Virus record (IMG/VR): IMGVR_UViG_3300047552_000880
Span: 61,893 to 125,892 of that record
Length of the DNA: 64,000 nt
Strand: one strand, 5' to 3'
From: a virus
Position numbers and translations under genes: made by a program. The notes under the pieces are model-generated. The model saw only the letters and a program-made list of their open reading frames with translations, did no database searches and was not told the origin of the DNA. This document shows, in pieces, positions 1 through 64,000 of this stretch. Position 1 is the stretch's first letter, and every line of letters starts with the position of its first letter.

Positions 1-2751
1 TTCCATGACACAATGGCAGCAGCCGCAATGAATGTATTGCGCGAGAATCCTAATATCTCCAAGGTTGATAAAGGTCTGCTGCACGAAATCACGGTTCAAA
101 TAGCAAAGGCAACTGCAAAGGGAAACGAACCAGTTGCTGCCATGATCGATAATCTGGTCAACGAACTCAAAAAGAGCGAACAGATAAAAGATGATGCGTT
201 TGAGAGACTTCTGAAATCAGAGAGAGAAAATACCAGACGTATTATTGATGCCCTCAATAAATGGAACGCAAAACAAGGTTATGGAACCGACAAGGAATCT
301 ATCAAAGATTCTATGCGCGAAGTCATTGAGAAGATCGAGAACTCCGAAGACAAGAAAGAACTTGCTAAGGAGTTCAAGGAATTCCATCGAGAGTTTATTG
401 CAATCGTTGATACATTAGAGGCAGAGGCTCTAAAGAGTTCACATCATCTTAGTACAATAGAGCAACATACCAAAGAATTAAAATCAATTGACAAGGTTCT
501 TCATACAATTGATGAAGGCGAACATCAGCTTGTTAATCAAGAGCATTCCGATTCAACTGTCAAAGAATCCTATACTTCCGAGACAGAAAAAACTTCTGAT
601 TCTGAGACAGAAAAAATTTCTGTTGAAAGTTCGACCGATACGCAAAAAACTAATAAAGTCGAAGCAAAGCAGTCTTCTGATACCAATGTACTAAAAGAAA
701 CTGTTGATCAGAGTTCAAAGACAGACGCGAAATCTGAAAATAAAACAAATACCACTGGACAGAATACACCTGAGACAAAGAAAGCAGTAACTGCCAAAGA
801 AGCATTTGCCTCTGGTGTTAAACGTCATGCAGAAGATTATAACCCATATTATAGTCAGGGTATGACACATGACGTAAAAAGAATGGTAGGCGCGGGCGTT
901 GCTAACGTTCTTATTACCAAATTAGCGCAGACAGGTAAGTTTGATAAGAACGGAAATGAAATTAAGCCGAAGGAACCTGAAGTCGATTCCGATGGTAATC
1001 CGATTATAAAGAAACCTTCATTCAAGGAAATGTTTGTTCAACAGGCGCAGATGCATGCTGAGAACTATAATCCTTATTTTAGTCGAGGTATCGTCGGTGA
1101 TGTGATGCACATCGGTGGTATGGCTCTGCGTGGCGCTGTCATTCATAAAATATCTGAACTGTTCCATAAAAAGACTGTCGAGAAGAATACAGAACAGAAA
1201 GACTCGCCTGAATCTTCGATTGAGCCGAAACAGCAATCTGATGTATCCGAGTTAAAAACAGCAACAGAAACCGTTTCAAAGAACACGGCAAATAATGTTG
1301 TGAATTCTTCTATTGAGAAGAAAGAATCTTCTACTGATCAAATGGTCAATATTTTGACCAAAAAATCTGATGAAATAACAACTGCACCAAGTGTTGTTAT
1401 GGGCAAACCTTTAACCAAGGCAGCTATCAGAAAACAGGAAAAAGAAAAGAATCGGGTCAACTTCACTAAAGTCAAAAAGGCAAGAGAAGCCGCGATTGCT
1501 GATCCTACACCTGTTATCAATACGCCAGTTGAATCAAAGAAGATCGAACAGAAGATAACAGATTCTACAACAGAAAAGCTGTCTGATGTAGCAACTAAAT
1601 CAAATAACGTTGAATCAAAGAATACAACAAGTTTACTGGAAAAGGTAAGCGTAAAGGCATCTGAATCAAATAATGTTTCTAACGTTGAATCAAAGAATAC
1701 TAATTCATCACAAGTAAAAACATTATATGATGTAAATAAAACTTCTACTGATTCTCTGTCTGATGTAGCAACTAAATCAAATAACGTTGAATCAAAGAAT
1801 ACAAATAAAACTTCTACTGATTCTCTGTCTGATGTAGCAACTAAATCAAATAACGTTGAATCAAAGAATACAACAAGTTTACTTTCAAAACTCAGCCAAA
1901 ATACATCTAATGTAGCCAGTAATGTTTTTGGTGCGCTGAAAGAAAAATACGATCAACTAACTTCTCGTAAAGAAAATAAAACTTCTACCAACGAATCTCT
2001 AAGAGATACTGTTATCAATTTGCGCGGAAAGACTATTGTCAATTTCATGGGTAAATTGAAACAAGATCGCAAACAGTTGGAAGCAGTAGGAGAAGTAACA
2101 AAGAAAGAGTCAGATGACAAGAAATCTTCTTTGCTGGATACGGCAAAGAATTTAGTCCTAGATAAGATCGGAAGCGTAACGAATTTGGTCAAAGGCGCTG
2201 CGCCTGCTCTTGGTGGTATTGCTAGTGCTGCTGCACCGGTTCTAGGAGTCACTGCTGCCGCTGCTGGTGGCTATATGCTTGGCGACAAAATAATCAGACC
2301 TACACTGGATTCTTTATCAGAAAAAGTAACTGGTAAAAAAGGACAAACCCTTGGTGGCGCTATATATGATTTTTTCAATAAAGACGAGAACGCAAAAATA
2401 GAGGCGATGCTTAATGGTGATTCAAAAGAATTATCATCCAAGTCGTCAACCGTCACTAGCAAACAGTCCGATGCAGCTAAAGTGCTCGAATCGATGAAAA
2501 CGACAAGTGCAACGACCCTCAGAGAAGCATCCGAGTTCAGAGACACGCAAAAAGAAAAACTAGAAACCAATAAACTCAATGAAATTGCTAAAAACACTGC
2601 ACAGAGCGTAGTGATAAATAATAGAACCAATAATGTAGGTGGTGGGAATGGTGCGCCAAATCAATTAGCACCAAGACCAATTATACGCAACCCGGATAGT
2701 ACGTTCGAGAAAATGCAAATGAAGGATTATTGGGGTCGTTTTGCATTTTAA
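1..2751 (+). CDS. Large low-complexity virion-associated protein, 5' end probably off the window
   Basis: The frame is open from the window edge to a TAA at 2749. The first ATG (position 13) has no ribosome-binding site, so the gene probably starts upstream; from that ATG there are 912 residues. The first 165 or so residues look helical and charged. Long Ser/Thr/Lys/Glu-rich linkers follow, interrupted by two related blocks near residues 271 and 346 (AEDYNPYYSQG and AENYNPYFSRG). An Ala/Gly-rich hydrophobic stretch lies near 727-756 and the tail is Asn/Gly/Pro-rich. I do not recognise the family. Its length, low complexity, and position just before membrane and neck genes suggest a virion, tail or baseplate protein, but this is inference. 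Confidence 0.5.
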   Translation, partial: FHDTMAAAAMNVLRENPNISKVDKGLLHEITVQIAKATAKGNEPVAAMIDNLVNELKKSEQIKDDAFERLLKSERENTRRIIDALNKWNAKQGYGTDKESIKDSMREVIEKIENSEDKKELAKEFKEFHREFIAIVDTLEAEALKSSHHLSTIEQHTKELKSIDKVLHTIDEGEHQLVNQEHSDSTVKESYTSETEKTSDSETEKISVESSTDTQKTNKVEAKQSSDTNVLKETVDQSSKTDAKSENKTNTTGQNTPETKKAVTAKEAFASGVKRHAEDYNPYYSQGMTHDVKRMVGAGVANVLITKLAQTGKFDKNGNEIKPKEPEVDSDGNPIIKKPSFKEMFVQQAQMHAENYNPYFSRGIVGDVMHIGGMALRGAVIHKISELFHKKTVEKNTEQKDSPESSIEPKQQSDVSELKTATETVSKNTANNVVNSSIEKKESSTDQMVNILTKKSDEITTAPSVVMGKPLTKAAIRKQEKEKNRVNFTKVKKAREAAIADPTPVINTPVESKKIEQKITDSTTEKLSDVATKSNNVESKNTTSLLEKVSVKASESNNVSNVESKNTNSSQVKTLYDVNKTSTDSLSDVATKSNNVESKNTNKTSTDSLSDVATKSNNVESKNTTSLLSKLSQNTSNVASNVFGALKEKYDQLTSRKENKTSTNESLRDTVINLRGKTIVNFMGKLKQDRKQLEAVGEVTKKESDDKKSSLLDTAKNLVLDKIGSVTNLVKGAAPALGGIASAAAPVLGVTAAAAGGYMLGDKIIRPTLDSLSEKVTGKKGQTLGGAIYDFFNKDENAKIEAMLNGDSKELSSKSSTVTSKQSDAAKVLESMKTTSATTLREASEFRDTQKEKLETNKLNEIAKNTAQSVVINNRTNNVGGGNGAPNQLAPRPIIRNPDSTFEKMQMKDYWGRFAF
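1734..1871 (+). repeat. 69-bp in-frame tandem repeat, two copies
   Basis: Two adjacent copies of a 69-base unit (1734-1802 and 1803-1871) encode 23 residues each, including SLSDVATKSNNVESKNT. A third partial copy lies at about 1572-1637. The unit is a multiple of three, so copy-number change would keep the reading frame. Confidence 0.85.
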
Positions 2752-2759
2752 AGGTTTAC

Positions 2760-3053
2760 ATGGCTAAGATCGAACTATTAGAATTTGTCCCTATTATTCT
2801 TGCTGTGGTCGCAATTATTTTTTCTTCTCTTAAAATGAGGAAAGTAAGAAGACTGTCTGACATGATTTATTGTATCGTTTCAGCGGTTTCTGCTATTCTT
2901 TTGATCATAGCACAGACAAGTTGGTGGAATTCCGCTGTCATTGAAAAGAATCTAATTGGTACTTGGTTGTCAAATCAAATTTGGTTGGTGTTTAATACAC
3001 TTGCAATGATTGCAATCATATTACAAACATATCCGAGAGCAGACGGAAAATGA
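2760..3053 (+). CDS. Small membrane protein, three predicted segments
   Basis: 97 residues from the ATG at 2760, which has AAAGG about 6 bases upstream; an earlier in-frame start would overlap the preceding gene. Three hydrophobic stretches are visible, near residues 5-25, 38-58 and 72-90, with a basic loop (KMRKVRR) after the first. No enzyme motif is visible. It overlaps the next gene by ATGA, so the two are probably translationally coupled. A role in lysis or envelope modification is possible because holin-like genes follow, but it is unproven. Confidence 0.7.
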   Translation: MAKIELLEFVPIILAVVAIIFSSLKMRKVRRLSDMIYCIVSAVSAILLIIAQTSWWNSAVIEKNLIGTWLSNQIWLVFNTLAMIAIILQTYPRADGK

Positions 3054-3424
3054 AATGCTTTTTGATGCGGGAAAGGTTTCTGATCGTAGAAATGATCAGT
3101 GCCATTTCTTTTTTTGTCATGTCTATTGCTCTGACAGGAATAAAGTATTCTTCTCCTGACGGGCAAGGCTCTTTATTTTGGGTAGTGTTGTTTACGGTGT
3201 TTGCTCTTTTGCAGGGTGCCGGAATTGCATTTCTTCGTGATATGATTTTGCTCAGAATTATTATGACATGGGTAGCAGGAAGTGTCTGGACATGGATTAG
3301 CTACGCAAATATGAATAGTGTATTGGTTGTCCCTATGTTTCTCGTTGGGATTGCTAATTTTGTTTCTTTCGTTGACCTTTCCAATCGTGCAACAATCGAT
3401 TGGAGAGAATTTTTCCAAGAGTAA
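3050..3424 (+). CDS. Small multi-pass membrane protein
   Basis: 124 residues with four hydrophobic segments, near residues 8-30, 42-64, 66-88 and 94-112. The start overlaps the previous stop (ATGA), and gene 13 begins 6 bases after its stop. I recognise no family. Two consecutive small membrane proteins upstream of a neck gene is not the T4 arrangement. Confidence 0.7.
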   Translation: MKCFLMRERFLIVEMISAISFFVMSIALTGIKYSSPDGQGSLFWVVLFTVFALLQGAGIAFLRDMILLRIIMTWVAGSVWTWISYANMNSVLVVPMFLVGIANFVSFVDLSNRATIDWREFFQE

Positions 3425-3430
3425 GCCAAC

Positions 3431-4387
3431 ATGATTACCTCAAGACAAGGCTTGATAGATTATGCGCTCCGTAAATTGGGTGCACCAGTGATTGAAATCA
3501 ATATCGATGTTTCTCAGGTAGAGGATAGAGTCGATGAAGCATTACAATTTTTTCAGGACTTCCATTATGATGCTACAGAGAGATTGTACCTCAAGCACCA
3601 GATAACAGGAACAATAATTACGGTTTCGGATGCAACGAACTTTACTGTCGGCGAGAATGTTGTGTGTAGTAACGGAACTACGTTTGCGATTGATAGCAAA
3701 ACACCAACAACCCTCATCACAAAAAATTGTTATAACGCACAGGGTATTGATAAGCAGCCTGTGCCAGCATTATCAACAATTATCGGACAGACTTCTGGCG
3801 CAACCGCGACTGTCGTATCAAAAGTTGCTGGTGACACAGAAAACGGATTTGTTACTGTCGGTGAAATGGTCACTGGTGTGACTCGGGTTCTTCCTTGGAG
3901 TGGTGCAACCAGCAAGACTAATTATTATTTCGATCCAAAGTATCAGACAATTATTAGTTCATTTGCTAATATCAGTTCCACTTCAATGATCTATTTTGAG
4001 CAATTGCAGAGTCACATTGCTTTATTGGATCAATTACTAAAACCAATTGAGTCTATTTCTTTTAATCAGAAAATGAATAGCGTTCGCATTGACATGGATT
4101 GGAGCGAAGCGACTATTGGTGCTTTCCTGATTTTTGACTGTTTCAGAATTCTTGATCCAGAAGTATTCACGAAAATATACAATGATCGTATGCTGAAAAA
4201 GTTGGTCACAGCAAAGATCAAATATCAGTGGGCAAGTAACACACAGAAATATCAAGGAATTCAGCTTCTTGGTGGGGTTACTATTGATGCATCAACTTTA
4301 ATGGCACAGGCAGTCGCTGAAATCGAAGCCGCTGAAGCTGAGATTAGGGATTCTTATGAAATTCCTCCTATCGGGTTTATAGCATGA
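3431..4387 (+). CDS. 13: Neck protein gp13 homologue
   Basis: 318 residues; T4 gp13 has 309. Gp13 with gp14 forms the neck that closes the DNA-filled head and accepts the tail. The N-terminus carries the family pattern of a helical segment with LGAPVIEI followed by an acidic helix ending FFQDFHYD. The C-terminus has LLGGVTID followed by an Ala/Glu helix and the ending PPIGFIA, close to the T4 ending PPFGIMVG. A beta-rich, Thr-rich stretch occupies roughly residues 55-165. It overlaps the next gene by ATGA. Assignment is by recalled similarity to gp13, supported by genes 14, 15 and 16 downstream. Confidence 0.8.
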   Translation: MITSRQGLIDYALRKLGAPVIEINIDVSQVEDRVDEALQFFQDFHYDATERLYLKHQITGTIITVSDATNFTVGENVVCSNGTTFAIDSKTPTTLITKNCYNAQGIDKQPVPALSTIIGQTSGATATVVSKVAGDTENGFVTVGEMVTGVTRVLPWSGATSKTNYYFDPKYQTIISSFANISSTSMIYFEQLQSHIALLDQLLKPIESISFNQKMNSVRIDMDWSEATIGAFLIFDCFRILDPEVFTKIYNDRMLKKLVTAKIKYQWASNTQKYQGIQLLGGVTIDASTLMAQAVAEIEAAEAEIRDSYEIPPIGFIA

Positions 4388-4905
4388 GTTCTATGTTCGC
4401 TGATTCAAATTATCCTGAAAGACGAAAAAGAAAAAGTCGTCGCGGAGAAGACACAAAGCCAGTTGTTAAGGAACCGGCTAACATACTATATCGTAGATAC
4501 GTTGTTGCTAGATTATACGTCGTTCTCTCGGTATTCACTTCAGTAGTAATGTCTATATTTGAGCCAGCAAGTATTCATCACCAAATATTTGATGCAACAG
4601 GAACAGGTTCTTTGTTGGTTCTTACTGCAATTGGTGCTATTGCAGGTATTGCATTTATGGACATTATTGTAAACGATCTTGCTCCGAATAAATATCAATT
4701 AAAGATTTTTTATGATAATAGACATATATTGTATATGGCGTTATCTCTTGGAATGTATGGCATCAGTGCGGCAATGATTTTTACATATGGGGCAAGTGCT
4801 GTTCTCATTAGACTTTGGTTGGACGGTGGCGTTGCGGCAGCGGTAGCTGTACTTGATATATTTGCTAGACATAGGGGTGTCTCGTGGCAATCTGGTACGC
4901 CGTAA
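4384..4905 (+). CDS. Membrane protein in the lysis-type cassette
   Basis: 173 residues. The N-terminal 35 residues are very basic (RRKRKSRRG), followed by about four hydrophobic segments near residues 43-62, 77-98, 117-138 and 139-160. The basic cytoplasmic tail followed by membrane helices would suit a regulatory or holin-like protein, but I do not recognise the family. It begins inside the stop of gene 13 (ATGA) and ends 22 bases into the next membrane gene, indicating tight coupling. Confidence 0.65.
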   Translation: MSSMFADSNYPERRKRKSRRGEDTKPVVKEPANILYRRYVVARLYVVLSVFTSVVMSIFEPASIHHQIFDATGTGSLLVLTAIGAIAGIAFMDIIVNDLAPNKYQLKIFYDNRHILYMALSLGMYGISAAMIFTYGASAVLIRLWLDGGVAAAVAVLDIFARHRGVSWQSGTP

Positions 4906-5312
4906 AAGTAATTAAATTTCTTCTTCTGCTCCTATGGAGTGTGACTGTTTCTGCTGCTGTTGCGGTTGCTGATCCTACAACGAATCCGTTCGGTGAAATT
5001 AGCGGCTTGCAAATACTTGTCATGGGTGCAATAAGCACCCTTAGTGGCGTTACGGCATTGACTTTGAGGATAGATGCTGAATTGGGTAGACACAAGTCAA
5101 AATCGCTTCCTAGACCCATTCTATTCGCTTCTAGCCATATGCTCGGAAGTTGGTTAGCAGGAGTTTTGTCGTTCGCCATTTCACAGCATCTGATACTCGG
5201 TATCTGGTGGCAGATAGGTTTCATCATTGTTGCTAGTTTTACTGGAGCAAAGTTTGTTGAGCGCATGAGTGAACTCTATTCAGTGAAAATTATCAAGAGG
5301 GAGCTTCAATGA
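4884..5312 (+). CDS. Holin-like membrane protein
   Basis: 142 residues. A hydrophobic N-terminal segment (about 8-30) is followed by two or three more, near 45-60, 80-105 and 109-128, and a charged C-terminus ending KIIKRELQ. Size and topology fit a phage holin, which would open the inner membrane for the lysozyme encoded at 6448. The first 22 bases overlap the previous gene. Holin function rests on topology and the nearby lysozyme gene. Confidence 0.6.
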   Translation: MAIWYAVKVIKFLLLLLWSVTVSAAVAVADPTTNPFGEISGLQILVMGAISTLSGVTALTLRIDAELGRHKSKSLPRPILFASSHMLGSWLAGVLSFAISQHLILGIWWQIGFIIVASFTGAKFVERMSELYSVKIIKRELQ

Positions 5313-5419
5313 TCGAAAACATCTTTATTCTTGGTGGGTTGATCCTCATAGGTTCTGTGTTTGGGGCTTACCTATTTGAATTGATCGAGGAAATGATTAA
5401 AGGGGAAGATGAATGTTAA
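5309..5419 (+). CDS. 36-residue single-pass membrane peptide
   Basis: A very short gene: the ATG overlaps the previous stop (ATGA) and its TAA overlaps the start of the next gene at 5413. The product has one hydrophobic segment (about residues 5-23) and an acidic tail ending KGEDEC. The overlaps on both sides are the main evidence that it is translated. A small lysis regulator or spanin-like role is possible but not shown; there is no lipobox. Confidence 0.55.
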   Translation: MIENIFILGGLILIGSVFGAYLFELIEEMIKGEDEC

Positions 5420-5955
5420 GTATACTTTCTGCTATATTGGGATTCGCGGGACCGTTTGTTCCTGAACTGATTAAATTCTTTCGCCAGAAACAAGACAACG
5501 CTCATGAATTAGCGGTTCTACAGTTTCAGGCACAGATTGCGGCACAAGAACATGCTTATCGAATGGAAGCAATCAATATCTCGGCAGATATTCAAGAAAG
5601 TGCAATCATTCATCAGCCGCAAATCAGCTTTGGTGTTCAGATATTAGACGCCGCAAAAGACTGGAGCAAAGTTTTTGTTCTACCAGTTTTCTATCTATTT
5701 GCATTCCTAGATTTTATCTCGGGGTTGGTTCGACCAGCGGTTACTTATGCAATTGTTGCATTTTATCTGATGTACAAATATGCGTTATTCGAAATGGCTC
5801 GTATTCAATCGGCTGATTGGAAGAATGCAGCAACAATGGTTTGGAATGCAGACGATCTTTCGCTGTTGCTACTGACTCTTGGCTGGTACTTTGGCAACCG
5901 TGCAGTGAAGGCAACATTCGGTGGTAGCGCAAATACGGGAAGACCCGGAGCGTAA
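5413..5955 (+). CDS. Putative three-TM holin (gene-transfer-agent holin-like)
   Basis: 180 residues. The protein has a short hydrophobic N-terminus, a cytoplasmic helical region (about 24-75), then two strong membrane segments around VFVLPVFYLFAFLDFISG and AVTYAIVAFYLMYKY, with VRPAVTY between them, and a last hydrophobic patch near 150-163. The membrane pair joined by a VRP(A/V)xTY motif resembles the three-TM holin family known from gene-transfer agents and phages. It lies two genes before the lysozyme. Family assignment is tentative. Confidence 0.55.
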   Translation: MLSILSAILGFAGPFVPELIKFFRQKQDNAHELAVLQFQAQIAAQEHAYRMEAINISADIQESAIIHQPQISFGVQILDAAKDWSKVFVLPVFYLFAFLDFISGLVRPAVTYAIVAFYLMYKYALFEMARIQSADWKNAATMVWNADDLSLLLLTLGWYFGNRAVKATFGGSANTGRPGA

Positions 5956-5957
5956 TA

Positions 5958-6461
5958 ATGAACATAGAAGATGGAAGATTGACTGTCTGGAAACGCGATG
6001 GTGCATTTGAAATACATCATGTCCAGAAAGACAAGAACGATCCCAATAAAAGTGTTTCAGGTGAATGGCAACACACCAATGATTACAACCACAAATTCGT
6101 TTCAACTATGTTCAATATGGCAAAACGAATAATTGATAGCGGGAATTCCGTTCGTATTATTGGCAATCACGAAAATAAAATGTTCGATAGATATCATCGA
6201 ATCGCAAGTGTATTGGCAAAAAGACACGGATATACGGTTGGTAAACCGAAATTACATCATGCGGGCGATGGCAAATATTCAGAATTCATTGTAGGCAAAA
6301 ATCTTTCTGAGCACTATTTGATCAAAATGGTTCAAGAAGCCGATATGAAAAATAGGAATAAGAAGAACAATTATGGACTCACCAATTATCGTTTTTGGTT
6401 AGGAGAAATGAGTCCTGATTATGTTTCTTTAGAAGAAATTTTGGCTAATGGAAATGCTTAA
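5958..6461 (+). CDS. Hypothetical protein between holin and lysozyme genes
   Basis: 167 residues, soluble, His-, Lys- and Asn-rich, with no membrane segment or signal peptide. The start at 5958 follows the preceding stop by two bases; the end overlaps the lysozyme start by 14 bases. I see no catalytic motif I can name. Its position within the lysis cassette is the only functional hint. Confidence 0.65.
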   Translation: MNIEDGRLTVWKRDGAFEIHHVQKDKNDPNKSVSGEWQHTNDYNHKFVSTMFNMAKRIIDSGNSVRIIGNHENKMFDRYHRIASVLAKRHGYTVGKPKLHHAGDGKYSEFIVGKNLSEHYLIKMVQEADMKNRNKKNNYGLTNYRFWLGEMSPDYVSLEEILANGNA

Positions 6462-7005
6462 ACGGATATTCGATTCTATTACGGCTCCGATGCCAAGTGT
6501 AGCGCAGCCTGAAATCCAGATAACCTCAACTGGATGTAGGCGAGTATGTGATGCCGCAATCACAATGATTAGATCATTTGAGGGCATGGCTAATGTAAAG
6601 TCTGATGGTCTGGTATATCCTTATCACGATGCGATTGGATTACCAACCATTGGTATTGGTCATCTTCTGAGTCGAAAGCCTTGGGACGATCTATCACAGT
6701 GGCAACCTATCACGCAACAAGACGCAATTGAATTGAAATATCGTGACCTCGATAAATTCTCGAATGGCGTTTCTTTGCTGTTAAAAGTTCCTGTCACGGA
6801 TAATCAATTTGGTGCATTAGTTTCTCTTGCATTCAATATAGGTCTTGGTAATCTTCAGGGAAGCACCCTACTGAGGAAATTAAATAGAGGCGATTCGGTC
6901 AATGAAATTGCCGAAGAATTCATCAAGTGGAACAAAGCAGGCGGTAAAATTCTCAATGGTCTGACGAGAAGAAGAAAAGCCGAAGCGAAACTATTTTTAA
7001 GCTAA
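6448..7005 (+). CDS. Endolysin, T4-lysozyme-like (GH24) muramidase
   Basis: 185 residues. This family hydrolyses the MurNAc-GlcNAc bond of peptidoglycan to release virions. The catalytic triad typical of GH24 is visible as E45 (SFEG), D61 (YHDAIG) and T67 (PTIGIGH); the D-to-T spacing of six matches T4 lysozyme. The C-terminus has the family pattern FNIGLGN, STLLRKLN and GLTRRRKAEA. About 30 extra N-terminal residues precede the domain; they are not a clear signal peptide, so export probably needs one of the upstream holin candidates. The gene sits between neck genes 13 and 14, which is not the T4 position. Confidence 0.9.
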   Translation: MEMLKRIFDSITAPMPSVAQPEIQITSTGCRRVCDAAITMIRSFEGMANVKSDGLVYPYHDAIGLPTIGIGHLLSRKPWDDLSQWQPITQQDAIELKYRDLDKFSNGVSLLLKVPVTDNQFGALVSLAFNIGLGNLQGSTLLRKLNRGDSVNEIAEEFIKWNKAGGKILNGLTRRRKAEAKLFLS

Positions 7006-7760
7006 TGGCAACCAATTCATATTTCCGCAGCACAATAGGTGTTCCAAGTGAACAGAACATCTATGAAAACATGATCATCGAATCTATTAAGATCGCTGGC
7101 TATGATTTTATCTATATCCCAAGAACCCTTAACAAGTTTGATCAGTTGTTCGGAGAGGATGTTCTTAGTAGCTTCGAGTCTTATGTTCCAATTGAAATGT
7201 GGATAGAAGATTTTTCTGGTTATGGTGGTGAATCAGAAATGTTGGCTAAATTCGGTATGGAAATACGAGATACAGCTACTTTCATGATATCAAGAAAGAG
7301 ATTCAAAGAAACGGTTTCTCCTATATTTCCTGCATCAAGAAATGCTGCTGTCATGGATAGACCGAATGAAGGAGATTTGATATTTGCTCCTTTCTCTAAG
7401 TCTCTGTTCGAGATTAAATTCGTTGAAGACGAGTACCCCGGATTTTACCAGCTTGGTAAGAAATATATATGGGCGCTTCGTTGTGAATTGGTTCAATTGA
7501 ACAACGAAAAATTCAAAACCGGTAATGCTGACATAGACGAATATTTTGGAACAAATATCAATAGATTAGATCACCGTATTCTAAACGAGAACGGTGATGT
7601 TTGGACTCTTGAGGCTGGCGGGACAATCCTGAGCGAAGACTACCTTGAATCCAAACCATTTGATGAAATGATTGGGTACGGTGATATGGATATTATTAAG
7701 AAAGAATTCTCGGAAATCATGGACTTCACTGAAGATTCGCCATTTGGGGAGAATTTCTGA
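7005..7760 (+). CDS. 14: Neck protein gp14 homologue
   Basis: 251 residues; T4 gp14 has 256. With gp13 it forms the head-tail connector collar. Family features are the N-terminal pattern with YIPR and LFGED, then KFGMEIRD, then EGDLIFAPFSKSLFEI followed by YPGFYQLGKK, and an ending rich in SPF (EDSPFGENF; T4 ends ESSPFDNDF). It overlaps the lysozyme stop by one base and abuts gene 15. Confidence 0.88.
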   Translation: MATNSYFRSTIGVPSEQNIYENMIIESIKIAGYDFIYIPRTLNKFDQLFGEDVLSSFESYVPIEMWIEDFSGYGGESEMLAKFGMEIRDTATFMISRKRFKETVSPIFPASRNAAVMDRPNEGDLIFAPFSKSLFEIKFVEDEYPGFYQLGKKYIWALRCELVQLNNEKFKTGNADIDEYFGTNINRLDHRILNENGDVWTLEAGGTILSEDYLESKPFDEMIGYGDMDIIKKEFSEIMDFTEDSPFGENF

Positions 7761-8551
7761 TGCTAACAAAAGTTCCTTTCTATCATGCAGTAACAAGAAA
7801 ACTTGTTGTGAGTTTTGGTGGTCTGTTTGGTAATATTTTTATTCAAACAAAGAACAAAGACAACAAGACAGAAAAAATTGTCAAGGTTCCTCTGGCTTAT
7901 GCCAATAAGGACAAAGTTATTGTTCGCCTGCAACAAGACCCCGGATTGCAAGAAGATGTTCAGATTCTTTTACCAAGAATGTCTTTTGAGATTGTTGGTA
8001 TGTCTTATGATGCGTCAAGACAGTTGAATAAAATTCATCGAACAACTGCTATTACAAATACACGCAATGTTTTCATGTATGCACCAGTTCCATATAACGT
8101 CGAATTTAACCTCTATACATATACAAAGACAACAGAAGATAATTTGCAGATCATGGAGCAAATTATACCATACTTCACCCCTGACATGAATCTGACTATC
8201 AAGATGATGGCTGACCCACCTTTGTCTCAAGATATTCCGTTGATTCTTAATTCAGTGAATACGGATGATGAATATGACGGTAGTTTTGAAGATAGGCGCT
8301 ATATCATCACTACATACTCTTTTACTATGAAGGCGTACTATTACGGTCCTCTGTTGGGTTCACTTGATCCAGAGAAACATTTTGAAGATGGTAAGCAAGT
8401 CAATGTTATTAAGACAGTTCAGGCAACTGTTAATAACAACTTTAAATATTCTGCTGTAATCGATCCTATTTCTGCTAATGTCACTGACCCATATAACATC
8501 ACCGAGTCATGGACAAGCACACCACCAACCGTTGGAGGACAGACACTATGA
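7760..8551 (+). CDS. 15: Tail terminator / sheath stabiliser gp15
   Basis: 263 residues; T4 gp15 has 272. Gp15 caps the finished tail and binds the neck. The family pattern is visible: an N-terminal FYHAVTRKLVVSFGGLFGNI, KVPLAYANKDK, LPRMSFEIVGMSYDASRQ, then MEQIIPYFTPDMNLTI, and a Pro-rich C-terminus. It follows gene 14 directly and overlaps gene 16 by ATGA. Confidence 0.9.
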   Translation: MLTKVPFYHAVTRKLVVSFGGLFGNIFIQTKNKDNKTEKIVKVPLAYANKDKVIVRLQQDPGLQEDVQILLPRMSFEIVGMSYDASRQLNKIHRTTAITNTRNVFMYAPVPYNVEFNLYTYTKTTEDNLQIMEQIIPYFTPDMNLTIKMMADPPLSQDIPLILNSVNTDDEYDGSFEDRRYIITTYSFTMKAYYYGPLLGSLDPEKHFEDGKQVNVIKTVQATVNNNFKYSAVIDPISANVTDPYNITESWTSTPPTVGGQTL

Positions 8552-8979
8552 CCCCAAAATTAGATTCTGCTCTTGCATCGATATTTGATACAACTCTACA
8601 GGACACAGATAAATCTATTGCTGAGATTAAGGCAGATGCTCAGGTAAGTGAAATTGACTCTCTTGAAAAACAAAGAGAATACGTCAAAGCAAACCTCGTG
8701 AAATTGATTGAGCGCGGAATGCATGCTGTCAGTGACATGAACACGATTGCTAATAGCACAGAAAAGGCAAGAGACTTTGAAGTTCTGTCAGGAATGATCA
8801 AGACTCTTGTTGACACAAATATTCAATTACTTGATGTTGAGGTTGCTCATAAACCGAAGCTAGATGTTAAGGCTGGTGGGCAGGAAGCAAACACAATTAA
8901 CAATAATACTGTTTTTGTTGGCTCAACCAAGGATTTACAATCTTACTTAAAATCGCAAACTATTGATGAAATTAAATAG
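8548..8979 (+). CDS. 16: Small terminase subunit gp16
   Basis: 143 residues; T4 gp16 has 164. The small terminase recognises concatemeric DNA and stimulates the packaging ATPase gp17. The central helical region (about 30-105) and the C-terminal pattern NNNTVFVGSTKDLQSYL match the T4 family (T4 has NATVFMGSPTELMDEI). The ATG at 8548 overlaps the gene 15 stop (ATGA); an earlier in-frame start at 8509 is less likely. Unlike in T4, the large terminase gene does not follow. Confidence 0.85.
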   Translation: MTPKLDSALASIFDTTLQDTDKSIAEIKADAQVSEIDSLEKQREYVKANLVKLIERGMHAVSDMNTIANSTEKARDFEVLSGMIKTLVDTNIQLLDVEVAHKPKLDVKAGGQEANTINNNTVFVGSTKDLQSYLKSQTIDEIK

Positions 8980-9006
8980 TCTAGTTCACAAATAAACGAT
9001 TGAGTC

Positions 9007-10203
9007 ATGACAAAAAAACTTAGAGAACAATACTTCGCAAATGAAATTTTCAAGATAGGTGATATCGTTGAAGATTCAGAAACAGGCGCTCAACTAAAAA
9101 TTATTGATCGCGGAAGCAATTATATTACCGTTATTGCTGAAGGCGGAGAAGTGTCGAAGAAATGGCTCAACGCAGTTTCTATTGTTGCTGAAAAAGAAAA
9201 GGATACAGAACCTTCTAGTGAGTTCCGTATCACTGAGTCTGGTCAGATTGCAATGTTTGGTGGCGAGACAAAGAATTTTGATATTGACTTGTCTACATTT
9301 GTTCTTGAACAATTTACTGAGTTCGATGATTCGTATGCCAAACACCAGATAATTCAATTGCTGGATTTGGCTCTACAGGAATCTAACGAAGATACTCAAT
9401 ATGAGTTATTGGAAAAAGTTTCTGCTCTATATGACAAGAAAGACATTTGGTGTCCAATTGTTGTTGAAGGGCTGAAAAACGATGTTGAGAGAAAAAGAAT
9501 TGCGGCAGTGATTGCTAGTGTGGCTAACATAAAGGTAACAGGTTCACCGTATAACACTGTATCGACAGCAATCAAAGTTCTTAAAACAAAATACAAGAAA
9601 AAAGAACAATGGGAAGCCTTGCTACCAATTTTCCGTGTCGCAAGAAAAGCCGGTCTAATGAGTACAACATCAAATCTTCCGTATGATCTGGATAATTCAA
9701 GATTATCAGAGGATTCATTAGATGATATCCATGAATCAATCGAAACTCTGATATCAGAGAATGTAGATGAATTCATTGAGTCACTGGAAATTGATGATAT
9801 TCAAGAAGCATTCGAGACAGAATTTACCGAAACTATTTTGTCAGAAGAACAATTGAATGAAGTTTTGTCTCCGGCAATAAGATCAAAATTGGCAGCGAAG
9901 ATGCGTCAACACGAGGCTCTGTTGCAAGTCAATCGAGCAAGGGCGCTAACTCGTGCCGCAACGACTTCTGTTCTTCAGGATCGTGCTCGTAAATTAGCAG
10001 AGACAATGCTGAAGCGCAAGATGTTCAAAAAAGATGCCAAGGATATGACTCGACAAGAAAAAGAACGGTTCGAGGCAGGCGCAGCAAGACGCAAAGCATT
10101 GGTTGCTAAATTGACACAGAAACTTATTGCTAAGGTCAGATTGCTTCAGGTCGCAAGAATGCATGCAGCGCATACTGCTGCTGATCAAACAGGTGCTGCA
10201 TGA
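9007..10203 (+). CDS. Conserved late protein with SH3-like N-terminus and basic C-terminal helix
   Basis: 398 residues. The N-terminal 60 residues look like a small beta-barrel (KIGDIVEDSETGAQLKI). The middle is acidic and helical (about 215-285). The C-terminal 90 residues are basic and Ala/Arg-rich, with the order LTRAATTSVLQDRARKLAE, MLKRKM and MTRQEKERFEAG. Comparable basic tails occur in uncharacterised virion-associated proteins of aquatic T4-like phages, as I recall them. It occupies the position where T4 has the large terminase, but has no Walker motifs or nuclease motif, so it is not gp17. It overlaps the next gene by ATGA. Confidence 0.65.
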   Translation: MTKKLREQYFANEIFKIGDIVEDSETGAQLKIIDRGSNYITVIAEGGEVSKKWLNAVSIVAEKEKDTEPSSEFRITESGQIAMFGGETKNFDIDLSTFVLEQFTEFDDSYAKHQIIQLLDLALQESNEDTQYELLEKVSALYDKKDIWCPIVVEGLKNDVERKRIAAVIASVANIKVTGSPYNTVSTAIKVLKTKYKKKEQWEALLPIFRVARKAGLMSTTSNLPYDLDNSRLSEDSLDDIHESIETLISENVDEFIESLEIDDIQEAFETEFTETILSEEQLNEVLSPAIRSKLAAKMRQHEALLQVNRARALTRAATTSVLQDRARKLAETMLKRKMFKKDAKDMTRQEKERFEAGAARRKALVAKLTQKLIAKVRLLQVARMHAAHTAADQTGAA

Positions 10204-10640
10204 TAGATCATCTTAAAGTAATGCTTGCTAACAACATTGAGGCAAGCAACATCGCATCAACATTACACTGGAATGTTACTGGTGTAAATTTTGAACAATA
10301 TCATTCCTTTTACGGCGATGTTTATGAAGCATTCTACTCTAAACAAGACCGTATTGCTGAATACGTAAGAATTATTTCCGGCGCAACAGAAAATGTCAGC
10401 GCCCTGACTTCTGTTACAAAATCAAATAAAACATTACCAGAAATAGTTCCTGTCAATGGCAACGACACGCCAAAGCAAATTAAACAGCTTATCACTGTTA
10501 CCAATCATCTGATTGCGGATAATAAAAAGTTGTTTAATCTTTCGCAAGAACAAAATGAACAGGGAGTCGCAAATTTTGCGGCTGACTGCCAAGATGAATT
10601 TGCCAAAATTCTCTGGAAACTACAATCAATGATCCTCTGA
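10200..10640 (+). CDS. Dps-like ferritin-family protein
   Basis: 146 residues; Dps proteins are typically 150-180. Dps forms 12-subunit cages that oxidise and store iron and can protect DNA. The signature is visible: H23-W24-N-V-T-G, H35, D50 and E54 (KQDRIAEY). The spacing equals that of E. coli Dps H51, H63, D78 and E82; the fifth ligand position (E. coli D67) is Gly here with Asp next to it. No DNA-binding Lys tail is seen. The ATG overlaps the previous stop. It lies among virion genes, so it could act on virion DNA or oxidative stress; that is inference. Confidence 0.78.
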   Translation: MIDHLKVMLANNIEASNIASTLHWNVTGVNFEQYHSFYGDVYEAFYSKQDRIAEYVRIISGATENVSALTSVTKSNKTLPEIVPVNGNDTPKQIKQLITVTNHLIADNKKLFNLSQEQNEQGVANFAADCQDEFAKILWKLQSMIL

Positions 10641-10648
10641 GGCTAAAA

Positions 10649-11569
10649 ATGGAAATCGACAAACTACATAAAATTATCAATCTACAAAAGCACGGAGACA
10701 CAACAGTAGTGTCTATTGGCGGTCTGGTTGCACTTGAAATCACCGGCAAAGAAGGAAGTTTCTTTGCGCAGATCAATCCTGTGTTTGCTAAATTGGCATA
10801 TGGCGCATCGAAAGTTTGGGTTGATGTGCCCCACCTCGGATTGTCAGAAACTCTGCCAGATGCAATTGCTGCTGGTCTTACTGCATTGCACGATAAAGGC
10901 GCTTTTTCTACAATGGTTGATCTACCAGATGATAGCACAACCATCAATGAATCTTCGTCCGATCTGATTGCAAGCTATATTCAGAAACGCAAAGAACAAA
11001 TGAAGGGGCTGCAAAAAGATATGCTGACTCCAAGAAATGTTCTTCCCGGCGATGCAAATGACGTTAAAGCAAAGGCTGCTGCCGCAAAGTGGGTTAAGCA
11101 TGCCGCAAATGTTGCTAAGGCAGAAATCAAGAAGAACAAGAAAGATTATCAGAAAGAATTGTCAGAGGCAGAAATTATTGCTATTTCAGAAATTTTTTCT
11201 GACTGCGAAGAATTCGGGCTGAAGTGTGCTGATACTGTTCTGGAAGCAAATGAAATTGCCGAAGAAATGTTCAAGTATATCGCAGAAGGTCGCCGTAGCG
11301 ATGGTAAGACAAAAGACGAATTGTTCGATGTAGTTAAGACCAACATCGAGGCAGGTCGCCGCGCAACACATGGAATGGATCGCAACGAGAAACTTCGTGC
11401 TATTCGTGCAGGCGTCTTTGATCATCCTGACTTCAAGGAACACAAACCTGTTGCTGGTCGCCCTACATTGGACAAAGCAATTAAAGATGATGAGAGTCGT
11501 GAAAACGAACCAAAGATTAAATCTTCCAAAGAATTGAATAACGTGTTTTCTATGTGGGCAGCAAAATGA
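10649..11569 (+). CDS. Uncharacterised late protein
   Basis: 306 residues. The first 100 or so residues seem to form a compact alpha/beta domain (VVSIGGLVALEITGKEGSFF); the rest is Lys/Glu/Ala-rich and helical (about 125-290). A ribosome-binding site (GAGG) precedes the ATG. It overlaps the next gene by ATGA. No motif I can name; its place in an uninterrupted late operon suggests a head or tail role. Confidence 0.65.
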   Translation: MEIDKLHKIINLQKHGDTTVVSIGGLVALEITGKEGSFFAQINPVFAKLAYGASKVWVDVPHLGLSETLPDAIAAGLTALHDKGAFSTMVDLPDDSTTINESSSDLIASYIQKRKEQMKGLQKDMLTPRNVLPGDANDVKAKAAAAKWVKHAANVAKAEIKKNKKDYQKELSEAEIIAISEIFSDCEEFGLKCADTVLEANEIAEEMFKYIAEGRRSDGKTKDELFDVVKTNIEAGRRATHGMDRNEKLRAIRAGVFDHPDFKEHKPVAGRPTLDKAIKDDESRENEPKIKSSKELNNVFSMWAAK

Positions 11570-12789
11570 ACCAAGAACAAAAAGACAAAAGAGAAGAAAT
11601 CGTCAAGGCTCTGAAAAAGAAAAAGAGCGACTTCGTTAAACGATATGGCGATGAAGCAGAAAACGTTATGTACGCAACAGCAACCAAACAAGCTCTGACA
11701 GAAATCTCAACAGAGAAGCTGGCGAAGTACAAAGAAGCTGCTGGTCAATCAGCAAGAGAAGCTGATAAGAAGGGTGATTACGAACTCGGCAACAAGCGTT
11801 TCCGTAATATCCTGAAAGCAACTCGCAAACAATTTGACAACGACAAGAAGCAAACTGTTATTGTACACGAATCTGCTGAAGTTTTGTTGACAGAAAATCT
11901 TGATGTATATGGTAAGTATACACTGAGACAAGGTTCGGTTGTACGAGATATGCCAGAAGGTCATCCAAGCCATGTGGTTGCTCGTAAGAATAAATTGAGC
12001 CAGCTTAGTGTTAAAGCCGATGCAAGCGATGAGTCCAATGGGTATGGTACGACACATCGAATTTCTGTTCGCAATAATGAAACCGGCGAAACTAGCCATC
12101 ATCACATCTATCAAAGTGGTGTGAGTAACAATCGCCCTGTGTTCTCAGTAAGATCAACGGGTAATTTGGATAACCCAAAGGCAAAAGAACATAATCAGGT
12201 TTTGATGGACTATCTTGCTGGCAAGAAAACTGATACCAAAGTTGTTCAAGAAGCATTCGCTATCAAAGACCCATCTGGTCATACCATTCATGTTTCAAAG
12301 ACAGAAGAAAACGCAAGAGAAAAAGCAAAAGAGTTTTCCGTAAAGACAGGACAGGAACATTATATTCTTCCGATCAATGAAGCCAATAAGCACACTTTGA
12401 TGACTCACTTGGCAAAACAAAAAAAGATCGAACACGAAGATGAGGAAGCCATTGAGGAATCCTATAAGTCTTGTGTAGATAAGAATGGAAGAACAAAACT
12501 GAGCGCCGAGGCTGTTATCAAGAAGGCAAGAGAAATTGCTGCACAGGATATTGTTGCAAATCCACCTAAAGCAAGAAAACTGACAGTAAATAGAGAGCAT
12601 ATGGATGCTGCGCGTAAATTCTTCCTGCAAGAGCGTATTGATAAACCACAGGGCATTGAAGTTGGCGATCCAATTTCAAAGGACTCAAAAGAAGGAAATG
12701 GTCGAGTCAAAAAACAGATGGGAAATAAAGCTCCTGTTGAAGCCATCGTTTCTCTGTTAACACACAAATTGAAGAAAGAAAAACTGTAA
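11566..12789 (+). CDS. Uncharacterised late protein with MYATATK motif
   Basis: 407 residues from the ATG at 11566, which overlaps the previous stop (ATGA); an in-frame start 12 bases upstream is less likely. Near residues 18-42 it has KSDFVKRYGDEAENVMYATA, a short motif I recall from many uncharacterised proteins of T4-like phages. The remainder is charged and helical, with a Lys-rich C-terminus. Function unknown. Confidence 0.65.
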   Translation: MNQEQKDKREEIVKALKKKKSDFVKRYGDEAENVMYATATKQALTEISTEKLAKYKEAAGQSAREADKKGDYELGNKRFRNILKATRKQFDNDKKQTVIVHESAEVLLTENLDVYGKYTLRQGSVVRDMPEGHPSHVVARKNKLSQLSVKADASDESNGYGTTHRISVRNNETGETSHHHIYQSGVSNNRPVFSVRSTGNLDNPKAKEHNQVLMDYLAGKKTDTKVVQEAFAIKDPSGHTIHVSKTEENAREKAKEFSVKTGQEHYILPINEANKHTLMTHLAKQKKIEHEDEEAIEESYKSCVDKNGRTKLSAEAVIKKAREIAAQDIVANPPKARKLTVNREHMDAARKFFLQERIDKPQGIEVGDPISKDSKEGNGRVKKQMGNKAPVEAIVSLLTHKLKKEKL

Positions 12790-13091
12790 TGTCATTGCTT
12801 AAAACAAAACCATCATATTGCCCAACTGCTGTTGCAACCTCGCGTGGTTGGGTAAATCCTGCTACCGGCGAAGTTCTGGTTGCTATTGGTAATCTGGACA
12901 AAATGCTTGCTGCCGAAGCGCCCGTACAAGTTTCTGCTCATGTATTAAACATTCCAGCAACCCCCGTAGAAGCCCCTAAAACGACTTCTGAGCCGACTTT
13001 GAAGGAAGTGCATACTCCTAGGCTCAAACGCAAGCAAAAGCTGTTAGGCGAGGTTGTAGAGGCTCCTAGCGATAATCTGTTGGCAGAATAA
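12789..13091 (+). CDS. Small late protein, paralogue of the product at 14032
   Basis: 100 residues. The N-terminal 40 residues (MSLLKTKPSYCPTAVATSRG, then WVNP, then VAIGNLDKML) closely parallel the product encoded at 14032 (MSFLNTKPRSHPWAIATENG, WVDP, VNIPNLKSII). The C-terminal half is Pro/Val/Glu-rich and ends in a basic patch (PRLKRKQK). The gene abuts its neighbours on both sides (overlaps of one base). Confidence 0.65.
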   Translation: MSLLKTKPSYCPTAVATSRGWVNPATGEVLVAIGNLDKMLAAEAPVQVSAHVLNIPATPVEAPKTTSEPTLKEVHTPRLKRKQKLLGEVVEAPSDNLLAE

Positions 13092-13480
13092 TGGCAGATA
13101 CAAAATTATCACAGCTTCCGGTCGCAACAGCGGCTGCTCAGGCTGATCTGATTCCAATACTTTCTGGTGGTGCAAATAAATGTGTCACCAGAAGTGTTCT
13201 GTTCACTGATACTACATTGAATGGTTCACATAAAGTTTCTGTGTCTTCCCCTACATCACTGTCTATCCCTCTGAATACGGCAGTATGTAACCTTACTGCA
13301 ACCGACACATATACTTTGGGGTTAGGATCAGAGAATCAGTTGCTGACGATCATATCGTCTGTTTCAGCAACTGTATCAGGAACCATCAATGCAACATTTT
13401 CTGCAAATGGTACTCTACAACTATTATTCATTTCTGGTAGCTGGTTTGTATTGTCAGCAAGAAACGTCACATTAGCATGA
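13091..13480 (+). CDS. Small beta-rich structural protein, fibre-type N-terminus
   Basis: 129 residues. It opens MADTKLSQLPVATAAAQADL, a pattern I know from the N-termini of phage tail-fibre and other virion-surface proteins. The rest is Ser/Thr-rich with alternating hydrophobic residues, consistent with beta-sandwich structure. It overlaps the following gene by ATGA. Role inferred as a minor virion decoration or fibre component. Confidence 0.55.
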   Translation: MADTKLSQLPVATAAAQADLIPILSGGANKCVTRSVLFTDTTLNGSHKVSVSSPTSLSIPLNTAVCNLTATDTYTLGLGSENQLLTIISSVSATVSGTINATFSANGTLQLLFISGSWFVLSARNVTLA

Positions 13481-13827
13481 TCAGAACAGACTCAGAGTAT
13501 CTTCAGTATGCATTAAAGAATTATGACAATCCTTTGATGCAAAGTGTCTCTGAGTTCGAGAATGATCTTAGGCGAGTCATCTATATCAATAACCTCTTGA
13601 CACGGTATCGAAATGATTCCGATGATCTTAAAGACAGACTTCTTCTGAATCATATTGTTATTGTTGGCAATTGTTTTGGCGTTTCTTCTTCAATAGAAAT
13701 GCTTTATTATAAAATCGATTCAGAAAACATTAAATATCTTGAAACTGCTCTTTTCTATATTGGTTGGATACAAACAGCGAAGACAGAGCTTGATTTTGAA
13801 CTTTTAAATAAATTTGAGCAATTATGA
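13477..13827 (+). CDS. Hypothetical small helical protein
   Basis: 116 residues, mostly helical, with the stretch LLLNHIVIVGNCFGVSSSIE in the middle and an acidic C-terminus. Overlaps both neighbours by ATGA. Short proteins of this type are common in late regions of T4-like phages, but I cannot assign a role. Confidence 0.6.
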   Translation: MIRTDSEYLQYALKNYDNPLMQSVSEFENDLRRVIYINNLLTRYRNDSDDLKDRLLLNHIVIVGNCFGVSSSIEMLYYKIDSENIKYLETALFYIGWIQTAKTELDFELLNKFEQL

Positions 13828-14030
13828 TTAAAGAAGATGCTGTTCCGTTGAACGTCACCGCTGGTATAGAAGGACCAAAACTACCGATCAAAATCCAGAA
13901 AGTGGATTCCTCTGTTATTAAGAGAGCAGCACTTTTGAAGAAGAAAAAGGTCGTCGCCGAAGAATTGAATATTATTGCGGATACACTTTTCTGTGAAGAA
14001 GATGGTACTGCACTTTTTCTGGAAGATTAA
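13824..14030 (+). CDS. Hypothetical 68-residue protein
   Basis: Starts in an ATGA overlap with the previous gene and ends one base before the next. A basic middle (RAALLKKKKVV) separates a neutral N-terminus from an acidic C-terminus. No recognisable domain. Confidence 0.55.
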   Translation: MIKEDAVPLNVTAGIEGPKLPIKIQKVDSSVIKRAALLKKKKVVAEELNIIADTLFCEEDGTALFLED

Positions 14031-14031
14031 A

Positions 14032-14301
14032 ATGAGTTTTCTTAATACGAAGCCAAGGAGTCATCCTTGGGCAATAGCAACTGAAAATGGATGGGTAGAC
14101 CCAACTAACGGGACTCTGTTGGTTAATATACCTAATTTGAAATCAATTATAGAGGGTAAATTTATTAACTACGCTCCAATTGTAATTGAGCAACCGATAA
14201 TTGATGTTAGCAGCACACATATTGAATTGGATGTGGTTGATGCAGTGATCGTTGAGGAAGAATTAAATAAACCTCCGCGAAATAAGAAGAAACATAAATA
14301 A
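14032..14301 (+). CDS. Small late protein, paralogue of the product at 12789
   Basis: 89 residues from the ATG at 14032. Its first 40 residues match the product at 12789 (KTKP, then AxAT, then GWV(D/N)P, then NL), and both end in a short basic tail (here PPRNKKKHK). The duplication within 1.2 kb suggests two related minor structural or assembly proteins. The stop codon overlaps the late-promoter motif of gene 18. Confidence 0.6.
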   Translation: MSFLNTKPRSHPWAIATENGWVDPTNGTLLVNIPNLKSIIEGKFINYAPIVIEQPIIDVSSTHIELDVVDAVIVEEELNKPPRNKKKHK

Positions 14302-14302
14302 T
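14294..14302 (+). promoter_or_regulatory. Late promoter of gene 18 (ATAAATAAT)
   Basis: The 9-mer ATAAATAAT lies 47 bases before the gene 18 start and recurs before genes 22 and 23. It matches the T4 late-promoter core TATAAATA in all but its ends. T4 late promoters are read by sigma gp55 with gp33 and the gp45 clamp; only gp45 is in this window. Confidence 0.65.
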
Positions 14303-14349
14303 AAAAGCGATCATAAGATCAAACAATTTAATTAACACAAGGAGTCTTA

Positions 14350-16320
14350 ATGGCTACATTTATGCAATCCCCCGGAGTGCAAGTTATTGAAAAGAACGTT
14401 TCAGCAACTGTTCCCGGCGCATCTTCAACAATAGGCGCAACTGTTGGCGTATTCAATTGGGGTCCAGTGATGGTTCCACAAATGATCGGTACAGAATCTG
14501 AATTGGTTTCCGTTTTCGGTAAACCAAATGATGTTACTGCTCCATATTTCTTCTCGGCAGCAAACTTTCTGTCATATTCGAATGCAATGTACGTTGTTCG
14601 TGCTGATGCAAATGCAAAGAACGCTACTGCTGATGGTACTGGTTTGAAAATCAATAACCTCGAAGCATATCAGGCTGGTTTCGAAACTGGTCAAGGTAGT
14701 GTAGGATGTTGGGCTGCTCGTTATCCCGGTGCGTTGGGTAACAGTTTGGCAGTCTATGTGGTTGATTCCGGTACATGGTCAGCATTTACTACTGCCCATC
14801 CAGATTTGGCTGCTCAGTTCCGTGGCGCTCCCGGCACATCTGAATTTGCTCGTGCTAAGGCAGGTAGCAACACATTCAATGCATATGACGAATTGCATGT
14901 TCTGGTTGTTGATCGTGCTGGTTTGTTCACAGGTACTCCCGGTGCTACTCTGGAAAAATATGAATACCTGAGTAAAGCATCTGATGCATTGTCTTATCAA
15001 GGCACTAGCAACTATTATGCTAACGTCATCACTAATAAGTCACAGTACATCTACTGGATGGATCATCCTACAGCACAATCTTTGGTTGTGACCGCTGGTT
15101 CTGTTTCTGGTTCGATTGCTACGCTGACATTCAGTGATCAGGGCGCTGCACCTTATGTTGTTGGCGGTAAAGTTGTTGTTGCTGGCATGACTCCTGCTGA
15201 ATACAACGGCACATTCACCGTCACTGCTGTTACATCGACTTCTGTTTCATATGCATCTACTGCAACCGGTGTTGCTACTGTTGTTGGCACTGTTACCGGT
15301 TCGTATCGTTGGGGTGATGCAATGTTGGACGTTGCAACTGCTCAACCAACTGTGTTCGCTCAGTTGCAAGACTTGGCTGGTGGTTCTTACGACTATAAGT
15401 ATACACTGACTGGCGGTACTGACCCTGTGTTGGGTGTTGGTCTGGATTCTGCTCTGACAAACGGTTATGACCTGTTCCAAGACAGTCAGACATATGATAT
15501 TTCTTTGGTCGTTACTGGTGGCGTGAATTCAACTGTCGGTAAGTATGTTGTTGACAACATCGCTGAAGTTCGCCGCGATTGTGTTGCTTTCTTGTCTATC
15601 GTTAAGGTAGCTGACGGTACTATCATTACTGGCACAAGCGAAACTCGACTGACAGACGCCAAGGCATATAAGACTGCCATCGGTAATTCTACCTATGCTG
15701 TTATTGACTCCGGTTTCAAATATCAGTATGACAAATACAACGACAAGTATCGCTGGATTGCTCTGAACGCTGATGTTGCTGGTCTGTGTGCCCGTACTGA
15801 TGCTGCATGGTTCTCTCCTGCTGGTTTGGCTAAAGGTCAGATCAAAGGTGCAATCAAGCTGGCATGGAATCCTAAACAATCTGAACGCGATATTCTGTAT
15901 CCTGTTGCAATCAATCCAGTGGTGACATTCCCTGCTATTGGCACAGTTCTGTTTGGTGATCGTACCGCAACCACAGTGCCATCTGCATTTGACCGTATTA
16001 ACGTGCGTCGTCTGTTCTTGGTTCTGGAAAAATCCATTGCAAATAGCGCGAAATATCAACTGTTTGAAATCAATGATATTGTGACTCGTACACAATTCAT
16101 TTCTTCTGTTGAACCATTCTTGCGTGATGTACAGGGTCGCCGTGGCATCGAAGCATTCAAAGTGATTGCAGATGAAACAGTTAACACACCAACCGTTGTT
16201 GCTGCAAACGAATTCCGTGGAACTATTTTGGTCAAGCCAACATACTCGATCAATTATATCACACTGACATTCACTGCCGTTGGTCCAGAAGTTAGCTTCT
16301 CGGTAGCTGCTGGCGCTTAA
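14350..16320 (+). CDS. 18: Contractile tail sheath protein gp18
   Basis: 656 residues; T4 gp18 has 659. It polymerises around the tail tube and contracts at infection. The N-terminus SPGVQVIEKNVSATVPGASS and then VGVFNWGP is the conserved sheath start. The C-terminal domain has the VNVRRLFLVLEK-type segment (here INVRRLFLVLEKSI), then FEINDIVTRTQF, then VQGRRGIEAFKV, and NYITLTFTAV at the end. An internal Gly/Thr-rich domain (about 240-330) has the NGTFTVTAVTSTSVSYAST pattern also seen in the large fibre protein at 60091. An AAGGAG ribosome-binding site lies 8 bases before the ATG. Confidence 0.95.
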   Translation: MATFMQSPGVQVIEKNVSATVPGASSTIGATVGVFNWGPVMVPQMIGTESELVSVFGKPNDVTAPYFFSAANFLSYSNAMYVVRADANAKNATADGTGLKINNLEAYQAGFETGQGSVGCWAARYPGALGNSLAVYVVDSGTWSAFTTAHPDLAAQFRGAPGTSEFARAKAGSNTFNAYDELHVLVVDRAGLFTGTPGATLEKYEYLSKASDALSYQGTSNYYANVITNKSQYIYWMDHPTAQSLVVTAGSVSGSIATLTFSDQGAAPYVVGGKVVVAGMTPAEYNGTFTVTAVTSTSVSYASTATGVATVVGTVTGSYRWGDAMLDVATAQPTVFAQLQDLAGGSYDYKYTLTGGTDPVLGVGLDSALTNGYDLFQDSQTYDISLVVTGGVNSTVGKYVVDNIAEVRRDCVAFLSIVKVADGTIITGTSETRLTDAKAYKTAIGNSTYAVIDSGFKYQYDKYNDKYRWIALNADVAGLCARTDAAWFSPAGLAKGQIKGAIKLAWNPKQSERDILYPVAINPVVTFPAIGTVLFGDRTATTVPSAFDRINVRRLFLVLEKSIANSAKYQLFEINDIVTRTQFISSVEPFLRDVQGRRGIEAFKVIADETVNTPTVVAANEFRGTILVKPTYSINYITLTFTAVGPEVSFSVAAGA

Positions 16321-16332
16321 TTAAAAAAGATC

Positions 16333-16363
16333 GGATGATGTGGGTTAAATATTCACATCATCC
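16333..16363 (+). promoter_or_regulatory. 10-bp hairpin between sheath and tube genes
   Basis: Perfect 10-bp inverted repeat GGATGATGTG / CACATCATCC with an 11-base loop, 23 bases before the gene 19 start. There is no T-run, so it is more likely an mRNA-processing or stability element than a terminator; it could help set the sheath-to-tube ratio. Confidence 0.5.
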
Positions 16364-16386
16364 TAAAAGGATAAAAGGAAAAATAA

Positions 16387-16932
16387 ATGGCACGTATAGA
16401 TGATTTTCGGGCAATGCTGGCACAGGGCGGTGCGCGTCCTTCGCAATTCCAAGTTTTGCTGAATTTCCCATCATGGGTAAATGCCGGTGAATCTACGACA
16501 AAAGGTATCTTCTTGGTCAAGGCAGCTTCTTTGCCTGCATCAACAATTTCTCCGATTGAAGTTGCTTACCGTGGTCGTATCACTAAAGTTGCGGGTGAAC
16601 GTCAATTCGGTAATTGGAACGTCACTGTTATCAATGATAATGACTTTACAATCCGCGATGCAATGGAACGCTGGAGTCAAGGTATTTTGGAGCATGGAGC
16701 AACTACTGGTCGTTTGGCTCAGTCGGACTATCAAACCGACATGTGGGTTCATCAGTTGGATCGCAACAATAATATCGTTAAGGAATATCGTTTCCACAAC
16801 TGCCATCCACAGATCGTTTCTGAAATCGGGCTGGACTTCGGCAACACCAATCAGATCGAAGAATTCAACGTTGAATTCTCTGTCGATTACTGGACAGCAA
16901 CCAATCCGCTGACCGGCAAAGCAATCGTCTAA
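16387..16932 (+). CDS. 19: Tail tube protein gp19
   Basis: 181 residues; T4 gp19 has 163. Forms the inner tube through which DNA passes. The family pattern is present: an N-terminal RPSQFQVLLNFP, FLVKAASLPASTISPIEVAYRGR, then NDNDFTIRDAMERW, then YQTDMWVHQLDRNNN, and a C-terminal EFNVEFSVDYW. It follows the sheath gene and abuts the portal gene. An AAAGGA site precedes the ATG. Confidence 0.93.
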   Translation: MARIDDFRAMLAQGGARPSQFQVLLNFPSWVNAGESTTKGIFLVKAASLPASTISPIEVAYRGRITKVAGERQFGNWNVTVINDNDFTIRDAMERWSQGILEHGATTGRLAQSDYQTDMWVHQLDRNNNIVKEYRFHNCHPQIVSEIGLDFGNTNQIEEFNVEFSVDYWTATNPLTGKAIV

Positions 16933-18563
16933 TGGCAGTATTCGATAACAATGAACTGAATATTTTTGGGTTCACTATCAGAAAAAAATCTGATAGTACC
17001 CAAGAGTTAAATTCGTTCGTACCAAAGGCAGATGATACGGGCGGTATTGAAAATATCGTAACTGGCTCTGGTGCAGCATATAACTCATATTCAATTGATC
17101 TTGATCCCTCTGGTATTAAGAAGGAATCCGATCTTGTTCAGCGTTATCGTGAGTTGTCTTTAGTTGCTGATGTTGACAATGCAATATCAGAGATTGTTGA
17201 CGAGTTTATTGTCAACGATGAAGATGTTGCGTTGTCTCTTGATTTTACTGAAAAATTCGTTGAAAAATATTCAGAGAAGACTCGTGAATTGATTATAAAC
17301 GAGTTTGAGAATATTTTGTCCATGATGAATTTCGATTTGAATTCTCAGGACATTTTTAGAAATTGGTATGTTGATGGAAGACTCGCATATCACAAGGTTA
17401 TTGATGCCAAAAACCCAAAATCAGGTATCGTTGAATTACGTCCAATTGATGTAGCCAAACTTAAACGTATCGTAGAAGTAATAAAAGAAAAAGATACGAA
17501 GACACAGGCGACAATTATCAAGGGACAGAAAGAATATTACATCTACTCTGATACAGGGTTTGATGGTGACAATAAAACTGGACTGAAGATTGCAACAGAT
17601 GCAATTACTTATGTTACCAGTGGTCTATATGATCGTCTGACCAATATGCCTCTGTCATATCTGCATAAAGCGATTCGTCCAATGAATCAAGTCAGAATGA
17701 TGGAAGACAGCGATGTTATCTATAGAATGACTCGTGCGCCAGAGCGTAGGGTATTCTATATCGATACAAGCGGCATGAATCGTACCAAGGCAGAACAATA
17801 CATCAAAGATGTGATGGCTCGGTATAAGAACAAACAAGTATATGATGCCACAACTGGAACACTCAAGGATGACAAAAAGCATCTGAGTATTCTTGAAGAT
17901 TTCTGGCTCCCTCGCGCAAACGGCGGAAAGGGTACAGAAATCACAACACTTCCTTCTGGTGGTGGTCTTGGTTCACTTGAGAATACAGAATATTTCCAAA
18001 CTAAATTGTGGCGTGCACTGAATATTCCTCTGTCAAGAATGCAGCAAGGACAGGGTACATTCAATCTTGGTCGTGGTAATGAAATTACTCGCGATGAAAT
18101 TAAATTCAACAAGTTCATTCTTAAACTGAGAAGACGGTTCAATTTACTTTTCCTTGATCTGCTGAAGACTCAATTACTATTAAAAGGAATTGCGACTCAA
18201 GAAGATTGGGACATAATTAAGGATCAATTAGTCTTTAAATATGGCAAGGACAATTTCTTTGCTGAATTGAAAGAAATTGATATGTGGCGCGAACGCATGA
18301 CAAGTGTTCAATTGGCAGATCAATTTGTTGGGAAATATTTCAGCAAACGATATATCCAAAGAACTCTGTTGAGAATGACCGACGAAGAAATTAAGACAAT
18401 GGACGAACAGATCGATGAGGAAACTCCTGATGAACCTGTTGAACCAGAAATGCAAGATCAACAGAATCAAGATCAGGCTCCACAGGAACAGGATCAACAA
18501 GAACCTCAGAATGCATATGATGCATATGATTCAAACACAGAATATGGTAAGGGTGAAAAATGA
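16932..18563 (+). CDS. 20: Portal vertex protein gp20
   Basis: 543 residues; T4 gp20 has 524. The dodecameric portal nucleates head assembly and is the DNA channel. Conserved portal stretches include DVDNAISEIVDEFIV, NWYVDGRLAYHKVID, RAPERRVFYIDTSG, LPSGGGLGSLENTEYFQ and the KLWRALNIPLSRM segment. The last 45 residues are Gln/Asp/Pro-rich and probably disordered. Starts on the last base of the tube gene stop and ends in an ATGA overlap with a small gene. Confidence 0.95.
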   Translation: MAVFDNNELNIFGFTIRKKSDSTQELNSFVPKADDTGGIENIVTGSGAAYNSYSIDLDPSGIKKESDLVQRYRELSLVADVDNAISEIVDEFIVNDEDVALSLDFTEKFVEKYSEKTRELIINEFENILSMMNFDLNSQDIFRNWYVDGRLAYHKVIDAKNPKSGIVELRPIDVAKLKRIVEVIKEKDTKTQATIIKGQKEYYIYSDTGFDGDNKTGLKIATDAITYVTSGLYDRLTNMPLSYLHKAIRPMNQVRMMEDSDVIYRMTRAPERRVFYIDTSGMNRTKAEQYIKDVMARYKNKQVYDATTGTLKDDKKHLSILEDFWLPRANGGKGTEITTLPSGGGLGSLENTEYFQTKLWRALNIPLSRMQQGQGTFNLGRGNEITRDEIKFNKFILKLRRRFNLLFLDLLKTQLLLKGIATQEDWDIIKDQLVFKYGKDNFFAELKEIDMWRERMTSVQLADQFVGKYFSKRYIQRTLLRMTDEEIKTMDEQIDEETPDEPVEPEMQDQQNQDQAPQEQDQQEPQNAYDAYDSNTEYGKGEK

Positions 18564-18712
18564 ACATCATTGATACAATCATGACAAATCCAGATGAAGC
18601 TAAACAGGCACTGATTGATTCTATCAATCGTAAATGTATGGATATTCTGGATCAGATGGCAAGTGAACCAAATATTAGTTCGGATACGGAAGATTTAGAT
18701 GGCGCTGAATAA
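18560..18712 (+). CDS. Small acidic protein in the gp67 position
   Basis: 50 residues, starting in an ATGA overlap with the portal gene and overlapping the next start at 18699. The C-terminal third is acidic (SSDTEDLDGAE). In T4 the prohead core protein gp67, small with an acidic C-terminus, is encoded immediately after gene 20; this product has the same place and charge pattern. Homology cannot be claimed from so short a sequence. Confidence 0.6.
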   Translation: MNIIDTIMTNPDEAKQALIDSINRKCMDILDQMASEPNISSDTEDLDGAE

Positions 18713-19067
18713 AACGATAATTAAAGCTGATCCAAGAGAAGTCATTGTTAAATGGGTCGGAAGTGGTACAGATACACTTACCCTTGCCTCTCTTGTTAGT
18801 ACAGGTCAGACATTGACAGGAACCGTTGTACCTACAGTGGATATCCTAGCTGTTAGTACAAGCATCAGTGCTGCCGGTGAATGCACCATTACTCGTAACG
18901 GGCAGGATGTTCTGAAGGTTCATGATAATTACGAATTCCAGACAGATGGAATTATCACTGCTGTATTAAAAGAAAACTCTAGTCATGACATTGCTGTGAA
19001 TCTTGCTGCTGCCGGTACTCTGATCATGAGACTGCGTAAGACACAAGGCTATAGTTTAGGCGAATAA
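18699..19067 (+). CDS. Small virion structural protein
   Basis: 122 residues, beta-rich, with the pattern ECTITRNGQDVLKVHDNYEF in the middle and LRKTQGYSLGE at the end. I recall proteins of this pattern (a V-x-RNG-x-x-V-L stretch and a C-terminal LRK-x-x-GY) between genes 20 and 21 of aquatic T4-like phages, where they are annotated as structural. It overlaps gene 21 by one base. Confidence 0.6.
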   Translation: MALNKTIIKADPREVIVKWVGSGTDTLTLASLVSTGQTLTGTVVPTVDILAVSTSISAAGECTITRNGQDVLKVHDNYEFQTDGIITAVLKENSSHDIAVNLAAAGTLIMRLRKTQGYSLGE

Positions 19068-20845
19068 TGAAATTCATTACAGAAACATTCAATGATCCAC
19101 TGAGTCTCTTGCTTGAAGCCGATGAGACTGGTAAGAAATTCTTACATATTCAAGGACCATTTGCTGTTGCGGAACAGAAGAATAAGAACGGTCGTATCTA
19201 TCCAAAGCACGTTATGGAAAGTGCGGTAGACAGATATACCAACGATTATATTTCTCCTAGAAAAGCATTGGGGGAAATGAACCACCCTTGTTTCAAACCC
19301 GGAGCGAAGGTTTTTGTTTACAAAAAAGGTCTTATTAACATAGAAGATGTTAGTAAGGGAGATTATGTATATGGCACGACAAAGGAAGGTATTAGTAAAC
19401 TTTCCCTAGTCATCGACACGACAGAAACGCTGTTTTCAGGGGAATTGTATAATTTTGATTCTAGAGCGTTTAAAGCAACAGTCACTCCATATCATAGATT
19501 CTATTTGAAAAATAGAAATGGCGAGTTCTCGGTTGTCACCGCAAATGACATTTTATCCGATTTTGAATCTGGTAGTAGAAAGTTATCGCATTCTTATATC
19601 CCAAGAACACTTGAAAATTGGCAGGGAGACGAAGAAGAATATATCGAATTATTTCCAACAAGAGAAAGAAAAAATACTTATAATAAATCTTCTCTTGTGA
19701 TGAAATTTAAAGATTTCTGTGCTTTCATGGGTATATATCTTTCAGAGGGTAATATAGATTATTACACGAGGAAGGACGATTCGAGAACTTATGGTGAAAT
19801 AACAATTACACAAAATATAGGAACGAACCTCGATCTAATAATAGATTTGGTTTCTAAACTTGGTGTAGATTCTACGAATATTAGATTGAAAAGAAACGGA
19901 AAAAGTACGGGGGTCGTAATTTCTGACAATCGTTTAGCCGATTATCTTTCTCAGTTCGGAGACTGTTATACAAAATTTGTACCAGATATAATACTGAACG
20001 CATCAAAGGAAAATATTAAAGAATTTCTTGATTGGTATCAGTTAGGCGATGGTTCCAGTGTAACTATAAACCAAAAAGGAAAAGATTACACCAGAAATGA
20101 TGTATTCACAGTTTCCGAAAAACTAGCAGACGGTCTAATCGAATGTATTATAAAATTGGGGTTTAGTACAACAAAGAGAGTACAACTTTCAAATGAAGAT
20201 TATATGTTTGCCGGTAGAATTATAAAATGCGAGTCAAAATCTCCTTTGTTTAGAATGACCATTGGTAAAGGCGTTGGAAAATATGTTGACGAAAGATTTA
20301 CTAAAATAAATAAAGAACAATATACAGGAAATGTATACTGTCTTGTAACAGAGACAGACAATTTTATGGTTGAACAAAACGGAACTGTATTTCTTAGTGG
20401 TAATTGCAGACTTAACATTGATTACGAAAGAGCCACACATCTTATCACAGAAATGAAACAGGATGGTAATGTGTGGATCGGTAAAGCTAAAGTTCTCAAG
20501 ACCCCTATGGGTAAGGTTCTTGAAGGATTGTTGGAATCTGGTGTTGCTGTAGGTGTTTCTACTCGCGGTGCCGGTTCTATCACAGAGTCGAATGGCGCTA
20601 AAATGGTAGGAGATGATTTTTTCATGACTTCCGTTGATGTTGTTTCAGACCCATCTGGTCCCGGATGTGTTGTTAATTCTATCATGGAAGGCAGAGAATT
20701 CGATCTAGATGGGTTCGGCAATGCAATAGTCGAAGATTTAGCTGCAATCGCAAAAAAAGAATATGACAAAAAGCGATTGACAGAGCAAAGAAAAGTTGAA
20801 TTGTTTAACCAATTCATTAAAAGTGTCCAAATTGGGCGCAAATAA
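19067..20845 (+). CDS. 21: Prohead protease gp21, interrupted by an intein
   Basis: 592 residues as encoded; removing the 372-residue intein (residues 75-446) leaves 220, close to T4 gp21 (212). Gp21 is the serine protease that cleaves the scaffold and the N-termini of head proteins during maturation. The exteins have the conserved pattern KNKNGRIYP, then GEMNHP with catalytic His73, and after the intein GVSTRGAGS with the catalytic Ser region and a conserved DVVSDPSGPG. The intein begins two residues after the catalytic His, so no active protease exists before splicing. Confidence 0.93.
   Translation: MKFITETFNDPLSLLLEADETGKKFLHIQGPFAVAEQKNKNGRIYPKHVMESAVDRYTNDYISPRKALGEMNHPCFKPGAKVFVYKKGLINIEDVSKGDYVYGTTKEGISKLSLVIDTTETLFSGELYNFDSRAFKATVTPYHRFYLKNRNGEFSVVTANDILSDFESGSRKLSHSYIPRTLENWQGDEEEYIELFPTRERKNTYNKSSLVMKFKDFCAFMGIYLSEGNIDYYTRKDDSRTYGEITITQNIGTNLDLIIDLVSKLGVDSTNIRLKRNGKSTGVVISDNRLADYLSQFGDCYTKFVPDIILNASKENIKEFLDWYQLGDGSSVTINQKGKDYTRNDVFTVSEKLADGLIECIIKLGFSTTKRVQLSNEDYMFAGRIIKCESKSPLFRMTIGKGVGKYVDERFTKINKEQYTGNVYCLVTETDNFMVEQNGTVFLSGNCRLNIDYERATHLITEMKQDGNVWIGKAKVLKTPMGKVLEGLLESGVAVGVSTRGAGSITESNGAKMVGDDFFMTSVDVVSDPSGPGCVVNSIMEGREFDLDGFGNAIVEDLAAIAKKEYDKKRLTEQRKVELFNQFIKSVQIGRK
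19289..20404 (+). mobile_element. Intein in gp21 with LAGLIDADG-type endonuclease domain
   Basis: 372 residues, from Cys (codon 19289) to Asn (codon 20402), followed by extein Cys (20405). Splicing blocks seen: N-terminal CFKPGAKVFVYKKGLINIED with a DYVYG turn; the block-B TPYHRFY; block F with VYCLVTETDNFMVEQNG; and the C-terminal SGN|C, where the usual His before Asn is Gly. In between, the segments FMGIYLSEGNID and FLDWYQLGDGSS look like a degenerate pair of LAGLIDADG motifs. Splicing competence and endonuclease activity are inferred. Confidence 0.9.
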
Positions 20846-20866
20846 TTGATGCAATTCGTGAATTAA

Positions 20867-20875
20867 ATAAATAAT
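20867..20875 (+). promoter_or_regulatory. Late promoter of gene 22 (ATAAATAAT)
   Basis: ATAAATAAT, 24 bases before the scaffold gene start; identical to the motif before genes 18 and 23. Confidence 0.65.
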
Positions 20876-20899
20876 TAAAAACCAATTTTGGAGTTCTAT

Positions 20900-21766
20900 A
20901 TGACATTGGAAGAACGTATTAAACAGATGCTGGAAGAAGCAAACAAGACTGTGGCAGAAGAAACCACAACCATTGTTGCTGAAACCACTACAACCACAGA
21001 AACTGTCGAACAACCTACAGAGAATATTGTTGAGAACAAAGACAACAAAGTAAGTTCACAGGTTTCTGCTCTGCTTGAAGCAGAAGGGTTGAGCGAAGAT
21101 TTTAAACTTCAGGCTGTTACTATTTTTGAAGCCGCTGTTGCTGATCGCACCATGCAAATTCAAGAACAGTTGCAAGAAGAATTTGAAACAAAACTGCAAG
21201 AAGCGCAAGCTGAATTGGCAGATCATATTGATGGATATTTGACTGAAATTGCTCAGGAATGGGCAGCTAATAATGAAGTAGCTATTCGTGCTAACTTCAA
21301 GACAAAACTGGCAGAAAGTTTTATTGATGGCTTGCAGGCTCTCCTGTCTGAGCATAACATTGATTTGCCAGAAGATCAAGAAAACGCACTCGAATTGGCG
21401 CTGGAGCAAGTTACTGAATTGGAAGATGCAGTTGCTGCTGAAAAGGCTAAACAAACTTCTTTGCAAGAAGAAATCAATGCGCTCAAGGCTACTGCTATCA
21501 TGGAATCCTTCAAGGACAAAATGGCAGCAACAGAATTTGATCGCTTTAAGCAACTGACAGAATCTGTCAAATTCACTAACGAAACTCAATACGCAAAACA
21601 ACTGAATATCGTATTGGAAAACTTTGGTAAGCTGGCAAAAGAATTCACAAAAGAGACAACTCAAATTGTGGAAGACGTTCAAGAAGTCGCAACAACTAAA
21701 ATTGTGACTGAATCGAACGATTCCGTGAATTTTTACGCTGATTTTATCAAATCAAGCCGAATCTAA
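20900..21766 (+). CDS. 22: Prohead scaffold protein gp22
   Basis: 288 residues from the ATG at 20900 (a TTG 12 bases upstream overlaps the GGAG ribosome-binding site and is rejected). T4 gp22 has 269 residues. The product is Glu/Gln/Ala-rich and almost entirely helical or coiled-coil, with a Thr-rich linker near residues 18-40. The recognisable scaffold stretch is SALLEAEGLSEDFKLQAVTI followed by FEAAV. It forms the core around which the capsid assembles and is degraded by gp21. Confidence 0.9.
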   Translation: MTLEERIKQMLEEANKTVAEETTTIVAETTTTTETVEQPTENIVENKDNKVSSQVSALLEAEGLSEDFKLQAVTIFEAAVADRTMQIQEQLQEEFETKLQEAQAELADHIDGYLTEIAQEWAANNEVAIRANFKTKLAESFIDGLQALLSEHNIDLPEDQENALELALEQVTELEDAVAAEKAKQTSLQEEINALKATAIMESFKDKMAATEFDRFKQLTESVKFTNETQYAKQLNIVLENFGKLAKEFTKETTQIVEDVQEVATTKIVTESNDSVNFYADFIKSSRI

Positions 21767-21783
21767 ACGAGATTATCATTTCA

Positions 21784-21792
21784 ATAAATAAT
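21784..21792 (+). promoter_or_regulatory. Late promoter of gene 23 (ATAAATAAT)
   Basis: ATAAATAAT, 43 bases before the capsid gene start, third copy of the shared late motif. Confidence 0.65.
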
Positions 21793-21835
21793 TTCGTATT
21801 ACGATAATTTCTCAATATCCATTAAGGAATAAAAA

Positions 21836-23137
21836 ATGAAAACTGTACAACAACTCTTGGAAAAATGGGCACCCGTTCTGGATGCAGAAGGCGTTCCTAC
21901 CATTGCTAACCGTCATCGTCGCGAAGTGACTGCTGTTCTGTTGGAAAACACAGAAAACGACATGAGCGAGCGTCGTCAACTGAACGAAGCTGCTCCTGTT
22001 ACTCAAACTCAAGGCTATCCTACCGATGGTTCCGGTTTGGCTAAATTCGATCCAGTGTTGATCAGCATGGTTCGCCGTTCTGCTCCACAGATGATTGCTT
22101 ATGACGTTTGCGGCGTTCAGCCACTGCGTCAACCTACTGGTCTGGTGTTTGCTCTGCAAGCTCGTTATGGCAACCAATCTGGTGCCGAAGCTCTGTTCGG
22201 TGAAGCTAACTCCGGTTTCGGCGGCACTGGTACTCATGCTGGCACTGATCCTACTGCTGACTTCGTTGACCAAGACGCAGGTACTGCTGGCGACCAATTC
22301 GGTACAGTGACAACTGGCACCGGTATGTCAACAGCAACTGCTGAAAGTTTGGGCGGTGGTGTTAATGCTTTCGGTGAAATGTCTTTCACTGTTGCTCAGA
22401 TGACCGTTTCTGCTAAGAGCCGTGCTCTGCGTGCTGGTTACTCTGTTGAATTCGCTCAGGATATCAAGAACCTGCATGGTCTGGATGCTGATGCTGAGTT
22501 GTCTAGCATTCTGTCAACAGAATTGCTGGCAGAAGTGAACCGCGAAGTTCTGCGTACAATCTACTCTGGCGCTAAAGTTGGTGCTCAAGACGCTACCAAA
22601 GCTGGTGTGTTTGACCTGTTGACTGACAGCGATGGTCGTTGGTTGGCAGAGCGTCACAAAGGTCTGTTGTTCCAGATCGAGCGTGAAGCTAACCGTATTG
22701 CTCAGACAACTCGTTTGGGTAAAGGTAACATCCTGATTTGTTCTTCTGACGTTGCTTCTGCTTTGGCTCTGGCTGGTGTGTTGGATTATGCTCCTGCTCT
22801 GGATGCAGCTAACAGCATCAACGTTGATGAGTCTAGCGCAACTTTCGCTGGTGTTCTGAACAAGAAGATCAAAGTATATGTTGACCCATATGCTGGCGCT
22901 GCTGGTACACAAAACCAATTCTTCTGCGTTGGTTACAAAGGTGACAGCGCATGGAAAGCCGGTTTGTTCTATTGCCCATATGTTCCTCTGCAACTGGTTC
23001 GTACAACTGATCCAGCTACAATGACCCCAACAATGGCTTACCGGATGCGGTACGGTATCGCCCGTCACCCTCTGTTCCAAGGTGCCGGTCGTACCAATGA
23101 GTTCTATCGCATTGCGGCAGTTCGTAACGTTTTGTAA
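21836..23137 (+). CDS. 23: Major capsid protein gp23
   Basis: 433 residues; T4 gp23 has 521. Conserved stretches include KFDPVLISMVRRSAPQMIAYDVCGVQP, here cited by its ends KFDPVLISMVRR and YDVCGVQPLRQPTG, ALQARYG, the QMTVSAKSRALRAGYSVE region and the C-terminal YRMRYGIARHPL. A gp21-type cleavage site (L-x-E before a small residue) is seen at QLNE51|A52, which would leave a mature protein of 382 residues. Base composition is richer in G and C at third positions than the neighbours, as expected of a highly expressed gene. AAGGA lies before the ATG. Confidence 0.96.
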   Translation: MKTVQQLLEKWAPVLDAEGVPTIANRHRREVTAVLLENTENDMSERRQLNEAAPVTQTQGYPTDGSGLAKFDPVLISMVRRSAPQMIAYDVCGVQPLRQPTGLVFALQARYGNQSGAEALFGEANSGFGGTGTHAGTDPTADFVDQDAGTAGDQFGTVTTGTGMSTATAESLGGGVNAFGEMSFTVAQMTVSAKSRALRAGYSVEFAQDIKNLHGLDADAELSSILSTELLAEVNREVLRTIYSGAKVGAQDATKAGVFDLLTDSDGRWLAERHKGLLFQIEREANRIAQTTRLGKGNILICSSDVASALALAGVLDYAPALDAANSINVDESSATFAGVLNKKIKVYVDPYAGAAGTQNQFFCVGYKGDSAWKAGLFYCPYVPLQLVRTTDPATMTPTMAYRMRYGIARHPLFQGAGRTNEFYRIAAVRNVL

Positions 23138-23152
23138 AATACAAAACTTAAC

Positions 23153-23177
23153 AAAAGGGCACTTCGGTGCCCTTTTT
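23153..23177 (+). terminator. Bidirectional rho-independent terminator after gene 23
   Basis: A 10-bp stem AAAAGGGCAC / GTGCCCTTTT with a TTCG tetraloop and a T-run on both sides. It ends the capsid transcript rightward and the endonuclease transcript leftward. Confidence 0.92.
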
Positions 23178-24817
23178 CATTTCTTTATCCCATAAACTTT
23201 GTTTCCGAAGTCATAAATCTTTGAATACCCCAATTGTACCATAATATCTTCTGTTTTCATTGAAGAAAATTCAGGGTATTTTTCAATAAGTTTCCAGCGC
23301 TGAAACGTCATTCTGGAGTAACGCTTGCCGCCCTTATACCAACTGAACCCTTGCTCTGTTTGTTTTAGTTCAGTGAACCCCATATTTTCATATAGTTTTC
23401 CTGTTCCCCACCGAAGATCACAATAAGAAATAATAGAGTCTGGTTTAGCGGATGACATAAAATGTTTTAGCAGTTTAGATGCACCGCCGATAACATTCGT
23501 ATCGTTCAATGAGCAAAATCGGAGCAATTCATACTGGTACTCTTTATTGAATCTAGACAAACCAAATGTCATTACAGCAACGAGTTCACCTGAATGTATT
23601 AGACCATATCTATGTTTTGATTGACACCAGCCCTGTATGTGATTTGTTTCAATAAATTCTCTACACTCAGTTTCTGTTAATTCAATGACAGAACATTTTC
23701 TTGCATGAATCTTTTTTTCTGTGATACCAAATATAGAACGAAGTCTTGAATAAACAATGTCTTCATTTTCGTCATCAAAGATTTTAATCAATCTGATACC
23801 AATTGAATCGCACATAACTTTCTTGTGGTAATCGTCTTTATCTCGATGGAAGTAAAGACCATCATATTCAATCGCAATATTTTTCTCTGGAACAACTATA
23901 TCCAACTCATATGGAGCAATAAGTGTTCTGTCGTTTACCAAACAATTGAAACCGGCGTTCTGTAACATATCAACGATTCTTTTCTGTGGAACCGATCTGA
24001 TGTTGCATTTAGGACAGAATAATTCTTTTTTACTGAGAATGCTAGCCGAAAATTCAGTTGAACAGCAATTACATTTCCAGTTATATTTCTGATATCGAAT
24101 ATCCGATTCAATATACTTTTCAACTGTATCAAGACATTTTATGTTGCATGTAGTTTCAAGTAATGAAACCTTTTCTTTAAACCAAGGTATCGCAACATTC
24201 TGGTTATAGGTATCATTCAGTTTTCTTGACCCGAGCCTTTGTTGACGAATATTGTCTCTGTATTCTAAATTTGCATCTTTACAATCAACTGAACAGAAAT
24301 CAGCAATACTTTTACCATAAGGAGTTTGACTGACATTGTGAACAGGAATGATATCACCACACTCTTTACATTTCCGAATCAATTCGGAGCCATATTTTTC
24401 TATCTGAAGTAATGTCTTGATATCATTGAAATCGTGTTTCTCTTTAAGAGAGTCAACCGTTGCTTTTGACAGAAACTTATCTACCTTGCTCCATGAAAGA
24501 TTACCATTCTGATCATATAGAATAGAAAAATCTTCCAATATCGGTAAAGAAGAATCTTTTGTAGCAGAATACTCGTATTTACATTTCAATGAACAAGTTG
24601 ATCCAAAAGACCCTTTCTTGAAATTGAGTCGGTCGAATACATCACCACATACCTTACATGTAGGAATCTCACCATGAATAACACCGGCTATCAGAGTCAT
24701 TGCAGATAGCCCCTTGCGAACACCAAGGTAGGATTCAACCATTTCTCTATCTTCTGAAAAGGAAGATAACACATTGCTATTCAAGCCGCCCTGTTTGTTC
24801 AAATACTTTTCTAACAT
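23177..24817 (-). CDS. Free-standing EDxHD (Vsr-like) homing endonuclease
   Basis: 546 residues from the ATG at 24817, which has GGGG five bases upstream; an in-frame ATG at 24841 lies before the predicted transcription start. Four Cys pairs in the N-terminal half (CKVCGDVF, CKECGDI, CNCCS, CPKC and matching partners) suggest tandem zinc-ribbon DNA-binding modules. Near residues 305-345 the order APYELDIVVPEKNIAIEYDG, then LYFHRD, then KKVMCDSIGIRLIKIFDDE matches the Vsr/EDxHD nuclease core known from phage homing endonucleases such as I-Bth0305I. A C-terminal acyltransferase-like segment (about 370-500) follows. It is the only leftward protein gene in the window. Confidence 0.82.
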   Translation of the reverse strand: MLEKYLNKQGGLNSNVLSSFSEDREMVESYLGVRKGLSAMTLIAGVIHGEIPTCKVCGDVFDRLNFKKGSFGSTCSLKCKYEYSATKDSSLPILEDFSILYDQNGNLSWSKVDKFLSKATVDSLKEKHDFNDIKTLLQIEKYGSELIRKCKECGDIIPVHNVSQTPYGKSIADFCSVDCKDANLEYRDNIRQQRLGSRKLNDTYNQNVAIPWFKEKVSLLETTCNIKCLDTVEKYIESDIRYQKYNWKCNCCSTEFSASILSKKELFCPKCNIRSVPQKRIVDMLQNAGFNCLVNDRTLIAPYELDIVVPEKNIAIEYDGLYFHRDKDDYHKKVMCDSIGIRLIKIFDDENEDIVYSRLRSIFGITEKKIHARKCSVIELTETECREFIETNHIQGWCQSKHRYGLIHSGELVAVMTFGLSRFNKEYQYELLRFCSLNDTNVIGGASKLLKHFMSSAKPDSIISYCDLRWGTGKLYENMGFTELKQTEQGFSWYKGGKRYSRMTFQRWKLIEKYPEFSSMKTEDIMVQLGYSKIYDFGNKVYGIKK

Positions 24818-24822
24818 AAATA
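24816..24822 (+). promoter_or_regulatory. Possible late promoter for the gene at 24850
   Basis: ATAAATA, 28 bases before the ATG at 24850. A promoter is needed here because the terminator at 23153 and the leftward gene separate this gene from the capsid transcript. It overlaps the start region of the leftward endonuclease. Confidence 0.45.
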
Positions 24823-24842
24823 CCCCAACAAAATAATTCATA

Positions 24843-24850
24843 GTATATCA
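24843..24850 (-). promoter_or_regulatory. Extended -10 promoter for the leftward endonuclease
   Basis: Read leftward, TGATATACT is an extended -10 (TG, one base, TATACT) close to the TGTGATATAAT elements used elsewhere in this genome. Transcription would start near 24836, downstream of the first ATG (24841) but upstream of the ATG at 24817, which supports the later start. Confidence 0.5.
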
Positions 24851-25053
24851 TGGAATCAAGAACACATCAATTGGATAACACAAAACTCTCGGGTAACATC
24901 TTTGAAAGCATTCTAGCTGCTTCTCATGATTGCTATATGAGTCGAAGAAGGGAAAACAGAAACATAGAACTCGGGGCAGATGCACCAAGAGGAAAAGAAT
25001 CTGCTTTCATTGGTGGCTGTGTAACGAGTCTTCTGAAGGTACAAAATGGCTGA
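24850..25053 (+). CDS. Small protein with faint RNA polymerase omega-like pattern
   Basis: 67 residues. The segment GNIFESILAASHDCYMSRRR resembles the first helix of bacterial omega subunits (NRF(D/E)LVLxAxxRAR), and the product has about the length of omega. The C-terminal part (DAPRGKESAFIGGCVTSLLK) does not show the usual omega ending. The similarity is weak and could be chance. It overlaps the next gene by 8 bases. Confidence 0.5.
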   Translation: MESRTHQLDNTKLSGNIFESILAASHDCYMSRRRENRNIELGADAPRGKESAFIGGCVTSLLKVQNG

Positions 25054-25528
25054 TGCTGGTTTTAACCATCTACAGACAAATGCATTCACGTTTACTTTAC
25101 AGAGGATGCAAGCAACTACCTTTAGAATAACTTCAGCCGAGGTGCCATCAATTACTGTTCCTCCACCAAGTACAGGAACACAGGGAGCAACACAATATCA
25201 TCCCGGTAGTTTCACTGAGTTTGATGAATTGTCTCTGAGATTTATTGTTGATGAAGACCTTCAGAATTACGAAGAAATATATCATTGGATAACACAACAG
25301 AGATATGCTATTGGCACTGCATATCAGCCAAAGTCAGATGCAGAGAAATTATTAGTGAGTGATGGGTTTCTAACGACTCTGACTAATAAGAGCAATCCAA
25401 ATAGAACAATCTATTTTAAGGATATGTTTCCTATTGCATTAGGTAGTCTTGCATTCAATGTTCAAGAGACACCAGAACCATTGACATGTTGGGTAACATT
25501 TAGATTCAGTTACTTTGAGTTGAGGTGA
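25046..25528 (+). CDS. Tail-tube-like or baseplate structural protein
   Basis: 160 residues. It begins MADAGFNHLQTNAFTFTLQR and contains SAEVPSITVPPPSTGTQG, a beta-rich region, and FIVDEDLQNYEEIYHWITQQ. This order (Pro-rich strand, then VDEDL followed by a WI helix) is known to me from structural proteins of T4-like phages related to the tail-tube fold, but I cannot name the T4 counterpart. AAGG precedes the ATG. It ends at the edge of the gene-free region. Confidence 0.6.
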   Translation: MADAGFNHLQTNAFTFTLQRMQATTFRITSAEVPSITVPPPSTGTQGATQYHPGSFTEFDELSLRFIVDEDLQNYEEIYHWITQQRYAIGTAYQPKSDAEKLLVSDGFLTTLTNKSNPNRTIYFKDMFPIALGSLAFNVQETPEPLTCWVTFRFSYFELR

Positions 25529-25534
25529 TCATCA

Positions 25535-26388
25535 TTACAGGTACTCTGTACTCATAAGGATTCATTAGACTCTGTTTGGGTAAACCAAACCATAGTGTGC
25601 TCCGCACATCGCTACGCGATCATCCTTTATTTTTCTTTTTTCTTTTCGCGACTCCCTCCGGTCATACAGCGGTTGAGAAAAACAAAGTTACCCCGTTTCC
25701 GGGGGTAAGACGATGTTTCTCCCAACCACCGTATGATTTAAATCAGCATAGCTGATCATACATCGGCGTCGAATGAACTTAGTTTGATTTACAACCCCAT
25801 TCCTATCTCAGAATGTTTAGGTAGCGCGGTGATTAAACGCTTTACGTAGTTACCTCTATCACTGTGGGTACTGACAAGAAATCAAACGTCTTCCGGGTTA
25901 CTCAGTGTTCTACAGAACAAAATTCACTCCGGTTGTCAATACCGTGGCACGCCCGCAGGTGCCTCTGCCCACCCTATTTCAGATCATAGTGAGCTTACCC
26001 TACTCTTTCTTTCACCACCCGTTATCTACGATAAACTGAATTCGTGTTTTTCGGGAGGAACCATATCCTCTTGTGGTCTACTCGATTAGATGTAGTCAAT
26101 CCATTTAGCTATGTGGTCAACCCATAGCCTAAGTCATCAATGCTTCGTTACGCTGCCATTGACACCAGCTACAGACAGTTTAAGGAGTAGATTGCGGCTC
26201 CATCAACAGAACAGTAGTTTTAAGTGGTACTCGTCACTGATAAATAAAATGCAGTTTAGTGAGTATGCGGCTCAACAGATGGTACAGCAGAACAGTAGTT
26301 TTAAGTGGTACTCGTCACTAACTTGGATATTTATGTTTTCGATGAACTGGTATTTTAACGTGGTACTCGGCACGAACAGATGCTATTT
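25535..26388 (-). ncRNA. Candidate large structured non-coding RNA, read leftward
   Basis: About 0.85 kb with stops in all frames and dense stem-loops. On the minus strand it is purine-rich, with A-rich linkers (25622-25650) and a CCCCG-GAAA-CGGGG hairpin (GNRA loop, 25690-25706). Other stems: 25574-25590, 25595-25609, 25608-25620, 25671-25727 (GGTT/GAGAAA paired with TTTCTC/AACC), 25731-25761, 25906-25919, 25946-25963, 26022-26034, 26055-26070, 26109-26127. Long-range pairs: 25782-25790 with 25879-25887, and 26091-26100 with 26158-26173. A consensus promoter precedes it at 26395-26422. I cannot assign a family. Large phage RNAs such as GOLLD and ROOL are comparable in size. The 3' end is uncertain. 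Confidence 0.6.
26176..26374 (-). repeat. Direct repeats with conserved hairpin at the RNA's 5' end
   Basis: Two imperfect copies of a 63-68-base unit (26176-26238 and 26252-26319) share an exact 32-base core at 26207-26238 and 26288-26319, and a third, degenerate core lies at 26344-26374. Read leftward, each contains a 4-bp hairpin with loop CGAGTAC: AGTG/CACT in the first two and CGTG/CACG in the third, a compensated base pair. GAGTAC occurs twice more at the other end of the region (about 25537-25552). Confidence 0.75.
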
Positions 26389-26394
26389 ATCAAC

Positions 26395-26422
26395 ACTATA
26401 ACACAGAAAACGTTTGAGTCAA
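26395..26422 (-). promoter_or_regulatory. Leftward sigma70-type promoter for the structured RNA
   Basis: Read leftward: -35 TTGACT (26417-26422), 16-base spacer, -10 TATAGT (26395-26400) with the extension TGTGT, matching the TGTGATATAAT elements of this genome at 9 of 11 positions. Predicted start near 26388. It points away from uvsY. Confidence 0.7.
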
Positions 26423-26457
26423 CACATTGGTTGACACATTTTGAAAATAAATTATTT

Positions 26458-26898
26458 ATGCTTGATCATGAACAGCTTTTGACCGAATGGGAAACCGATT
26501 GTAAGGTTCCCTCTGATGCTCTGTTAGAGCGCATGTACAGACACCCCATCCTTCATAGCAAGTATCTTGGCTACCTACAGTCTTATAAGATCAGTAGTCG
26601 TAAGGTCACACTTCGCTATCAGAAACTCCGGCTCCTGAAGACCCGTTACTATAACGGAGAACTGTCAGAAGAAGAACTAATTGAGAACAATCTTAAACAG
26701 TACCTGTATAAGCGACCTTTGAAGTCGGAAATGGAATCTCTACTGGATGCCGATGCTGATCTTCAGAAACTTCAGGAACAGATTCTGTATATCGAGACTT
26801 TGATTCAGAGTACCGAGGCTATCATGAAAGAGTTGACTAACCAACACTATCTGTTCAAAAATATCATTGAACAGACCAAATATCTTACAGGGAATTGA
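26458..26898 (+). CDS. uvsY: UvsY recombination mediator
   Basis: 146 residues from the ATG at 26458; T4 UvsY has 137. UvsY loads the UvsX recombinase onto gp32-coated single-stranded DNA. The helical pattern with HSKYLGYLQSYKISSRKVTL, KLRLLKTRYYNGEL, RPLKSEMESLLDADADLQKL and a final ALKNI-type helix (LFKNIIEQ) matches the T4 family. An in-frame ATG at 26380 would add 26 residues but overlaps the leftward RNA promoter region and lacks a site. The chosen start also lacks a clear ribosome-binding site, so the exact start is uncertain. Confidence 0.85.
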   Translation: MLDHEQLLTEWETDCKVPSDALLERMYRHPILHSKYLGYLQSYKISSRKVTLRYQKLRLLKTRYYNGELSEEELIENNLKQYLYKRPLKSEMESLLDADADLQKLQEQILYIETLIQSTEAIMKELTNQHYLFKNIIEQTKYLTGN

Positions 26899-26899
26899 A

Positions 26900-27172
26900 A
26901 TGTTTAGAGGCGCAGTAACACTTGACAAAAATACTGTTATCAATTTTTTGAACTCACATGGAGTCGATCTTGTTCAATGGGTAGCGGATAAACTGGATAA
27001 CCCAAAGATCGTTTACATGCACAGTAACATTTTTGTGGTCGGCGAATCAACAGAATTTTCTGTTGCCAAATCTAGTATGGAATCTTACCCTCTTTACTCA
27101 CTGAGATTTTTTGGTGTTGATTTACTTGACTACGCTTTTGAGGAACTGAGATTTCAATCAGTGGTTCTATGA
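26900..27172 (+). CDS. Hypothetical protein between uvsY and uvsW
   Basis: 90 residues from the ATG at 26900, one base after the uvsY stop; it overlaps uvsW by ATGA. The product appears alpha/beta, with IVYMHSNIFVVGES in the middle. Wedged between two recombination genes, it may be translated with them. No family recognised. Confidence 0.65.
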   Translation: MFRGAVTLDKNTVINFLNSHGVDLVQWVADKLDNPKIVYMHSNIFVVGESTEFSVAKSSMESYPLYSLRFFGVDLLDYAFEELRFQSVVL

Positions 27173-28653
27173 CAGACATTATTATTCGTAAGGTCAATGA
27201 GACATATCTTGAAGTCGTATCTGACATGGATACGGCTTTCGTTATCTCTGATAGTTATAGTTTCAGACCAGATGGGTATCGATTCATGCCAGAGTATAAG
27301 GCAGGTCGATGGGATGGGTATATCAGAATGTTCAATATGGGAACCCGCAGAATGTTATTGGGTCTGAAAAATGATCTGATTCAATTCTGTGAACAAAGAA
27401 ATTACTCATATTCCCTTGAAAACTTCGACGATCAGTCACTGAATCTCTCTGACAGTGATGTAGATGCCTTTATTTCGCGTTTAAACGCCTTTGGAGGCGA
27501 TAAACCGTTACAGGTAAGGGGATACCAGCGGTATGCCATTAAAACGGCTCTAAACGCCTCTAGATCGATTTTAAAGGCAACTACTGGCGCAGGTAAATCT
27601 TTTATTCAATACGCGCTATCAAGATACCTTTCCGAAGAACTTGGACTAAAGGTTCTGATTCTTGTTCCAACAGTGGCGCTTACTACTCAGATGAAGAATG
27701 ATTTTGCTGATTATTCTTCTCGGTCTGATTGGTCTGCCGAAAAGAATGTTCATACAATCAGTGCTGGTCTTGATAAAGACACAGATAAACCAATTGTGGT
27801 CAGCACATTCCAATCTATCTATAAGATGCCAGTGGAATGGTATGAGCAGTTTGGGGCAATTATTGGCGATGAAGGTCATAAGATAAAGTCTTCTACAATA
27901 TCTTCGATCTTCATGAATTCAACTAAATGTAGATTCAAGATCGCCTGCACAGGCACATTGCACGATATGAAGTGTCACCTGAAGCAGATGATTGGGTTGA
28001 CAGGCGATGTAGTTGAAGTTGCTGATGCAAAGGATTTGATTGCCGAGGGTCAGTTGGTTCCATTGAAAGTATCTGGAATTATATTGACCTATGACAAAGA
28101 AGTTGCAAAAGCAATGAAAAAAGCTGACTATGAAACGGAGATAAAATACATTGTCACGAACACCAAGCGGAACAAGTTCATTGCGAATCTGGCGCTGAAA
28201 TGTAAGGGAACTACTTTACTTCTATATAGGTTCATTGATCTTCAGGGTGATCCGCTGTATAAGATGTTATGTGAAAGAACAGATAGAACTGTTCACTTCA
28301 TTGATGCCGATGTTGATAGAGAGACAAGAGAAGAAATCCGTCAGAGCGCAAATAAATCTGATGACGATATTATTGTTGGTAGCTACGGATGTATGAGCAC
28401 TGGCATCAATCTTCCTGCGATTGAAAACATCATTTTCTGTCATCCAGTGAAGTCCAAGATCACGGTTCTTCAGAGCATTGGTAGGGGTCTGCGGCTGAAG
28501 GAAGGTAAGACACACTGTAATCTCTATGACATTACCGATAATATGACGTATAATAGAAAGCAGAACACAACTTTCTCGCACTTCAGTGAGCGTGTTGGTA
28601 TGTACGGCTCAGAAGGGCACTCTGTTAAACTTATTACGATTCCATTTGAATGA
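27169..28653 (+). CDS. uvsW: UvsW superfamily-2 helicase
   Basis: 494 residues; T4 UvsW has about 500. UvsW unwinds R-loops and branched recombination intermediates and switches T4 from origin to recombination-dependent replication. Motif I is ATTGAGKS (137-144); motif II is DEGH (234-237), where T4-type helicases more often show DE(C/A)H. Also seen are ACTGTL (motif III), SYGCMSTGINLP and QSIGRGLRLKEGK (motif VI). The N-terminal 110 residues contain the double-stranded-DNA-binding pattern RPDGYRFMPEYKAGRWDGYI. Confidence 0.93.
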   Translation: MTDIIIRKVNETYLEVVSDMDTAFVISDSYSFRPDGYRFMPEYKAGRWDGYIRMFNMGTRRMLLGLKNDLIQFCEQRNYSYSLENFDDQSLNLSDSDVDAFISRLNAFGGDKPLQVRGYQRYAIKTALNASRSILKATTGAGKSFIQYALSRYLSEELGLKVLILVPTVALTTQMKNDFADYSSRSDWSAEKNVHTISAGLDKDTDKPIVVSTFQSIYKMPVEWYEQFGAIIGDEGHKIKSSTISSIFMNSTKCRFKIACTGTLHDMKCHLKQMIGLTGDVVEVADAKDLIAEGQLVPLKVSGIILTYDKEVAKAMKKADYETEIKYIVTNTKRNKFIANLALKCKGTTLLLYRFIDLQGDPLYKMLCERTDRTVHFIDADVDRETREEIRQSANKSDDDIIVGSYGCMSTGINLPAIENIIFCHPVKSKITVLQSIGRGLRLKEGKTHCNLYDITDNMTYNRKQNTTFSHFSERVGMYGSEGHSVKLITIPFE

Positions 28654-29069
28654 AACCAACATTACTGTCACTACTCACTGTCAATAGTGAGCAAATTCTT
28701 GGCGACTATCTTTTCGAGGAAACAGAACTGGATAAGGACACAGGCGAAAGTCTTGGCTATATCTATCTTCTGTTTCCGATTCGGATCATGCAACAGAGCA
28801 TGGTTCATCAGTCTTCAAAGGTGTCAACAATATTTGTTCCGCAACTGATGTTACCGTTCGGTAAGTCGAATGTTCATAAGTTCCGTAAAGACTTCTTTGT
28901 TCACATGACCATTTGTAGCGATTATGACCGCCGCTACTATAATAGCATCCTTGAGGAAATCCTTGCTGTTGAGACAAAGCGAAAATTGTTGTCTAGTTCT
29001 TACTTTGATCAGGTAGAATACGCATACAAGAAATTTGATATGCACCACGGAACCACAACAATTCAATGA
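28650..29069 (+). CDS. Hypothetical protein between uvsW and primase
   Basis: 139 residues, starting in an ATGA overlap with uvsW and ending in one with the primase gene. Mixed composition with a basic middle (GKSNVHKFRKDFFVH). No motif recognised. Coupling on both sides suggests a replication or recombination accessory, by context only. Confidence 0.65.
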   Translation: MKPTLLSLLTVNSEQILGDYLFEETELDKDTGESLGYIYLLFPIRIMQQSMVHQSSKVSTIFVPQLMLPFGKSNVHKFRKDFFVHMTICSDYDRRYYNSILEEILAVETKRKLLSSSYFDQVEYAYKKFDMHHGTTTIQ

Positions 29070-30079
29070 CAGCACTTTATATAGAAATCTCCTACTCAAA
29101 ACAAGTAGGGGCTGCTCTTGAGCGTTTTCGTGTAAAACGTGAATCTCCTTTTCTGGCAGCGGCTCGATGCCCAATCTGTGGCGACTCAGCTAAAAGTAAG
29201 TCAAAGACTCGTTTCATCTTCTATGAGCGAGAAAGTCATATCAATGTGATGTGTCATAATTGTGGCTACAGTAGCTCTGTTGTCACATTTCTGAAGAATC
29301 ATTACAACAGTCTCTATAACGAATATATCATTGAGAAATATAGAGTAACCGGAAATGATAGAGAAAAAGAAACATTTAAAATACCTGTCTCTGCGCCTGT
29401 CATTAAACCAAATTCATTAGATTTACCTCTGGTTAAAAATCTTCCGGTAACTCATATTGCGAGACAATATGTTGATTCAAGAAACTTGCCTGAATATGGG
29501 TTTCAATTTGCAGAAGACTTTTATGGGTTCTGTCAGCAATATAATAGTTCTATACCCGAGACTAAAAACAAAGAACCTAGACTCATAATTCCTTTCTTTG
29601 ATCGGAAAGGAAACGTATTTGCATTTCAGGGGCGCGATCTAACAGGAAAGAGCAAGCAAAAATATATTACCATCACGATTGATGACAAGACACCAAAAAT
29701 ATTTGGTATAGATCGTCTTGATGTTAAGCAGCCTGTTATCATTGTCGAGGGTCCAATTGATTCGTTGTTTCTTCCGAATTGCATTGCATCCGTGAATGCT
29801 TCTTTGGTTGCCACTGCCAAAAAGTTGACCGGAGTAATAAATAAAACCTCCACCACACTAGTCTATGATAATGAACCGAGAAATAAAATTATCGTAGAGC
29901 AGTATCAGAAGGCTATTGATGCCGGATATCCAATAGTCATATGGAGTAAAGAGTGCGAGGGGCTTAAAGATGTTAATGACATGATTCTTGCTGGAATCGA
30001 TGTTAAGAAGGTGATCAAAAAGAACACTTTTAGTGGTATAATGGCGAAGATAAAATTTTTGGAGTGGAAAAAGGTATGA
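29066..30079 (+). CDS. 61: DNA primase gp61
   Basis: 337 residues; T4 gp61 has 342. It makes RNA primers on the lagging strand with helicase gp41. An N-terminal zinc ribbon is visible (RCPICGDSAKSKSKTR, then VMCHNCGYSS). The TOPRIM-like core has VEGPIDSLFLPN and a following Asp-containing strand (TTLVYDNEPRN). The C-terminal GIMAKIKFLEWKKV overlaps the nrdA start. A TATAAT-like hexamer near 30038 might add an internal promoter for nrdA. Confidence 0.9.
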   Translation: MTALYIEISYSKQVGAALERFRVKRESPFLAAARCPICGDSAKSKSKTRFIFYERESHINVMCHNCGYSSSVVTFLKNHYNSLYNEYIIEKYRVTGNDREKETFKIPVSAPVIKPNSLDLPLVKNLPVTHIARQYVDSRNLPEYGFQFAEDFYGFCQQYNSSIPETKNKEPRLIIPFFDRKGNVFAFQGRDLTGKSKQKYITITIDDKTPKIFGIDRLDVKQPVIIVEGPIDSLFLPNCIASVNASLVATAKKLTGVINKTSTTLVYDNEPRNKIIVEQYQKAIDAGYPIVIWSKECEGLKDVNDMILAGIDVKKVIKKNTFSGIMAKIKFLEWKKV

Positions 30080-32856
30080 CAGATATTGTGATCGACACAT
30101 CACGTGATGAATTGTTTGATGAAATTTCCTTGGCGCGACTCAAGGACTCGTATATGATCGAAGGAGAAACAACTCCGCAAGAGCGTTATGCGTTTGTTTC
30201 AAAACAGTTTGGGTCAAACCCAGAGCACGCACAGCGATTATATGACTATGCGTCAAAACATTGGTTTGGATATTCAACCCCTATTCTTTCGTTTGGTCGA
30301 AATAAAGGTGGTTTACCCATCAGTTGTTTCTTGGTATCTGTTCCTGATACTAAAGCTGGATTAGTTGATTCTTTGTCCGAAACAAATTGGCTTTCGATGC
30401 TCGGTGGCGGCGTTGGTGTTTATTTTGCGACTCGTGGCGCAGACGAAAAATCTGTTGGGGTGATTCCTCATTTGAAAGTATATGATGATTCTTGCCTTGC
30501 GTTCAAACAGGGTTCGACCCGCCGTGGTTCATATGCTGCATATCTTGATATCAGTCATCCAGATATTATGGATTTTCTTGATATGCGCAAAGAAACCGGT
30601 GATCAGCGCCGCCGTTGTTTGAATCTCCACAATGCAGTGAATATTCCTGATTCTTTCATGAAATTGGTTGAGGGTCGAATGCTTGATCCTAAATTTGATG
30701 ATACATGGGAATTGAAAGACCCTGTGTCCGGTAAAGTACACGAAAAGGTCAGTGCTTCGGAATTGTGGATTAAACTGCTTGATCTTCGTGCAGGAGTCGG
30801 TCGTGGTGAGCCTTATATTCTTTTCACTGACAATGTTAATAATCAGGTGAAACCTGTTTTGCGTGAACGTGGATATAAAGTCAATCAATCAAATCTTTGT
30901 GTTGCGCCAGAAACTCAAATTTTGACAGAAAACGGATATGAAACAATATCTGATCTGGAAAACGAAACTGTATCTGTGTGGAATGGACAGGAATTTTCTA
31001 ATGTTATTGTTCGCAAGACCGGAGAAAATCAGAAACTGATCCGTGTTATCACAGATTCTGGGTTTGAACTTGAATGCACCCCATATCATAAGTTTTATGT
31101 CCATCAATATGTCAATGGCAAGAAAACTACTGTTGAAAAACGCGCTGGCGAATTGCTTCCCGGCGACAAGTTGATCAAGAGCGATTACCCTGTCATTGAG
31201 GGAACAGAGACTCTGGAATATGCCTATGACAACGGTTTTTATACAGCCGATGGTTGTCTTGAGGCTAGAGGTCAGCGCGTTTATCTCTATGGCGAGAAAC
31301 AAAAATTGAAACCATTCTTGTCGGATATCTATGGGAATTGGTGTGAGTCAAGTAACTGTGATCGTATAACTGCTACTACCAGAAAACTGAAGGACAAATA
31401 TTTTGTTCCTAATGGAGATTATACGATTAAATCTAAATTAGATTGGTTTGCTGGTTTGTGTGATGGTGATGGCACGGTTTGTCGGAACGGAGAATCTCAA
31501 TCTATTCAAGTTTGTTCTGTTCGTAAAGAATTCTTACAACAGGTTCAATTGATGCTGCAAACACTTGGTGTGTATTCAAAGGTAACAAAATCAGTTGATG
31601 CAGGCTTTCGCCAGCTTCCAAAGAATGACGGTTCAGGAGAAAAAGGTGACTATTTCTGTCAGACAACGTATCGTCTGATGATTGGTCAACGTTATATTGA
31701 AAAACTCATTTCTCTTGGTTTTAAGACACATCGATTGGTTCTGACCAATCATACTGGCAATCGTGAGTGTACCCATTTCATTAAGGTTGAAGCCATCATC
31801 GATGATGGTCGTTATGATGATACATATTGTTTCACCGAGCCAAAGCGACATATGGGCATGTTCAATGGTATGTTGACAGGTCAGTGCAACGAAATCATGT
31901 TGCATACCGATGCACAGAATACCGCTGTTTGCTGTTTGTCTTCGATCAACTTGGATCGTTGGGATGAATACAAAGACAATTATCAGTTTTTCCTTGATCT
32001 GATGGAAATGCTTGACAATGTGTTACAATACTTCATTGACAACGCACCTGACACAATTTCTCGGGCAAAATATTCTGCGATTCGAGAGCGTTCTGTCGGT
32101 CTTGGTGTGATGGGTTATCATTCATACTTGCAACAAAAAGGCGTTGCATTTGACAGTGCAGTTGCAAAGGCATATAACAAAAAGATTTTCAAAACATTCA
32201 AGGAAATGCTTGATCGTGCTAACATTGATCTTGGTTCTTCTCGCGGTTCTCCTGCTCTTTTAGAAGGAACTGGATTGAGATTCGCGCATTGTAGTGCATT
32301 GGCACCAACAGCATCGAATGCATTGATTTGCGGTAATGTGTCGCCTTCTATTGAGCCTTGGCATGCGAATGCTTTCCGTCAAGATACTTTGTCAGGTACT
32401 TTCATTCAGAAGAATAAGTATCTGAACCAGATTATCATTGAACTGGAAGCCGCAGGAAAATGTGATGCAGATGATGTGTGGAAGCAGATTGTTGCCGCAG
32501 ATGGTTCTATTCAAAATATTGATGTATTTGATGATCATACGAAGGAAGTCTTTAAGACAGCACCGGAGATTGAACAATTGATGTTAGTTGAACAGTTGAC
32601 AGATCGACAGCCATATATTGATCAAGGACAGTCTTTTAACATTTTTATTCGTCCAGACATTTCTATTCCTAAACTCCATGCGATACACTTCAACGTATGG
32701 AAAAAAGGTGGAAAGGGAATGTATTATGTAAGGTCAGAGAAATTGGCTAATGCAGAGAAAGTGAATGCAAAGGTAGTTCGAGTAAAATTGGAAGATGAAA
32801 TAGATATGAAGGCAGTTGCCAATGGTGATTTGGAATGTTTGGTGTGTAGTGGATAG
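30076..32856 (+). CDS. nrdA: Ribonucleotide reductase alpha subunit NrdA, interrupted by an intein
   Basis: 926 residues from the ATG at 30076 (AAAAGG upstream); removal of the 329-residue intein leaves 597. NrdA reduces ribonucleoside diphosphates to deoxy forms. Seen: PISCFLVSVPD (first redox Cys), GGGVGVYFATRG, QGSTRRGSYAAYLD, the active-site segment QSNL|CNEI (thiyl-radical Cys and Glu) interrupted by the intein, VGLGVMGYHSYLQQKG, and a C-terminal C921-L-V-C924 pair. No ATP cone is present, and only about 80 residues precede the first redox Cys, so the N-terminus is shorter than in E. coli NrdA (761 residues). Confidence 0.93.
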   Translation: MTDIVIDTSRDELFDEISLARLKDSYMIEGETTPQERYAFVSKQFGSNPEHAQRLYDYASKHWFGYSTPILSFGRNKGGLPISCFLVSVPDTKAGLVDSLSETNWLSMLGGGVGVYFATRGADEKSVGVIPHLKVYDDSCLAFKQGSTRRGSYAAYLDISHPDIMDFLDMRKETGDQRRRCLNLHNAVNIPDSFMKLVEGRMLDPKFDDTWELKDPVSGKVHEKVSASELWIKLLDLRAGVGRGEPYILFTDNVNNQVKPVLRERGYKVNQSNLCVAPETQILTENGYETISDLENETVSVWNGQEFSNVIVRKTGENQKLIRVITDSGFELECTPYHKFYVHQYVNGKKTTVEKRAGELLPGDKLIKSDYPVIEGTETLEYAYDNGFYTADGCLEARGQRVYLYGEKQKLKPFLSDIYGNWCESSNCDRITATTRKLKDKYFVPNGDYTIKSKLDWFAGLCDGDGTVCRNGESQSIQVCSVRKEFLQQVQLMLQTLGVYSKVTKSVDAGFRQLPKNDGSGEKGDYFCQTTYRLMIGQRYIEKLISLGFKTHRLVLTNHTGNRECTHFIKVEAIIDDGRYDDTYCFTEPKRHMGMFNGMLTGQCNEIMLHTDAQNTAVCCLSSINLDRWDEYKDNYQFFLDLMEMLDNVLQYFIDNAPDTISRAKYSAIRERSVGLGVMGYHSYLQQKGVAFDSAVAKAYNKKIFKTFKEMLDRANIDLGSSRGSPALLEGTGLRFAHCSALAPTASNALICGNVSPSIEPWHANAFRQDTLSGTFIQKNKYLNQIIIELEAAGKCDADDVWKQIVAADGSIQNIDVFDDHTKEVFKTAPEIEQLMLVEQLTDRQPYIDQGQSFNIFIRPDISIPKLHAIHFNVWKKGGKGMYYVRSEKLANAEKVNAKVVRVKLEDEIDMKAVANGDLECLVCSG
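30898..31884 (+). mobile_element. Intein in NrdA with DOD endonuclease domain and C-terminal Gln
   Basis: 329 residues, from Cys (codon 30898) to Gln (codon 31882), followed by extein Cys (31885). Splicing blocks: CVAPETQILTENGYETISDL, ECTPYHKFYVHQ, and DDTYCFTEPKRHMGMFNGML before TGQ|C. LAGLIDADG-like segments are YDNGFYTADGC and DWFAGLCDGDGTV. The C-terminal residue is Gln rather than Asn, a known minority class that includes some RNR inteins. The +1 residue is the catalytic radical Cys of NrdA. Confidence 0.92.
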
Positions 32857-32865
32857 CTGTTAAGG

Positions 32866-32904
32866 TTAAATAGTTCATGAAAGAGAAATTCATGAACTAT
32901 TTAA
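32866..32904 (+). promoter_or_regulatory. Perfect 16-bp inverted repeat at the start of the HNH gene
   Basis: Arms TTAAATAGTTCATGAA and TTCATGAACTATTTAA with a 7-base loop (AGAGAAA). Both possible start codons of the endonuclease gene (32877 and 32892) lie in the arms. In transcripts arriving from nrdA the hairpin would hide the start, a known way T4 homing endonuclease genes are silenced early. No T-run follows. Confidence 0.8.
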
Positions 32905-33648
32905 AACTGTATACACAACTTGTTACAACTCGTAAACAAACTAGGAATGTCAAGAAAGAAGTAAATTATGAGGTACATCACATAATACCACGTTGTCTTG
33001 GTGGTAGTGATTGTGCTGAAAATCTTGTGAAGCTGACATATCGAGAACATTTTTTTATGTCATAGATTGCTGGCGAAGTTATATCCATCAAATTCAAAAA
33101 TACAATATGCATTTTTGTGTATGTTGCGTGATCCGCATAACAAGCGCAACCTATCACCTCGAATGTATTCAACGATAAAAACATATTTTTCAAAGTTTAA
33201 GAAACAGCAGAGTATAGAAATGAACCCCGGAAAACATCAAAATTCTAGGAATGCTGCCAGATCACGTATGTTATCAGCGGAAAACCCCTCAAAAAAGAAT
33301 CCGCACAAAATTCATTCTGTGAAATCATGTTATATTGTAACTAACGATGGTATTATTGTGAGATTCCGTATGAAAAAAGATATGATTTCTTATTTTATGG
33401 AAATAACTGGACTATCACATGGTTCTATTAAAACTTATATACTGGATCGTAGGCTTGATAAGTTGAATGTAGTTGATATTGTCGTAGAAGAAAAAGAAAA
33501 TAACTCAGATACAGCGTCAATTGGTAGAAGATGGTACACAAATGGTTCAGAAAATCAATTTGTGTTTCCAGGAAACGAATCTTTTGGTTTTATACCTGGG
33601 TTGCATAAAAAATCTCACAGACGAAAGAAAGGCATTCCTGTGATATGA
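32877..33648 (+). pseudogene. HNH homing endonuclease gene split by a frameshift
   Basis: The first part (62 residues) has the HNH core YEVHHIIPRCLGG and ENLVKLTYREHF; it stops at 33063. The remainder runs from about 33067 to 33648 in the next frame. Removing one T from the seven-T run at 33050-33056 joins them as REHFLCHRLLAKLYPSNSK, the usual family sequence, giving about 251 residues from 32892. The C-terminal half has a SHGSIKTYI stretch and GRRWYTNGSENQFVFPG, typical of modular DNA-binding parts of phage HNH endonucleases. It is either a decayed gene, a programmed frameshift, or a sequencing error in the homopolymer. Confidence 0.82.
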
Positions 33649-33649
33649 T
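33644..33649 (+). promoter_or_regulatory. Possible promoter of nrdB
   Basis: TGTGATATGAT (33639-33649) matches the extended -10 used elsewhere in the genome at 10 of 11 positions; no good -35. It lies 31 bases before the nrdB start and would let nrdB be expressed separately from nrdA. Confidence 0.5.
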
Positions 33650-33680
33650 ACCCACTCATCCCAATTAAAAAGGAAAATAA

Positions 33681-34685
33681 ATGAACACACACCCCAGAAA
33701 ACAAAAAACTAAACTGACAGATAAACGTAACACGTTTAAGCCATTTGCTTATCCTAAGTGTTATGACATTTGGCTCCAGCATGAACAAATTCATTGGCTA
33801 CATTCGGTGGTCAATATGCAGCAAGATGTTACTGATTTTAAAAAGCGTCTTACTCCGAGCCAGAAAAACTTTTTGACTCAGATTCTACGCCTTTTTACTC
33901 AGGGTGATATTGATGTTGCCTCTGGTTATGTCAATAATTATCTGCCAGTTTTTTCTCAACCAGAAGTGCGAATGATGCTTCTTGGATTCGCTTCGCGAGA
34001 GGCTGTTCATATTGCGGCATATAGTCATTTACTTGAAACTCTTGGGTTTCCTGACACCACATATAACGAGTTCTTGAACTACAAAGAAATGGTGGATAAA
34101 CATGAGTTTATTGAACAGTTGACCTCTAATACCGATTCAAATCATATTGTCCAACAGATGTGTGCTATTAGTGCATTTACAGAAGGGATGCAACTTTTTA
34201 GTTCTTTTGTGATGCTGTTGAACTACGGTCGTAACAACCTGATGCCGGGTACAACGAAAATTGTGACTTGGAGTATTATTGACGAAACAAAACATTGTGA
34301 AGGAATGACATATCTTTTCCGAGAGTTTATCAAGGAAAACAAGGATATCTGGAATGATGAGTTGAAGTCGCAACTCTATGCAATTGCAACGAAAATGGTT
34401 GAATTAGAAGATGCCTTCATCGATTTGGCTTATAAAGAAATGGATGGTTCTGAATTCCAACAGCCTCTGTTAAAAGAAGATATGCATACATATATTAGAT
34501 ATATCGCAGATCGTAGATTGATTGGGTTGGGGTTAAAGGGCATCTTCAAACAGAAGAAAAATCCTTTGCCTTGGGTAGATGAAATGACTTCTTTACCATC
34601 ACATTCAAACTTCTTTGAACAAGAGGAATCTTCTTACTCTAAGGGGGCTTTGACAGGAGACTGGTCGATGGTATTCCCTCAATAA
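33681..34685 (+). CDS. nrdB: Ribonucleotide reductase beta subunit NrdB
   Basis: 334 residues; E. coli NrdB has 376. It holds the di-iron centre and tyrosyl radical used by NrdA. Metal ligands and radical Tyr are conserved: D76 (FTQGDID), then E107-A-V-H110-I-A-A-Y114, equivalent to E. coli D84, E115, H118 and Y122; later AFTEGMQLF and IIDETKHCEG supply the second set. The C-terminus ends DWSMVFPQ, which would be the tail that docks on NrdA. AAGGA precedes the ATG. Confidence 0.93.
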   Translation: MNTHPRKQKTKLTDKRNTFKPFAYPKCYDIWLQHEQIHWLHSVVNMQQDVTDFKKRLTPSQKNFLTQILRLFTQGDIDVASGYVNNYLPVFSQPEVRMMLLGFASREAVHIAAYSHLLETLGFPDTTYNEFLNYKEMVDKHEFIEQLTSNTDSNHIVQQMCAISAFTEGMQLFSSFVMLLNYGRNNLMPGTTKIVTWSIIDETKHCEGMTYLFREFIKENKDIWNDELKSQLYAIATKMVELEDAFIDLAYKEMDGSEFQQPLLKEDMHTYIRYIADRRLIGLGLKGIFKQKKNPLPWVDEMTSLPSHSNFFEQEESSYSKGALTGDWSMVFPQ

Positions 34686-34686
34686 A

Positions 34687-34715
34687 TCTACACATATTTT
34701 TCTCTGTGATACAAT
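34687..34715 (+). promoter_or_regulatory. Early promoter copy 1
   Basis: -35 TCTACA (34687-34692), 17-base spacer, extended -10 TGTGATACAAT (34705-34715), followed by AACTCCATCG. One of five near-identical copies. Confidence 0.75.
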
Positions 34716-34749
34716 AACTCCATCGCAACAAACTTAAAGAGGTTTACAA

Positions 34750-35013
34750 ATGACAGCATCACGTACACTCGCAACAATGATTGATAGTTCCAACGGTAAA
34801 ATCGTTTCCGTTGTATTCATCAAAAAAGATGGTAGCCAACGTAATCTGGTTGGTCGTCTTGGTGTAACAAAGGCTCTCAAAGGTGGAGTAAAACAAGTGG
34901 ATGAAAATAAATTCATCACTATCTTTGATATGCAGAAAAATGATTATCGCAACATCAACCGCGACACAATCATTTCAATTAAAATGAATGGAATCGAAGC
35001 CATTGCTGCCTAA
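34750..35013 (+). CDS. Small SH3-like protein (WYL_2-type)
   Basis: 87 residues. The pattern VSVVFIKKDGSQRNLVGRLG followed by strands ending in IKMNG matches small beta-barrel phage proteins classed as WYL_2 or DUF2693, which have no established function. AAAGAGG lies 9 bases before the ATG. First gene behind early promoter 1; overlaps the next gene by 26 bases. Confidence 0.65.
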   Translation: MTASRTLATMIDSSNGKIVSVVFIKKDGSQRNLVGRLGVTKALKGGVKQVDENKFITIFDMQKNDYRNINRDTIISIKMNGIEAIAA

Positions 35014-35518
35014 ATTCTATGCAGGTATAGGAAGTAGAAGAACTCCTGATAATGTTCTGAGGATAATGGAGCATTTTGGGAGTTCTTTGTCATCTGCTTA
35101 TGTACTTCGTAGTGGCGGAGCAGATGGCGCAGACAGTGCATTTGAAAGAGGTTGTGATTCCGAGTCTGGCGTAAAAGAAATTTATCTGCCTTGGTATAAT
35201 TTCAATTACAAGACAGGCATCGTGGTGCATAATAAATCTGTTCTTGATAAGGCAGATCAGATAGTTCAACGGTTGCACCCAAAGTACCGATCTTTATCAA
35301 TCGGAGCCAGAAAATTACACATCAGAAACTGTTTCCAGATTCTGGGTGCTGATCTAAAGACTCCTGTTGATTTTGTTCTGTGTTGGTATCCAGACTCTTT
35401 TCCTAGCGGCGGAACAGCAACTGCTGTGAATCTTGCTCATAGACTCAAGATTCCTGTCTATGTTCTGAAGACAGAGGCGGATGTTGAATTGGTTAGAAAT
35501 AATCTACACATACTCTGA
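34988..35518 (+). CDS. SLOG/DprA-like Rossmann-fold protein
   Basis: 176 residues. YAGIGSRRTPDN at the N-terminus and RSGGADGADSAFERG are the nucleotide-binding signature of the SLOG superfamily (DprA, LOG and relatives). A later strand with WYPDSFPSGGTATAVNLAHR completes the fold. In bacteria such proteins bind DNA or nucleotide signals; the phage role is unknown. The last codons overlap early promoter 2. Confidence 0.75.
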   Translation: MESKPLLPKFYAGIGSRRTPDNVLRIMEHFGSSLSSAYVLRSGGADGADSAFERGCDSESGVKEIYLPWYNFNYKTGIVVHNKSVLDKADQIVQRLHPKYRSLSIGARKLHIRNCFQILGADLKTPVDFVLCWYPDSFPSGGTATAVNLAHRLKIPVYVLKTEADVELVRNNLHIL

Positions 35519-35532
35519 GTTTCTGTTACAAT
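35503..35532 (+). promoter_or_regulatory. Early promoter copy 2
   Basis: TCTACA (35503-35508), 18-base spacer, TACAAT (35527-35532) with upstream TG, then AACTCCATCGACAACGAA. The -35 lies in the preceding coding sequence. Confidence 0.75.
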
Positions 35533-35563
35533 AACTCCATCGACAACGAACCGGAGATTCAAA

Positions 35564-35755
35564 ATGACACTTACTCAAGCGCAGACCCGTTATGTTGAAC
35601 GTGTTAACAATTGCCATCCCGGTCACTTTAACCGTGTTCGTGCATCAGCCGCAAAAGAATTGAAATTATGGGCAGCTAAACACGGTTACGATGCATCGGT
35701 TGTGTGGAAGGATGCGCGTGATATCGCGGAACTTGAGCGTAATTCAGAAGATTGA
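35564..35755 (+). CDS. Hypothetical small early protein
   Basis: 63 residues, basic and helical (RVRASAAKELKLWAAKHGYD). A CCGGAG ribosome-binding site precedes the ATG. First gene after early promoter 2. No family recognised. Confidence 0.6.
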   Translation: MTLTQAQTRYVERVNNCHPGHFNRVRASAAKELKLWAAKHGYDASVVWKDARDIAELERNSED

Positions 35756-35770
35756 TTGGAAAGGATAATA

Positions 35771-35962
35771 ATGTACATAACAAAGAAAAATGTAATAGAC
35801 ATTCTTGATGCAATGGAAGACTTCGAGGATGCCACCAGCTTTAAATTGGTAAACGATAACTCAAGTGGCATTGGTGGAATTTTGAGTCTTATTGTGACTA
35901 CCGTGGTTAAGAATCGTCCTGTTGAGATCAAGATTGAAATCTCGGGCGTCGAAAATTGGTAA
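35771..35962 (+). CDS. Hypothetical small early protein
   Basis: 63 residues from the ATG at 35771, which has AAAGGA 6 bases upstream. The product is alpha/beta with an acidic N-terminal helix (ILDAMEDFEDA) and two strands. No motif recognised. Confidence 0.55.
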   Translation: MYITKKNVIDILDAMEDFEDATSFKLVNDNSSGIGGILSLIVTTVVKNRPVEIKIEISGVENW

Positions 35963-35968
35963 TAACTT

Positions 35969-36241
35969 ATGTCACTGTCCTATAAAAAGAAACTGGAAAT
36001 CTCGGTCGTCTGCTATGCCAATGTGTCGGGTTCTTTTGCACATTTCAGCAACCAAAAGAACCGAGTTAAAGATTTTACTTTGGATTGGGACGGATGGATT
36101 CGACATTGTGTGGATGAAGCCGATCTTTGGATGACGATTCATCTTGTTCGTGGAAACAAGAAACTTATTAACGAAACCGCGAGGGAATTTACAAGAGAAA
36201 TTGCGGAAACTCTGGTAGAGCGCTATGAATGCGAGAATTAA
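35969..36241 (+). CDS. Hypothetical small early protein
   Basis: 90 residues; six bases after the previous stop. Begins with two beta-strand-like segments and ends in an amphipathic helix (ETAREFTREIAETLVERYE). Unknown function. Confidence 0.55.
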   Translation: MSLSYKKKLEISVVCYANVSGSFAHFSNQKNRVKDFTLDWDGWIRHCVDEADLWMTIHLVRGNKKLINETAREFTREIAETLVERYECEN

Positions 36242-36262
36242 AGAACTTTATGAGGTCTACCA

Positions 36263-36415
36263 ATGAAGGGACCTCGTGAAATGAAACATTACGTGGCAAA
36301 GTGGCGTAAGCAGCTTAACAAAATGCATTGGGACGATTTGATGATTTTCAAATGGGAGAAATGTAAGAAATGGTTTAAGCGAGATAAAAAGGTGGATTGG
36401 AAAGAATGGGAGTAA
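36263..36415 (+). CDS. Small Lys/Trp-rich basic protein
   Basis: 50 residues, with 15 Lys/Arg and six Trp. GAGG lies about 8 bases before the ATG. High charge and Trp content suggest nucleic-acid or protein binding, such as a small host-takeover protein, but nothing specific can be shown. Confidence 0.5.
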   Translation: MKGPREMKHYVAKWRKQLNKMHWDDLMIFKWEKCKKWFKRDKKVDWKEWE

Positions 36416-36420
36416 AATAA

Positions 36421-36450
36421 TCTACACATAAAGTTTCTTTATGATACAAT
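36421..36450 (+). promoter_or_regulatory. Early promoter copy 3 (rnlA)
   Basis: TCTACA (36421-36426), 18-base spacer, TACAAT (36445-36450) with upstream TG; 25 bases before the RNA ligase start. Confidence 0.75.
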
Positions 36451-36475
36451 AACTGCAACAGAAAAGGAAACTAAA

Positions 36476-37573
36476 ATGACATTCCTCGGACACACCTCGT
36501 TACAGTCGCTGCTCGATGCAGCAAAAGAGAAGAACATCTCAATTAAGGACTACGAAAACTTCGTACTCCTGAAGTATGATCAGATTTTCAGTCCCGCGAC
36601 CGATCCATTGGTCATGCAGTGTCGTGGTATCATCATTGACAAAGCGACTGGTCATATCATTGGTCGCGCATACCCTCGATTCTTCAATTATGGTCAGTAT
36701 CCTGACATAACCGAAAAATTTGAATTTGATGGCTCAACTATCTATGAAAAACTCGATGGATCGGTCATTAAGATTTGGTTCAATTGCTATTCTGATCGTT
36801 GGGAAATTGCAACCAACGGAACTGCATTAGGTGAATCCGAACAAGCCTTCTTCCCATCTTTCCGTGAGGCTGTTTTGCGCGATGGATTCGGTCTAACAGA
36901 AGACGAGTTTCAGTCCCGTTTCGCGAACATGGATCGTGCTTATTCACATGTGTTCGAGTATTGCAGTAACTATAACCAGATCGTTACATTTTACGAATCT
37001 GGTCGTATGTACTACATCACCAGTTTCAATAACGAGACTGGCGCAGAATCTTACTTCAATAAAGTTTTTGATTCGGTGAAAGCATTACCATGCCCTGTCT
37101 ATAACTTCAATTCAAAGCAAGACATGCTTAACATGGCAGAGGCGCTGACTGACCTGAAAGAAGGGTTTGTTACGCAGGATGTGAATGGTCTTCGTATCAA
37201 GATCAAATCCAGTGCTTATGTTCGTGCTCACCATATGCGAGGTGAAGGAGCGCTGAATCAAAAACGAATTGCCGAGTGTGTCGTTCAGAATGAACAGGAT
37301 GAATTCCTGACCTATTTCCCGAACTCAAAAGAAATGTTCGAACCAGTGATCGATGAAGTGGGTTCTCTGTTGACTGAAATGAGTCAACTTTATGATCGCG
37401 TGAAATTCATTGAGGATCAGAAGGAATTTGCTATGTCGATTCGGAATTGTTCTTTCAGCGGTGTCTTGTTCGAGGCGCGTAAAAAGAAGATTGATGTTCT
37501 GCACGCATGGGGCGAATCGAAATTAGAGTTCAAAGTCAAGATTGTGTTGGGGCGGCTTTCGTCAACCACCTAA
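36476..37573 (+). CDS. rnlA: RNA ligase 1 (RnlA)
   Basis: 365 residues; T4 Rnl1 has 374. It joins 5'-phosphate and 3'-hydroxyl RNA ends, in T4 to repair tRNA cut by host defence nucleases. Motif I is EKLDGS with K92 as the AMP-accepting Lys (T4 K99). Other nucleotidyltransferase motifs follow: HVFEYCSNYNQIV (motif III-type), LKEGFVTQD (motif IV) and LRIKIKSS (motif V). The C-terminus may be shortened: after the stop, two other frames continue with protein-like sequence. It is paired with a kinase gene at 37978. Confidence 0.9.
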   Translation: MTFLGHTSLQSLLDAAKEKNISIKDYENFVLLKYDQIFSPATDPLVMQCRGIIIDKATGHIIGRAYPRFFNYGQYPDITEKFEFDGSTIYEKLDGSVIKIWFNCYSDRWEIATNGTALGESEQAFFPSFREAVLRDGFGLTEDEFQSRFANMDRAYSHVFEYCSNYNQIVTFYESGRMYYITSFNNETGAESYFNKVFDSVKALPCPVYNFNSKQDMLNMAEALTDLKEGFVTQDVNGLRIKIKSSAYVRAHHMRGEGALNQKRIAECVVQNEQDEFLTYFPNSKEMFEPVIDEVGSLLTEMSQLYDRVKFIEDQKEFAMSIRNCSFSGVLFEARKKKIDVLHAWGESKLEFKVKIVLGRLSSTT

Positions 37574-37663
37574 CAGCTAAAGACAGTTAGGCTTGCTTGC
37601 TCCCCATTACAACGGAATCACGAAAGAAGAATTCGAGTCCGTAGTAATTGACTGACAAAATAA

Positions 37664-37693
37664 TCTACACATAAAATTTAGTTGTGATACAAT
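37664..37693 (+). promoter_or_regulatory. Early promoter copy 4
   Basis: TCTACA (37664-37669), 18-base spacer, TACAAT (37688-37693) in TGTGATACAAT, then AACTCCATCG. Confidence 0.75.
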
Positions 37694-37724
37694 AACTCCA
37701 TCGCAGCAAACTTAGGAGTCCAAA

Positions 37725-37985
37725 ATGGCTAAAACTTTCAAATTCTATTCTGATGCAGGTCACGGTTGGTTGGCAGTGAAACGAGAATTTCTCGTTAACC
37801 TTGGTGTTCAAGATAAAATTTCTTCTTACAGCTACCAGAGAGGTAAAACTGTTTATCTTGAAGAAGATTGTGATTGTTCTGTTTTAATCTCTGCCTTGCG
37901 TCAATCTGGCGTAGAATTTTCGATCAAAGAAGGAAAATTTGCTGAACGTTCTCCAATTCGTTCTTATGAAAGTTACCATGCGTAA
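37725..37985 (+). CDS. Hypothetical small protein, FYSDAGHGWLAV type
   Basis: 86 residues. FKFYSDAGHGWLAV, then KISSYSYQRG and VYLEEDCD, is a pattern I recall from small uncharacterised proteins of many phages and some bacteria. GGAG precedes the ATG. The stop overlaps the start of the kinase gene. Confidence 0.65.
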   Translation: MAKTFKFYSDAGHGWLAVKREFLVNLGVQDKISSYSYQRGKTVYLEEDCDCSVLISALRQSGVEFSIKEGKFAERSPIRSYESYHA

Positions 37986-38433
37986 ACTTATTATTCTCGT
38001 TGGACTCCCATGTACAGGGAAGTCTACCTATGCAAGAAACCTGACAAAAGATGGTGGTGTAGTCATTTCAACTGATGATTACATCGAAAGAGTAGCAAAA
38101 GAACAAGGTAAGACTTATTCCGATGTTTTCATGGACACAATCGGTTTCGCTATCGATGACATGGAAACTAAAATAAAACTTAATCAGGAAACTGATCTTG
38201 TTGTCATCGATCAAACAAATCTGTCGCGTAAGAAGCGAATGAAATTGATTGGGCAATTCCCTAATCACGAGCCTTGCATTGTTGTGTTCGGTAGTAGATT
38301 GTCTCTGTTCGCTTGGCTCCTTAATGTTTCAAGTCGTCCAGAGAAAGTCATTTCACTCAACATTGTTACTAAGATGTTTTCTTCTTATGAGGAACCTTCT
38401 TTCGACGAAGGCGCGAAAATAATCTACACATAA
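37978..38433 (+). CDS. Polynucleotide kinase-like P-loop kinase (kinase domain only)
   Basis: 151 residues. Walker A is GLPCTGKS (9-16); STDDY and DQTNLSRKKR match the 5'-kinase domain of T4 polynucleotide kinase (which has RDDY and DTNLNPERR). The T4 enzyme has 301 residues including a 3'-phosphatase domain, which is absent here. With RnlA it could phosphorylate and re-ligate cut RNA; the 3'-end healing step would need another enzyme. Start at 37978 overlaps the previous stop. Confidence 0.78.
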   Translation: MRKLIILVGLPCTGKSTYARNLTKDGGVVISTDDYIERVAKEQGKTYSDVFMDTIGFAIDDMETKIKLNQETDLVVIDQTNLSRKKRMKLIGQFPNHEPCIVVFGSRLSLFAWLLNVSSRPEKVISLNIVTKMFSSYEEPSFDEGAKIIYT

Positions 38434-38452
38434 AAATTAGTTGTGATACAAT
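38423..38452 (+). promoter_or_regulatory. Early promoter copy 5
   Basis: TCTACA (38423-38428), 18-base spacer, TACAAT (38447-38452) in TGTGATACAAT, then AACTCCATCGACAACGAA. The -35 overlaps the end of the kinase gene. Confidence 0.75.
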
Positions 38453-38488
38453 AACTCCATCGACAACGAAATGTGAATGGAGTTCAAA

Positions 38489-38917
38489 ATGACTGGTTAC
38501 ATCAAACCAACGTCTTTCGGTCAATCTCGTGCAGGTGAGTGCAATGATTGTACAGTTCGTGCCCTCGCAAATACAGGAGTGATGAGTTACGATGCTGCGT
38601 TTACTCACATGAAAGACTTCGGTCGTTCAAACAATCGCGGAGCAAACCAATCCACTTTGTTTTCTGCTTATGAAGCTGCTGGCTATAAAGCAAAAATTTT
38701 TGGTACAACACGCACCGCTAAAGCATTCGCAAGAACCACTGGCTTAACAAAAGAAAAAGGAATGACAGTAAAAACTATGTTACAATCACCTGAATACAAA
38801 GGCAAGACCTTTATTGCTGTTATTAAGGGTCATGCTTTTGCTGTCGTCAATGGCGGCATTGTTGATACATCTTATATCAAAGAAAACAGTCGTGTAACAT
38901 CAATCTTCATGAAATGA
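38489..38917 (+). CDS. Putative papain-fold cysteine protease-like protein
   Basis: 142 residues from the ATG at 38489 (GGAG 8 bases upstream). The order GECNDCTVRALA, then FIAVIKGHAFAVVNGGIVDT, gives a Cys at the start of a helix and a His in a GHA strand, as in C39/papain-fold peptidases and transglutaminase-like proteins. A role in processing a host or phage protein early in infection is possible. Fold assignment is by motif order only. Confidence 0.6.
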   Translation: MTGYIKPTSFGQSRAGECNDCTVRALANTGVMSYDAAFTHMKDFGRSNNRGANQSTLFSAYEAAGYKAKIFGTTRTAKAFARTTGLTKEKGMTVKTMLQSPEYKGKTFIAVIKGHAFAVVNGGIVDTSYIKENSRVTSIFMK

Positions 38918-39108
38918 AATCTTTCATCTACAAAGTAACTTTACCGGAAGGCAAGACTATTCAGGGAAACCTGAATGTCTTTACTATCAGCGTAATTGCT
39001 GTCAACTCTACTACTGCAAAGGAATGGGTGAACCAAACCTTTGCTGGCGCAACAATGAACTACGTTGGTTCAACTGACCATGTACATCAGATTCCCAACC
39101 ATGCATAA
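38914..39108 (+). CDS. Hypothetical small protein before gene 32
   Basis: 64 residues, beginning in an ATGA overlap with the previous gene. Beta-rich N-terminal half, then a helix (TTAKEWVNQTF). Its stop lies in the hairpin upstream of gene 32. Function unknown. Confidence 0.55.
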   Translation: MKSFIYKVTLPEGKTIQGNLNVFTISVIAVNSTTAKEWVNQTFAGATMNYVGSTDHVHQIPNHA

Positions 39109-39153
39109 ATAAATGCATGAGTCAGAAGCCATCGCTGACAATAACCAGATGGC
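39100..39153 (+). promoter_or_regulatory. Gene 32 leader: hairpin plus H-type pseudoknot
   Basis: A hairpin CATGCAT/ATGCATG (39100-39119) is followed by a classical H-type pseudoknot. Stem 1 is GTCAG (39121-39125) with CTGAC (39135-39139); stem 2 is GCCATC (39128-39133) with GATGGC (39148-39153). It ends 17 bases before the gene 32 start, and the intervening bases are A/T-rich. T4 gene 32 mRNA uses a leader pseudoknot as the nucleation site for autogenous repression by gp32, so the same control is likely here. Confidence 0.75.
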
Positions 39154-39170
39154 ATTTTTAAAGGTGTAAA

Positions 39171-40037
39171 ATGAAAATTGATTTTAGTAAACTTCTCAAA
39201 GAAATTGATCCAGCGAATCAAAAGAAAACTTTTGAGCGCGATGACGCACATTTCTGGCGTCTTAAGACCGATGAATCTGGTAATGGTAGTGCCGTGATTC
39301 GATTCCTTCCTGATGCCGAACCAACAAACATCCCATACTTCAAATTCTTTAAGTATGCATTCAAGAATCCAAAGACAGGTCGTTGGTACATCGAAAACAG
39401 TCCCACCACAATTAGCAACAGTACACCTGACCCTGTTTATGAAGCAAATGGTAAGCTGACTGATTCTGCGGCGGATGTTGCTATCAAGAAACTGCGTAAG
39501 CGGAAAGTTTACTATCTCAGCAACATTCTGGTTGTCAAAGACCCTGCTAATCCAGAAAATAATGGTAAGGTTTTTCCATTCCAGTATGGGCAGAAAATCT
39601 ATGATAAAATCATGGCAGCAATCTATCCAGACGAAGCATTGGGCGAAGAATCGTTCATTCCATTTGATCCTGTTGGTGGCGCTGATTTCCTTCTGAAGCA
39701 GACCGTTGTTGGGGATTTCCCGAATTTCGATCAATCCAAGTTCAGTCGTATTAAGCCTATCACTGATGATGAAGATCGGTTGGCTGAGATTCTGTCTCAG
39801 TGTTATTCTCTGAAAGATCAGATCAAGATTAAGCCATATGACATTCTGAAGAAAAATTTTGATCGAGTCAATGGTGTTGCTGATACACCAGCGAAACCCG
39901 CTGATGACGAAGATGAATTCGATACATTAGCAGAGTTGGCAAAGCCAGCCGCGAAACCCGCTGTCGAAAAGAAAGCGCCGACCGTCACTGCCGAAGATGA
40001 CGATGAAGCATTCTTTAAATCTCTTTTGAACGACTAA
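39171..40037 (+). CDS. 32: Single-stranded DNA-binding protein gp32
   Basis: 288 residues; T4 gp32 has 301. It coats single-stranded DNA at forks and recombination sites. The LKEIDPANQKKTF start corresponds to the cooperativity domain; NGSAVIRFLP, GRWYIEN, YYLSNILVVKDPANPENNGK and VFPFQYGQKIYDKI are the core domain; the tail is acidic and ends AFFKSLLND. The T4 zinc ligands (one His, three Cys) are missing: the T4 segment with SCPVC reads PDPVY here, and the only Cys in the protein is near residue 217. Confidence 0.93.
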   Translation: MKIDFSKLLKEIDPANQKKTFERDDAHFWRLKTDESGNGSAVIRFLPDAEPTNIPYFKFFKYAFKNPKTGRWYIENSPTTISNSTPDPVYEANGKLTDSAADVAIKKLRKRKVYYLSNILVVKDPANPENNGKVFPFQYGQKIYDKIMAAIYPDEALGEESFIPFDPVGGADFLLKQTVVGDFPNFDQSKFSRIKPITDDEDRLAEILSQCYSLKDQIKIKPYDILKKNFDRVNGVADTPAKPADDEDEFDTLAELAKPAAKPAVEKKAPTVTAEDDDEAFFKSLLND

Positions 40038-40044
40038 GAAAATA

Positions 40045-40060
40045 GGGGGCATATGCCCCC
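40045..40060 (+). promoter_or_regulatory. 16-base GC-rich palindrome before thyX
   Basis: GGGGGCATATGCCCCC, a perfect palindrome between gene 32 and thyX, 8 bases before the thyX ATG. It could form a 6-bp hairpin that attenuates transcription or covers the thyX start region. There is no T-run. Confidence 0.6.
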
Positions 40061-40068
40061 AATTGATT

Positions 40069-41004
40069 ATGAAAAATAAAAAATATGAAGGTAAGAACGG
40101 AATCTGGTGTAGAATCATTGCAGATTCGATTTCTCTTGGTGGTCATCGTATAACTACATTCGAAACTAATTTCCCTCGGTGGATTTTGGCGGAAGTTAAT
40201 ACGCACCGTGAACTGTCTAAGAATGCTGCGTCTTCTCGCGCTGTTCCTGTTGGTAGTTCTATTGACATGATTCTTGAGAATCCGGCTGTTCCTGTTCACT
40301 TTGGTGCAAACAATCCCGGAATGGTTTCCAATGTTGCCCTTGAAGGAATTCAGTTAGAGGGCGCAAAGGGGATGTGGGATTCAGCAATGCGATCTGCTGT
40401 CAATTTTGCTCGGGTCATGTCCGATAAGGCAGGCATCAATGGTCATAAGCAGTGGGTAAATCGTGTTATTGAAAATTACACATTTACCCGACAGGTCATT
40501 ACTGGAACCAAGTGGAATAATTTTTTCTGGCTCCGCGATCACCCTGATGCACAACCAGAGTTTCGAGAATTAGCTCATTGTATGCATACGGCATATAAAG
40601 AGACTACTCCGAGTGTATTGGAAGCTGGTCAATGGCACCTTCCATATGTTGACTTTGATGGTTCTAACTATCTTGTTGGTGATGAAGTCTATGATCTTGA
40701 TACCGCAATCAAAATCTCTGCGTCATGCTGTGCTCAGGTAAGTTATCGTAAACTGGATATGTCAATTGACAAGGTGACTTCTATCTACGATAAATTGAAT
40801 ATCGGGTCTACTGATAAGCCGCAACATGTTTCACCAACAGAACACCAAGCAACGCCGATTCCATTGAATGTTAAACCTTTTGAAACAAATACTTGGGTTG
40901 ATGGTATCACTCATGTTCGTCGTGATGGTATACTGTGCTCTGGTAATTTGACTGGCTGGATTCAGTATCGTCAACTGATCCCCGGACATACTAGAATGGG
41001 TTAA
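40069..41004 (+). CDS. thyX: FAD-dependent thymidylate synthase ThyX
   Basis: 311 residues from the ATG at 40069. ThyX makes dTMP from dUMP using FAD and methylene-tetrahydrofolate. The signature region is THRELSKNAASSRAVP (45-60), corresponding to the ThyX motif (RHRxxSxNxxSxR) with Thr for the first Arg. Longer than many bacterial ThyX proteins (about 220-250 residues), as is common in phages. It supplies thymidylate from the dUMP that follows ribonucleotide reduction. The gene is preceded by a palindrome and lacks an obvious ribosome-binding site. Confidence 0.88.
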   Translation: MKNKKYEGKNGIWCRIIADSISLGGHRITTFETNFPRWILAEVNTHRELSKNAASSRAVPVGSSIDMILENPAVPVHFGANNPGMVSNVALEGIQLEGAKGMWDSAMRSAVNFARVMSDKAGINGHKQWVNRVIENYTFTRQVITGTKWNNFFWLRDHPDAQPEFRELAHCMHTAYKETTPSVLEAGQWHLPYVDFDGSNYLVGDEVYDLDTAIKISASCCAQVSYRKLDMSIDKVTSIYDKLNIGSTDKPQHVSPTEHQATPIPLNVKPFETNTWVDGITHVRRDGILCSGNLTGWIQYRQLIPGHTRMG

Positions 41005-41005
41005 C

Positions 41006-41329
41006 ATGAAAAAACTTATTGCAATTGCTCTACTGGCATCATCTTCTGCTTCTTTTGCTCTAACGGATGGGCAGGCTGCATTGATTGGTATTATTGTTGG
41101 TAGTCAGATTAACAAAACGACTGCATACCAATATCAACCGCAATCGTTTGACTCACTGAAATATTATCGAAATGTACCTTCTCCAATTATTAGTTCTGCA
41201 ACGGATGTTTGCTCAGGTATTTCTGACTCCATTGAGTTGGCTTATTGCCGGGGAGCAGCGCAAAGAGCAGAAATTGAACGCCGCCGAGCAGAGCAAGAGG
41301 CATACAATCGAGGATTGAATGGTCGGTAA
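41006..41329 (+). CDS. Small exported protein with signal peptide
   Basis: 107 residues. MKKLIAIALLASSSASFA is a typical signal peptide with cleavage expected after SFA (residue 18). The mature part is short, has two Cys (VCSGISDS and LAYCRG) that could form a disulphide, and ends in a charged helix. It would be periplasmic. A role in superinfection exclusion or lysis is conceivable but unsupported. Confidence 0.65.
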   Translation: MKKLIAIALLASSSASFALTDGQAALIGIIVGSQINKTTAYQYQPQSFDSLKYYRNVPSPIISSATDVCSGISDSIELAYCRGAAQRAEIERRRAEQEAYNRGLNGR

Positions 41330-41522
41330 AATTTTTCACTGGATATCTCATAAGACCGGAAATTATTCCGGTCGAGTAATCTCTTGGAGAGACGATAAAT
41401 ACATTTTTATTGGTTTCCAGTGCGACAAGTGTGGTGAAGTCGATAAAAAAACCATCAACGTTATTGAAAGTGTGATTGAAAATTATGAGCGAACAGACGA
41501 TTCTTGTTATGAAACTGATTAG
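41319..41522 (+). CDS. Hypothetical small protein with one CxxC
   Basis: 67 residues, overlapping the previous gene by 11 bases. Contains FQCDKCGEVDKKTIN; a single CxxC could be half a zinc site. Overlaps the next gene by 38 bases. Low confidence in the exact start. Confidence 0.5.
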   Translation: MVGKIFHWISHKTGNYSGRVISWRDDKYIFIGFQCDKCGEVDKKTINVIESVIENYERTDDSCYETD

Positions 41523-41787
41523 TGGCGAAGAACTGATTGCCACTGTGACCGAAGATTCTGGTCAATACATTGCAACTGATGTATTGCAGATCATGAGTGT
41601 TCCTGATGAACAGACCTCTACTATGCGAATGGGGTTGGTTGACTTCATGCCATACTCCAACGGAAAAGGTATTGCTATCCCTGCTGCGATGTGCATCGTT
41701 TCCTTTCCTTCCGAAGATTTCCTGAATCATTACAAACAGAAATTTGGGCGAATTATTACTCCATCAAGTAAGATTCAGTTGTCTTGA
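41485..41787 (+). CDS. Sm-like small beta-barrel protein
   Basis: 100 residues from the ATG at 41485 (MSEQTILVMKLISGEELIAT). The start ILVMKLISGEELIATVTED and a later FPSEDFLNHYKQKF fit a small Sm-like barrel seen in uncharacterised proteins of T4-like phages. Function unknown. Overlaps both neighbours. Confidence 0.6.
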   Translation: MSEQTILVMKLISGEELIATVTEDSGQYIATDVLQIMSVPDEQTSTMRMGLVDFMPYSNGKGIAIPAAMCIVSFPSEDFLNHYKQKFGRIITPSSKIQLS

Positions 41788-42005
41788 AATACATCAAGAG
41801 AAGCTCCGTTGAGTCTCAGCGGCTTTCCATAAAAGATCATCTTGCGGTGATCTTTTATAGTCTTTTTTTGATTCCTATTGTGATGGTGACATTTTGCTTT
41901 CAGAGTCTATATCAATTGATTCTGATACCACATACAGTGATAAGCGATGTTTTCCTTGCAAGGCAATTCAAAATATTTTTGAGGGATAATGATGCCGACA
42001 TATGA
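41784..42005 (+). CDS. Hypothetical small membrane protein, TTG start
   Basis: 73 residues from a TTG that overlaps the previous stop (TTGA). One long hydrophobic stretch (about 19-50, HLAVIFYSLFLIPIVMVTFC) could span the membrane once or twice. It overlaps the following gene by 14-17 bases. Moderate doubt about the start. Confidence 0.5.
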   Translation: MKYIKRSSVESQRLSIKDHLAVIFYSLFLIPIVMVTFCFQSLYQLILIPHTVISDVFLARQFKIFLRDNDADI

Positions 42006-42258
42006 ATATAAGTGTCAGGAGTGCGGAAACGTCAGGGACATGATCAAGTCTATCTCCACAAGGGATGAAACTGAGTCTGATGTTTGTCAAGAATGTGGAT
42101 CGGTCGGTAAATACTCAAGACAAGTAGGGGCAGCAATGGTTGCTTATACTGTCACAGTAAACGGTTCTGGTAAGCCCCCATCTGGTTTTCGTGAAGTGTT
42201 AAAAAATATTCAAAAGCGTTCTCCGGGAGCTAACCCGAACATGAGTAGCCACATCTAG
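41992..42258 (+). CDS. FmdB-type zinc-ribbon protein
   Basis: 88 residues. MPTYEYKCQECGNVRDMIKS, then DVCQECGSVGKYSRQ, is the FmdB/CxxC zinc-ribbon pattern with four Cys. GAGGG lies 7 bases before this ATG; an ATG three bases earlier is also possible. Such proteins are regulators or nucleic-acid binders of unclear function. Ends 13 bases before phoH. Confidence 0.7.
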   Translation: MPTYEYKCQECGNVRDMIKSISTRDETESDVCQECGSVGKYSRQVGAAMVAYTVTVNGSGKPPSGFREVLKNIQKRSPGANPNMSSHI

Positions 42259-42271
42259 AACGGATATTATT

Positions 42272-43093
42272 TTGACACGAAGCATTCGCACACCAAGAAA
42301 ATCTATCACAAACTCGTCTGCACAGAATGAGCGCACTGCAAAGAGACTGGCAAGGCAACAAAAGCGCCTTGAAAGAGAATTGTTGTGTGATATGGGGCAG
42401 ATGACACAGGCTCAGGTCAAACCAATCAGAATCGATAATCTTAAGAACATCGATCCACTGACAGATACACAAACCGATTTTTTTGAGTGTTATGAGTCGA
42501 ATCAGGCAGATGCTTTTGTTCTGTATGGTTCTGCTGGCACAGGTAAAAGTTATCTTGCAATGTATCATGCCCTTCAGGATGTTCTGTCAGGTGAGACAAG
42601 ACAAAATCGTATTGTCATCGTAAGAACGACTGTTAGTGCAAGGGATATGGGAGCATTACCGGGAGTTGAGTCAGAAAAACTTGCTCCATATGAAGCGCCC
42701 TATATCGACATTTGCCGTGACTTGCTTGGTCGAAAAGATGCATACGAAAAACTCAAAGATATGGGTGTTGTTGAATTCTATTCAACTGCATTCATTCGCG
42801 GAGTGACATTCGATAATGCGATTGTGATTTTTGATGAAGTTCAAAACAGCACATTCCAAGAAACATCAAGTGTCGTAACACGTACTGGTAGAGACACAAA
42901 ATTGATTATCTGTGGTGACGGTAAGCAAGATGACCTGCATTACAAAAAGACTGATGTATCTGGTTTCCGTGACTTTCTGGCTGTGTCCAAAAATATGCCA
43001 GAATTCAGACACTTTAGATTCGGTCCCGAAGATATCGTAAGGTCAGGAATCGTTAAATCTTGGATTCTTGCTTCAGAGAAACTAGGATTGTAA
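42272..43093 (+). CDS. phoH: PhoH-like P-loop ATPase
   Basis: 273 residues from a TTG; the next ATG would remove a Lys/Arg-rich N-terminus expected in this family. Walker A is GSAGTGKS (86-93); Walker B is in AIVIFDEVQN; TKLIICGDGKQDD follows. PhoH is an RNA-associated ATPase of the phosphate-starvation regulon in E. coli and is common in aquatic phages; its phage role is unknown. Two terminator-like hairpins follow. Confidence 0.88.
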   Translation: MTRSIRTPRKSITNSSAQNERTAKRLARQQKRLERELLCDMGQMTQAQVKPIRIDNLKNIDPLTDTQTDFFECYESNQADAFVLYGSAGTGKSYLAMYHALQDVLSGETRQNRIVIVRTTVSARDMGALPGVESEKLAPYEAPYIDICRDLLGRKDAYEKLKDMGVVEFYSTAFIRGVTFDNAIVIFDEVQNSTFQETSSVVTRTGRDTKLIICGDGKQDDLHYKKTDVSGFRDFLAVSKNMPEFRHFRFGPEDIVRSGIVKSWILASEKLGL

Positions 43094-43109
43094 TCAGGAA
43101 TAGCCCTAG

Positions 43110-43141
43110 AACGCATTTAAACGGCTTTTGGGGCGTTTTTT
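43110..43141 (+). terminator. Terminator after phoH
   Basis: AAACG (43119-43123) pairs with CGTTT (43134-43138), or AACGC (43110-43114) with GCGTT (43133-43137), followed by a run of six T. A similar sequence (ACGCATTTAAAC to GCCGTTTTC) precedes gene 43. Confidence 0.6.
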
Positions 43142-43152
43142 CAATAAACTAA

Positions 43153-43181
43153 GGGGTAGATAACTCTTTACCCCATTTCTT
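43153..43181 (+). terminator. Second hairpin after phoH
   Basis: GGGGTA (43153-43158) pairs with TACCCC (43169-43174), loop of 10 bases, followed by ATTTCTT. Acts in tandem with the preceding terminator or as a leader hairpin of the gene at 43199. Confidence 0.5.
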
Positions 43182-43198
43182 CCTCTAAGGGCTTTATA

Positions 43199-44752
43199 AT
43201 GATAAGTTGTAATGAGTGTGGTTCAACCAATTTGATCAAGAAGGGTACGTACACAACGGCATCCGGTGATTTCAAACAAAGATATAAATGCAATAACTGC
43301 GGCAGTCCTTTACGAGTGTCCAGCGAAAAGTTTTCAGAAGAAACAGAGATTGCGGTCGATTCGATCTACGATGAACCTACAAATGCAGGAATCAAGCGAT
43401 ATGTGATTACCTCGGTTCAGAATAACTCTGATATCAATGAAGATTTTCTTTCTAGCCTTGATACATACTGCTCTTATAATGAGGCACAGTTGATGATCGT
43501 TCCGTTTGTCTATAACGGAGAGGGAACCATTGTTGAATATAATGTGAGTCCAAGGCACCGAGAATGCTTCGTCAATTCTCGCGTCAAACTACATGATGAA
43601 CTGTTTGTGATGGGGCATTTCAATTTCTCGCCTACCACAGTCAACCCATTTGCTGGAATGGAGCCAATTTCAAAGGGAAATTCTCTGATCATTCCATCAC
43701 CTCAGTTGCGAATGAAGTCTCTGGCAATGTCATCGAATCAACATCCAGCAATCTTGATTACAACAGGTGCAATCAGCGTCCCTAACTATTTGCCATCAAA
43801 GACAGGTGAACGCGCCTCGTTTAATCATTCATTCTCTGCGGTTGTGGTTGAAATTGATTCTGATAACGATTATCATATTCGTGTTCTGAATGCCGATATC
43901 ACTGGCGGGTTCTATGATCTAGATGCATACTATACCCCCTATGGTGAAGTTTCAACCAATAATAACATCACATGTCTTGTTACGGGCGATGAACATGCTA
44001 TCTTTGCTTGTCCTGATGTTGAGAGCGCAACATATACTGCCGCAGACTCGATTGTTAATATTTTGAATCCAAAGGTTGTTGTTCGTCATGATCTATTGGA
44101 CTGCTATTCTGTGAGCCATCATCACCGGAAAGATTCTATTCTCTCTGTTGGTAAGTACCTATATGGAAATAACAGCATTCAAAGTGAATTGGATGCTACA
44201 ATAGATTATCTTGAGCGCACGACAGGAGATTTTGATAACGTTATCGTTTCATCGAATCACAACGATCATTTGACCAAGTGGCTCAAGGAAGTTGACATTA
44301 AATCAGAGCCTTGGAATGCATTGTTGTATCATCAACTGATGTACCTTACTCTTGCGAGTATTGAGAAGACCGATGTTGGTATCAGCTATGCAAACCCATT
44401 TGAAACATATTTCCGCGATTCAGAGGTATCAAATACAACGAATGTCAAGTTTCTTGGTAGAGACGAGTCATTCACCGTACATGGGATTGAACTGAATGCG
44501 CATGGTGATGTTGGTGTGAATGGTTCTCGTAGTAGCCTTGCTCAGTATTCCAATCTGGCTCAGAAATATGTGATTGGTCATTCGCATACACCGGGAATTA
44601 TTTGGGGTGCATATCAAGTAGGAACCAGTTCTCGCTTGAAATTAGAGTATAATCGGGGACCGTCTAGCTGGATGAATACGCACTGTATCATTCACGAAAA
44701 CGGAAAACGTCAGCTTATTAACATTATTAACGGAAAGTGGAGAGCTAAATGA
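43199..44752 (+). CDS. Zinc-ribbon plus calcineurin-like phosphoesterase
   Basis: 517 residues. The N-terminal 38 residues are a zinc ribbon (CNECGS, then YKCNNCGS) of the type seen in transposases and DNA-binding proteins. The C-terminal half has metallophosphoesterase elements: VVRHDLLDC, SSNHNDHLTKW and VIGHSHTPG, with His and Asp spaced as metal ligands. The central region lacks recognisable motifs. Substrate unknown; the DNA-binding module suggests nucleic acid. AAGGG lies 7 bases before the ATG. It overlaps the next gene by ATGA. Confidence 0.75.
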   Translation: MISCNECGSTNLIKKGTYTTASGDFKQRYKCNNCGSPLRVSSEKFSEETEIAVDSIYDEPTNAGIKRYVITSVQNNSDINEDFLSSLDTYCSYNEAQLMIVPFVYNGEGTIVEYNVSPRHRECFVNSRVKLHDELFVMGHFNFSPTTVNPFAGMEPISKGNSLIIPSPQLRMKSLAMSSNQHPAILITTGAISVPNYLPSKTGERASFNHSFSAVVVEIDSDNDYHIRVLNADITGGFYDLDAYYTPYGEVSTNNNITCLVTGDEHAIFACPDVESATYTAADSIVNILNPKVVVRHDLLDCYSVSHHHRKDSILSVGKYLYGNNSIQSELDATIDYLERTTGDFDNVIVSSNHNDHLTKWLKEVDIKSEPWNALLYHQLMYLTLASIEKTDVGISYANPFETYFRDSEVSNTTNVKFLGRDESFTVHGIELNAHGDVGVNGSRSSLAQYSNLAQKYVIGHSHTPGIIWGAYQVGTSSRLKLEYNRGPSSWMNTHCIIHENGKRQLINIINGKWRAK

Positions 44753-44949
44753 AAGTCGAAACCAATCAGCGATTCGTTTCAAAGAAAACCGGAAACAACA
44801 TTCTGGTCAAGAAAGTTTTCCGAACCGGAACTAATCGCAAACATGATATTGTGGTTGTGGTTGATGTTCAGCGAGGTGTCGGGAAAATTGAGACTGCCCG
44901 TATTATGGAGTCTGATAGTATTCGTCGTCGTTACCGTGAAATTTTGTGA
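44749..44949 (+). CDS. Hypothetical small basic protein
   Basis: 66 residues, beta-rich and basic, starting in an ATGA overlap with the phosphoesterase gene and ending RIMESDSIRRRYREIL. Looks like a small SH3-type barrel, but no family is recognised. Confidence 0.55.
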   Translation: MKVETNQRFVSKKTGNNILVKKVFRTGTNRKHDIVVVVDVQRGVGKIETARIMESDSIRRRYREIL

Positions 44950-44958
44950 AGGAAAATA

Positions 44959-45588
44959 ATGAAAGCAGATGCAGAAGAAGTTGAAATCGTTGAAATTCTG
45001 AATCAGGCGCAACAAAGCGGGATGATTCGAGTCAATAAACAGGTCATTACTCAATATAACGTTTTTCTGGATCGACAGATCGGAGCACCTTCTGAGTATC
45101 GTGATCTGATCAATGCTCTATATAACGCAGGGGAAGGCGATATTTTCAATATCGTTATTAATTCTCCGGGCGGTTATCTGAGTTCAGCAATGGCGATTAT
45201 TGAGGCAATCAATAACACAGAAGCATTGGTTCGTGCTATCATGGTCGGGGAGTGTCACTCTGCTGCCAGTCTGATTGCCCTGAAGTGTCATGAAATTGTT
45301 TTGGGTCAATACTCTCATATGATGTGTCATACCGCTGATTATGTCAGTGGCGGAAACACACATAATGTTCAGGCTCATGCAAACTTTAGTACATCATATA
45401 TCAATCGAATCATTGATGATGTTTATAAAGACTTCCTGACAGAGACTGAGTTGAGTGATTTGCGTAAGGGAGCCGAAGTTTGGCTAGATTATGATGAACT
45501 AGAAAAGCGAATGCTGAAACGACAGGAACTGTTAGTGAAGGCAGCAAAAGAAGAAGCCAAAATACCGAACAAAGGTAAAAAGGCTTAA
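44959..45588 (+). CDS. ClpP-like serine protease
   Basis: 209 residues, similar in length to ClpP. The pattern VINSPGGYLSSAMAIIEAI is the oxyanion-hole strand and loop of the ClpP/crotonase-fold family. Catalytic residues inferred are S104 in CHSAASLIA and H124 in MMCHTAD. The N-terminal propeptide region differs from bacterial ClpP. It might act on host proteins, alone or with a host Clp ATPase. GAAGGA precedes the ATG. A strong terminator follows. Confidence 0.8.
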   Translation: MKADAEEVEIVEILNQAQQSGMIRVNKQVITQYNVFLDRQIGAPSEYRDLINALYNAGEGDIFNIVINSPGGYLSSAMAIIEAINNTEALVRAIMVGECHSAASLIALKCHEIVLGQYSHMMCHTADYVSGGNTHNVQAHANFSTSYINRIIDDVYKDFLTETELSDLRKGAEVWLDYDELEKRMLKRQELLVKAAKEEAKIPNKGKKA

Positions 45589-45592
45589 AAAG

Positions 45593-45618
45593 AATGGCAA
45601 GTGACCCTTGCCATTTTT
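45593..45618 (+). terminator. Rho-independent terminator after the ClpP-like gene
   Basis: 8-bp stem ATGGCAAG / CTTGCCAT with a 5-base loop and a TTTTT tail. Confidence 0.9.
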
Positions 45619-45622
45619 ATTT

Positions 45623-45633
45623 TGTGATATAAT
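45623..45633 (+). promoter_or_regulatory. Extended -10 promoter, apparently leaderless
   Basis: TGTGATATAAT directly after the terminator. Its last base is 7 bases before the A of the next ATG (45640), so transcription should start at or next to the start codon. Confidence 0.75.
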
Positions 45634-45639
45634 TTTGTT

Positions 45640-47346
45640 ATGACAAAAATTCTACGTGAACAACATATCATTGATGCATACAATTTTCTTGGATTCTCTC
45701 CCCGAGATTCTCAGATGAAGATTGTTGATAACATCGTTCATTCCTTTCTTGATAAGAAGAAAAGGAATGTTATTCTATCTGCGCCAACAGGATCAGGTAA
45801 ATCTATTATCGCGGCAGTGGTCGCAAGAGTTCTGGATACCATAACTAATGGTAATGGTCAGTCTGCTATTTTCATGTCCAGTACCAACGCGCTTGTAAAC
45901 CAATACGCGGATACATTCAATCATCACAACGAATCTGAGTTCTTCCGTATCAAGGGAGCCTCAAATTATCCTTGCAACTATTTCATTAGTAAGGGCAATA
46001 CGACTGCAACAGGAGAAGAATGCGCCAAGAATGATCTTGATGTTATGGAGCAGACTCATTTCTGTAATAAATGCTCATATGACAAGGCAAAGGGGCTTGC
46101 AAAGACAACGAACAACCTGATCACAAATTATGCGTTGTTCATGACTTCTGCGACCACGAATCGAACCCATTGCTCTCGTAATCTTCAGGTGTTTGATGAA
46201 GCGCATTTGATCAATGATGTTTATTGTGAGTTTGTTGCTGTTACCATTGATGTGACGAATTTGGATGCTATCATCAAAATTTTGAACAATCTGGCATCAA
46301 AATTTTCTTCTCATGTTGATGCCATTCAAGGTATTCGCGCAGAGATACAAAACCAGATGGTTACGGATAGTAACTATATCAAATTCTTTGATCGAGCAAG
46401 AAGTATATTTACAGAAACTGCAAAGGAAGCCGCAAGACTTGCTGATCTACATACGGATGTAAGAGAGAAAGCCAGATATTTGAAAATCTCTAAGCGAGTC
46501 GCAAACATCGCTCACAAAATCAAAGAGTTTCTTAAAAACGATTACGAACATGTTTTTGATAACTCTACTGTTGGTATAGTAAGTGTTAAACCGATTTTCG
46601 TTTCAGAAATGATGGAAGCCTTGTTAGGTAAATACAACCTGTTTATGTCAGCAACACTTTCAGTTGATTTTGCTGCAACGACAATGAATCTCGATCCAGA
46701 CGAAACGGATTATATTGATGTTGGGGTAGTATTTCCGCCAGAGAATCTTCCGCTGTTCTTTGTTGGTACAACTGCCCTGAATTATCATCAGATGCAGATG
46801 CCCGAGACTTTCGTGAACCTTGGTAAATTGTGTGCCAATATCATTGCTTCACATGGAAACGACAAAGGAATCATTTTGACGCCTTCCTTTGCTGTTACGA
46901 AGAAGATTGTTGACAACCTCGGTCGGTTTAAGAGCATATATTCGAAAAACTCCGATGTTAAGATATTCGAACATCAGTCAGGTAAGCAGGCATCAGAGAT
47001 AGTCACTGAATTCAAAGAATATGAGGGCGCAGCGGTTCTGTTGTCGCCTTCTATCTTTGAGGGAATTGATTTTGCTGATGATCATAGTCGGTATCAGATC
47101 ATCCTAAAAACACCTTTCGCGAGCCTTGGTGACAAGAGAATGTCAAAGATCGCAAAAGATTACCCTGAAATATATCGTTCAATTGGTCTACTTAAAATTA
47201 TTCAGGGCATCGGTAGAAGTGTTCGCAGTAGCACAGATACCGCCGCTACATATTTCACTGACAAGAGCAGTGAAACATTGTATAATTCTAAACTGAACAT
47301 CTGGAAAAATCGATTTAGTGTCCAGTACAGTAGTTCAACTCGTTAA
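45640..47346 (+). CDS. DinG/XPD-like superfamily-2 helicase with iron-sulphur cysteines
   Basis: 568 residues. Walker A is SAPTGSGKS (47-55 region); motif II is VFDEAHLIND; the last motif is QGIGRSVRSSTD. Four Cys between motifs I and II (C112, C128, C142, C145) are placed as in the Fe-S domain of XPD and DinG. These enzymes unwind 5'-to-3' and resolve R-loops or blocked forks. The mRNA appears leaderless and there is no ribosome-binding site. T4 Dda is unrelated in motif order. Confidence 0.85.
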   Translation: MTKILREQHIIDAYNFLGFSPRDSQMKIVDNIVHSFLDKKKRNVILSAPTGSGKSIIAAVVARVLDTITNGNGQSAIFMSSTNALVNQYADTFNHHNESEFFRIKGASNYPCNYFISKGNTTATGEECAKNDLDVMEQTHFCNKCSYDKAKGLAKTTNNLITNYALFMTSATTNRTHCSRNLQVFDEAHLINDVYCEFVAVTIDVTNLDAIIKILNNLASKFSSHVDAIQGIRAEIQNQMVTDSNYIKFFDRARSIFTETAKEAARLADLHTDVREKARYLKISKRVANIAHKIKEFLKNDYEHVFDNSTVGIVSVKPIFVSEMMEALLGKYNLFMSATLSVDFAATTMNLDPDETDYIDVGVVFPPENLPLFFVGTTALNYHQMQMPETFVNLGKLCANIIASHGNDKGIILTPSFAVTKKIVDNLGRFKSIYSKNSDVKIFEHQSGKQASEIVTEFKEYEGAAVLLSPSIFEGIDFADDHSRYQIILKTPFASLGDKRMSKIAKDYPEIYRSIGLLKIIQGIGRSVRSSTDTAATYFTDKSSETLYNSKLNIWKNRFSVQYSSSTR

Positions 47347-47355
47347 AGGAAAAAC

Positions 47356-47733
47356 ATGACAAATGAAAAATTCGTATACCAAACTGATACGACAGGAGTG
47401 GTTTACTCTACACCAACGACTGGAATCAATTACGGTATTCCGAAACCCGTTATCACAGCCCCGGTTATCAACACAAAAATAGAATTGCGAACCGAGGCGC
47501 GTAAACACAATCATTATTTCAAAGATGTGTCGAAGCTACAAACAATTGATGTTTATCGTGTATTGTCTCTATTCAATGTGACCGATCCGTGTATTCAACA
47601 TGCAGTAAAGAAATTGCTTGTTGCTGGCGGTCGCGGCGCAGGAAAAGATATCAAGCGCGATATCAAAGAGGCAATCGATACATTGAGCCGTTGGGTAGAA
47701 ATGCAGGGCGAAAATGAATCACGTAATGGTTGA
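47356..47733 (+). CDS. Hypothetical protein with conserved RGAGKD C-terminal domain
   Basis: 125 residues. The C-terminal 75 residues (HYFKDVSKLQTIDVYRVLSL, then CIQHAVKKLLVAGGRGAGKD, then EAIDTLSRW) form a small helical domain I recall from many unrelated phages; the GRGAGKD stretch is not a full P-loop. The N-terminus is Thr/Pro-rich and probably flexible. AAAGGA precedes the ATG. It overlaps the exonuclease gene by 20 bases. Confidence 0.65.
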   Translation: MTNEKFVYQTDTTGVVYSTPTTGINYGIPKPVITAPVINTKIELRTEARKHNHYFKDVSKLQTIDVYRVLSLFNVTDPCIQHAVKKLLVAGGRGAGKDIKRDIKEAIDTLSRWVEMQGENESRNG

Positions 47734-48235
47734 TATCGAAACAATGGACGTAGTACCAACTGCTGCCATTGTCTCAATCGGTGCTGTCAAATTTGACACT
47801 AATACAGGTGAGTTAGGTGAAACTTTTAAAGTCAACCTAGATATCACGGAACAAAAGAAACTTGGGTTATCTTTCAGTAACTCTACTGTTGAATGGTGGA
47901 AAGAACAGCCGCCAGAAGTATGGAAGGGAATTCGTGAGAATTCCGTTTCGATCACAGAAGGTATGGAACGTTTCAAAAATTTCTGTGGAAAATCTGAGTT
48001 CTATTGGGGTAATGGCGCTGGTTTCGACATGCCAATTATTCGTAATGCGTGTCATGTTATTGGTATGGAACCTTGGTGGAAATACTATAATCTTATGTGT
48101 TATCGAACCCTAATCAATCTTCATGGGTTGGATAACAAAAAACTCTCGGCAGGTCGAGAAGGATACCACGACTCTGTTTCTGATGCTATTTTTCAGGCAG
48201 AGACTTTATTGAAAATTATGAAAGGTGAACTGTAA
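47714..48235 (+). CDS. DEDD-family 3'-5' exonuclease (DnaQ/DexA-like)
   Basis: 173 residues. Exo I is VDIETMD (D7, E9), Exo II GNGAGFDMPI, and Exo III YHDSVSDAIFQA, the DEDDh arrangement. T4 DexA, which degrades single-stranded DNA from the 3' end, is larger (227 residues). May trim host or recombination DNA. It overlaps the next gene by one base. Confidence 0.82.
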   Translation: MNHVMVDIETMDVVPTAAIVSIGAVKFDTNTGELGETFKVNLDITEQKKLGLSFSNSTVEWWKEQPPEVWKGIRENSVSITEGMERFKNFCGKSEFYWGNGAGFDMPIIRNACHVIGMEPWWKYYNLMCYRTLINLHGLDNKKLSAGREGYHDSVSDAIFQAETLLKIMKGEL

Positions 48236-48684
48236 TGACAAATTTTGATCGCGTATCTAGTTGGTTGGAAACCGCTGGTAAAGAGCGCAACCAAACAAAC
48301 TTCTCTGTTCAATGTGGTGTTCACATCGAAGAATTCTGTGAATTCCTAACTGAGATTGATGTTCAGGATACTGTATCTAACGATCAATTGGTTACAGCAA
48401 TTGCTGTTCTTTCTACGGTTGCGAATCGTTTGAAGAAAGAAGGCGCACAGGTTGATATTAGAAATCGTCTGAATCTGTTAGATGCCCTTTGTGACACTGA
48501 TGTTACTGGTAATGGCGTTGCATATTTCGCTGGTTTCAATAAGAACGGCGCGGATAAGGAAGTGCTAGATTCCAATGACAGTAAATTTGAAGATGGTAAG
48601 GCTGTCATTCTTCCGGGCGGTAAAATCGGCAAGGGGAAAAATTATAAAGCGCCTGACCTAACAAATTTTGTTTGGTTGGAATGA
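48235..48684 (+). CDS. All-alpha NTP pyrophosphohydrolase (MazG/HisE-like)
   Basis: 149 residues. HIEEFCEFLTEID near residue 30 supplies the first Glu pair, and LLDALCDTDVTGNGVAYFAG supplies the second; the tail pattern SNDSKFEDGK, GGKIGKGKNY and PDLTNF is typical of phage members of this superfamily. They hydrolyse (d)NTPs or (p)ppGpp-like nucleotides to monophosphates; the substrate here is unknown. Confidence 0.82.
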   Translation: MTNFDRVSSWLETAGKERNQTNFSVQCGVHIEEFCEFLTEIDVQDTVSNDQLVTAIAVLSTVANRLKKEGAQVDIRNRLNLLDALCDTDVTGNGVAYFAGFNKNGADKEVLDSNDSKFEDGKAVILPGGKIGKGKNYKAPDLTNFVWLE

Positions 48685-48687
48685 TTC

Positions 48688-48698
48688 TGTGATATAAT
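48688..48698 (+). promoter_or_regulatory. Extended -10 promoter, apparently leaderless (second case)
   Basis: TGTGATATAAT whose last base is 7 bases before the ATG at 48705, exactly the geometry of the promoter at 45623. Confidence 0.72.
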
Positions 48699-48704
48699 TC
48701 ATTC

Positions 48705-48932
48705 ATGGAAAAAATTCTCTCACAAATTCTGTATCTTCACGATCCTTGCAACATTGCTTATGCCGAGGATGAATATGATGTTATTGCGAGGATGACTCTT
48801 TGTGTGATGTTCAAACGTCGCATTAAATTGTCTGCCGCGTTCAAGAACGTGGTGAGAAAATATGTCTATAAAGGCATAGAAGTTAAAAACATGGATAAAG
48901 TAGATGCAGAGTTTTATTCAATTTGTAAATGA
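48705..48932 (+). CDS. Hypothetical small basic protein
   Basis: 75 residues, helical, with a basic centre (MFKRRIKLSAAFKNVVRKYV). No ribosome-binding site; probably translated from a leaderless mRNA. Its end overlaps the next gene by 29 bases. Function unknown. Confidence 0.58.
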   Translation: MEKILSQILYLHDPCNIAYAEDEYDVIARMTLCVMFKRRIKLSAAFKNVVRKYVYKGIEVKNMDKVDAEFYSICK

Positions 48933-49269
48933 AGCCAACCTCAATAAACTGTATATCAATGGATGGACAGTTTATTCTTATGGTCACTCAAAGGATCGCT
49001 CAAATGAGCGTAGAAATGAATTTGAATACCCTGAATGGAAACATTTACATAACAAGGCAACTGAATACATCAACAAAAATAAACTTGATGACGGTGAACA
49101 TCTTTTCTATTCTAGGCTGAAGCGGCAGGGGTATGTCGCTCGACTTGCGAACAAGAATAGGCAGTTACATTTGATTACTGTCTTACCTGAAGGTAGTTCA
49201 AGAGCAAAAGAAGGGACGCAAAAACACATCATTGAGTCCAAAGAGTATGATATAATCATCGTTGATTAA
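48904..49269 (+). CDS. Hypothetical phage protein with YGHSKDRSNERR motif
   Basis: 121 residues. It has the order WTVYSYGHSKDRSNERR, YINKNKLDDGEHLFYSRLKR and NRQLHLITVLPEG. I recall this arrangement (basic helix with HxxxR, then three strands) from uncharacterised T4-like phage proteins; the small alpha/beta layout recalls RNase-toxin folds, but there is no proof of catalysis. The stop lies 5 bases before the tRNA gene. Confidence 0.6.
   Translation: MQSFIQFVNEANLNKLYINGWTVYSYGHSKDRSNERRNEFEYPEWKHLHNKATEYINKNKLDDGEHLFYSRLKRQGYVARLANKNRQLHLITVLPEGSSRAKEGTQKHIIESKEYDIIIVD
49248..49256 (+). promoter_or_regulatory. Promoter for tRNA-Arg and the clamp gene
   Basis: TGATATAAT, an extended -10, 19 bases before the tRNA. 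Predicted start near 49263. No clear -35. Confidence 0.5.
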
Positions 49270-49274
49270 CAAAT

Positions 49275-49351
49275 GCGCCTGTAGCTCAGTTGGACAGAGC
49301 AACAGCCTTCTAAGCTGTGGGTCAGAGGTTCGAATCCTCTCAGGCGCACCA
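49275..49351 (+). tRNA. tRNA-Arg (anticodon TCT)
   Basis: Complete cloverleaf: acceptor GCGCCTG/CAGGCGC, D arm GCTC/GAGC, anticodon stem ACAGC/GCTGT with loop CTTCTAA, T arm AGAGG-TTCGAAT-CCTCT, and an encoded CCA. It reads AGA, a codon abundant in this phage (many Arg codons here are AGA) and often rare in hosts. Confidence 0.95.
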
Positions 49352-49377
49352 ATTTTAGTAATGAAAGTGAGTGAAAT

Positions 49378-50037
49378 ATGCAATTGAGCAAACAAACCAT
49401 TGAAGTCCTTAAAAACTTCGCCTCTATTAACCAGAACATTCTGATCCGTGCTGGCAACAAACTGACAACTCGGACAGTTGCTAAGAATATCTATGTAGAG
49501 GCAACTGTTCCTGATACATTTGAACAGGAATTTGGTATCTATAATCTGAGCGAGTTTCTTGGTATCACTACTCTGTTTAGTGAGCCTGTATTTGAGTTGT
49601 CAGATTCCTGTGTCTATATCTCTCAGGGAAAGAATCGAGTTCAATACATGTTCGCTTCACCAGAAGTTTTGGACTATCCCGATAAACCGATTCCTACTCT
49701 GGAAACCGATGCCCAATTCTTGATGAATGAGGATGTTCTTAAGAGTCTGTTGAAGGCAGGCGCAGTTTTATCTAGTACAGACCTGCGTATTACTGGTGCA
49801 GATGGTATTATCACTTGTACTGTTCTTGATCCAAAGAATCCTAGTAGTAATACATTCAGTGTCGAAGTCGGTACAACTGATCGAACATTTGACGTTTATA
49901 TTAAACTGTCGAACCTGAAAATGCCAGCGGGTTCATATGATGTTCTTTTGACAAGCAAGCGGGTTGCCAATTTCAAGAACACTGCAATGGATTATTCTAT
50001 CTTCATTGCAAACGAGAAAAATACTAGCTGGTCTTGA
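49378..50037 (+). CDS. 45: Sliding clamp gp45
   Basis: 219 residues; T4 gp45 has 228. The trimeric ring tethers the polymerase and activates late transcription. Conserved pattern: LSKQTIEVLKNFASINQNIL at the start, LTTRTVAKNIYVEATV, EFGIYNLSEFLG, and VDVYIK-type strands late (RTFDVYIKLSNLKMPAGSYD, ending DYSIFIANEK). Lies between two tRNA genes, directly upstream of the clamp-loader genes as in T4. No strong ribosome-binding site (GTGAG). Confidence 0.93.
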   Translation: MQLSKQTIEVLKNFASINQNILIRAGNKLTTRTVAKNIYVEATVPDTFEQEFGIYNLSEFLGITTLFSEPVFELSDSCVYISQGKNRVQYMFASPEVLDYPDKPIPTLETDAQFLMNEDVLKSLLKAGAVLSSTDLRITGADGIITCTVLDPKNPSSNTFSVEVGTTDRTFDVYIKLSNLKMPAGSYDVLLTSKRVANFKNTAMDYSIFIANEKNTSWS

Positions 50038-50042
50038 TTCTC

Positions 50043-50117
50043 TCGGGGATAGCTCAATGGTAGAGCAGGGAACTCATAATTCCTTGGTTGTCGGTTCGAG
50101 TCCGGCTCCCCGAACCA
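50043..50117 (+). tRNA. tRNA with CAT anticodon (Met, or Ile if modified)
   Basis: Acceptor TCGGGGA/TCCCCGA, D arm GCTC/GAGC, anticodon stem GGGAA/TTCCT with loop CTCATAA, T arm GTCGG-TTCGAGT-CCGGC, encoded CCA. The first base pair is T-A and the anticodon stem lacks three G-C pairs in the initiator pattern, so it is elongator tRNA-Met or an Ile tRNA needing lysidine at C34; the sequence alone cannot settle this. Confidence 0.9.
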
Positions 50118-50130
50118 ATAAGGTTTAATT

Positions 50131-51066
50131 ATGTTAGAAAATTTAGTTTGGGAACAAAAGTACCGTCCCAAAAAAATTGATGATGTTATTCTTCCGGCAA
50201 CTACAAAGAAGATGATTAAGGATTCCATTACTTCTGGTAAGGTTCCTAATTTTTTATTTGCTGGTTCTGCTGGAACAGGGAAGACGACAACTGCATATGC
50301 GATTGCAAATGAGTTGGGCGCAGACATTCTGTTCATCAATGCTAGTCTTGAGGGAAACATGGATACTTTGCGAACAAAGATTTCGCAGTTTGTTAGTACA
50401 GTTTCTTTCACGGACTCCAAGAAGGTTGTGTTATTGGACGAGTGTGATTATCTGTCAACCTCTGGTGTGATGCCAGCTTTGCGCGGATTTCTTGATACAT
50501 TTAGTGACAACGCTATTTTCATCTTTACTTGTAACTATCCGAATCGTCTGATTGACCCTCTGTTGTCTCGCTTGACTCGCGTAGATTTCAAATTCAGTAA
50601 AGAAGAAACTCAACCTGCCTGTGTTGGTATGTTGCGCCGTATTTGTCAGATTCTGGAAACAGAATCAGTTGAATATGACAAGAAAGCTGTTGCTTCTTTG
50701 GTAACAAGAAACTTTCCTGATTTTCGCCGTACTCTTGTTGATCTTCAGCGTTATTCAGCCGGTGGTGTGATTGATAGTGGGATTCTTGCTACAATCGATG
50801 AAACCGGAATAGATACACTTGTGGATCACTTGCGTAACAAGAAATTCACTGAAGTGCGCCAGTGGATCGCAAATAACACAATGGATGCACAACACTTTTA
50901 TCGGCTGTTCTATGATAAGGTTTCACCATATCTGGTTCCGATGAGTGTTCCTCAGATGATTTTGTTGATCGCTGATTCTGAATTCAAGGCTTCTCATAGT
51001 GTTGACCCCGAGATTAACCAAGTTGCTTTCTGTATTCAGTTCATGCAAAGCTGTGCATTCAAATGA
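50131..51066 (+). CDS. 44: Clamp loader large subunit gp44
   Basis: 311 residues; T4 gp44 has 319. AAA+ ATPase that opens and loads gp45. N-terminal WEQKYRPKKIDDV; Walker A GSAGTGKT (45-52); Walker B VVLLDECD (99-106); sensor 1 FIFTCNYPNRLIDPLLSR with the SRxxR-type arginine region. Begins 13 bases after the tRNA and overlaps gene 62 by ATGA. Confidence 0.95.
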   Translation: MLENLVWEQKYRPKKIDDVILPATTKKMIKDSITSGKVPNFLFAGSAGTGKTTTAYAIANELGADILFINASLEGNMDTLRTKISQFVSTVSFTDSKKVVLLDECDYLSTSGVMPALRGFLDTFSDNAIFIFTCNYPNRLIDPLLSRLTRVDFKFSKEETQPACVGMLRRICQILETESVEYDKKAVASLVTRNFPDFRRTLVDLQRYSAGGVIDSGILATIDETGIDTLVDHLRNKKFTEVRQWIANNTMDAQHFYRLFYDKVSPYLVPMSVPQMILLIADSEFKASHSVDPEINQVAFCIQFMQSCAFK

Positions 51067-51476
51067 GTAGCCCATTTGACTATATCAAGTCAGTGACTCA
51101 GACAAAGGAAGACCTGTTCACGAATGACGAGATATTCAAGAAAGAATATAACGCATTTATTGTGAACCGAGGTCTTTCTAATTCAGAGACAACTGCTCTA
51201 TTTGCTGATGCAATGAATCAACATCCTAATCTTGATCCATATCTTCAATATAAATTCTATTTGACCGGAATACCTAAAAGTAGAAATTATTCAAAATGGA
51301 TTAAAAAAGAAGCGATAAATAAAGATGAAAATGAATTACAATTTATCGCAGAACAATTAAATGTATCCATAAAAAGGGCTTTAATTCTCCATGACCTAAT
51401 TGGGTCAGAAAAGATTAAAGAATTGATTGACCTGCGAGGTGGCAAGGCAATCAATAATGGAAAACAAAAAATTTGA
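51063..51476 (+). CDS. 62: Clamp loader small subunit gp62
   Basis: 137 residues; T4 gp62 has 187. One copy joins four gp44 subunits. The family start SPFDYIKSVTQTKEDLF and the NRGLSNSETTALFADAMNQHP segment match. Shorter than in T4 at the C-terminus. Overlaps gene 44 (ATGA) and regA (20 bases). Confidence 0.88.
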   Translation: MSSPFDYIKSVTQTKEDLFTNDEIFKKEYNAFIVNRGLSNSETTALFADAMNQHPNLDPYLQYKFYLTGIPKSRNYSKWIKKEAINKDENELQFIAEQLNVSIKRALILHDLIGSEKIKELIDLRGGKAINNGKQKI

Positions 51477-51864
51477 AGATATCGGAGTACCTGTTAAACT
51501 TGGTAAGCCAGATGATTTTAATATTCTGATCGAAACGCTGTCTCGTATCGGTATCGCATCAAAGAAGACAAAGACTCTTTATCAGAGTTGTCATCTTCTG
51601 CATAAGAGGGGTGAATATAGAATCGTTCACTTCCTTGAAATGTTTGCTCTTGATGGAAAACCGACTTCTCTGACAGAAGATGATATTAAAAGAAGAAACA
51701 CTATTGCCAAACTGATTGATCAATGGAAATTGGCAACTGTATTGGACAAGACGCTGATTGAAACTGCGCCAGTTACTGATATCAAGATCGTTCCGTTCAA
51801 AGAGAAAAAAGAATGGACACTGATCAGTAAATACACATTGGGTACAAAGAAACGTACTCACTAG
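51457..51864 (+). CDS. regA: RegA translational repressor
   Basis: 135 residues from the ATG at 51457; T4 RegA has 122. It binds start regions of early mRNAs, including clamp and loader genes. Conserved: DDFNILIETLSRIGIASKKT, LYQSCHLLHKRGEYRIVHFL, LTEDDIKRRNTIAKL and EWTLISKYTLGTKK, all matching T4 (LYQSCHIL, IVHFKEM, WKLVPKYTIG). Position between 62 and 43 is the T4 order. Confidence 0.93.
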   Translation: MENKKFEDIGVPVKLGKPDDFNILIETLSRIGIASKKTKTLYQSCHLLHKRGEYRIVHFLEMFALDGKPTSLTEDDIKRRNTIAKLIDQWKLATVLDKTLIETAPVTDIKIVPFKEKKEWTLISKYTLGTKKRTH

Positions 51865-51865
51865 A

Positions 51866-51911
51866 ATTTGCTGCAATTGTGTAGCAAATACGATGATGCT
51901 TCGGGTCATCG
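51866..51911 (+). promoter_or_regulatory. Two hairpins between regA and hsp20
   Basis: ATTTGCT/AGCAAAT (51866-51889) and CGATGA/TCATCG (51891-51911). Only a weak T-run follows, so this may be a partial terminator or an mRNA-stability element. Confidence 0.4.
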
Positions 51912-51943
51912 GTTAATTTTAAACTTGCTTTATGGAGTTAAAA

Positions 51944-52378
51944 ATGTCAAAAATCAATTTCGCCACAGTTTTCCCTGATTATGTTGGTGGGCAACGCCTA
52001 CTGGACAAGATCAATGAATTCTATGATGATGCAAAGAAAGCCACTTCCTTTCCGCCATATAACATCATTGAATCCGATGATGGTATGAAGTACACAGTTG
52101 AATTGGCTGTTGCTGGCTATAACAAGGATGAGTTACAGGTGAAGTATCAGGACAACAGTCTGATCATCACTGGTAACAAGGTGCAAACAACACTGTCGGT
52201 AACTGATACCGAAACTTATTTGCATCGTGGTATCGCTTCACGCGACTTTACTCGAAAATTCTTGTTGGGCGATGATATCGTCATCGACTCGGTTAAGGTT
52301 GATAACGGGATTCTTACTGCAAAGATGACAAGAATCGTACCGGATGCTAAAAAACCACGTATAATCGATATCGCTTAA
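51944..52378 (+). CDS. Small heat-shock protein (Hsp20 / alpha-crystallin)
   Basis: 144 residues from the ATG at 51944 (GGAG 7 bases upstream). FPPYNIIESDDGMKYTVELA, VAGYNKDELQVKYQDNSLII, TGNK, and YLHRGIASRDFTRKFLLGDD are the successive alpha-crystallin strands; a C-terminal KKPRIIDIA supplies the I-x-I anchor. It prevents protein aggregation. Hsp20 genes are widespread in aquatic T4-like phages but absent from T4. Confidence 0.9.
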   Translation: MSKINFATVFPDYVGGQRLLDKINEFYDDAKKATSFPPYNIIESDDGMKYTVELAVAGYNKDELQVKYQDNSLIITGNKVQTTLSVTDTETYLHRGIASRDFTRKFLLGDDIVIDSVKVDNGILTAKMTRIVPDAKKPRIIDIA

Positions 52379-52415
52379 CTGAATATCCCAAATAAATAAA
52401 GATTTGGGGTTCATG

Positions 52416-52637
52416 ATGGCTAAGAAACAAGACAACCTTGCTGATTTTTTGACTTCACATCCAACTGAGTTGATTAACAACAGGTTTCTTGTGAAAGCGT
52501 CTGTACTCAATACGGGCGCTTTCAAACCGACCATAATGCTAGTGATTTATGATCTTATTGAACGTAACTTCAAACTTACGTACTATAATGATGTTGATCT
52601 TGCTAGCAACATGATCAAACTTTTGAAACAAACCTGA
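52416..52637 (+). CDS. Hypothetical small protein
   Basis: 73 residues from the second of two adjacent ATGs, which has GGGG 6 bases upstream. Alternates a basic N-terminus with beta-strand-like segments (FLVKASVLNTGAF, TIMLVIYD). AAATAAATA about 20 bases upstream may be a late-type promoter. No family recognised. Confidence 0.55.
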   Translation: MAKKQDNLADFLTSHPTELINNRFLVKASVLNTGAFKPTIMLVIYDLIERNFKLTYYNDVDLASNMIKLLKQT

Positions 52638-52650
52638 AAGAACCTTTATT

Positions 52651-52935
52651 ATGATGATCGAAACTTCTCAAGTAGTTATCCCTAGTGATCCAGCAACACA
52701 AAAACGCATTCGCGATGCATGTGCCGAATTCTCTGCTTCCGCTACTCGTGTTGAGGGCGAGAAAGACTTTCAGAAAGAACTGATCAGTTCTCTGGCAGAA
52801 GACACCGATCTTCCTAAGAAATACCTTCGTAAGCTCTGTGCTGTGTATCACAAACAGAATCTGGCAGAGGTCGAGGGCGATGCAGAAACAATTTCTGAGA
52901 TTTACAACAAAGTCTTTGGTGACGATGCCTCTTAA
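52651..52935 (+). CDS. dsbA: DsbA-like dsDNA-binding protein
   Basis: 94 residues; T4 DsbA has 89. T4 DsbA binds double-stranded DNA near late promoters. The C-terminal half LPKKYLRKLCAVYHKQNLAE, then ISEIYNKVF, parallels the T4 sequence (FNRLLALYHKDNRD, then VVELYDTVF). In T4 the gene lies next to other late-transcription regulators; here it precedes gene 43. Confidence 0.75.
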   Translation: MMIETSQVVIPSDPATQKRIRDACAEFSASATRVEGEKDFQKELISSLAEDTDLPKKYLRKLCAVYHKQNLAEVEGDAETISEIYNKVFGDDAS

Positions 52936-53032
52936 ACGCATTTAAACCAGTTTTGTGCCGTTTTCTGGACAAGTTGATACCAACACATAGGTAACAGCTA
53001 AAAACGGCTCTAATCGCTTTATAATCAATTCG

Positions 53033-53055
53033 CTGTGCTTCAACTATCAGCACGG
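53033..53055 (+). promoter_or_regulatory. Operator-like hairpin before gene 43
   Basis: 7-bp stem CTGTGCT / AGCACGG (one G-U pair) with a 9-base loop TCAACTATC, ending 13 bases before the polymerase start. In T4 and RB69, gp43 represses its own translation by binding a leader hairpin with a loop containing AACU; the loop here also contains AACT. Confidence 0.6.
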
Positions 53056-53068
53056 AAATGCGGAATCA

Positions 53069-55537
53069 ATGACCAATCTCTGTTATACCTTCGTTGGAAG
53101 GAAATCCAACAAAATACTTTTCCGTGGCTACAAAGACGGAAAACGAATCCAATCCGGCGAAATCGCATACAAACCTTCGCTATACACGCCACTTGAATCT
53201 GGCGCTCAATCGGATTATCAGACCATCTATGGTGAACCTCTGAAGAAGATCGAGTTTTCTTCTATTCGTGATGCCAACAACTTTATCCGTGACTATAAAG
53301 ATGTTTTCCGTATTCATGGCAACACTCAATTTGAATATGATTTTCTTCATTCCAATTTTCCTGATACGATCAATGCATCAATTGAGGATATCAATGTAGT
53401 CTCTGTTGACATAGAAACGAAGGTCACTGACGGAGAGTTTCCGAATCCAGAATTGGCAAAAGAAGAAATCACTGTCATCACCATCATTGACCGTAAGACA
53501 AAGAAAGTTACCGCCCTCGGCACACTTGCTGCTAGCCACGATGGGTACACTAGGTACGCTACTGAATCTGAAATGCTTTTGGCATTCATTGACCACATTC
53601 GTGTCTCTGACCCAGATATCATTACTGGCTGGAACGTAGATTACTTTGACTTCGCTTATCTCTGTACTCGAATCAATAATGTTCTTGGTGAGTCTGCAAT
53701 GGAAAGACTTTCCCCATTCGGTGAGGTCAGAAAAAAAATTGATGTGATCAATGAACGTGAACAGATGCGGTTTGAGATTGTTGGTCGAACTATCTTGGAT
53801 ATGATGGACTTGTATAAGAAGTTTCGTCTTATCACCCGCGCCTCATATAAATTGGATTACATTGCTGAGATTGAATTGGGTGAGAATAAAGTCTCGAACC
53901 CATATGGCTCTTTCCGTGAGTTCTATGAGAAAGACCCTCAATTGTTTCTTCAGTACAACATTCATGATGCAATGCTTGTTGATCGACTGGAAACAAAACT
54001 TGGGTTCGTTTATCTGTCCGTGGTTCTTGCTTACTTGACCAAATGTAATTTTGCTGATGTTTTCTCGCCGGTTAAGATGTGGGAAAACTACATCACTTCT
54101 ATTCTGAAGAATGAGAATACATTTGTTGCACGTAAATCCATGAGCAATTCCGGGTTTACTCCAATTGAGGGCGGCTATGTTAAGCAGCCTGTTCCCGGTA
54201 TATATGAGTGGTTGGTTTCTCTTGACTTTGGTAGCCTTTACCCAAGTATCATTATGGCGCTCAATATGTCGCCAGAGACATTGATTGATTATGATCCTGA
54301 ATTTACGGTTGATGAATTTCTTGCCGGGAAATATGTCGCCGACTCGGATAAATGTCTTGCTGTCAATGGAACGACATATCGAAAAGATAAATTGGGTGTT
54401 GTGCCTCGCCTCACGAAAGTCGTGTTCGATCTTCGTAAGAGCGCCAAGAAAGAAATGCTTTCTAATAAAAGGATGTATGAAGAAACTCACGACATAAAAT
54501 ATAAAGCAGAAGCTGATCGTTTAAATGTTTTGCAGCAATCTGCAAAAGTTTTGGGCAACGCATTATATGGTTCGCTTTCCAACGAGTATTTTATGTTCTT
54601 TGATACTCGAATCGCGGAAGGTGTTACGAAGACAGGGCAATATCTGATTCGCAAATCAGGTAAAGAATTGTCTGATTATGTCAATAAACTTGTTGGAACA
54701 GATAGCGTTGACTATAATGTTTACTCTGATACCGACTCGTGTTACATTGTCTGTAATTCTCTGGTGGAAAAATACCTTTCCAGTATTACGGATGAACAAA
54801 AGATTGTCGATGCACTAGATAAGATCGTTAAGAATAAACTTCAGGTCTGTGTTGATGCTGCTATTGAAGATGCAGCCAAGACAATGAATGTTTATGAAAA
54901 TGTTCTGACAATCAAACGAGAAGCCATTTCATCATCTGCTGTATGGGTTGCCAAGAAAAGATATGCGCAGCGTGTGCTTGACAATGAAGACGTGCGATAT
55001 TCTGAGCCTGAATATAAGGTTACTGGTATTGAAACTAATCGCAGTAGTACGCCTGACTTGGTACGAGGTTGGTTGATGGATGCAATCAAGATCATGCTAG
55101 ACACCAATGATGTTGAACAGGTGAAGTCTTTTGTTGATAAATGTCGCACTGAGTTCACGAAAAAGCGAGTAGAGGAAATATCTTTCCCTCGTGGAGTCAA
55201 TAATCTCGCTAAGTGGCAAGGATATCCTAGTGGAACCCCTATTGCGGTTCGTGCTGCTATGCTGCACAATGATATGGTCAAAAAGAAAAATCTTACTGGT
55301 AAGGTAAGAGAGATTTCTGAGGGCGATAAGATCAAGTACACTTATCTGATCGAACCGAATCCATTGAGGGCAAATGTTATTGGTTTTGTTGACGAGTTGC
55401 CACAGGAGTTTGGTCTGCATCGTTATGTGGATTACGACAAGCAGTTCGACAAAGCGTTCTTTGGTCCATTGAAGAACATTACCGACGCGGCGTCTTGGAA
55501 ATTGGTTGAGGAAGCTGTGTTAGAAGGATTTTTTTAA
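53069..55537 (+). CDS. 43: DNA polymerase gp43 (family B)
   Basis: 822 residues; T4 gp43 has 898. Replicative polymerase with proofreading. Exonuclease Exo I is VDIETK (D114, E116; T4 D112, E114); Exo II WNVDYFDFAYL; Exo III region FLQYNIHDAMLVDRL. Polymerase motif A is DFGSLYPSI (D386), motif B is KVLGNALYGSLSNEYF, motif C is YSDTDS (552-557). A C-terminal hydrophobic ending (VLEGFF) would be the clamp-binding tail. No intron or intein. Confidence 0.97.
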   Translation: MTNLCYTFVGRKSNKILFRGYKDGKRIQSGEIAYKPSLYTPLESGAQSDYQTIYGEPLKKIEFSSIRDANNFIRDYKDVFRIHGNTQFEYDFLHSNFPDTINASIEDINVVSVDIETKVTDGEFPNPELAKEEITVITIIDRKTKKVTALGTLAASHDGYTRYATESEMLLAFIDHIRVSDPDIITGWNVDYFDFAYLCTRINNVLGESAMERLSPFGEVRKKIDVINEREQMRFEIVGRTILDMMDLYKKFRLITRASYKLDYIAEIELGENKVSNPYGSFREFYEKDPQLFLQYNIHDAMLVDRLETKLGFVYLSVVLAYLTKCNFADVFSPVKMWENYITSILKNENTFVARKSMSNSGFTPIEGGYVKQPVPGIYEWLVSLDFGSLYPSIIMALNMSPETLIDYDPEFTVDEFLAGKYVADSDKCLAVNGTTYRKDKLGVVPRLTKVVFDLRKSAKKEMLSNKRMYEETHDIKYKAEADRLNVLQQSAKVLGNALYGSLSNEYFMFFDTRIAEGVTKTGQYLIRKSGKELSDYVNKLVGTDSVDYNVYSDTDSCYIVCNSLVEKYLSSITDEQKIVDALDKIVKNKLQVCVDAAIEDAAKTMNVYENVLTIKREAISSSAVWVAKKRYAQRVLDNEDVRYSEPEYKVTGIETNRSSTPDLVRGWLMDAIKIMLDTNDVEQVKSFVDKCRTEFTKKRVEEISFPRGVNNLAKWQGYPSGTPIAVRAAMLHNDMVKKKNLTGKVREISEGDKIKYTYLIEPNPLRANVIGFVDELPQEFGLHRYVDYDKQFDKAFFGPLKNITDAASWKLVEEAVLEGFF

Positions 55538-55547
55538 AAGGAAACTT

Positions 55548-56594
55548 ATGAGTAAATTATTGGATAAAATTTTGAAGGCATCATCTGTTAAGAATACATC
55601 TATTCTATCAGAATCAATTCTTTTCACTGATCGTGATGTAATCACAACAGAGATTCCTATTATCAATGTTGCATATTCTGGTGAGTTGAATGGTGGTATT
55701 CCGGCGGGTGTTAATTTGTGGGCAGGACCATCGAAGTCATATAAAACACTTGGTACATTGATGTGTGTAAAGGCATATCTGAACAAATATGAAGATGGTG
55801 TTTGTATTTTATATGATTCCGAAGGTGGAGTTACTCCTGACTACCTGAAGAACATTGGTATTGACCCGGCTCGTGTTGTACACATCCCAATTGAACATAT
55901 CGAAATGCTGAAGTTTGATATGGTCAAACAGCTTAAAGAATTAGACCGCGACGACAAAGTTATCATGGTCATTGATTCCATTGGTAACACAGCATCGCTC
56001 AAGGAATTGGAAGACGCACAGAACGAAAAGACTGTTGCTGATATGCAACGAGCAAAGAGCATCAAAGCTCTGTTTCGTATGATCACCCCTTCTCTGGTCG
56101 CAAAAGATATTCCTTGTATGGTGGTGGCTCATACTTATGCTGAAATGACCTTGTATCCTCGACAGATCATTTCTGGTGGAACCGGATTGATCTATAGTGC
56201 TAACTCGGCTTTCATTCTGTCTAAGTCACAGGAAAAGGACGGTGATGAAATCGTTGGCTGGAATTTCACCATTAACATCGAGAAATCAAGATTCGTCAAA
56301 GAGAAATCTAAACTTATCTTCACAGTGAAGTATGATGGTGGTATTGATAAGTATTCAGGTATTCTTGATCTTGCAATGGAATTTGGTTTTGTGGTTAAAC
56401 CGAAAAATGGTTGGTATCAGTTAGTTGATATGGATACCGGAGAGATGGTTGGTAAGATGTATCGCGCCGCCGAAACGGGGTGCGATGAATTCTTGGGTAA
56501 AGTGCTCACACACCCCAAATTCGCACAGGAAGTGAAGAAGAAATATTCTCTTGCTGCACCAAAACCTGTTACAATCGAAGATTCAGACGAATAA
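55548..56594 (+). CDS. uvsX: UvsX recombinase
   Basis: 348 residues; T4 UvsX has 391. RecA-family strand exchange protein driving recombination-dependent replication. Walker A is GPSKSYKT (60-67; T4 GPSKSFKS); Walker B VIMVIDSIG; the DNA-binding loop region has RMITPSLVAKDIPCMVVAHT and GGTGLIYSANSAFIL. AAAGGA lies upstream of the ATG. Acidic C-terminus. Confidence 0.94.
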   Translation: MSKLLDKILKASSVKNTSILSESILFTDRDVITTEIPIINVAYSGELNGGIPAGVNLWAGPSKSYKTLGTLMCVKAYLNKYEDGVCILYDSEGGVTPDYLKNIGIDPARVVHIPIEHIEMLKFDMVKQLKELDRDDKVIMVIDSIGNTASLKELEDAQNEKTVADMQRAKSIKALFRMITPSLVAKDIPCMVVAHTYAEMTLYPRQIISGGTGLIYSANSAFILSKSQEKDGDEIVGWNFTINIEKSRFVKEKSKLIFTVKYDGGIDKYSGILDLAMEFGFVVKPKNGWYQLVDMDTGEMVGKMYRAAETGCDEFLGKVLTHPKFAQEVKKKYSLAAPKPVTIEDSDE

Positions 56595-56634
56595 ACAAAC
56601 TAGATCGCTAAAACGCGACAACAACTAAAACACG

Positions 56635-58026
56635 ATGCGAACAGAATCCCTTATCTTCAGTCAACTACTCAGCAATGAAACCTATACCAGAAAAGTTACA
56701 CCGCATCTGAAAGAAGACTACTTCCAGACACAGGAAGATAAGGTTTTCTATAAAATCTTTCATCGTTTCTTTACGAAACACAATGCCATTCCTAGTAAAC
56801 AGGCGATGGCAGTTGAGATAGACAATCTTCGTAGCAACGCTGATCTTCATAAAAGTATTTTAAACGTACTGAATGAAACCAGTGAATTCACGGAGTCAAT
56901 GGAATATCTCGTTGATACAACAGAAAAGTATTGCAAAGAACGGGCGCTCTTTAATGCACTAAAAGAATCTGTGATGATCGTTGATGGTCAGAGTAAAATG
57001 ACACCAGAAGCGATACCAACAATTCTTCAACAGGCTCTCTCGGTTTGCTTTAATACAGAAATCGGTCACGATTACATTGATGATGCTGAGTCTCGGTATG
57101 ATTATTATCATTCATCTGAATTTAGAATCCCGATGGGGTTGAAAACTTTTGATGATGCGACTAAGGGTGGTATACCAAGAAAGACGCTGAATGTATTGCT
57201 GGCTCCGCCTCATGGTGGTAAGTCTCTTGTTATGGTAAACATGGCAGCAGGTGCATTGGCAGCAGGATTCAATGTTCTGTATATCACGATGGAAATGGCA
57301 GAAGAAGAAATCGGCAAGCGGTTCGATGTGAATCGTTTTAATGTTGATTTTGATACCCTCGAAACTTTACCAAAACAATTGTTCATGAACAAGATCACGG
57401 GTATCATGAATTCTAGTCAAGGTAAGTTGAAGATTCAAGAATACCCAACTGGCGGGGCGCATGCAGGACATTTTAAAAGTCTTATTCAGGAATTAAAACA
57501 GAAACAAAACTGGACACCTGATCTGATTGTTGTTGATTACATGGGTATCTGTTCAAGTGAGCGTTATAAGGCTTCCTCTGGCGCAAATTCTTATACAATC
57601 ATGAAATCTGTTGGAGAAGAATTAAGGTCACTTGCAATTGAAACCAATACAGCGATCATTACTGCGGTACAAACAAATCGTAGCGGTGTTGGTAACAGTG
57701 ATGTTGATATGACTTCAACAAGTGAATCTTTGGGTATCCCTGCGATTGCTGACTTGTTTTGGGCTATCATCAATACAGATGAATTGAAAGACCTTCGACA
57801 ACTCATGTTTAAGCAGTTGAAGAATCGATATAAAAGTCTCGATGATCCAGAAAGATTTGTGGTTGGTGTGGATACATCAAGAATGAAGTTACATGATCTT
57901 GAAAACGCTGTTGCACAAAAGCCAGCAAAGAAAGGTTCTAAATTAAATACTAACGAAAATCTTAATGTGGATATGTTACACACAATTCCACAATCAAAGG
58001 CATCGTTTGACGAATTTAATTTTTAA
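56635..58026 (+). CDS. 41: Replicative DNA helicase gp41
   Basis: 463 residues; T4 gp41 has 475. DnaB-type 5'-to-3' hexameric helicase working with primase gp61. Walker A APPHGGKS (190-197); Walker B DLIVVDYMGICSS; TAVQTNRSGVG and SESLGIPAIADLFWAI are the later motifs. The N-terminal LIFSQLLSNETYTRKVTPHL is the family start. No ribosome-binding site is visible before the ATG. Confidence 0.95.
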   Translation: MRTESLIFSQLLSNETYTRKVTPHLKEDYFQTQEDKVFYKIFHRFFTKHNAIPSKQAMAVEIDNLRSNADLHKSILNVLNETSEFTESMEYLVDTTEKYCKERALFNALKESVMIVDGQSKMTPEAIPTILQQALSVCFNTEIGHDYIDDAESRYDYYHSSEFRIPMGLKTFDDATKGGIPRKTLNVLLAPPHGGKSLVMVNMAAGALAAGFNVLYITMEMAEEEIGKRFDVNRFNVDFDTLETLPKQLFMNKITGIMNSSQGKLKIQEYPTGGAHAGHFKSLIQELKQKQNWTPDLIVVDYMGICSSERYKASSGANSYTIMKSVGEELRSLAIETNTAIITAVQTNRSGVGNSDVDMTSTSESLGIPAIADLFWAIINTDELKDLRQLMFKQLKNRYKSLDDPERFVVGVDTSRMKLHDLENAVAQKPAKKGSKLNTNENLNVDMLHTIPQSKASFDEFNF

Positions 58027-58028
58027 TC

Positions 58029-58448
58029 ATGCAAATTGCATTTTATAAAGCCAATCGTGGGAATCTTCTGGATAAGCTGATTGGCGTCTTCACGTTTGGA
58101 AAATATTCTCACTGTGAATTGATACTTGACGATGGTCTATGGGCAACCAGTTCTCCGCGTGACGGTGGCGTAGTGATGCGGTATTTAGAACCATCTGATA
58201 AATGGGACATATTTGATCTATATGTACCTTATGATGTTAATACCGATCTGGTTAAAAAGTGGTTTGATGCGAATGATGGCGATGCGTATGATTATCTTGG
58301 TGCATTTGGGAGTGCATTTGGTCTTGATCTAGTTTCTACTCAGAAAAAATATTGTAGTCAGACATGCGCAATTATTCTTGGAATAGATTCGACCATATCG
58401 CCGTCATCACTTTACAGAAAACTTAAAAAGATCGGATATATCAGGTGA
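58029..58448 (+). CDS. Permuted papain-like (NlpC/P60-type) hydrolase
   Basis: 139 residues. The order is His first, in FTFGKYSHCELIL, then Cys, in KKYCSQTCAIIL, the permuted arrangement of YiiX/LRAT-like members of the NlpC/P60 superfamily. Start FYKANRGNLLDKLIG is common in phage members. Possible amidase or acyl-transfer activity on peptidoglycan or lipid-linked substrates; not proven. Overlaps the next gene by GTGA. Confidence 0.72.
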   Translation: MQIAFYKANRGNLLDKLIGVFTFGKYSHCELILDDGLWATSSPRDGGVVMRYLEPSDKWDIFDLYVPYDVNTDLVKKWFDANDGDAYDYLGAFGSAFGLDLVSTQKKYCSQTCAIILGIDSTISPSSLYRKLKKIGYIR

Positions 58449-59257
58449 CTGGATTAAACGACTTCGCTGAACTGATTCGCAAGGCGAACGAAGAAAAAAG
58501 ACTCAGAGAAGCGGCTGAGATAGAAAGAAAGAAGACAGAGGTTGCTCCACTTCTGTCAGAACTTTTCGGTGCAGTTGCGAAAGCAAAGGAAGAAAAACAA
58601 GAGATTGCTCTGACAGAGGCTCCTTTATTGGATGAACTCCGAACTGCTCTTGCTGATCCAGAGTCGATTAAGCTAAAGAAGGAAGAAACTAAACAGCAGA
58701 TTGTTGCGCTGGTTCAGCAAGTCGAAGAAAAGGCTAACTCAATTTCAGAGATTGATATTGACAAAAAGCTGTCTGAACTCGATGAAAAGTTTCTTTCTCT
58801 GTATAAGAAGCTATCCAATGAGTTTGAAGTGCTCAAGAAGGTGCTTAATAGCGTTTCTAAGCCGACTTCTACAACCCCGATGTGGGGTAGTACCTCTGGT
58901 AGCGGAGAAGTCCGTATAACGCGAATGGATGACTTTCAGAACGAGAATCTTGTTAATGGCGCTGCATTGGTGTGGGACTCGGTTCTCAAGAAATTTAAAC
59001 CTGTTGTGTTAAATACGACAGGACAAACACAACAAATTACAGACGAAGAAATGCCATTCTCGAAACGAGTAGACTTTATTACTGATGACGTTCTTTATCG
59101 CGGAGAGGCAGTTGTTGGTGCATCGGAATCTGCGCCTTTGTGGAGAATACGACAGATCACCATTGGTGCCGACAATGACGTAACAGAACTGTGGGCATCT
59201 GGTAGTTCTGACTACAATAAAGTGTGGGCAAATCGAGCGAATTATACTTACTCATAA
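58445..59257 (+). CDS. Coiled-coil structural protein with fibre-type C-terminus
   Basis: 270 residues from a GTG that overlaps the previous stop (GTGA). Residues 1-135 are Glu/Lys/Leu-rich and helical with likely coiled coil. A Ser/Thr/Pro/Gly-rich linker (142-158) follows. The C-terminal domain has ALVWDSVLKKFKPVVL and a last 40 residues of the type WRIRQITIGADNDVTELWAS, which I recall from phage structural and tail-fibre proteins. Probably a trimeric virion appendage. Confidence 0.68.
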   Translation: MTGLNDFAELIRKANEEKRLREAAEIERKKTEVAPLLSELFGAVAKAKEEKQEIALTEAPLLDELRTALADPESIKLKKEETKQQIVALVQQVEEKANSISEIDIDKKLSELDEKFLSLYKKLSNEFEVLKKVLNSVSKPTSTTPMWGSTSGSGEVRITRMDDFQNENLVNGAALVWDSVLKKFKPVVLNTTGQTQQITDEEMPFSKRVDFITDDVLYRGEAVVGASESAPLWRIRQITIGADNDVTELWASGSSDYNKVWANRANYTYS

Positions 59258-59258
59258 A

Positions 59259-59549
59259 ATGATCAAATTAGATTCAAACGTCATCATTTTTCACAAGAAG
59301 GGTATTCTTTTTGAGAAATGGGAATTGACACCACAAACTTGCATAGAACTGGAGTCTCTGTTTAAGCAAATGAACAGTCGCAAAAGACCTGCCGGAGAAT
59401 ATACAATTTTCAACGGTGAAACAAAAATCATCTTTAACTCGATCACAAAGGCAGTTAATGTCTATATCTCGGGTCAACCAACTATTATGTTGAACAAAGC
59501 AGACACAGCAACTATTCGACGCCTCATGAAAGAAATTAAAAATGTCTAA
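59259..59549 (+). CDS. Hypothetical small protein in the fibre region
   Basis: 96 residues, one base after the previous stop and overlapping the next gene by 8. Mixed alpha/beta with a basic middle (KQMNSRKRPAGEYTIFNGET). No family recognised; likely a virion or assembly factor by location. Confidence 0.55.
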   Translation: MIKLDSNVIIFHKKGILFEKWELTPQTCIELESLFKQMNSRKRPAGEYTIFNGETKIIFNSITKAVNVYISGQPTIMLNKADTATIRRLMKEIKNV

Positions 59550-60081
59550 TCTTACTTACTACGCTCTGTTTGAAAATGGTTCTCCTGTTTCGTTGACAGT
59601 CATTGTTGCGGGTCAAGCTGCTCCCATTGGTTATACCGAAATTTCATATGCTGATTACGAGAATTATCAAAATGACATGGGCAATCTTGATGCCCTTCGT
59701 CTTTCTTGTCTAGATCAGATTGATGCGCATGCAGGCGATGTTCGTATGGATTTCATAACCTCGGTTCCGGGACAAGAGTCTACCTATCTGATGAAGGCAC
59801 AGGAAGCACGAGAAGTTAAGGCAGCGGGTTATGTTGCTGATATGCTGCTATATCCGTTGATTGCAGCAGAGATTGCGGCGCAGAATAACGCTTCTATTCA
59901 AGCGGTTGTTGATGACATTTTGACTACCGAGAATCAATGGCGTCAACTTGCGGCGATCATTGAAAAGGAACGCAGGTTGGGTAAAATTGCAGTTAAAACA
60001 TCTACCACAACGGTTGACATTCTTTTAGCAAAAAATGCTGCTCTTGGTGCATTGGAATCTATTCGCGCTACTTACAAATAA
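59542..60081 (+). CDS. Tail-fibre-assembly-like protein
   Basis: 179 residues. The N-terminal 50 residues (LTYYALFENGSPVSLTVIVA, then GYTEISYADYENYQ) look like a short beta domain; the C-terminal 120 are helical, with HAGDVRMDFITSVPGQESTY and LMKAQEAREVKAAGYVADML. This layout resembles fibre-assembly or fibre-attachment proteins of other phages. It precedes the giant fibre-type gene by 9 bases. Confidence 0.6.
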   Translation: MSNLTYYALFENGSPVSLTVIVAGQAAPIGYTEISYADYENYQNDMGNLDALRLSCLDQIDAHAGDVRMDFITSVPGQESTYLMKAQEAREVKAAGYVADMLLYPLIAAEIAAQNNASIQAVVDDILTTENQWRQLAAIIEKERRLGKIAVKTSTTTVDILLAKNAALGALESIRATYK

Positions 60082-60090
60082 GGCAATTAA

Positions 60091-63000
60091 ATGGCAGCAA
60101 TTACCGTTGACTCAAATGCTAACTACGATCTTTGCTCTGGTCAAACGACTGGCGCAACGATGGATACTATTACAGTTAACAACGGTCAATTGTTGGTTAA
60201 CACTGATACCAAATTTTGTGCTGGTCATACTACAACAGCCACAGCTTCTAATGGTTCGCTTGATAACGTCACCGTTGCGGCAACCGCAATTGGCGGAGAA
60301 CTGAAACTTGACGGAACAAACGTCAAGATTATTCCCTATAATGGAGGATCAGGAACTGCTCCGACACAGATAGCTACTGCACTTGTTCCTACTGCCGCAA
60401 CATGGTCAGCGGGTCTGGTGACATTAACATTCGCGGCAGCACATGGTTATCTTGCGGGTGATAGAATCGGTGTCGGTTCGATTAAAGGGCTTGATGAACT
60501 GAACGGTTACTGTGGTGTTTTCACGATCAACACAGTACCAACAACGACCACGCTTACCTATGCCGTTGCCGAGAACCCCGGCACATCAACAATTACTAAC
60601 GGTAAGGTCATCAAGTATTTTACATGTAGTCAGGTACACACATATAACGTAACTGCTGCATCTTGGTCAACTAACACCATAACCTTTACTACAACCGATA
60701 CTACCTACCTCGCTGTTGGCAATAGTGTTGTGATTGCTGGTGCTGCACCTACCGGTTATAACGGTACTTATACGATTACTTCAGTTCCTACTTCGACCAC
60801 ATTTACTGTTGCTCAGGTAACGAATCCGGGTCCATGGACTTCTGGTGGAACAATTACTAAAACAGTTGTTGGAACTTATCTCGGCGCATGGAGTTCGTTT
60901 ACCGCTGGTCCAACAACAGCGACTATTGGTGCATCCGGGTATATCAAAGTCAAGGATGTTGTCAACGGTCCATATAAACCCGGCGCATTGACTATTCAGG
61001 GCGGAACAACGCCCGTTGCAAAAGCGATCACCAAAGAAACCACTGGATGGATTGAGGTTGTTGGGGCAGAACTCTCAACGACCCCTGCTACATATAGTAT
61101 CCCTCGATTGGGTAAATTTACGGTTACAGGTGAATGGTTCTATCCATTATCATTGCCATTTACTCTGACCACTGGCACAGCATGGGCAGCTAACGTCACC
61201 ACATACACCACGACCGCTGCTCATGGTCTTGCTGTTGGGTCAACTGTACAGATTGATGGCGCAACACCAACAGGTTATAATGGTACTTATACCATTGTCA
61301 GCGTACCTACTACGACCACATTTACTGTTGCTCAGACTGTCAACCCCGGTACATGGACTTCTGGTGGTGCTGGTTATGCACAGATGAAAACTAACGGTGT
61401 TGCTCAACAGACAATTCAGCTTCCTGCCTCGGGCGGTACAACTGTTGGTACAACCCCATATGCAGGGGTTTGGGTGGAAACTTCTCCGGGGTCAGGTACT
61501 TACGAATTCTATGCCAATGCCTCGAACATGACTGCAACGGCATCACTTTTCGCAACAGATCAATATAGAGGAAAAGTGTGCTACATGGGTGCTGCTGGTC
61601 TGTTGAGATTCGGTGGCGACGGTACTAACGCATGGGGATATTTGCCTCCTGCCGGTTGTGCAATTCGTTTTGGTAATGTCATTACTGTGCATGCAACAAA
61701 AGTTGTTACTAACGGAGTATCAACACAAACTGTTCCGAACGCAACACTGACTAATAGACCAAAATTCGTCACAACATCGGCTGGTGTTGTGAATATCGAT
61801 AAATGGATGACTGCATGGTATCCGATATTTCAACAGGCTTTCTCGGTCAACATTACCAACACTGGTATTTGTGACAACTTGACGATATCAGAGTGTGCGT
61901 CACCTTTTGTTCTTAATAACATCGGAACAGGTATATCGGTTATCGCGTCTTCTGCGCAATCGACTGTTCTGAACATATCCGTTTGTTTTGCTGGCGGAAC
62001 AATCAGTAACTGTTACTGGAATAAGTTTCATAACGGAACGTCTGGGCAATATAATCAGATTTTATCTGATATTCAGAACCTAACTGTCACAAATGATTTC
62101 GGACGTGTGATGACAATTACAACTGGCGGTGGCGGTACAGCAAGGAACGCCACCTCTGGTGTAATTTCTCTGACTCGCGTTGCCAATTCTACATGGAATA
62201 ATTCTACCTTCATTGGCGGTAGATGTATCACGTTTACTTGTTCTAATCTGACATTCACGAATACTCATTACGCAGACTCAACTGCCGTTGCAACGACTAC
62301 CACAACTGGTATGTATGCATACTCAGTTGAATCTAACTCATCCAACATCAAAATTGATGGGATTGATTTTAATGGATTGTTGAACGTACATCCATATGCC
62401 GGATTAGTTGCTGTTCTGAGTGCGTCATATAATGTTAAAATACGAAATATCGGATCAGTTCTGGCTCCACTTAACTTAGGATCAGCTAACGCATCCGGTG
62501 TCGTTATATCGGGTGCAGCGGGTGGTTCTTGCACCAATATTGAAGTGAAGCGAGTTTATTGTACTAACGCGAGAACAGGTGTTATTGCATCGGCAGATAA
62601 CAGTTATTCGGGTGTTGTACTTGAAAACGTGTGGGCAGGCGCTGCCTTAGCGAACACAAACATCACATTGAATACCTACTTCAAGAATATCGGCGGAACA
62701 AACTCGACTACCGGACAGACTTCTGTTTATGGTCACACTTGGCAGGATTTCTTTACTCCTGTTGGTGCAACATTGACCACAGGAACTGCATGGTCAGCAG
62801 GAACCACTACATATACCACGACAGCGGCTCATGGTTTGCTGGCAGGGGATACTGTTACTATATCAGGAGTTGTTGCAACACCGTTTAATGTCTCTGGCGG
62901 GTTTAATGGCACATATACAGTTGCCACAGTTCCTACCTCAACGACATTCACGGTTGCAATGGCATCGACTCCCGGTACATGGACTTCTGGTGGAACTACC

Positions 63001-64000
63001 AATCCGTTGAATGGTAAGATCGTTCTTCAGATGAACGAAAAGACTGCTGCAACTGATTCTCTGTACACACTCGGAAATAATGCCGATGGTTCTGGATTTA
63101 CTTCGGTTGGCACATTATTGTTGCTTAACGTTGGTGATAATATTACATGGTCAACCCCTTATAAGATTCTTGGTCATAAAGGATTCACAACAGGAACCGC
63201 GTCTGCGCTACCAACTTTCACGTCAACTAACCCAAACAACCATGACTTCTTCTATAAAATAGACAAAGGCGCTGGTTATGGTAGTACATGGAAGAATCTG
63301 AAATACACAAAGACTTCTGCATCAATAACTGCTGCATCAAAAAACATTACCATTACTACTACCGCTGCATCAGTCACAGGATCAATTGCAGGGGATGTTC
63401 TTACTGTCACGGGAGTTACATCAGGTTCATTGTATGAAGGTATGGTATTATCGGGGACAGGTATTACTGCTAACACGGTAATTCTTGCTCAGACTTCTCA
63501 GACAGCCAGTTCAACTGGTCGAACCGGTACTTATACCGTTGGTATCATGAACTTCGCTGGTGGAACCTATACTATATCGGCTTCTAGTCAGACAGTTGCA
63601 TCGACCGCTATCAGTGCCATTCAATCAACTTATGGAATTAACATCGGTGACACTGTTTTTGATGTAACGACTCCTGCCAACATGACTCTTGGAACAAAGG
63701 TCGCTTCCATTACATCAGCAACAGTTTTTGTTACTGATACCAATACGGTCACAACGGCGACTGCGCAGGTATTAGCATTTTCTGCTATACACTCGGAGAC
63801 AGGAATTGCTGCTGCAACTGGATTGTCGTTACAAATAAAGGCAGTATGCGGTGTTGCTGCAACTACCAACAGACTTACTACTATTGCGATACCAACTAAA
63901 ACGGATTCGATATACCAACAGGCGCAGTATCCTTTGGAAGTTGTTACTCTGACATTGACAGGATTACAGGCAGGATCGACTGTGTATGCATTTCAGGGAA
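60091..64000 (+). CDS. Giant modular fibre-type structural protein, 3' end off the window
   Basis: The frame opened by the ATG at 60091 (TAAGG upstream) has no stop to the window edge: at least 1303 residues. The product is Thr/Ser/Gly/Val-rich and low in charge. Four related beta modules of about 70 residues lie near 60370-60600, 60644-60850, 61160-61370 and 62770-62996, with the shared pattern AAHGL, G-x-x-V-x-I-x-G, then (F/Y)NGTYT(I/V), then VPT(S/T)TTFTVA and NPGTWTSGG. This points to a virion-surface fibre, tailspike or adhesin. No chaperone or depolymerase motif is seen in the visible part. Confidence 0.75.
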   Translation, partial: MAAITVDSNANYDLCSGQTTGATMDTITVNNGQLLVNTDTKFCAGHTTTATASNGSLDNVTVAATAIGGELKLDGTNVKIIPYNGGSGTAPTQIATALVPTAATWSAGLVTLTFAAAHGYLAGDRIGVGSIKGLDELNGYCGVFTINTVPTTTTLTYAVAENPGTSTITNGKVIKYFTCSQVHTYNVTAASWSTNTITFTTTDTTYLAVGNSVVIAGAAPTGYNGTYTITSVPTSTTFTVAQVTNPGPWTSGGTITKTVVGTYLGAWSSFTAGPTTATIGASGYIKVKDVVNGPYKPGALTIQGGTTPVAKAITKETTGWIEVVGAELSTTPATYSIPRLGKFTVTGEWFYPLSLPFTLTTGTAWAANVTTYTTTAAHGLAVGSTVQIDGATPTGYNGTYTIVSVPTTTTFTVAQTVNPGTWTSGGAGYAQMKTNGVAQQTIQLPASGGTTVGTTPYAGVWVETSPGSGTYEFYANASNMTATASLFATDQYRGKVCYMGAAGLLRFGGDGTNAWGYLPPAGCAIRFGNVITVHATKVVTNGVSTQTVPNATLTNRPKFVTTSAGVVNIDKWMTAWYPIFQQAFSVNITNTGICDNLTISECASPFVLNNIGTGISVIASSAQSTVLNISVCFAGGTISNCYWNKFHNGTSGQYNQILSDIQNLTVTNDFGRVMTITTGGGGTARNATSGVISLTRVANSTWNNSTFIGGRCITFTCSNLTFTNTHYADSTAVATTTTTGMYAYSVESNSSNIKIDGIDFNGLLNVHPYAGLVAVLSASYNVKIRNIGSVLAPLNLGSANASGVVISGAAGGSCTNIEVKRVYCTNARTGVIASADNSYSGVVLENVWAGAALANTNITLNTYFKNIGGTNSTTGQTSVYGHTWQDFFTPVGATLTTGTAWSAGTTTYTTTAAHGLLAGDTVTISGVVATPFNVSGGFNGTYTVATVPTSTTFTVAMASTPGTWTSGGTTNPLNGKIVLQMNEKTAATDSLYTLGNNADGSGFTSVGTLLLLNVGDNITWSTPYKILGHKGFTTGTASALPTFTSTNPNNHDFFYKIDKGAGYGSTWKNLKYTKTSASITAASKNITITTTAASVTGSIAGDVLTVTGVTSGSLYEGMVLSGTGITANTVILAQTSQTASSTGRTGTYTVGIMNFAGGTYTISASSQTVASTAISAIQSTYGINIGDTVFDVTTPANMTLGTKVASITSATVFVTDTNTVTTATAQVLAFSAIHSETGIAAATGLSLQIKAVCGVAATTNRLTTIAIPTKTDSIYQQAQYPLEVVTLTLTGLQAGSTVYAFQG

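Follow-up and report, generated by a model that had tools for sequence, protein, structure and literature searches.

The gap between the tail tube and uvsY genes of a T4-like phage probably holds a minus-strand noncoding RNA gene, which is the best overall explanation of a gene-less interval (positions 25529–26457) with a leftward promoter, a strand-specific helix and no protein or Rfam match. The RNA would be early and trans-acting, and its gene the second of this kind in the phage. The interval lies in a stretch of 64,000 nt that was analysed as a whole (hereafter, the window), itself part of the 125,892-base virus record G000; a 178-kb contig, IMGVR_UViG_3300042988_001121 (G002), is 100% identical to this record over the 3 kb compared. 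The left border is the tail tube protein gene (25046–25528, plus strand; PHROG 45, E = 1e-27), homologues of which were found in 1036 phage records, and the right border is uvsY (26458–26898, plus strand; Pfam PF11056, E = 2e-19), which is divergent from the candidate RNA. Other T4-like neighbours are the major capsid gene gp23 (21836–23137) and UvsW (27169–28653), and a free-standing homing endonuclease gene (23177–24841, minus strand; PHROG 3339, E = 6e-94) adjoins the RNA slot between the capsid and tail genes. By-eye reading of the translations suggests an intein in each of two other genes, a prohead-protease-like one (19067–20845) and that for the large ribonucleotide reductase (30064–32856).

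The true start of uvsY was fixed at 26458 by eight UvsY homologues, so the gap measures 929 nt, larger than the roughly 0.85 kb given in the first-pass annotation, whose reading that it contains no credible gene was borne out by ORF, PHROG and tblastn checks. No minus-strand ORF of ≥40 aa was found inside the interval, the longest plus-strand ORF (96 aa, ending just inside the interval) had no PHROG or tblastn match, and the plus-strand ORFs of the interval matched no protein family. Taking ORFs of ≥100 aa as genes and comparing the gaps between them throughout the 178 kb of G002, we found that the interval is the only gap of >800 nt with a single inner ORF of ≥45 aa, and by this criterion no other gap of the contig is as clearly gene-less. 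A codon-usage gene caller, also tried for finding gaps, was dropped due to too many false gaps. A stretch of 877 nt lacking any ORF of ≥45 aa lies between divergent genes of a related phage (G003:55338–56214) and has many palindromes; its sequence has no significant similarity to that of the interval.

Leftward transcription of the interval, as predicted from its sequence signals, is well supported. The promoter proposed earlier is present on the minus strand at 26422–26395, points left, and reads TTGACT-16-TATAGT with an extended -10 (TGTGTTATAGT, TG extension; 10/12 matches); by score on its own it ranks only 23rd among phage-type sites. The composite pattern TTGAC-N11..13-TGTGTTANANT has exactly two sites in the genome, one before the interval and one before a copy of a new RNA family in the gp55 slot (G000:21973–22001; see below), and the reversed pattern, used as the control, has 0 sites. 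The TGTGTTANANT string alone has a chance expectation of ~1 per 64 kb, and G002 has 14 minus-strand sites and one plus-strand site, 13 of the former within a leftward block at 88–150 kb and many just before gene starts. We regard TGTGTTANANT as a predicted promoter-like element of this phage. A longer promoter-like consensus, ATAATCTACACATAA-TTTTCCTGTGTTACAATAGA (also TGTGATACAAT), often stands just before leftward genes on the minus strand of the same 88–150 kb, and some TGTGTTANANT sites sit inside it.

Direct strand evidence comes from a long minus-strand hairpin (25662–25736) with 23 uninterrupted pairs, where the longest helix among 150 shuffles has 17. Positions 25736–25714 pair with 25684–25662, and the helix is capped by the CCCCG-GAAA-CGGGG stem that had been noticed before and that we located at 25704–25691. 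The four variable pairs are all G-U on the minus strand; on the plus strand the same positions are A-C mismatches that break the helix, and the longest plus-strand helix in the interval has 13 pairs. A helix of ≥23 pairs was found at a single further site of the genome, in a stretch with a perfect 21-bp inverted repeat and a 9-nt loop (G002:102560–102610, that is, L115:2560–2610). The purine content of the minus strand (0.54), already remarked on in the first-pass annotation, is leftward-like and falls within the 0.51–0.54 of the nine sense strands of the new RNA family.

The claim that stems are unusually dense did not hold. Minus-strand folding energy was ordinary, both over the full length versus shuffles (z = -1.5) and for local folds limited to spans of at most 120 nt (111th among 192 genome windows), and the plus strand did slightly better (z = -3.7; rank 24 of 192). 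Folding energy was dropped as strand evidence, as it favours the plus strand although the longest helix is minus-only. The 5' part of the interval contains three copies of a 35-nt repeat, each with a hairpin whose loop holds a palindromic GUAC: AGUG-ACGAGUAC-CACU at 26304–26319 and 26223–26238, and, in the third, diverged copy, CGUG-CCGAGUAC-CACG at 26359–26374, with the stem changed on both sides. Two further hairpin copies have UGAG/CUCA or GGAG/CUCC stems; as the copies differ by AGUG/CACU to CGUG/CACG and by UGAG/CUCA to GGAG/CUCC, both repeat stems survive double changes. Matches in IMG/VR to the repeat hairpin GTGNCGAGTACCACNTNAAA were, besides the identical contig, confined to one conserved stretch in small contigs otherwise unlike the interval. 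At the left end no intrinsic terminator was found on the minus strand, and two small adjacent hairpins (25595–25620) beside a T-rich run on the plus strand (25624–25648) may terminate rightward tail-tube transcripts.

Searches with Rfam 15 on both strands detected only two tRNAs in the window at the gathering score (49275 and 50043) and no match inside the interval at E 10; the suggested comparison with GOLLD, ROOL and OLE, run via their Rfam models, showed that the interval matches none of the three. Searching phages and plasmids by blastn, we found only chance matches to the interval, and no relatives beyond identical contigs were found in anything searched. Comparing this region in related phages, as had been proposed, did show that the slot is used by a family of covarying RNAs; the interval itself fails the models of that family.

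The related phages were fetched as contigs with a capsid protein 69–77% identical. Most relatives have only 0–160 nt in the uvsY slot. L017 likewise lacks genes over about 1.05 kb from the tail tube gene to uvsY, and G001 (L101) has 640 gene-less nt before uvsY; a 99-nt block is common to these two contigs (E about 1e-7) when they are read on opposite strands. The strings AGTACGGCT..GATACGGAA and ATAAAAA(N)CTCGGYCGATAA led to L159, L172 and the phage's own genome at 149.5 kb of G002, and most of the 29 AGTACGGCT..GATACGGAA matches were rejected as chance, the real ones also containing CTCGGYCGATAA. The uvsY-slot RNAs of the family in L101, L172, L195, L198 and L199 are divergent from uvsY, and that of L017 is on the other strand; since transcription runs away from uvsY in five of the six copies, the RNAs are not leaders of that gene. 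The slot of L003 holds a leftward HNH gene, and that of L181 a leftward ORF whose HESVHQ motif is metallopeptidase-like (L181:2061–2603, minus strand), so the slot takes varied leftward cargo. Because this includes protein cargo, position alone is no proof of family membership.

The family (L117, L159, L017, L101, L140, L172, L195, L198 and L199) represents previously undescribed large folded RNAs of several T4-like phages, and its presence in the same slot of relatives bears out the earlier suggestion that this neighbourhood encodes large phage RNAs. It is absent from Rfam 15, searches of L017, L101, L159 and L117 at the gathering score and at E 10 giving nothing. In a five-member alignment, 30 of the 50 predicted pairs were changed on both sides, and paired cells reached 88.6%, versus 72.0% in shuffles and 33–42% in slid controls. 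The core consists of a CGACC..GGUCG helix around a GAAA-loop hairpin and a CACAG/CUGUG helix, then AUAAAAACUCGGUCGAUAA and AGUACGGCU..GAUACGGAA. Two hairpins make up the 5' domain, their loops joined by a 5-pair loop-loop pairing (GACAC/GUGUC, AGCAC/GUGCU, GGUAC/GUACC, UGUGC/GCACA, GGCAC/GUGCC or UGCAC/GUGCA); in the loop-loop pairing and second stem together, 100% of cells were paired and 8 of 9 pairs doubly changed, unmatched by 500 shuffles. In L199 the 5' loop-loop domain occurs twice in tandem (2192–2262 and 2313–2383, minus strand).

Covariance models were built for the core (R1 and R2) and the 5' domain (R3). Outside its training, R1 matched L140 in G001 (E = 8e-24), L195 (1e-30), L198 (4e-9) and L199 (5e-8), the E-values of these purpose-built models being rough; the last three are in the uvsY slot, and L140, L159 and the copy in the phage's own genome are in the gp55 slot. 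This own-genome copy (G000:21597–21765, that is, L117:9469–9637; minus strand, E = 1e-22) lies outside the window, with a gp2-like DNA end protector gene on one side and the gene of late sigma factor gp55 on the other, and was the one match in an R2 scan of the whole genome. It is arguably a stronger find than the interval. In 84,980 bacterial and archaeal genomes, a family string had seven matches, judged chance by context, and core-model scores were ≤22 bits.

The interval is family-like by position and promoter, not by sequence or structure. It shares with the family the slot, the divergent orientation and the purine bias: it adjoins uvsY and, from its position and promoter, would be transcribed away from it, as are the five divergent family copies. 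A promoter of its own stands immediately upstream, of the rare composite type common to the interval and the same-genome family copy. Slot, orientation and promoter make it possible, though rather unlikely, that the interval is a uvsY-slot paralogue of the new family, so far diverged as to be invisible to the models, a reading that would refine the best explanation and is not exclusive of it. With filters off, the best scores on the interval were 5.2 (R1) and 8.2 bits (R2), compared with 41–163 for members with R1, and 9.5 bits (R3) versus 54–72 for members. The weak matches converge on one place of the minus strand, 25626–25703 for the two core models in turn and 25630–25694 for the 5' domain, as such a paralogue might; against it, their E-values are 0.05–0.2 for only 1.2 kb, and they are gone in a search of the whole window. 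Also missing from the interval are the hallmark strings CUCGGUCGAUAA and GAUACGGAA and a loop-loop partner, the minus strand having six GUACC but no GGUAC. Because neither the core nor the 5'-domain models recognise it, we did not file the interval in the family; it is either a remote cousin of those RNAs or other cargo using this slot.

Given the leftward protein genes that relatives keep in this slot (the metallopeptidase-like ORF of L181 and the HNH gene of L003), the interval could be what is left of a decayed accessory gene with its promoter still in place. We consider this improbable, as the interval has neither a minus-strand ORF of the length searched for nor remnant homology in the tested plus-strand ORFs, and a minus-only helix of 23 pairs is not expected from decay. 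A mere plus-strand untranslated spacer, composed of a tail-tube terminator and a uvsY leader, would account for the T-rich run after two hairpins at 25595–25648 and for the slightly better folding of the plus strand versus shuffles, yet relatives do without the interval, its longest helix is minus-only and its strong promoter faces left, which leaves this reading more doubtful still. Possible in principle, though the least probable of these readings, is an ori(uvsY)-type replication origin, where an R-loop formed by the transcript would prime DNA synthesis. T4 oriF, or ori(uvsY), combines a promoter with a downstream unwinding element (PMC3016281), and the interval resembles it in its uvsY neighbourhood, its promoter and the RNA expected from it. 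Unlike in T4, the promoter is directed away from uvsY, relatives can dispense with the segment, and a second locus of the RNA family lies at gp55; moreover, the interval is locally G+C-richer and not easily unwound, and the GC-skew turns of the genome lie elsewhere, near 87 and 150 kb of G002.

For the noncoding RNA gene that we favour, host RNA polymerase would start early at the extended -10 promoter (26422–26395), and the transcript would run left from about 26388, away from uvsY and toward the 3' end of the tail-tube gene, ending somewhere between 25700 and 25530. The product would most likely be a structured RNA acting in trans, because no leftward gene is led by the interval. Promoter type, strand-specific helix, composition and the orientation in relatives uphold the leftward direction given by the first-pass annotation. 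Its description as a large structured RNA is plausible rather than proven for the interval, since the overall fold is not better than that of shuffles and no diverged homologue was found for a covariation test. The phage would have two RNA genes of this sort, counting the gp55-slot copy, a member of the covarying family. By analogy with known large phage RNAs, the product may be an abundant folded scaffold, RNA-only or RNA-protein, made during infection. More tentatively, we suggest that this group of T4-like phages has a two-locus system of large structured RNAs, at gp55 and at uvsY, with both loci under the same rare promoter type in the present phage. The interval would then be a second, unrelated-looking member and a large RNA class for which the searches gave no sequence relative.

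GOLLD and ROOL are abundant, structurally ornate RNAs of phages and prophages, often but not always near phage tRNA genes, with an RNA-only cage as their criterion; we know of no function for either. Like them, the candidate RNA and the new family are phage-encoded from gene-less loci and of the 0.6–0.9 kb size class, and the new family also has the many helices and loop-loop contact of these large phage RNAs (PMC12286853). Unlike them, they have no Rfam match on either strand, show other conserved strings and architecture, and come, in this analysis, from a single group of T4-like phages, and the interval is >22 kb from the window's only tRNAs. The virulent phage ICP1 makes an ~800-nt noncoding RNA, its most abundant transcript, from an ORF-less space of ~1 kb between gp139 and gp140 (PMC7567579). 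The interval is likewise an ORF-less space of about 1 kb; it has other neighbours, and its transcription is predicted from sequence, whereas that of the ICP1 RNA has been shown. The core model R2 had no match in 70 kb of ICP1 including the gp139–gp140 locus.

Its two recurrent addresses in T4-like phages, next to gp55 (late sigma factor) and uvsY (recombination mediator), make the new family a new and better-placed case for studying the function of large phage RNAs, and its covarying core and loop-loop pairing are ready for structure work. If the interval is indeed transcribed into an RNA, it would add another class of RNA to this phage.
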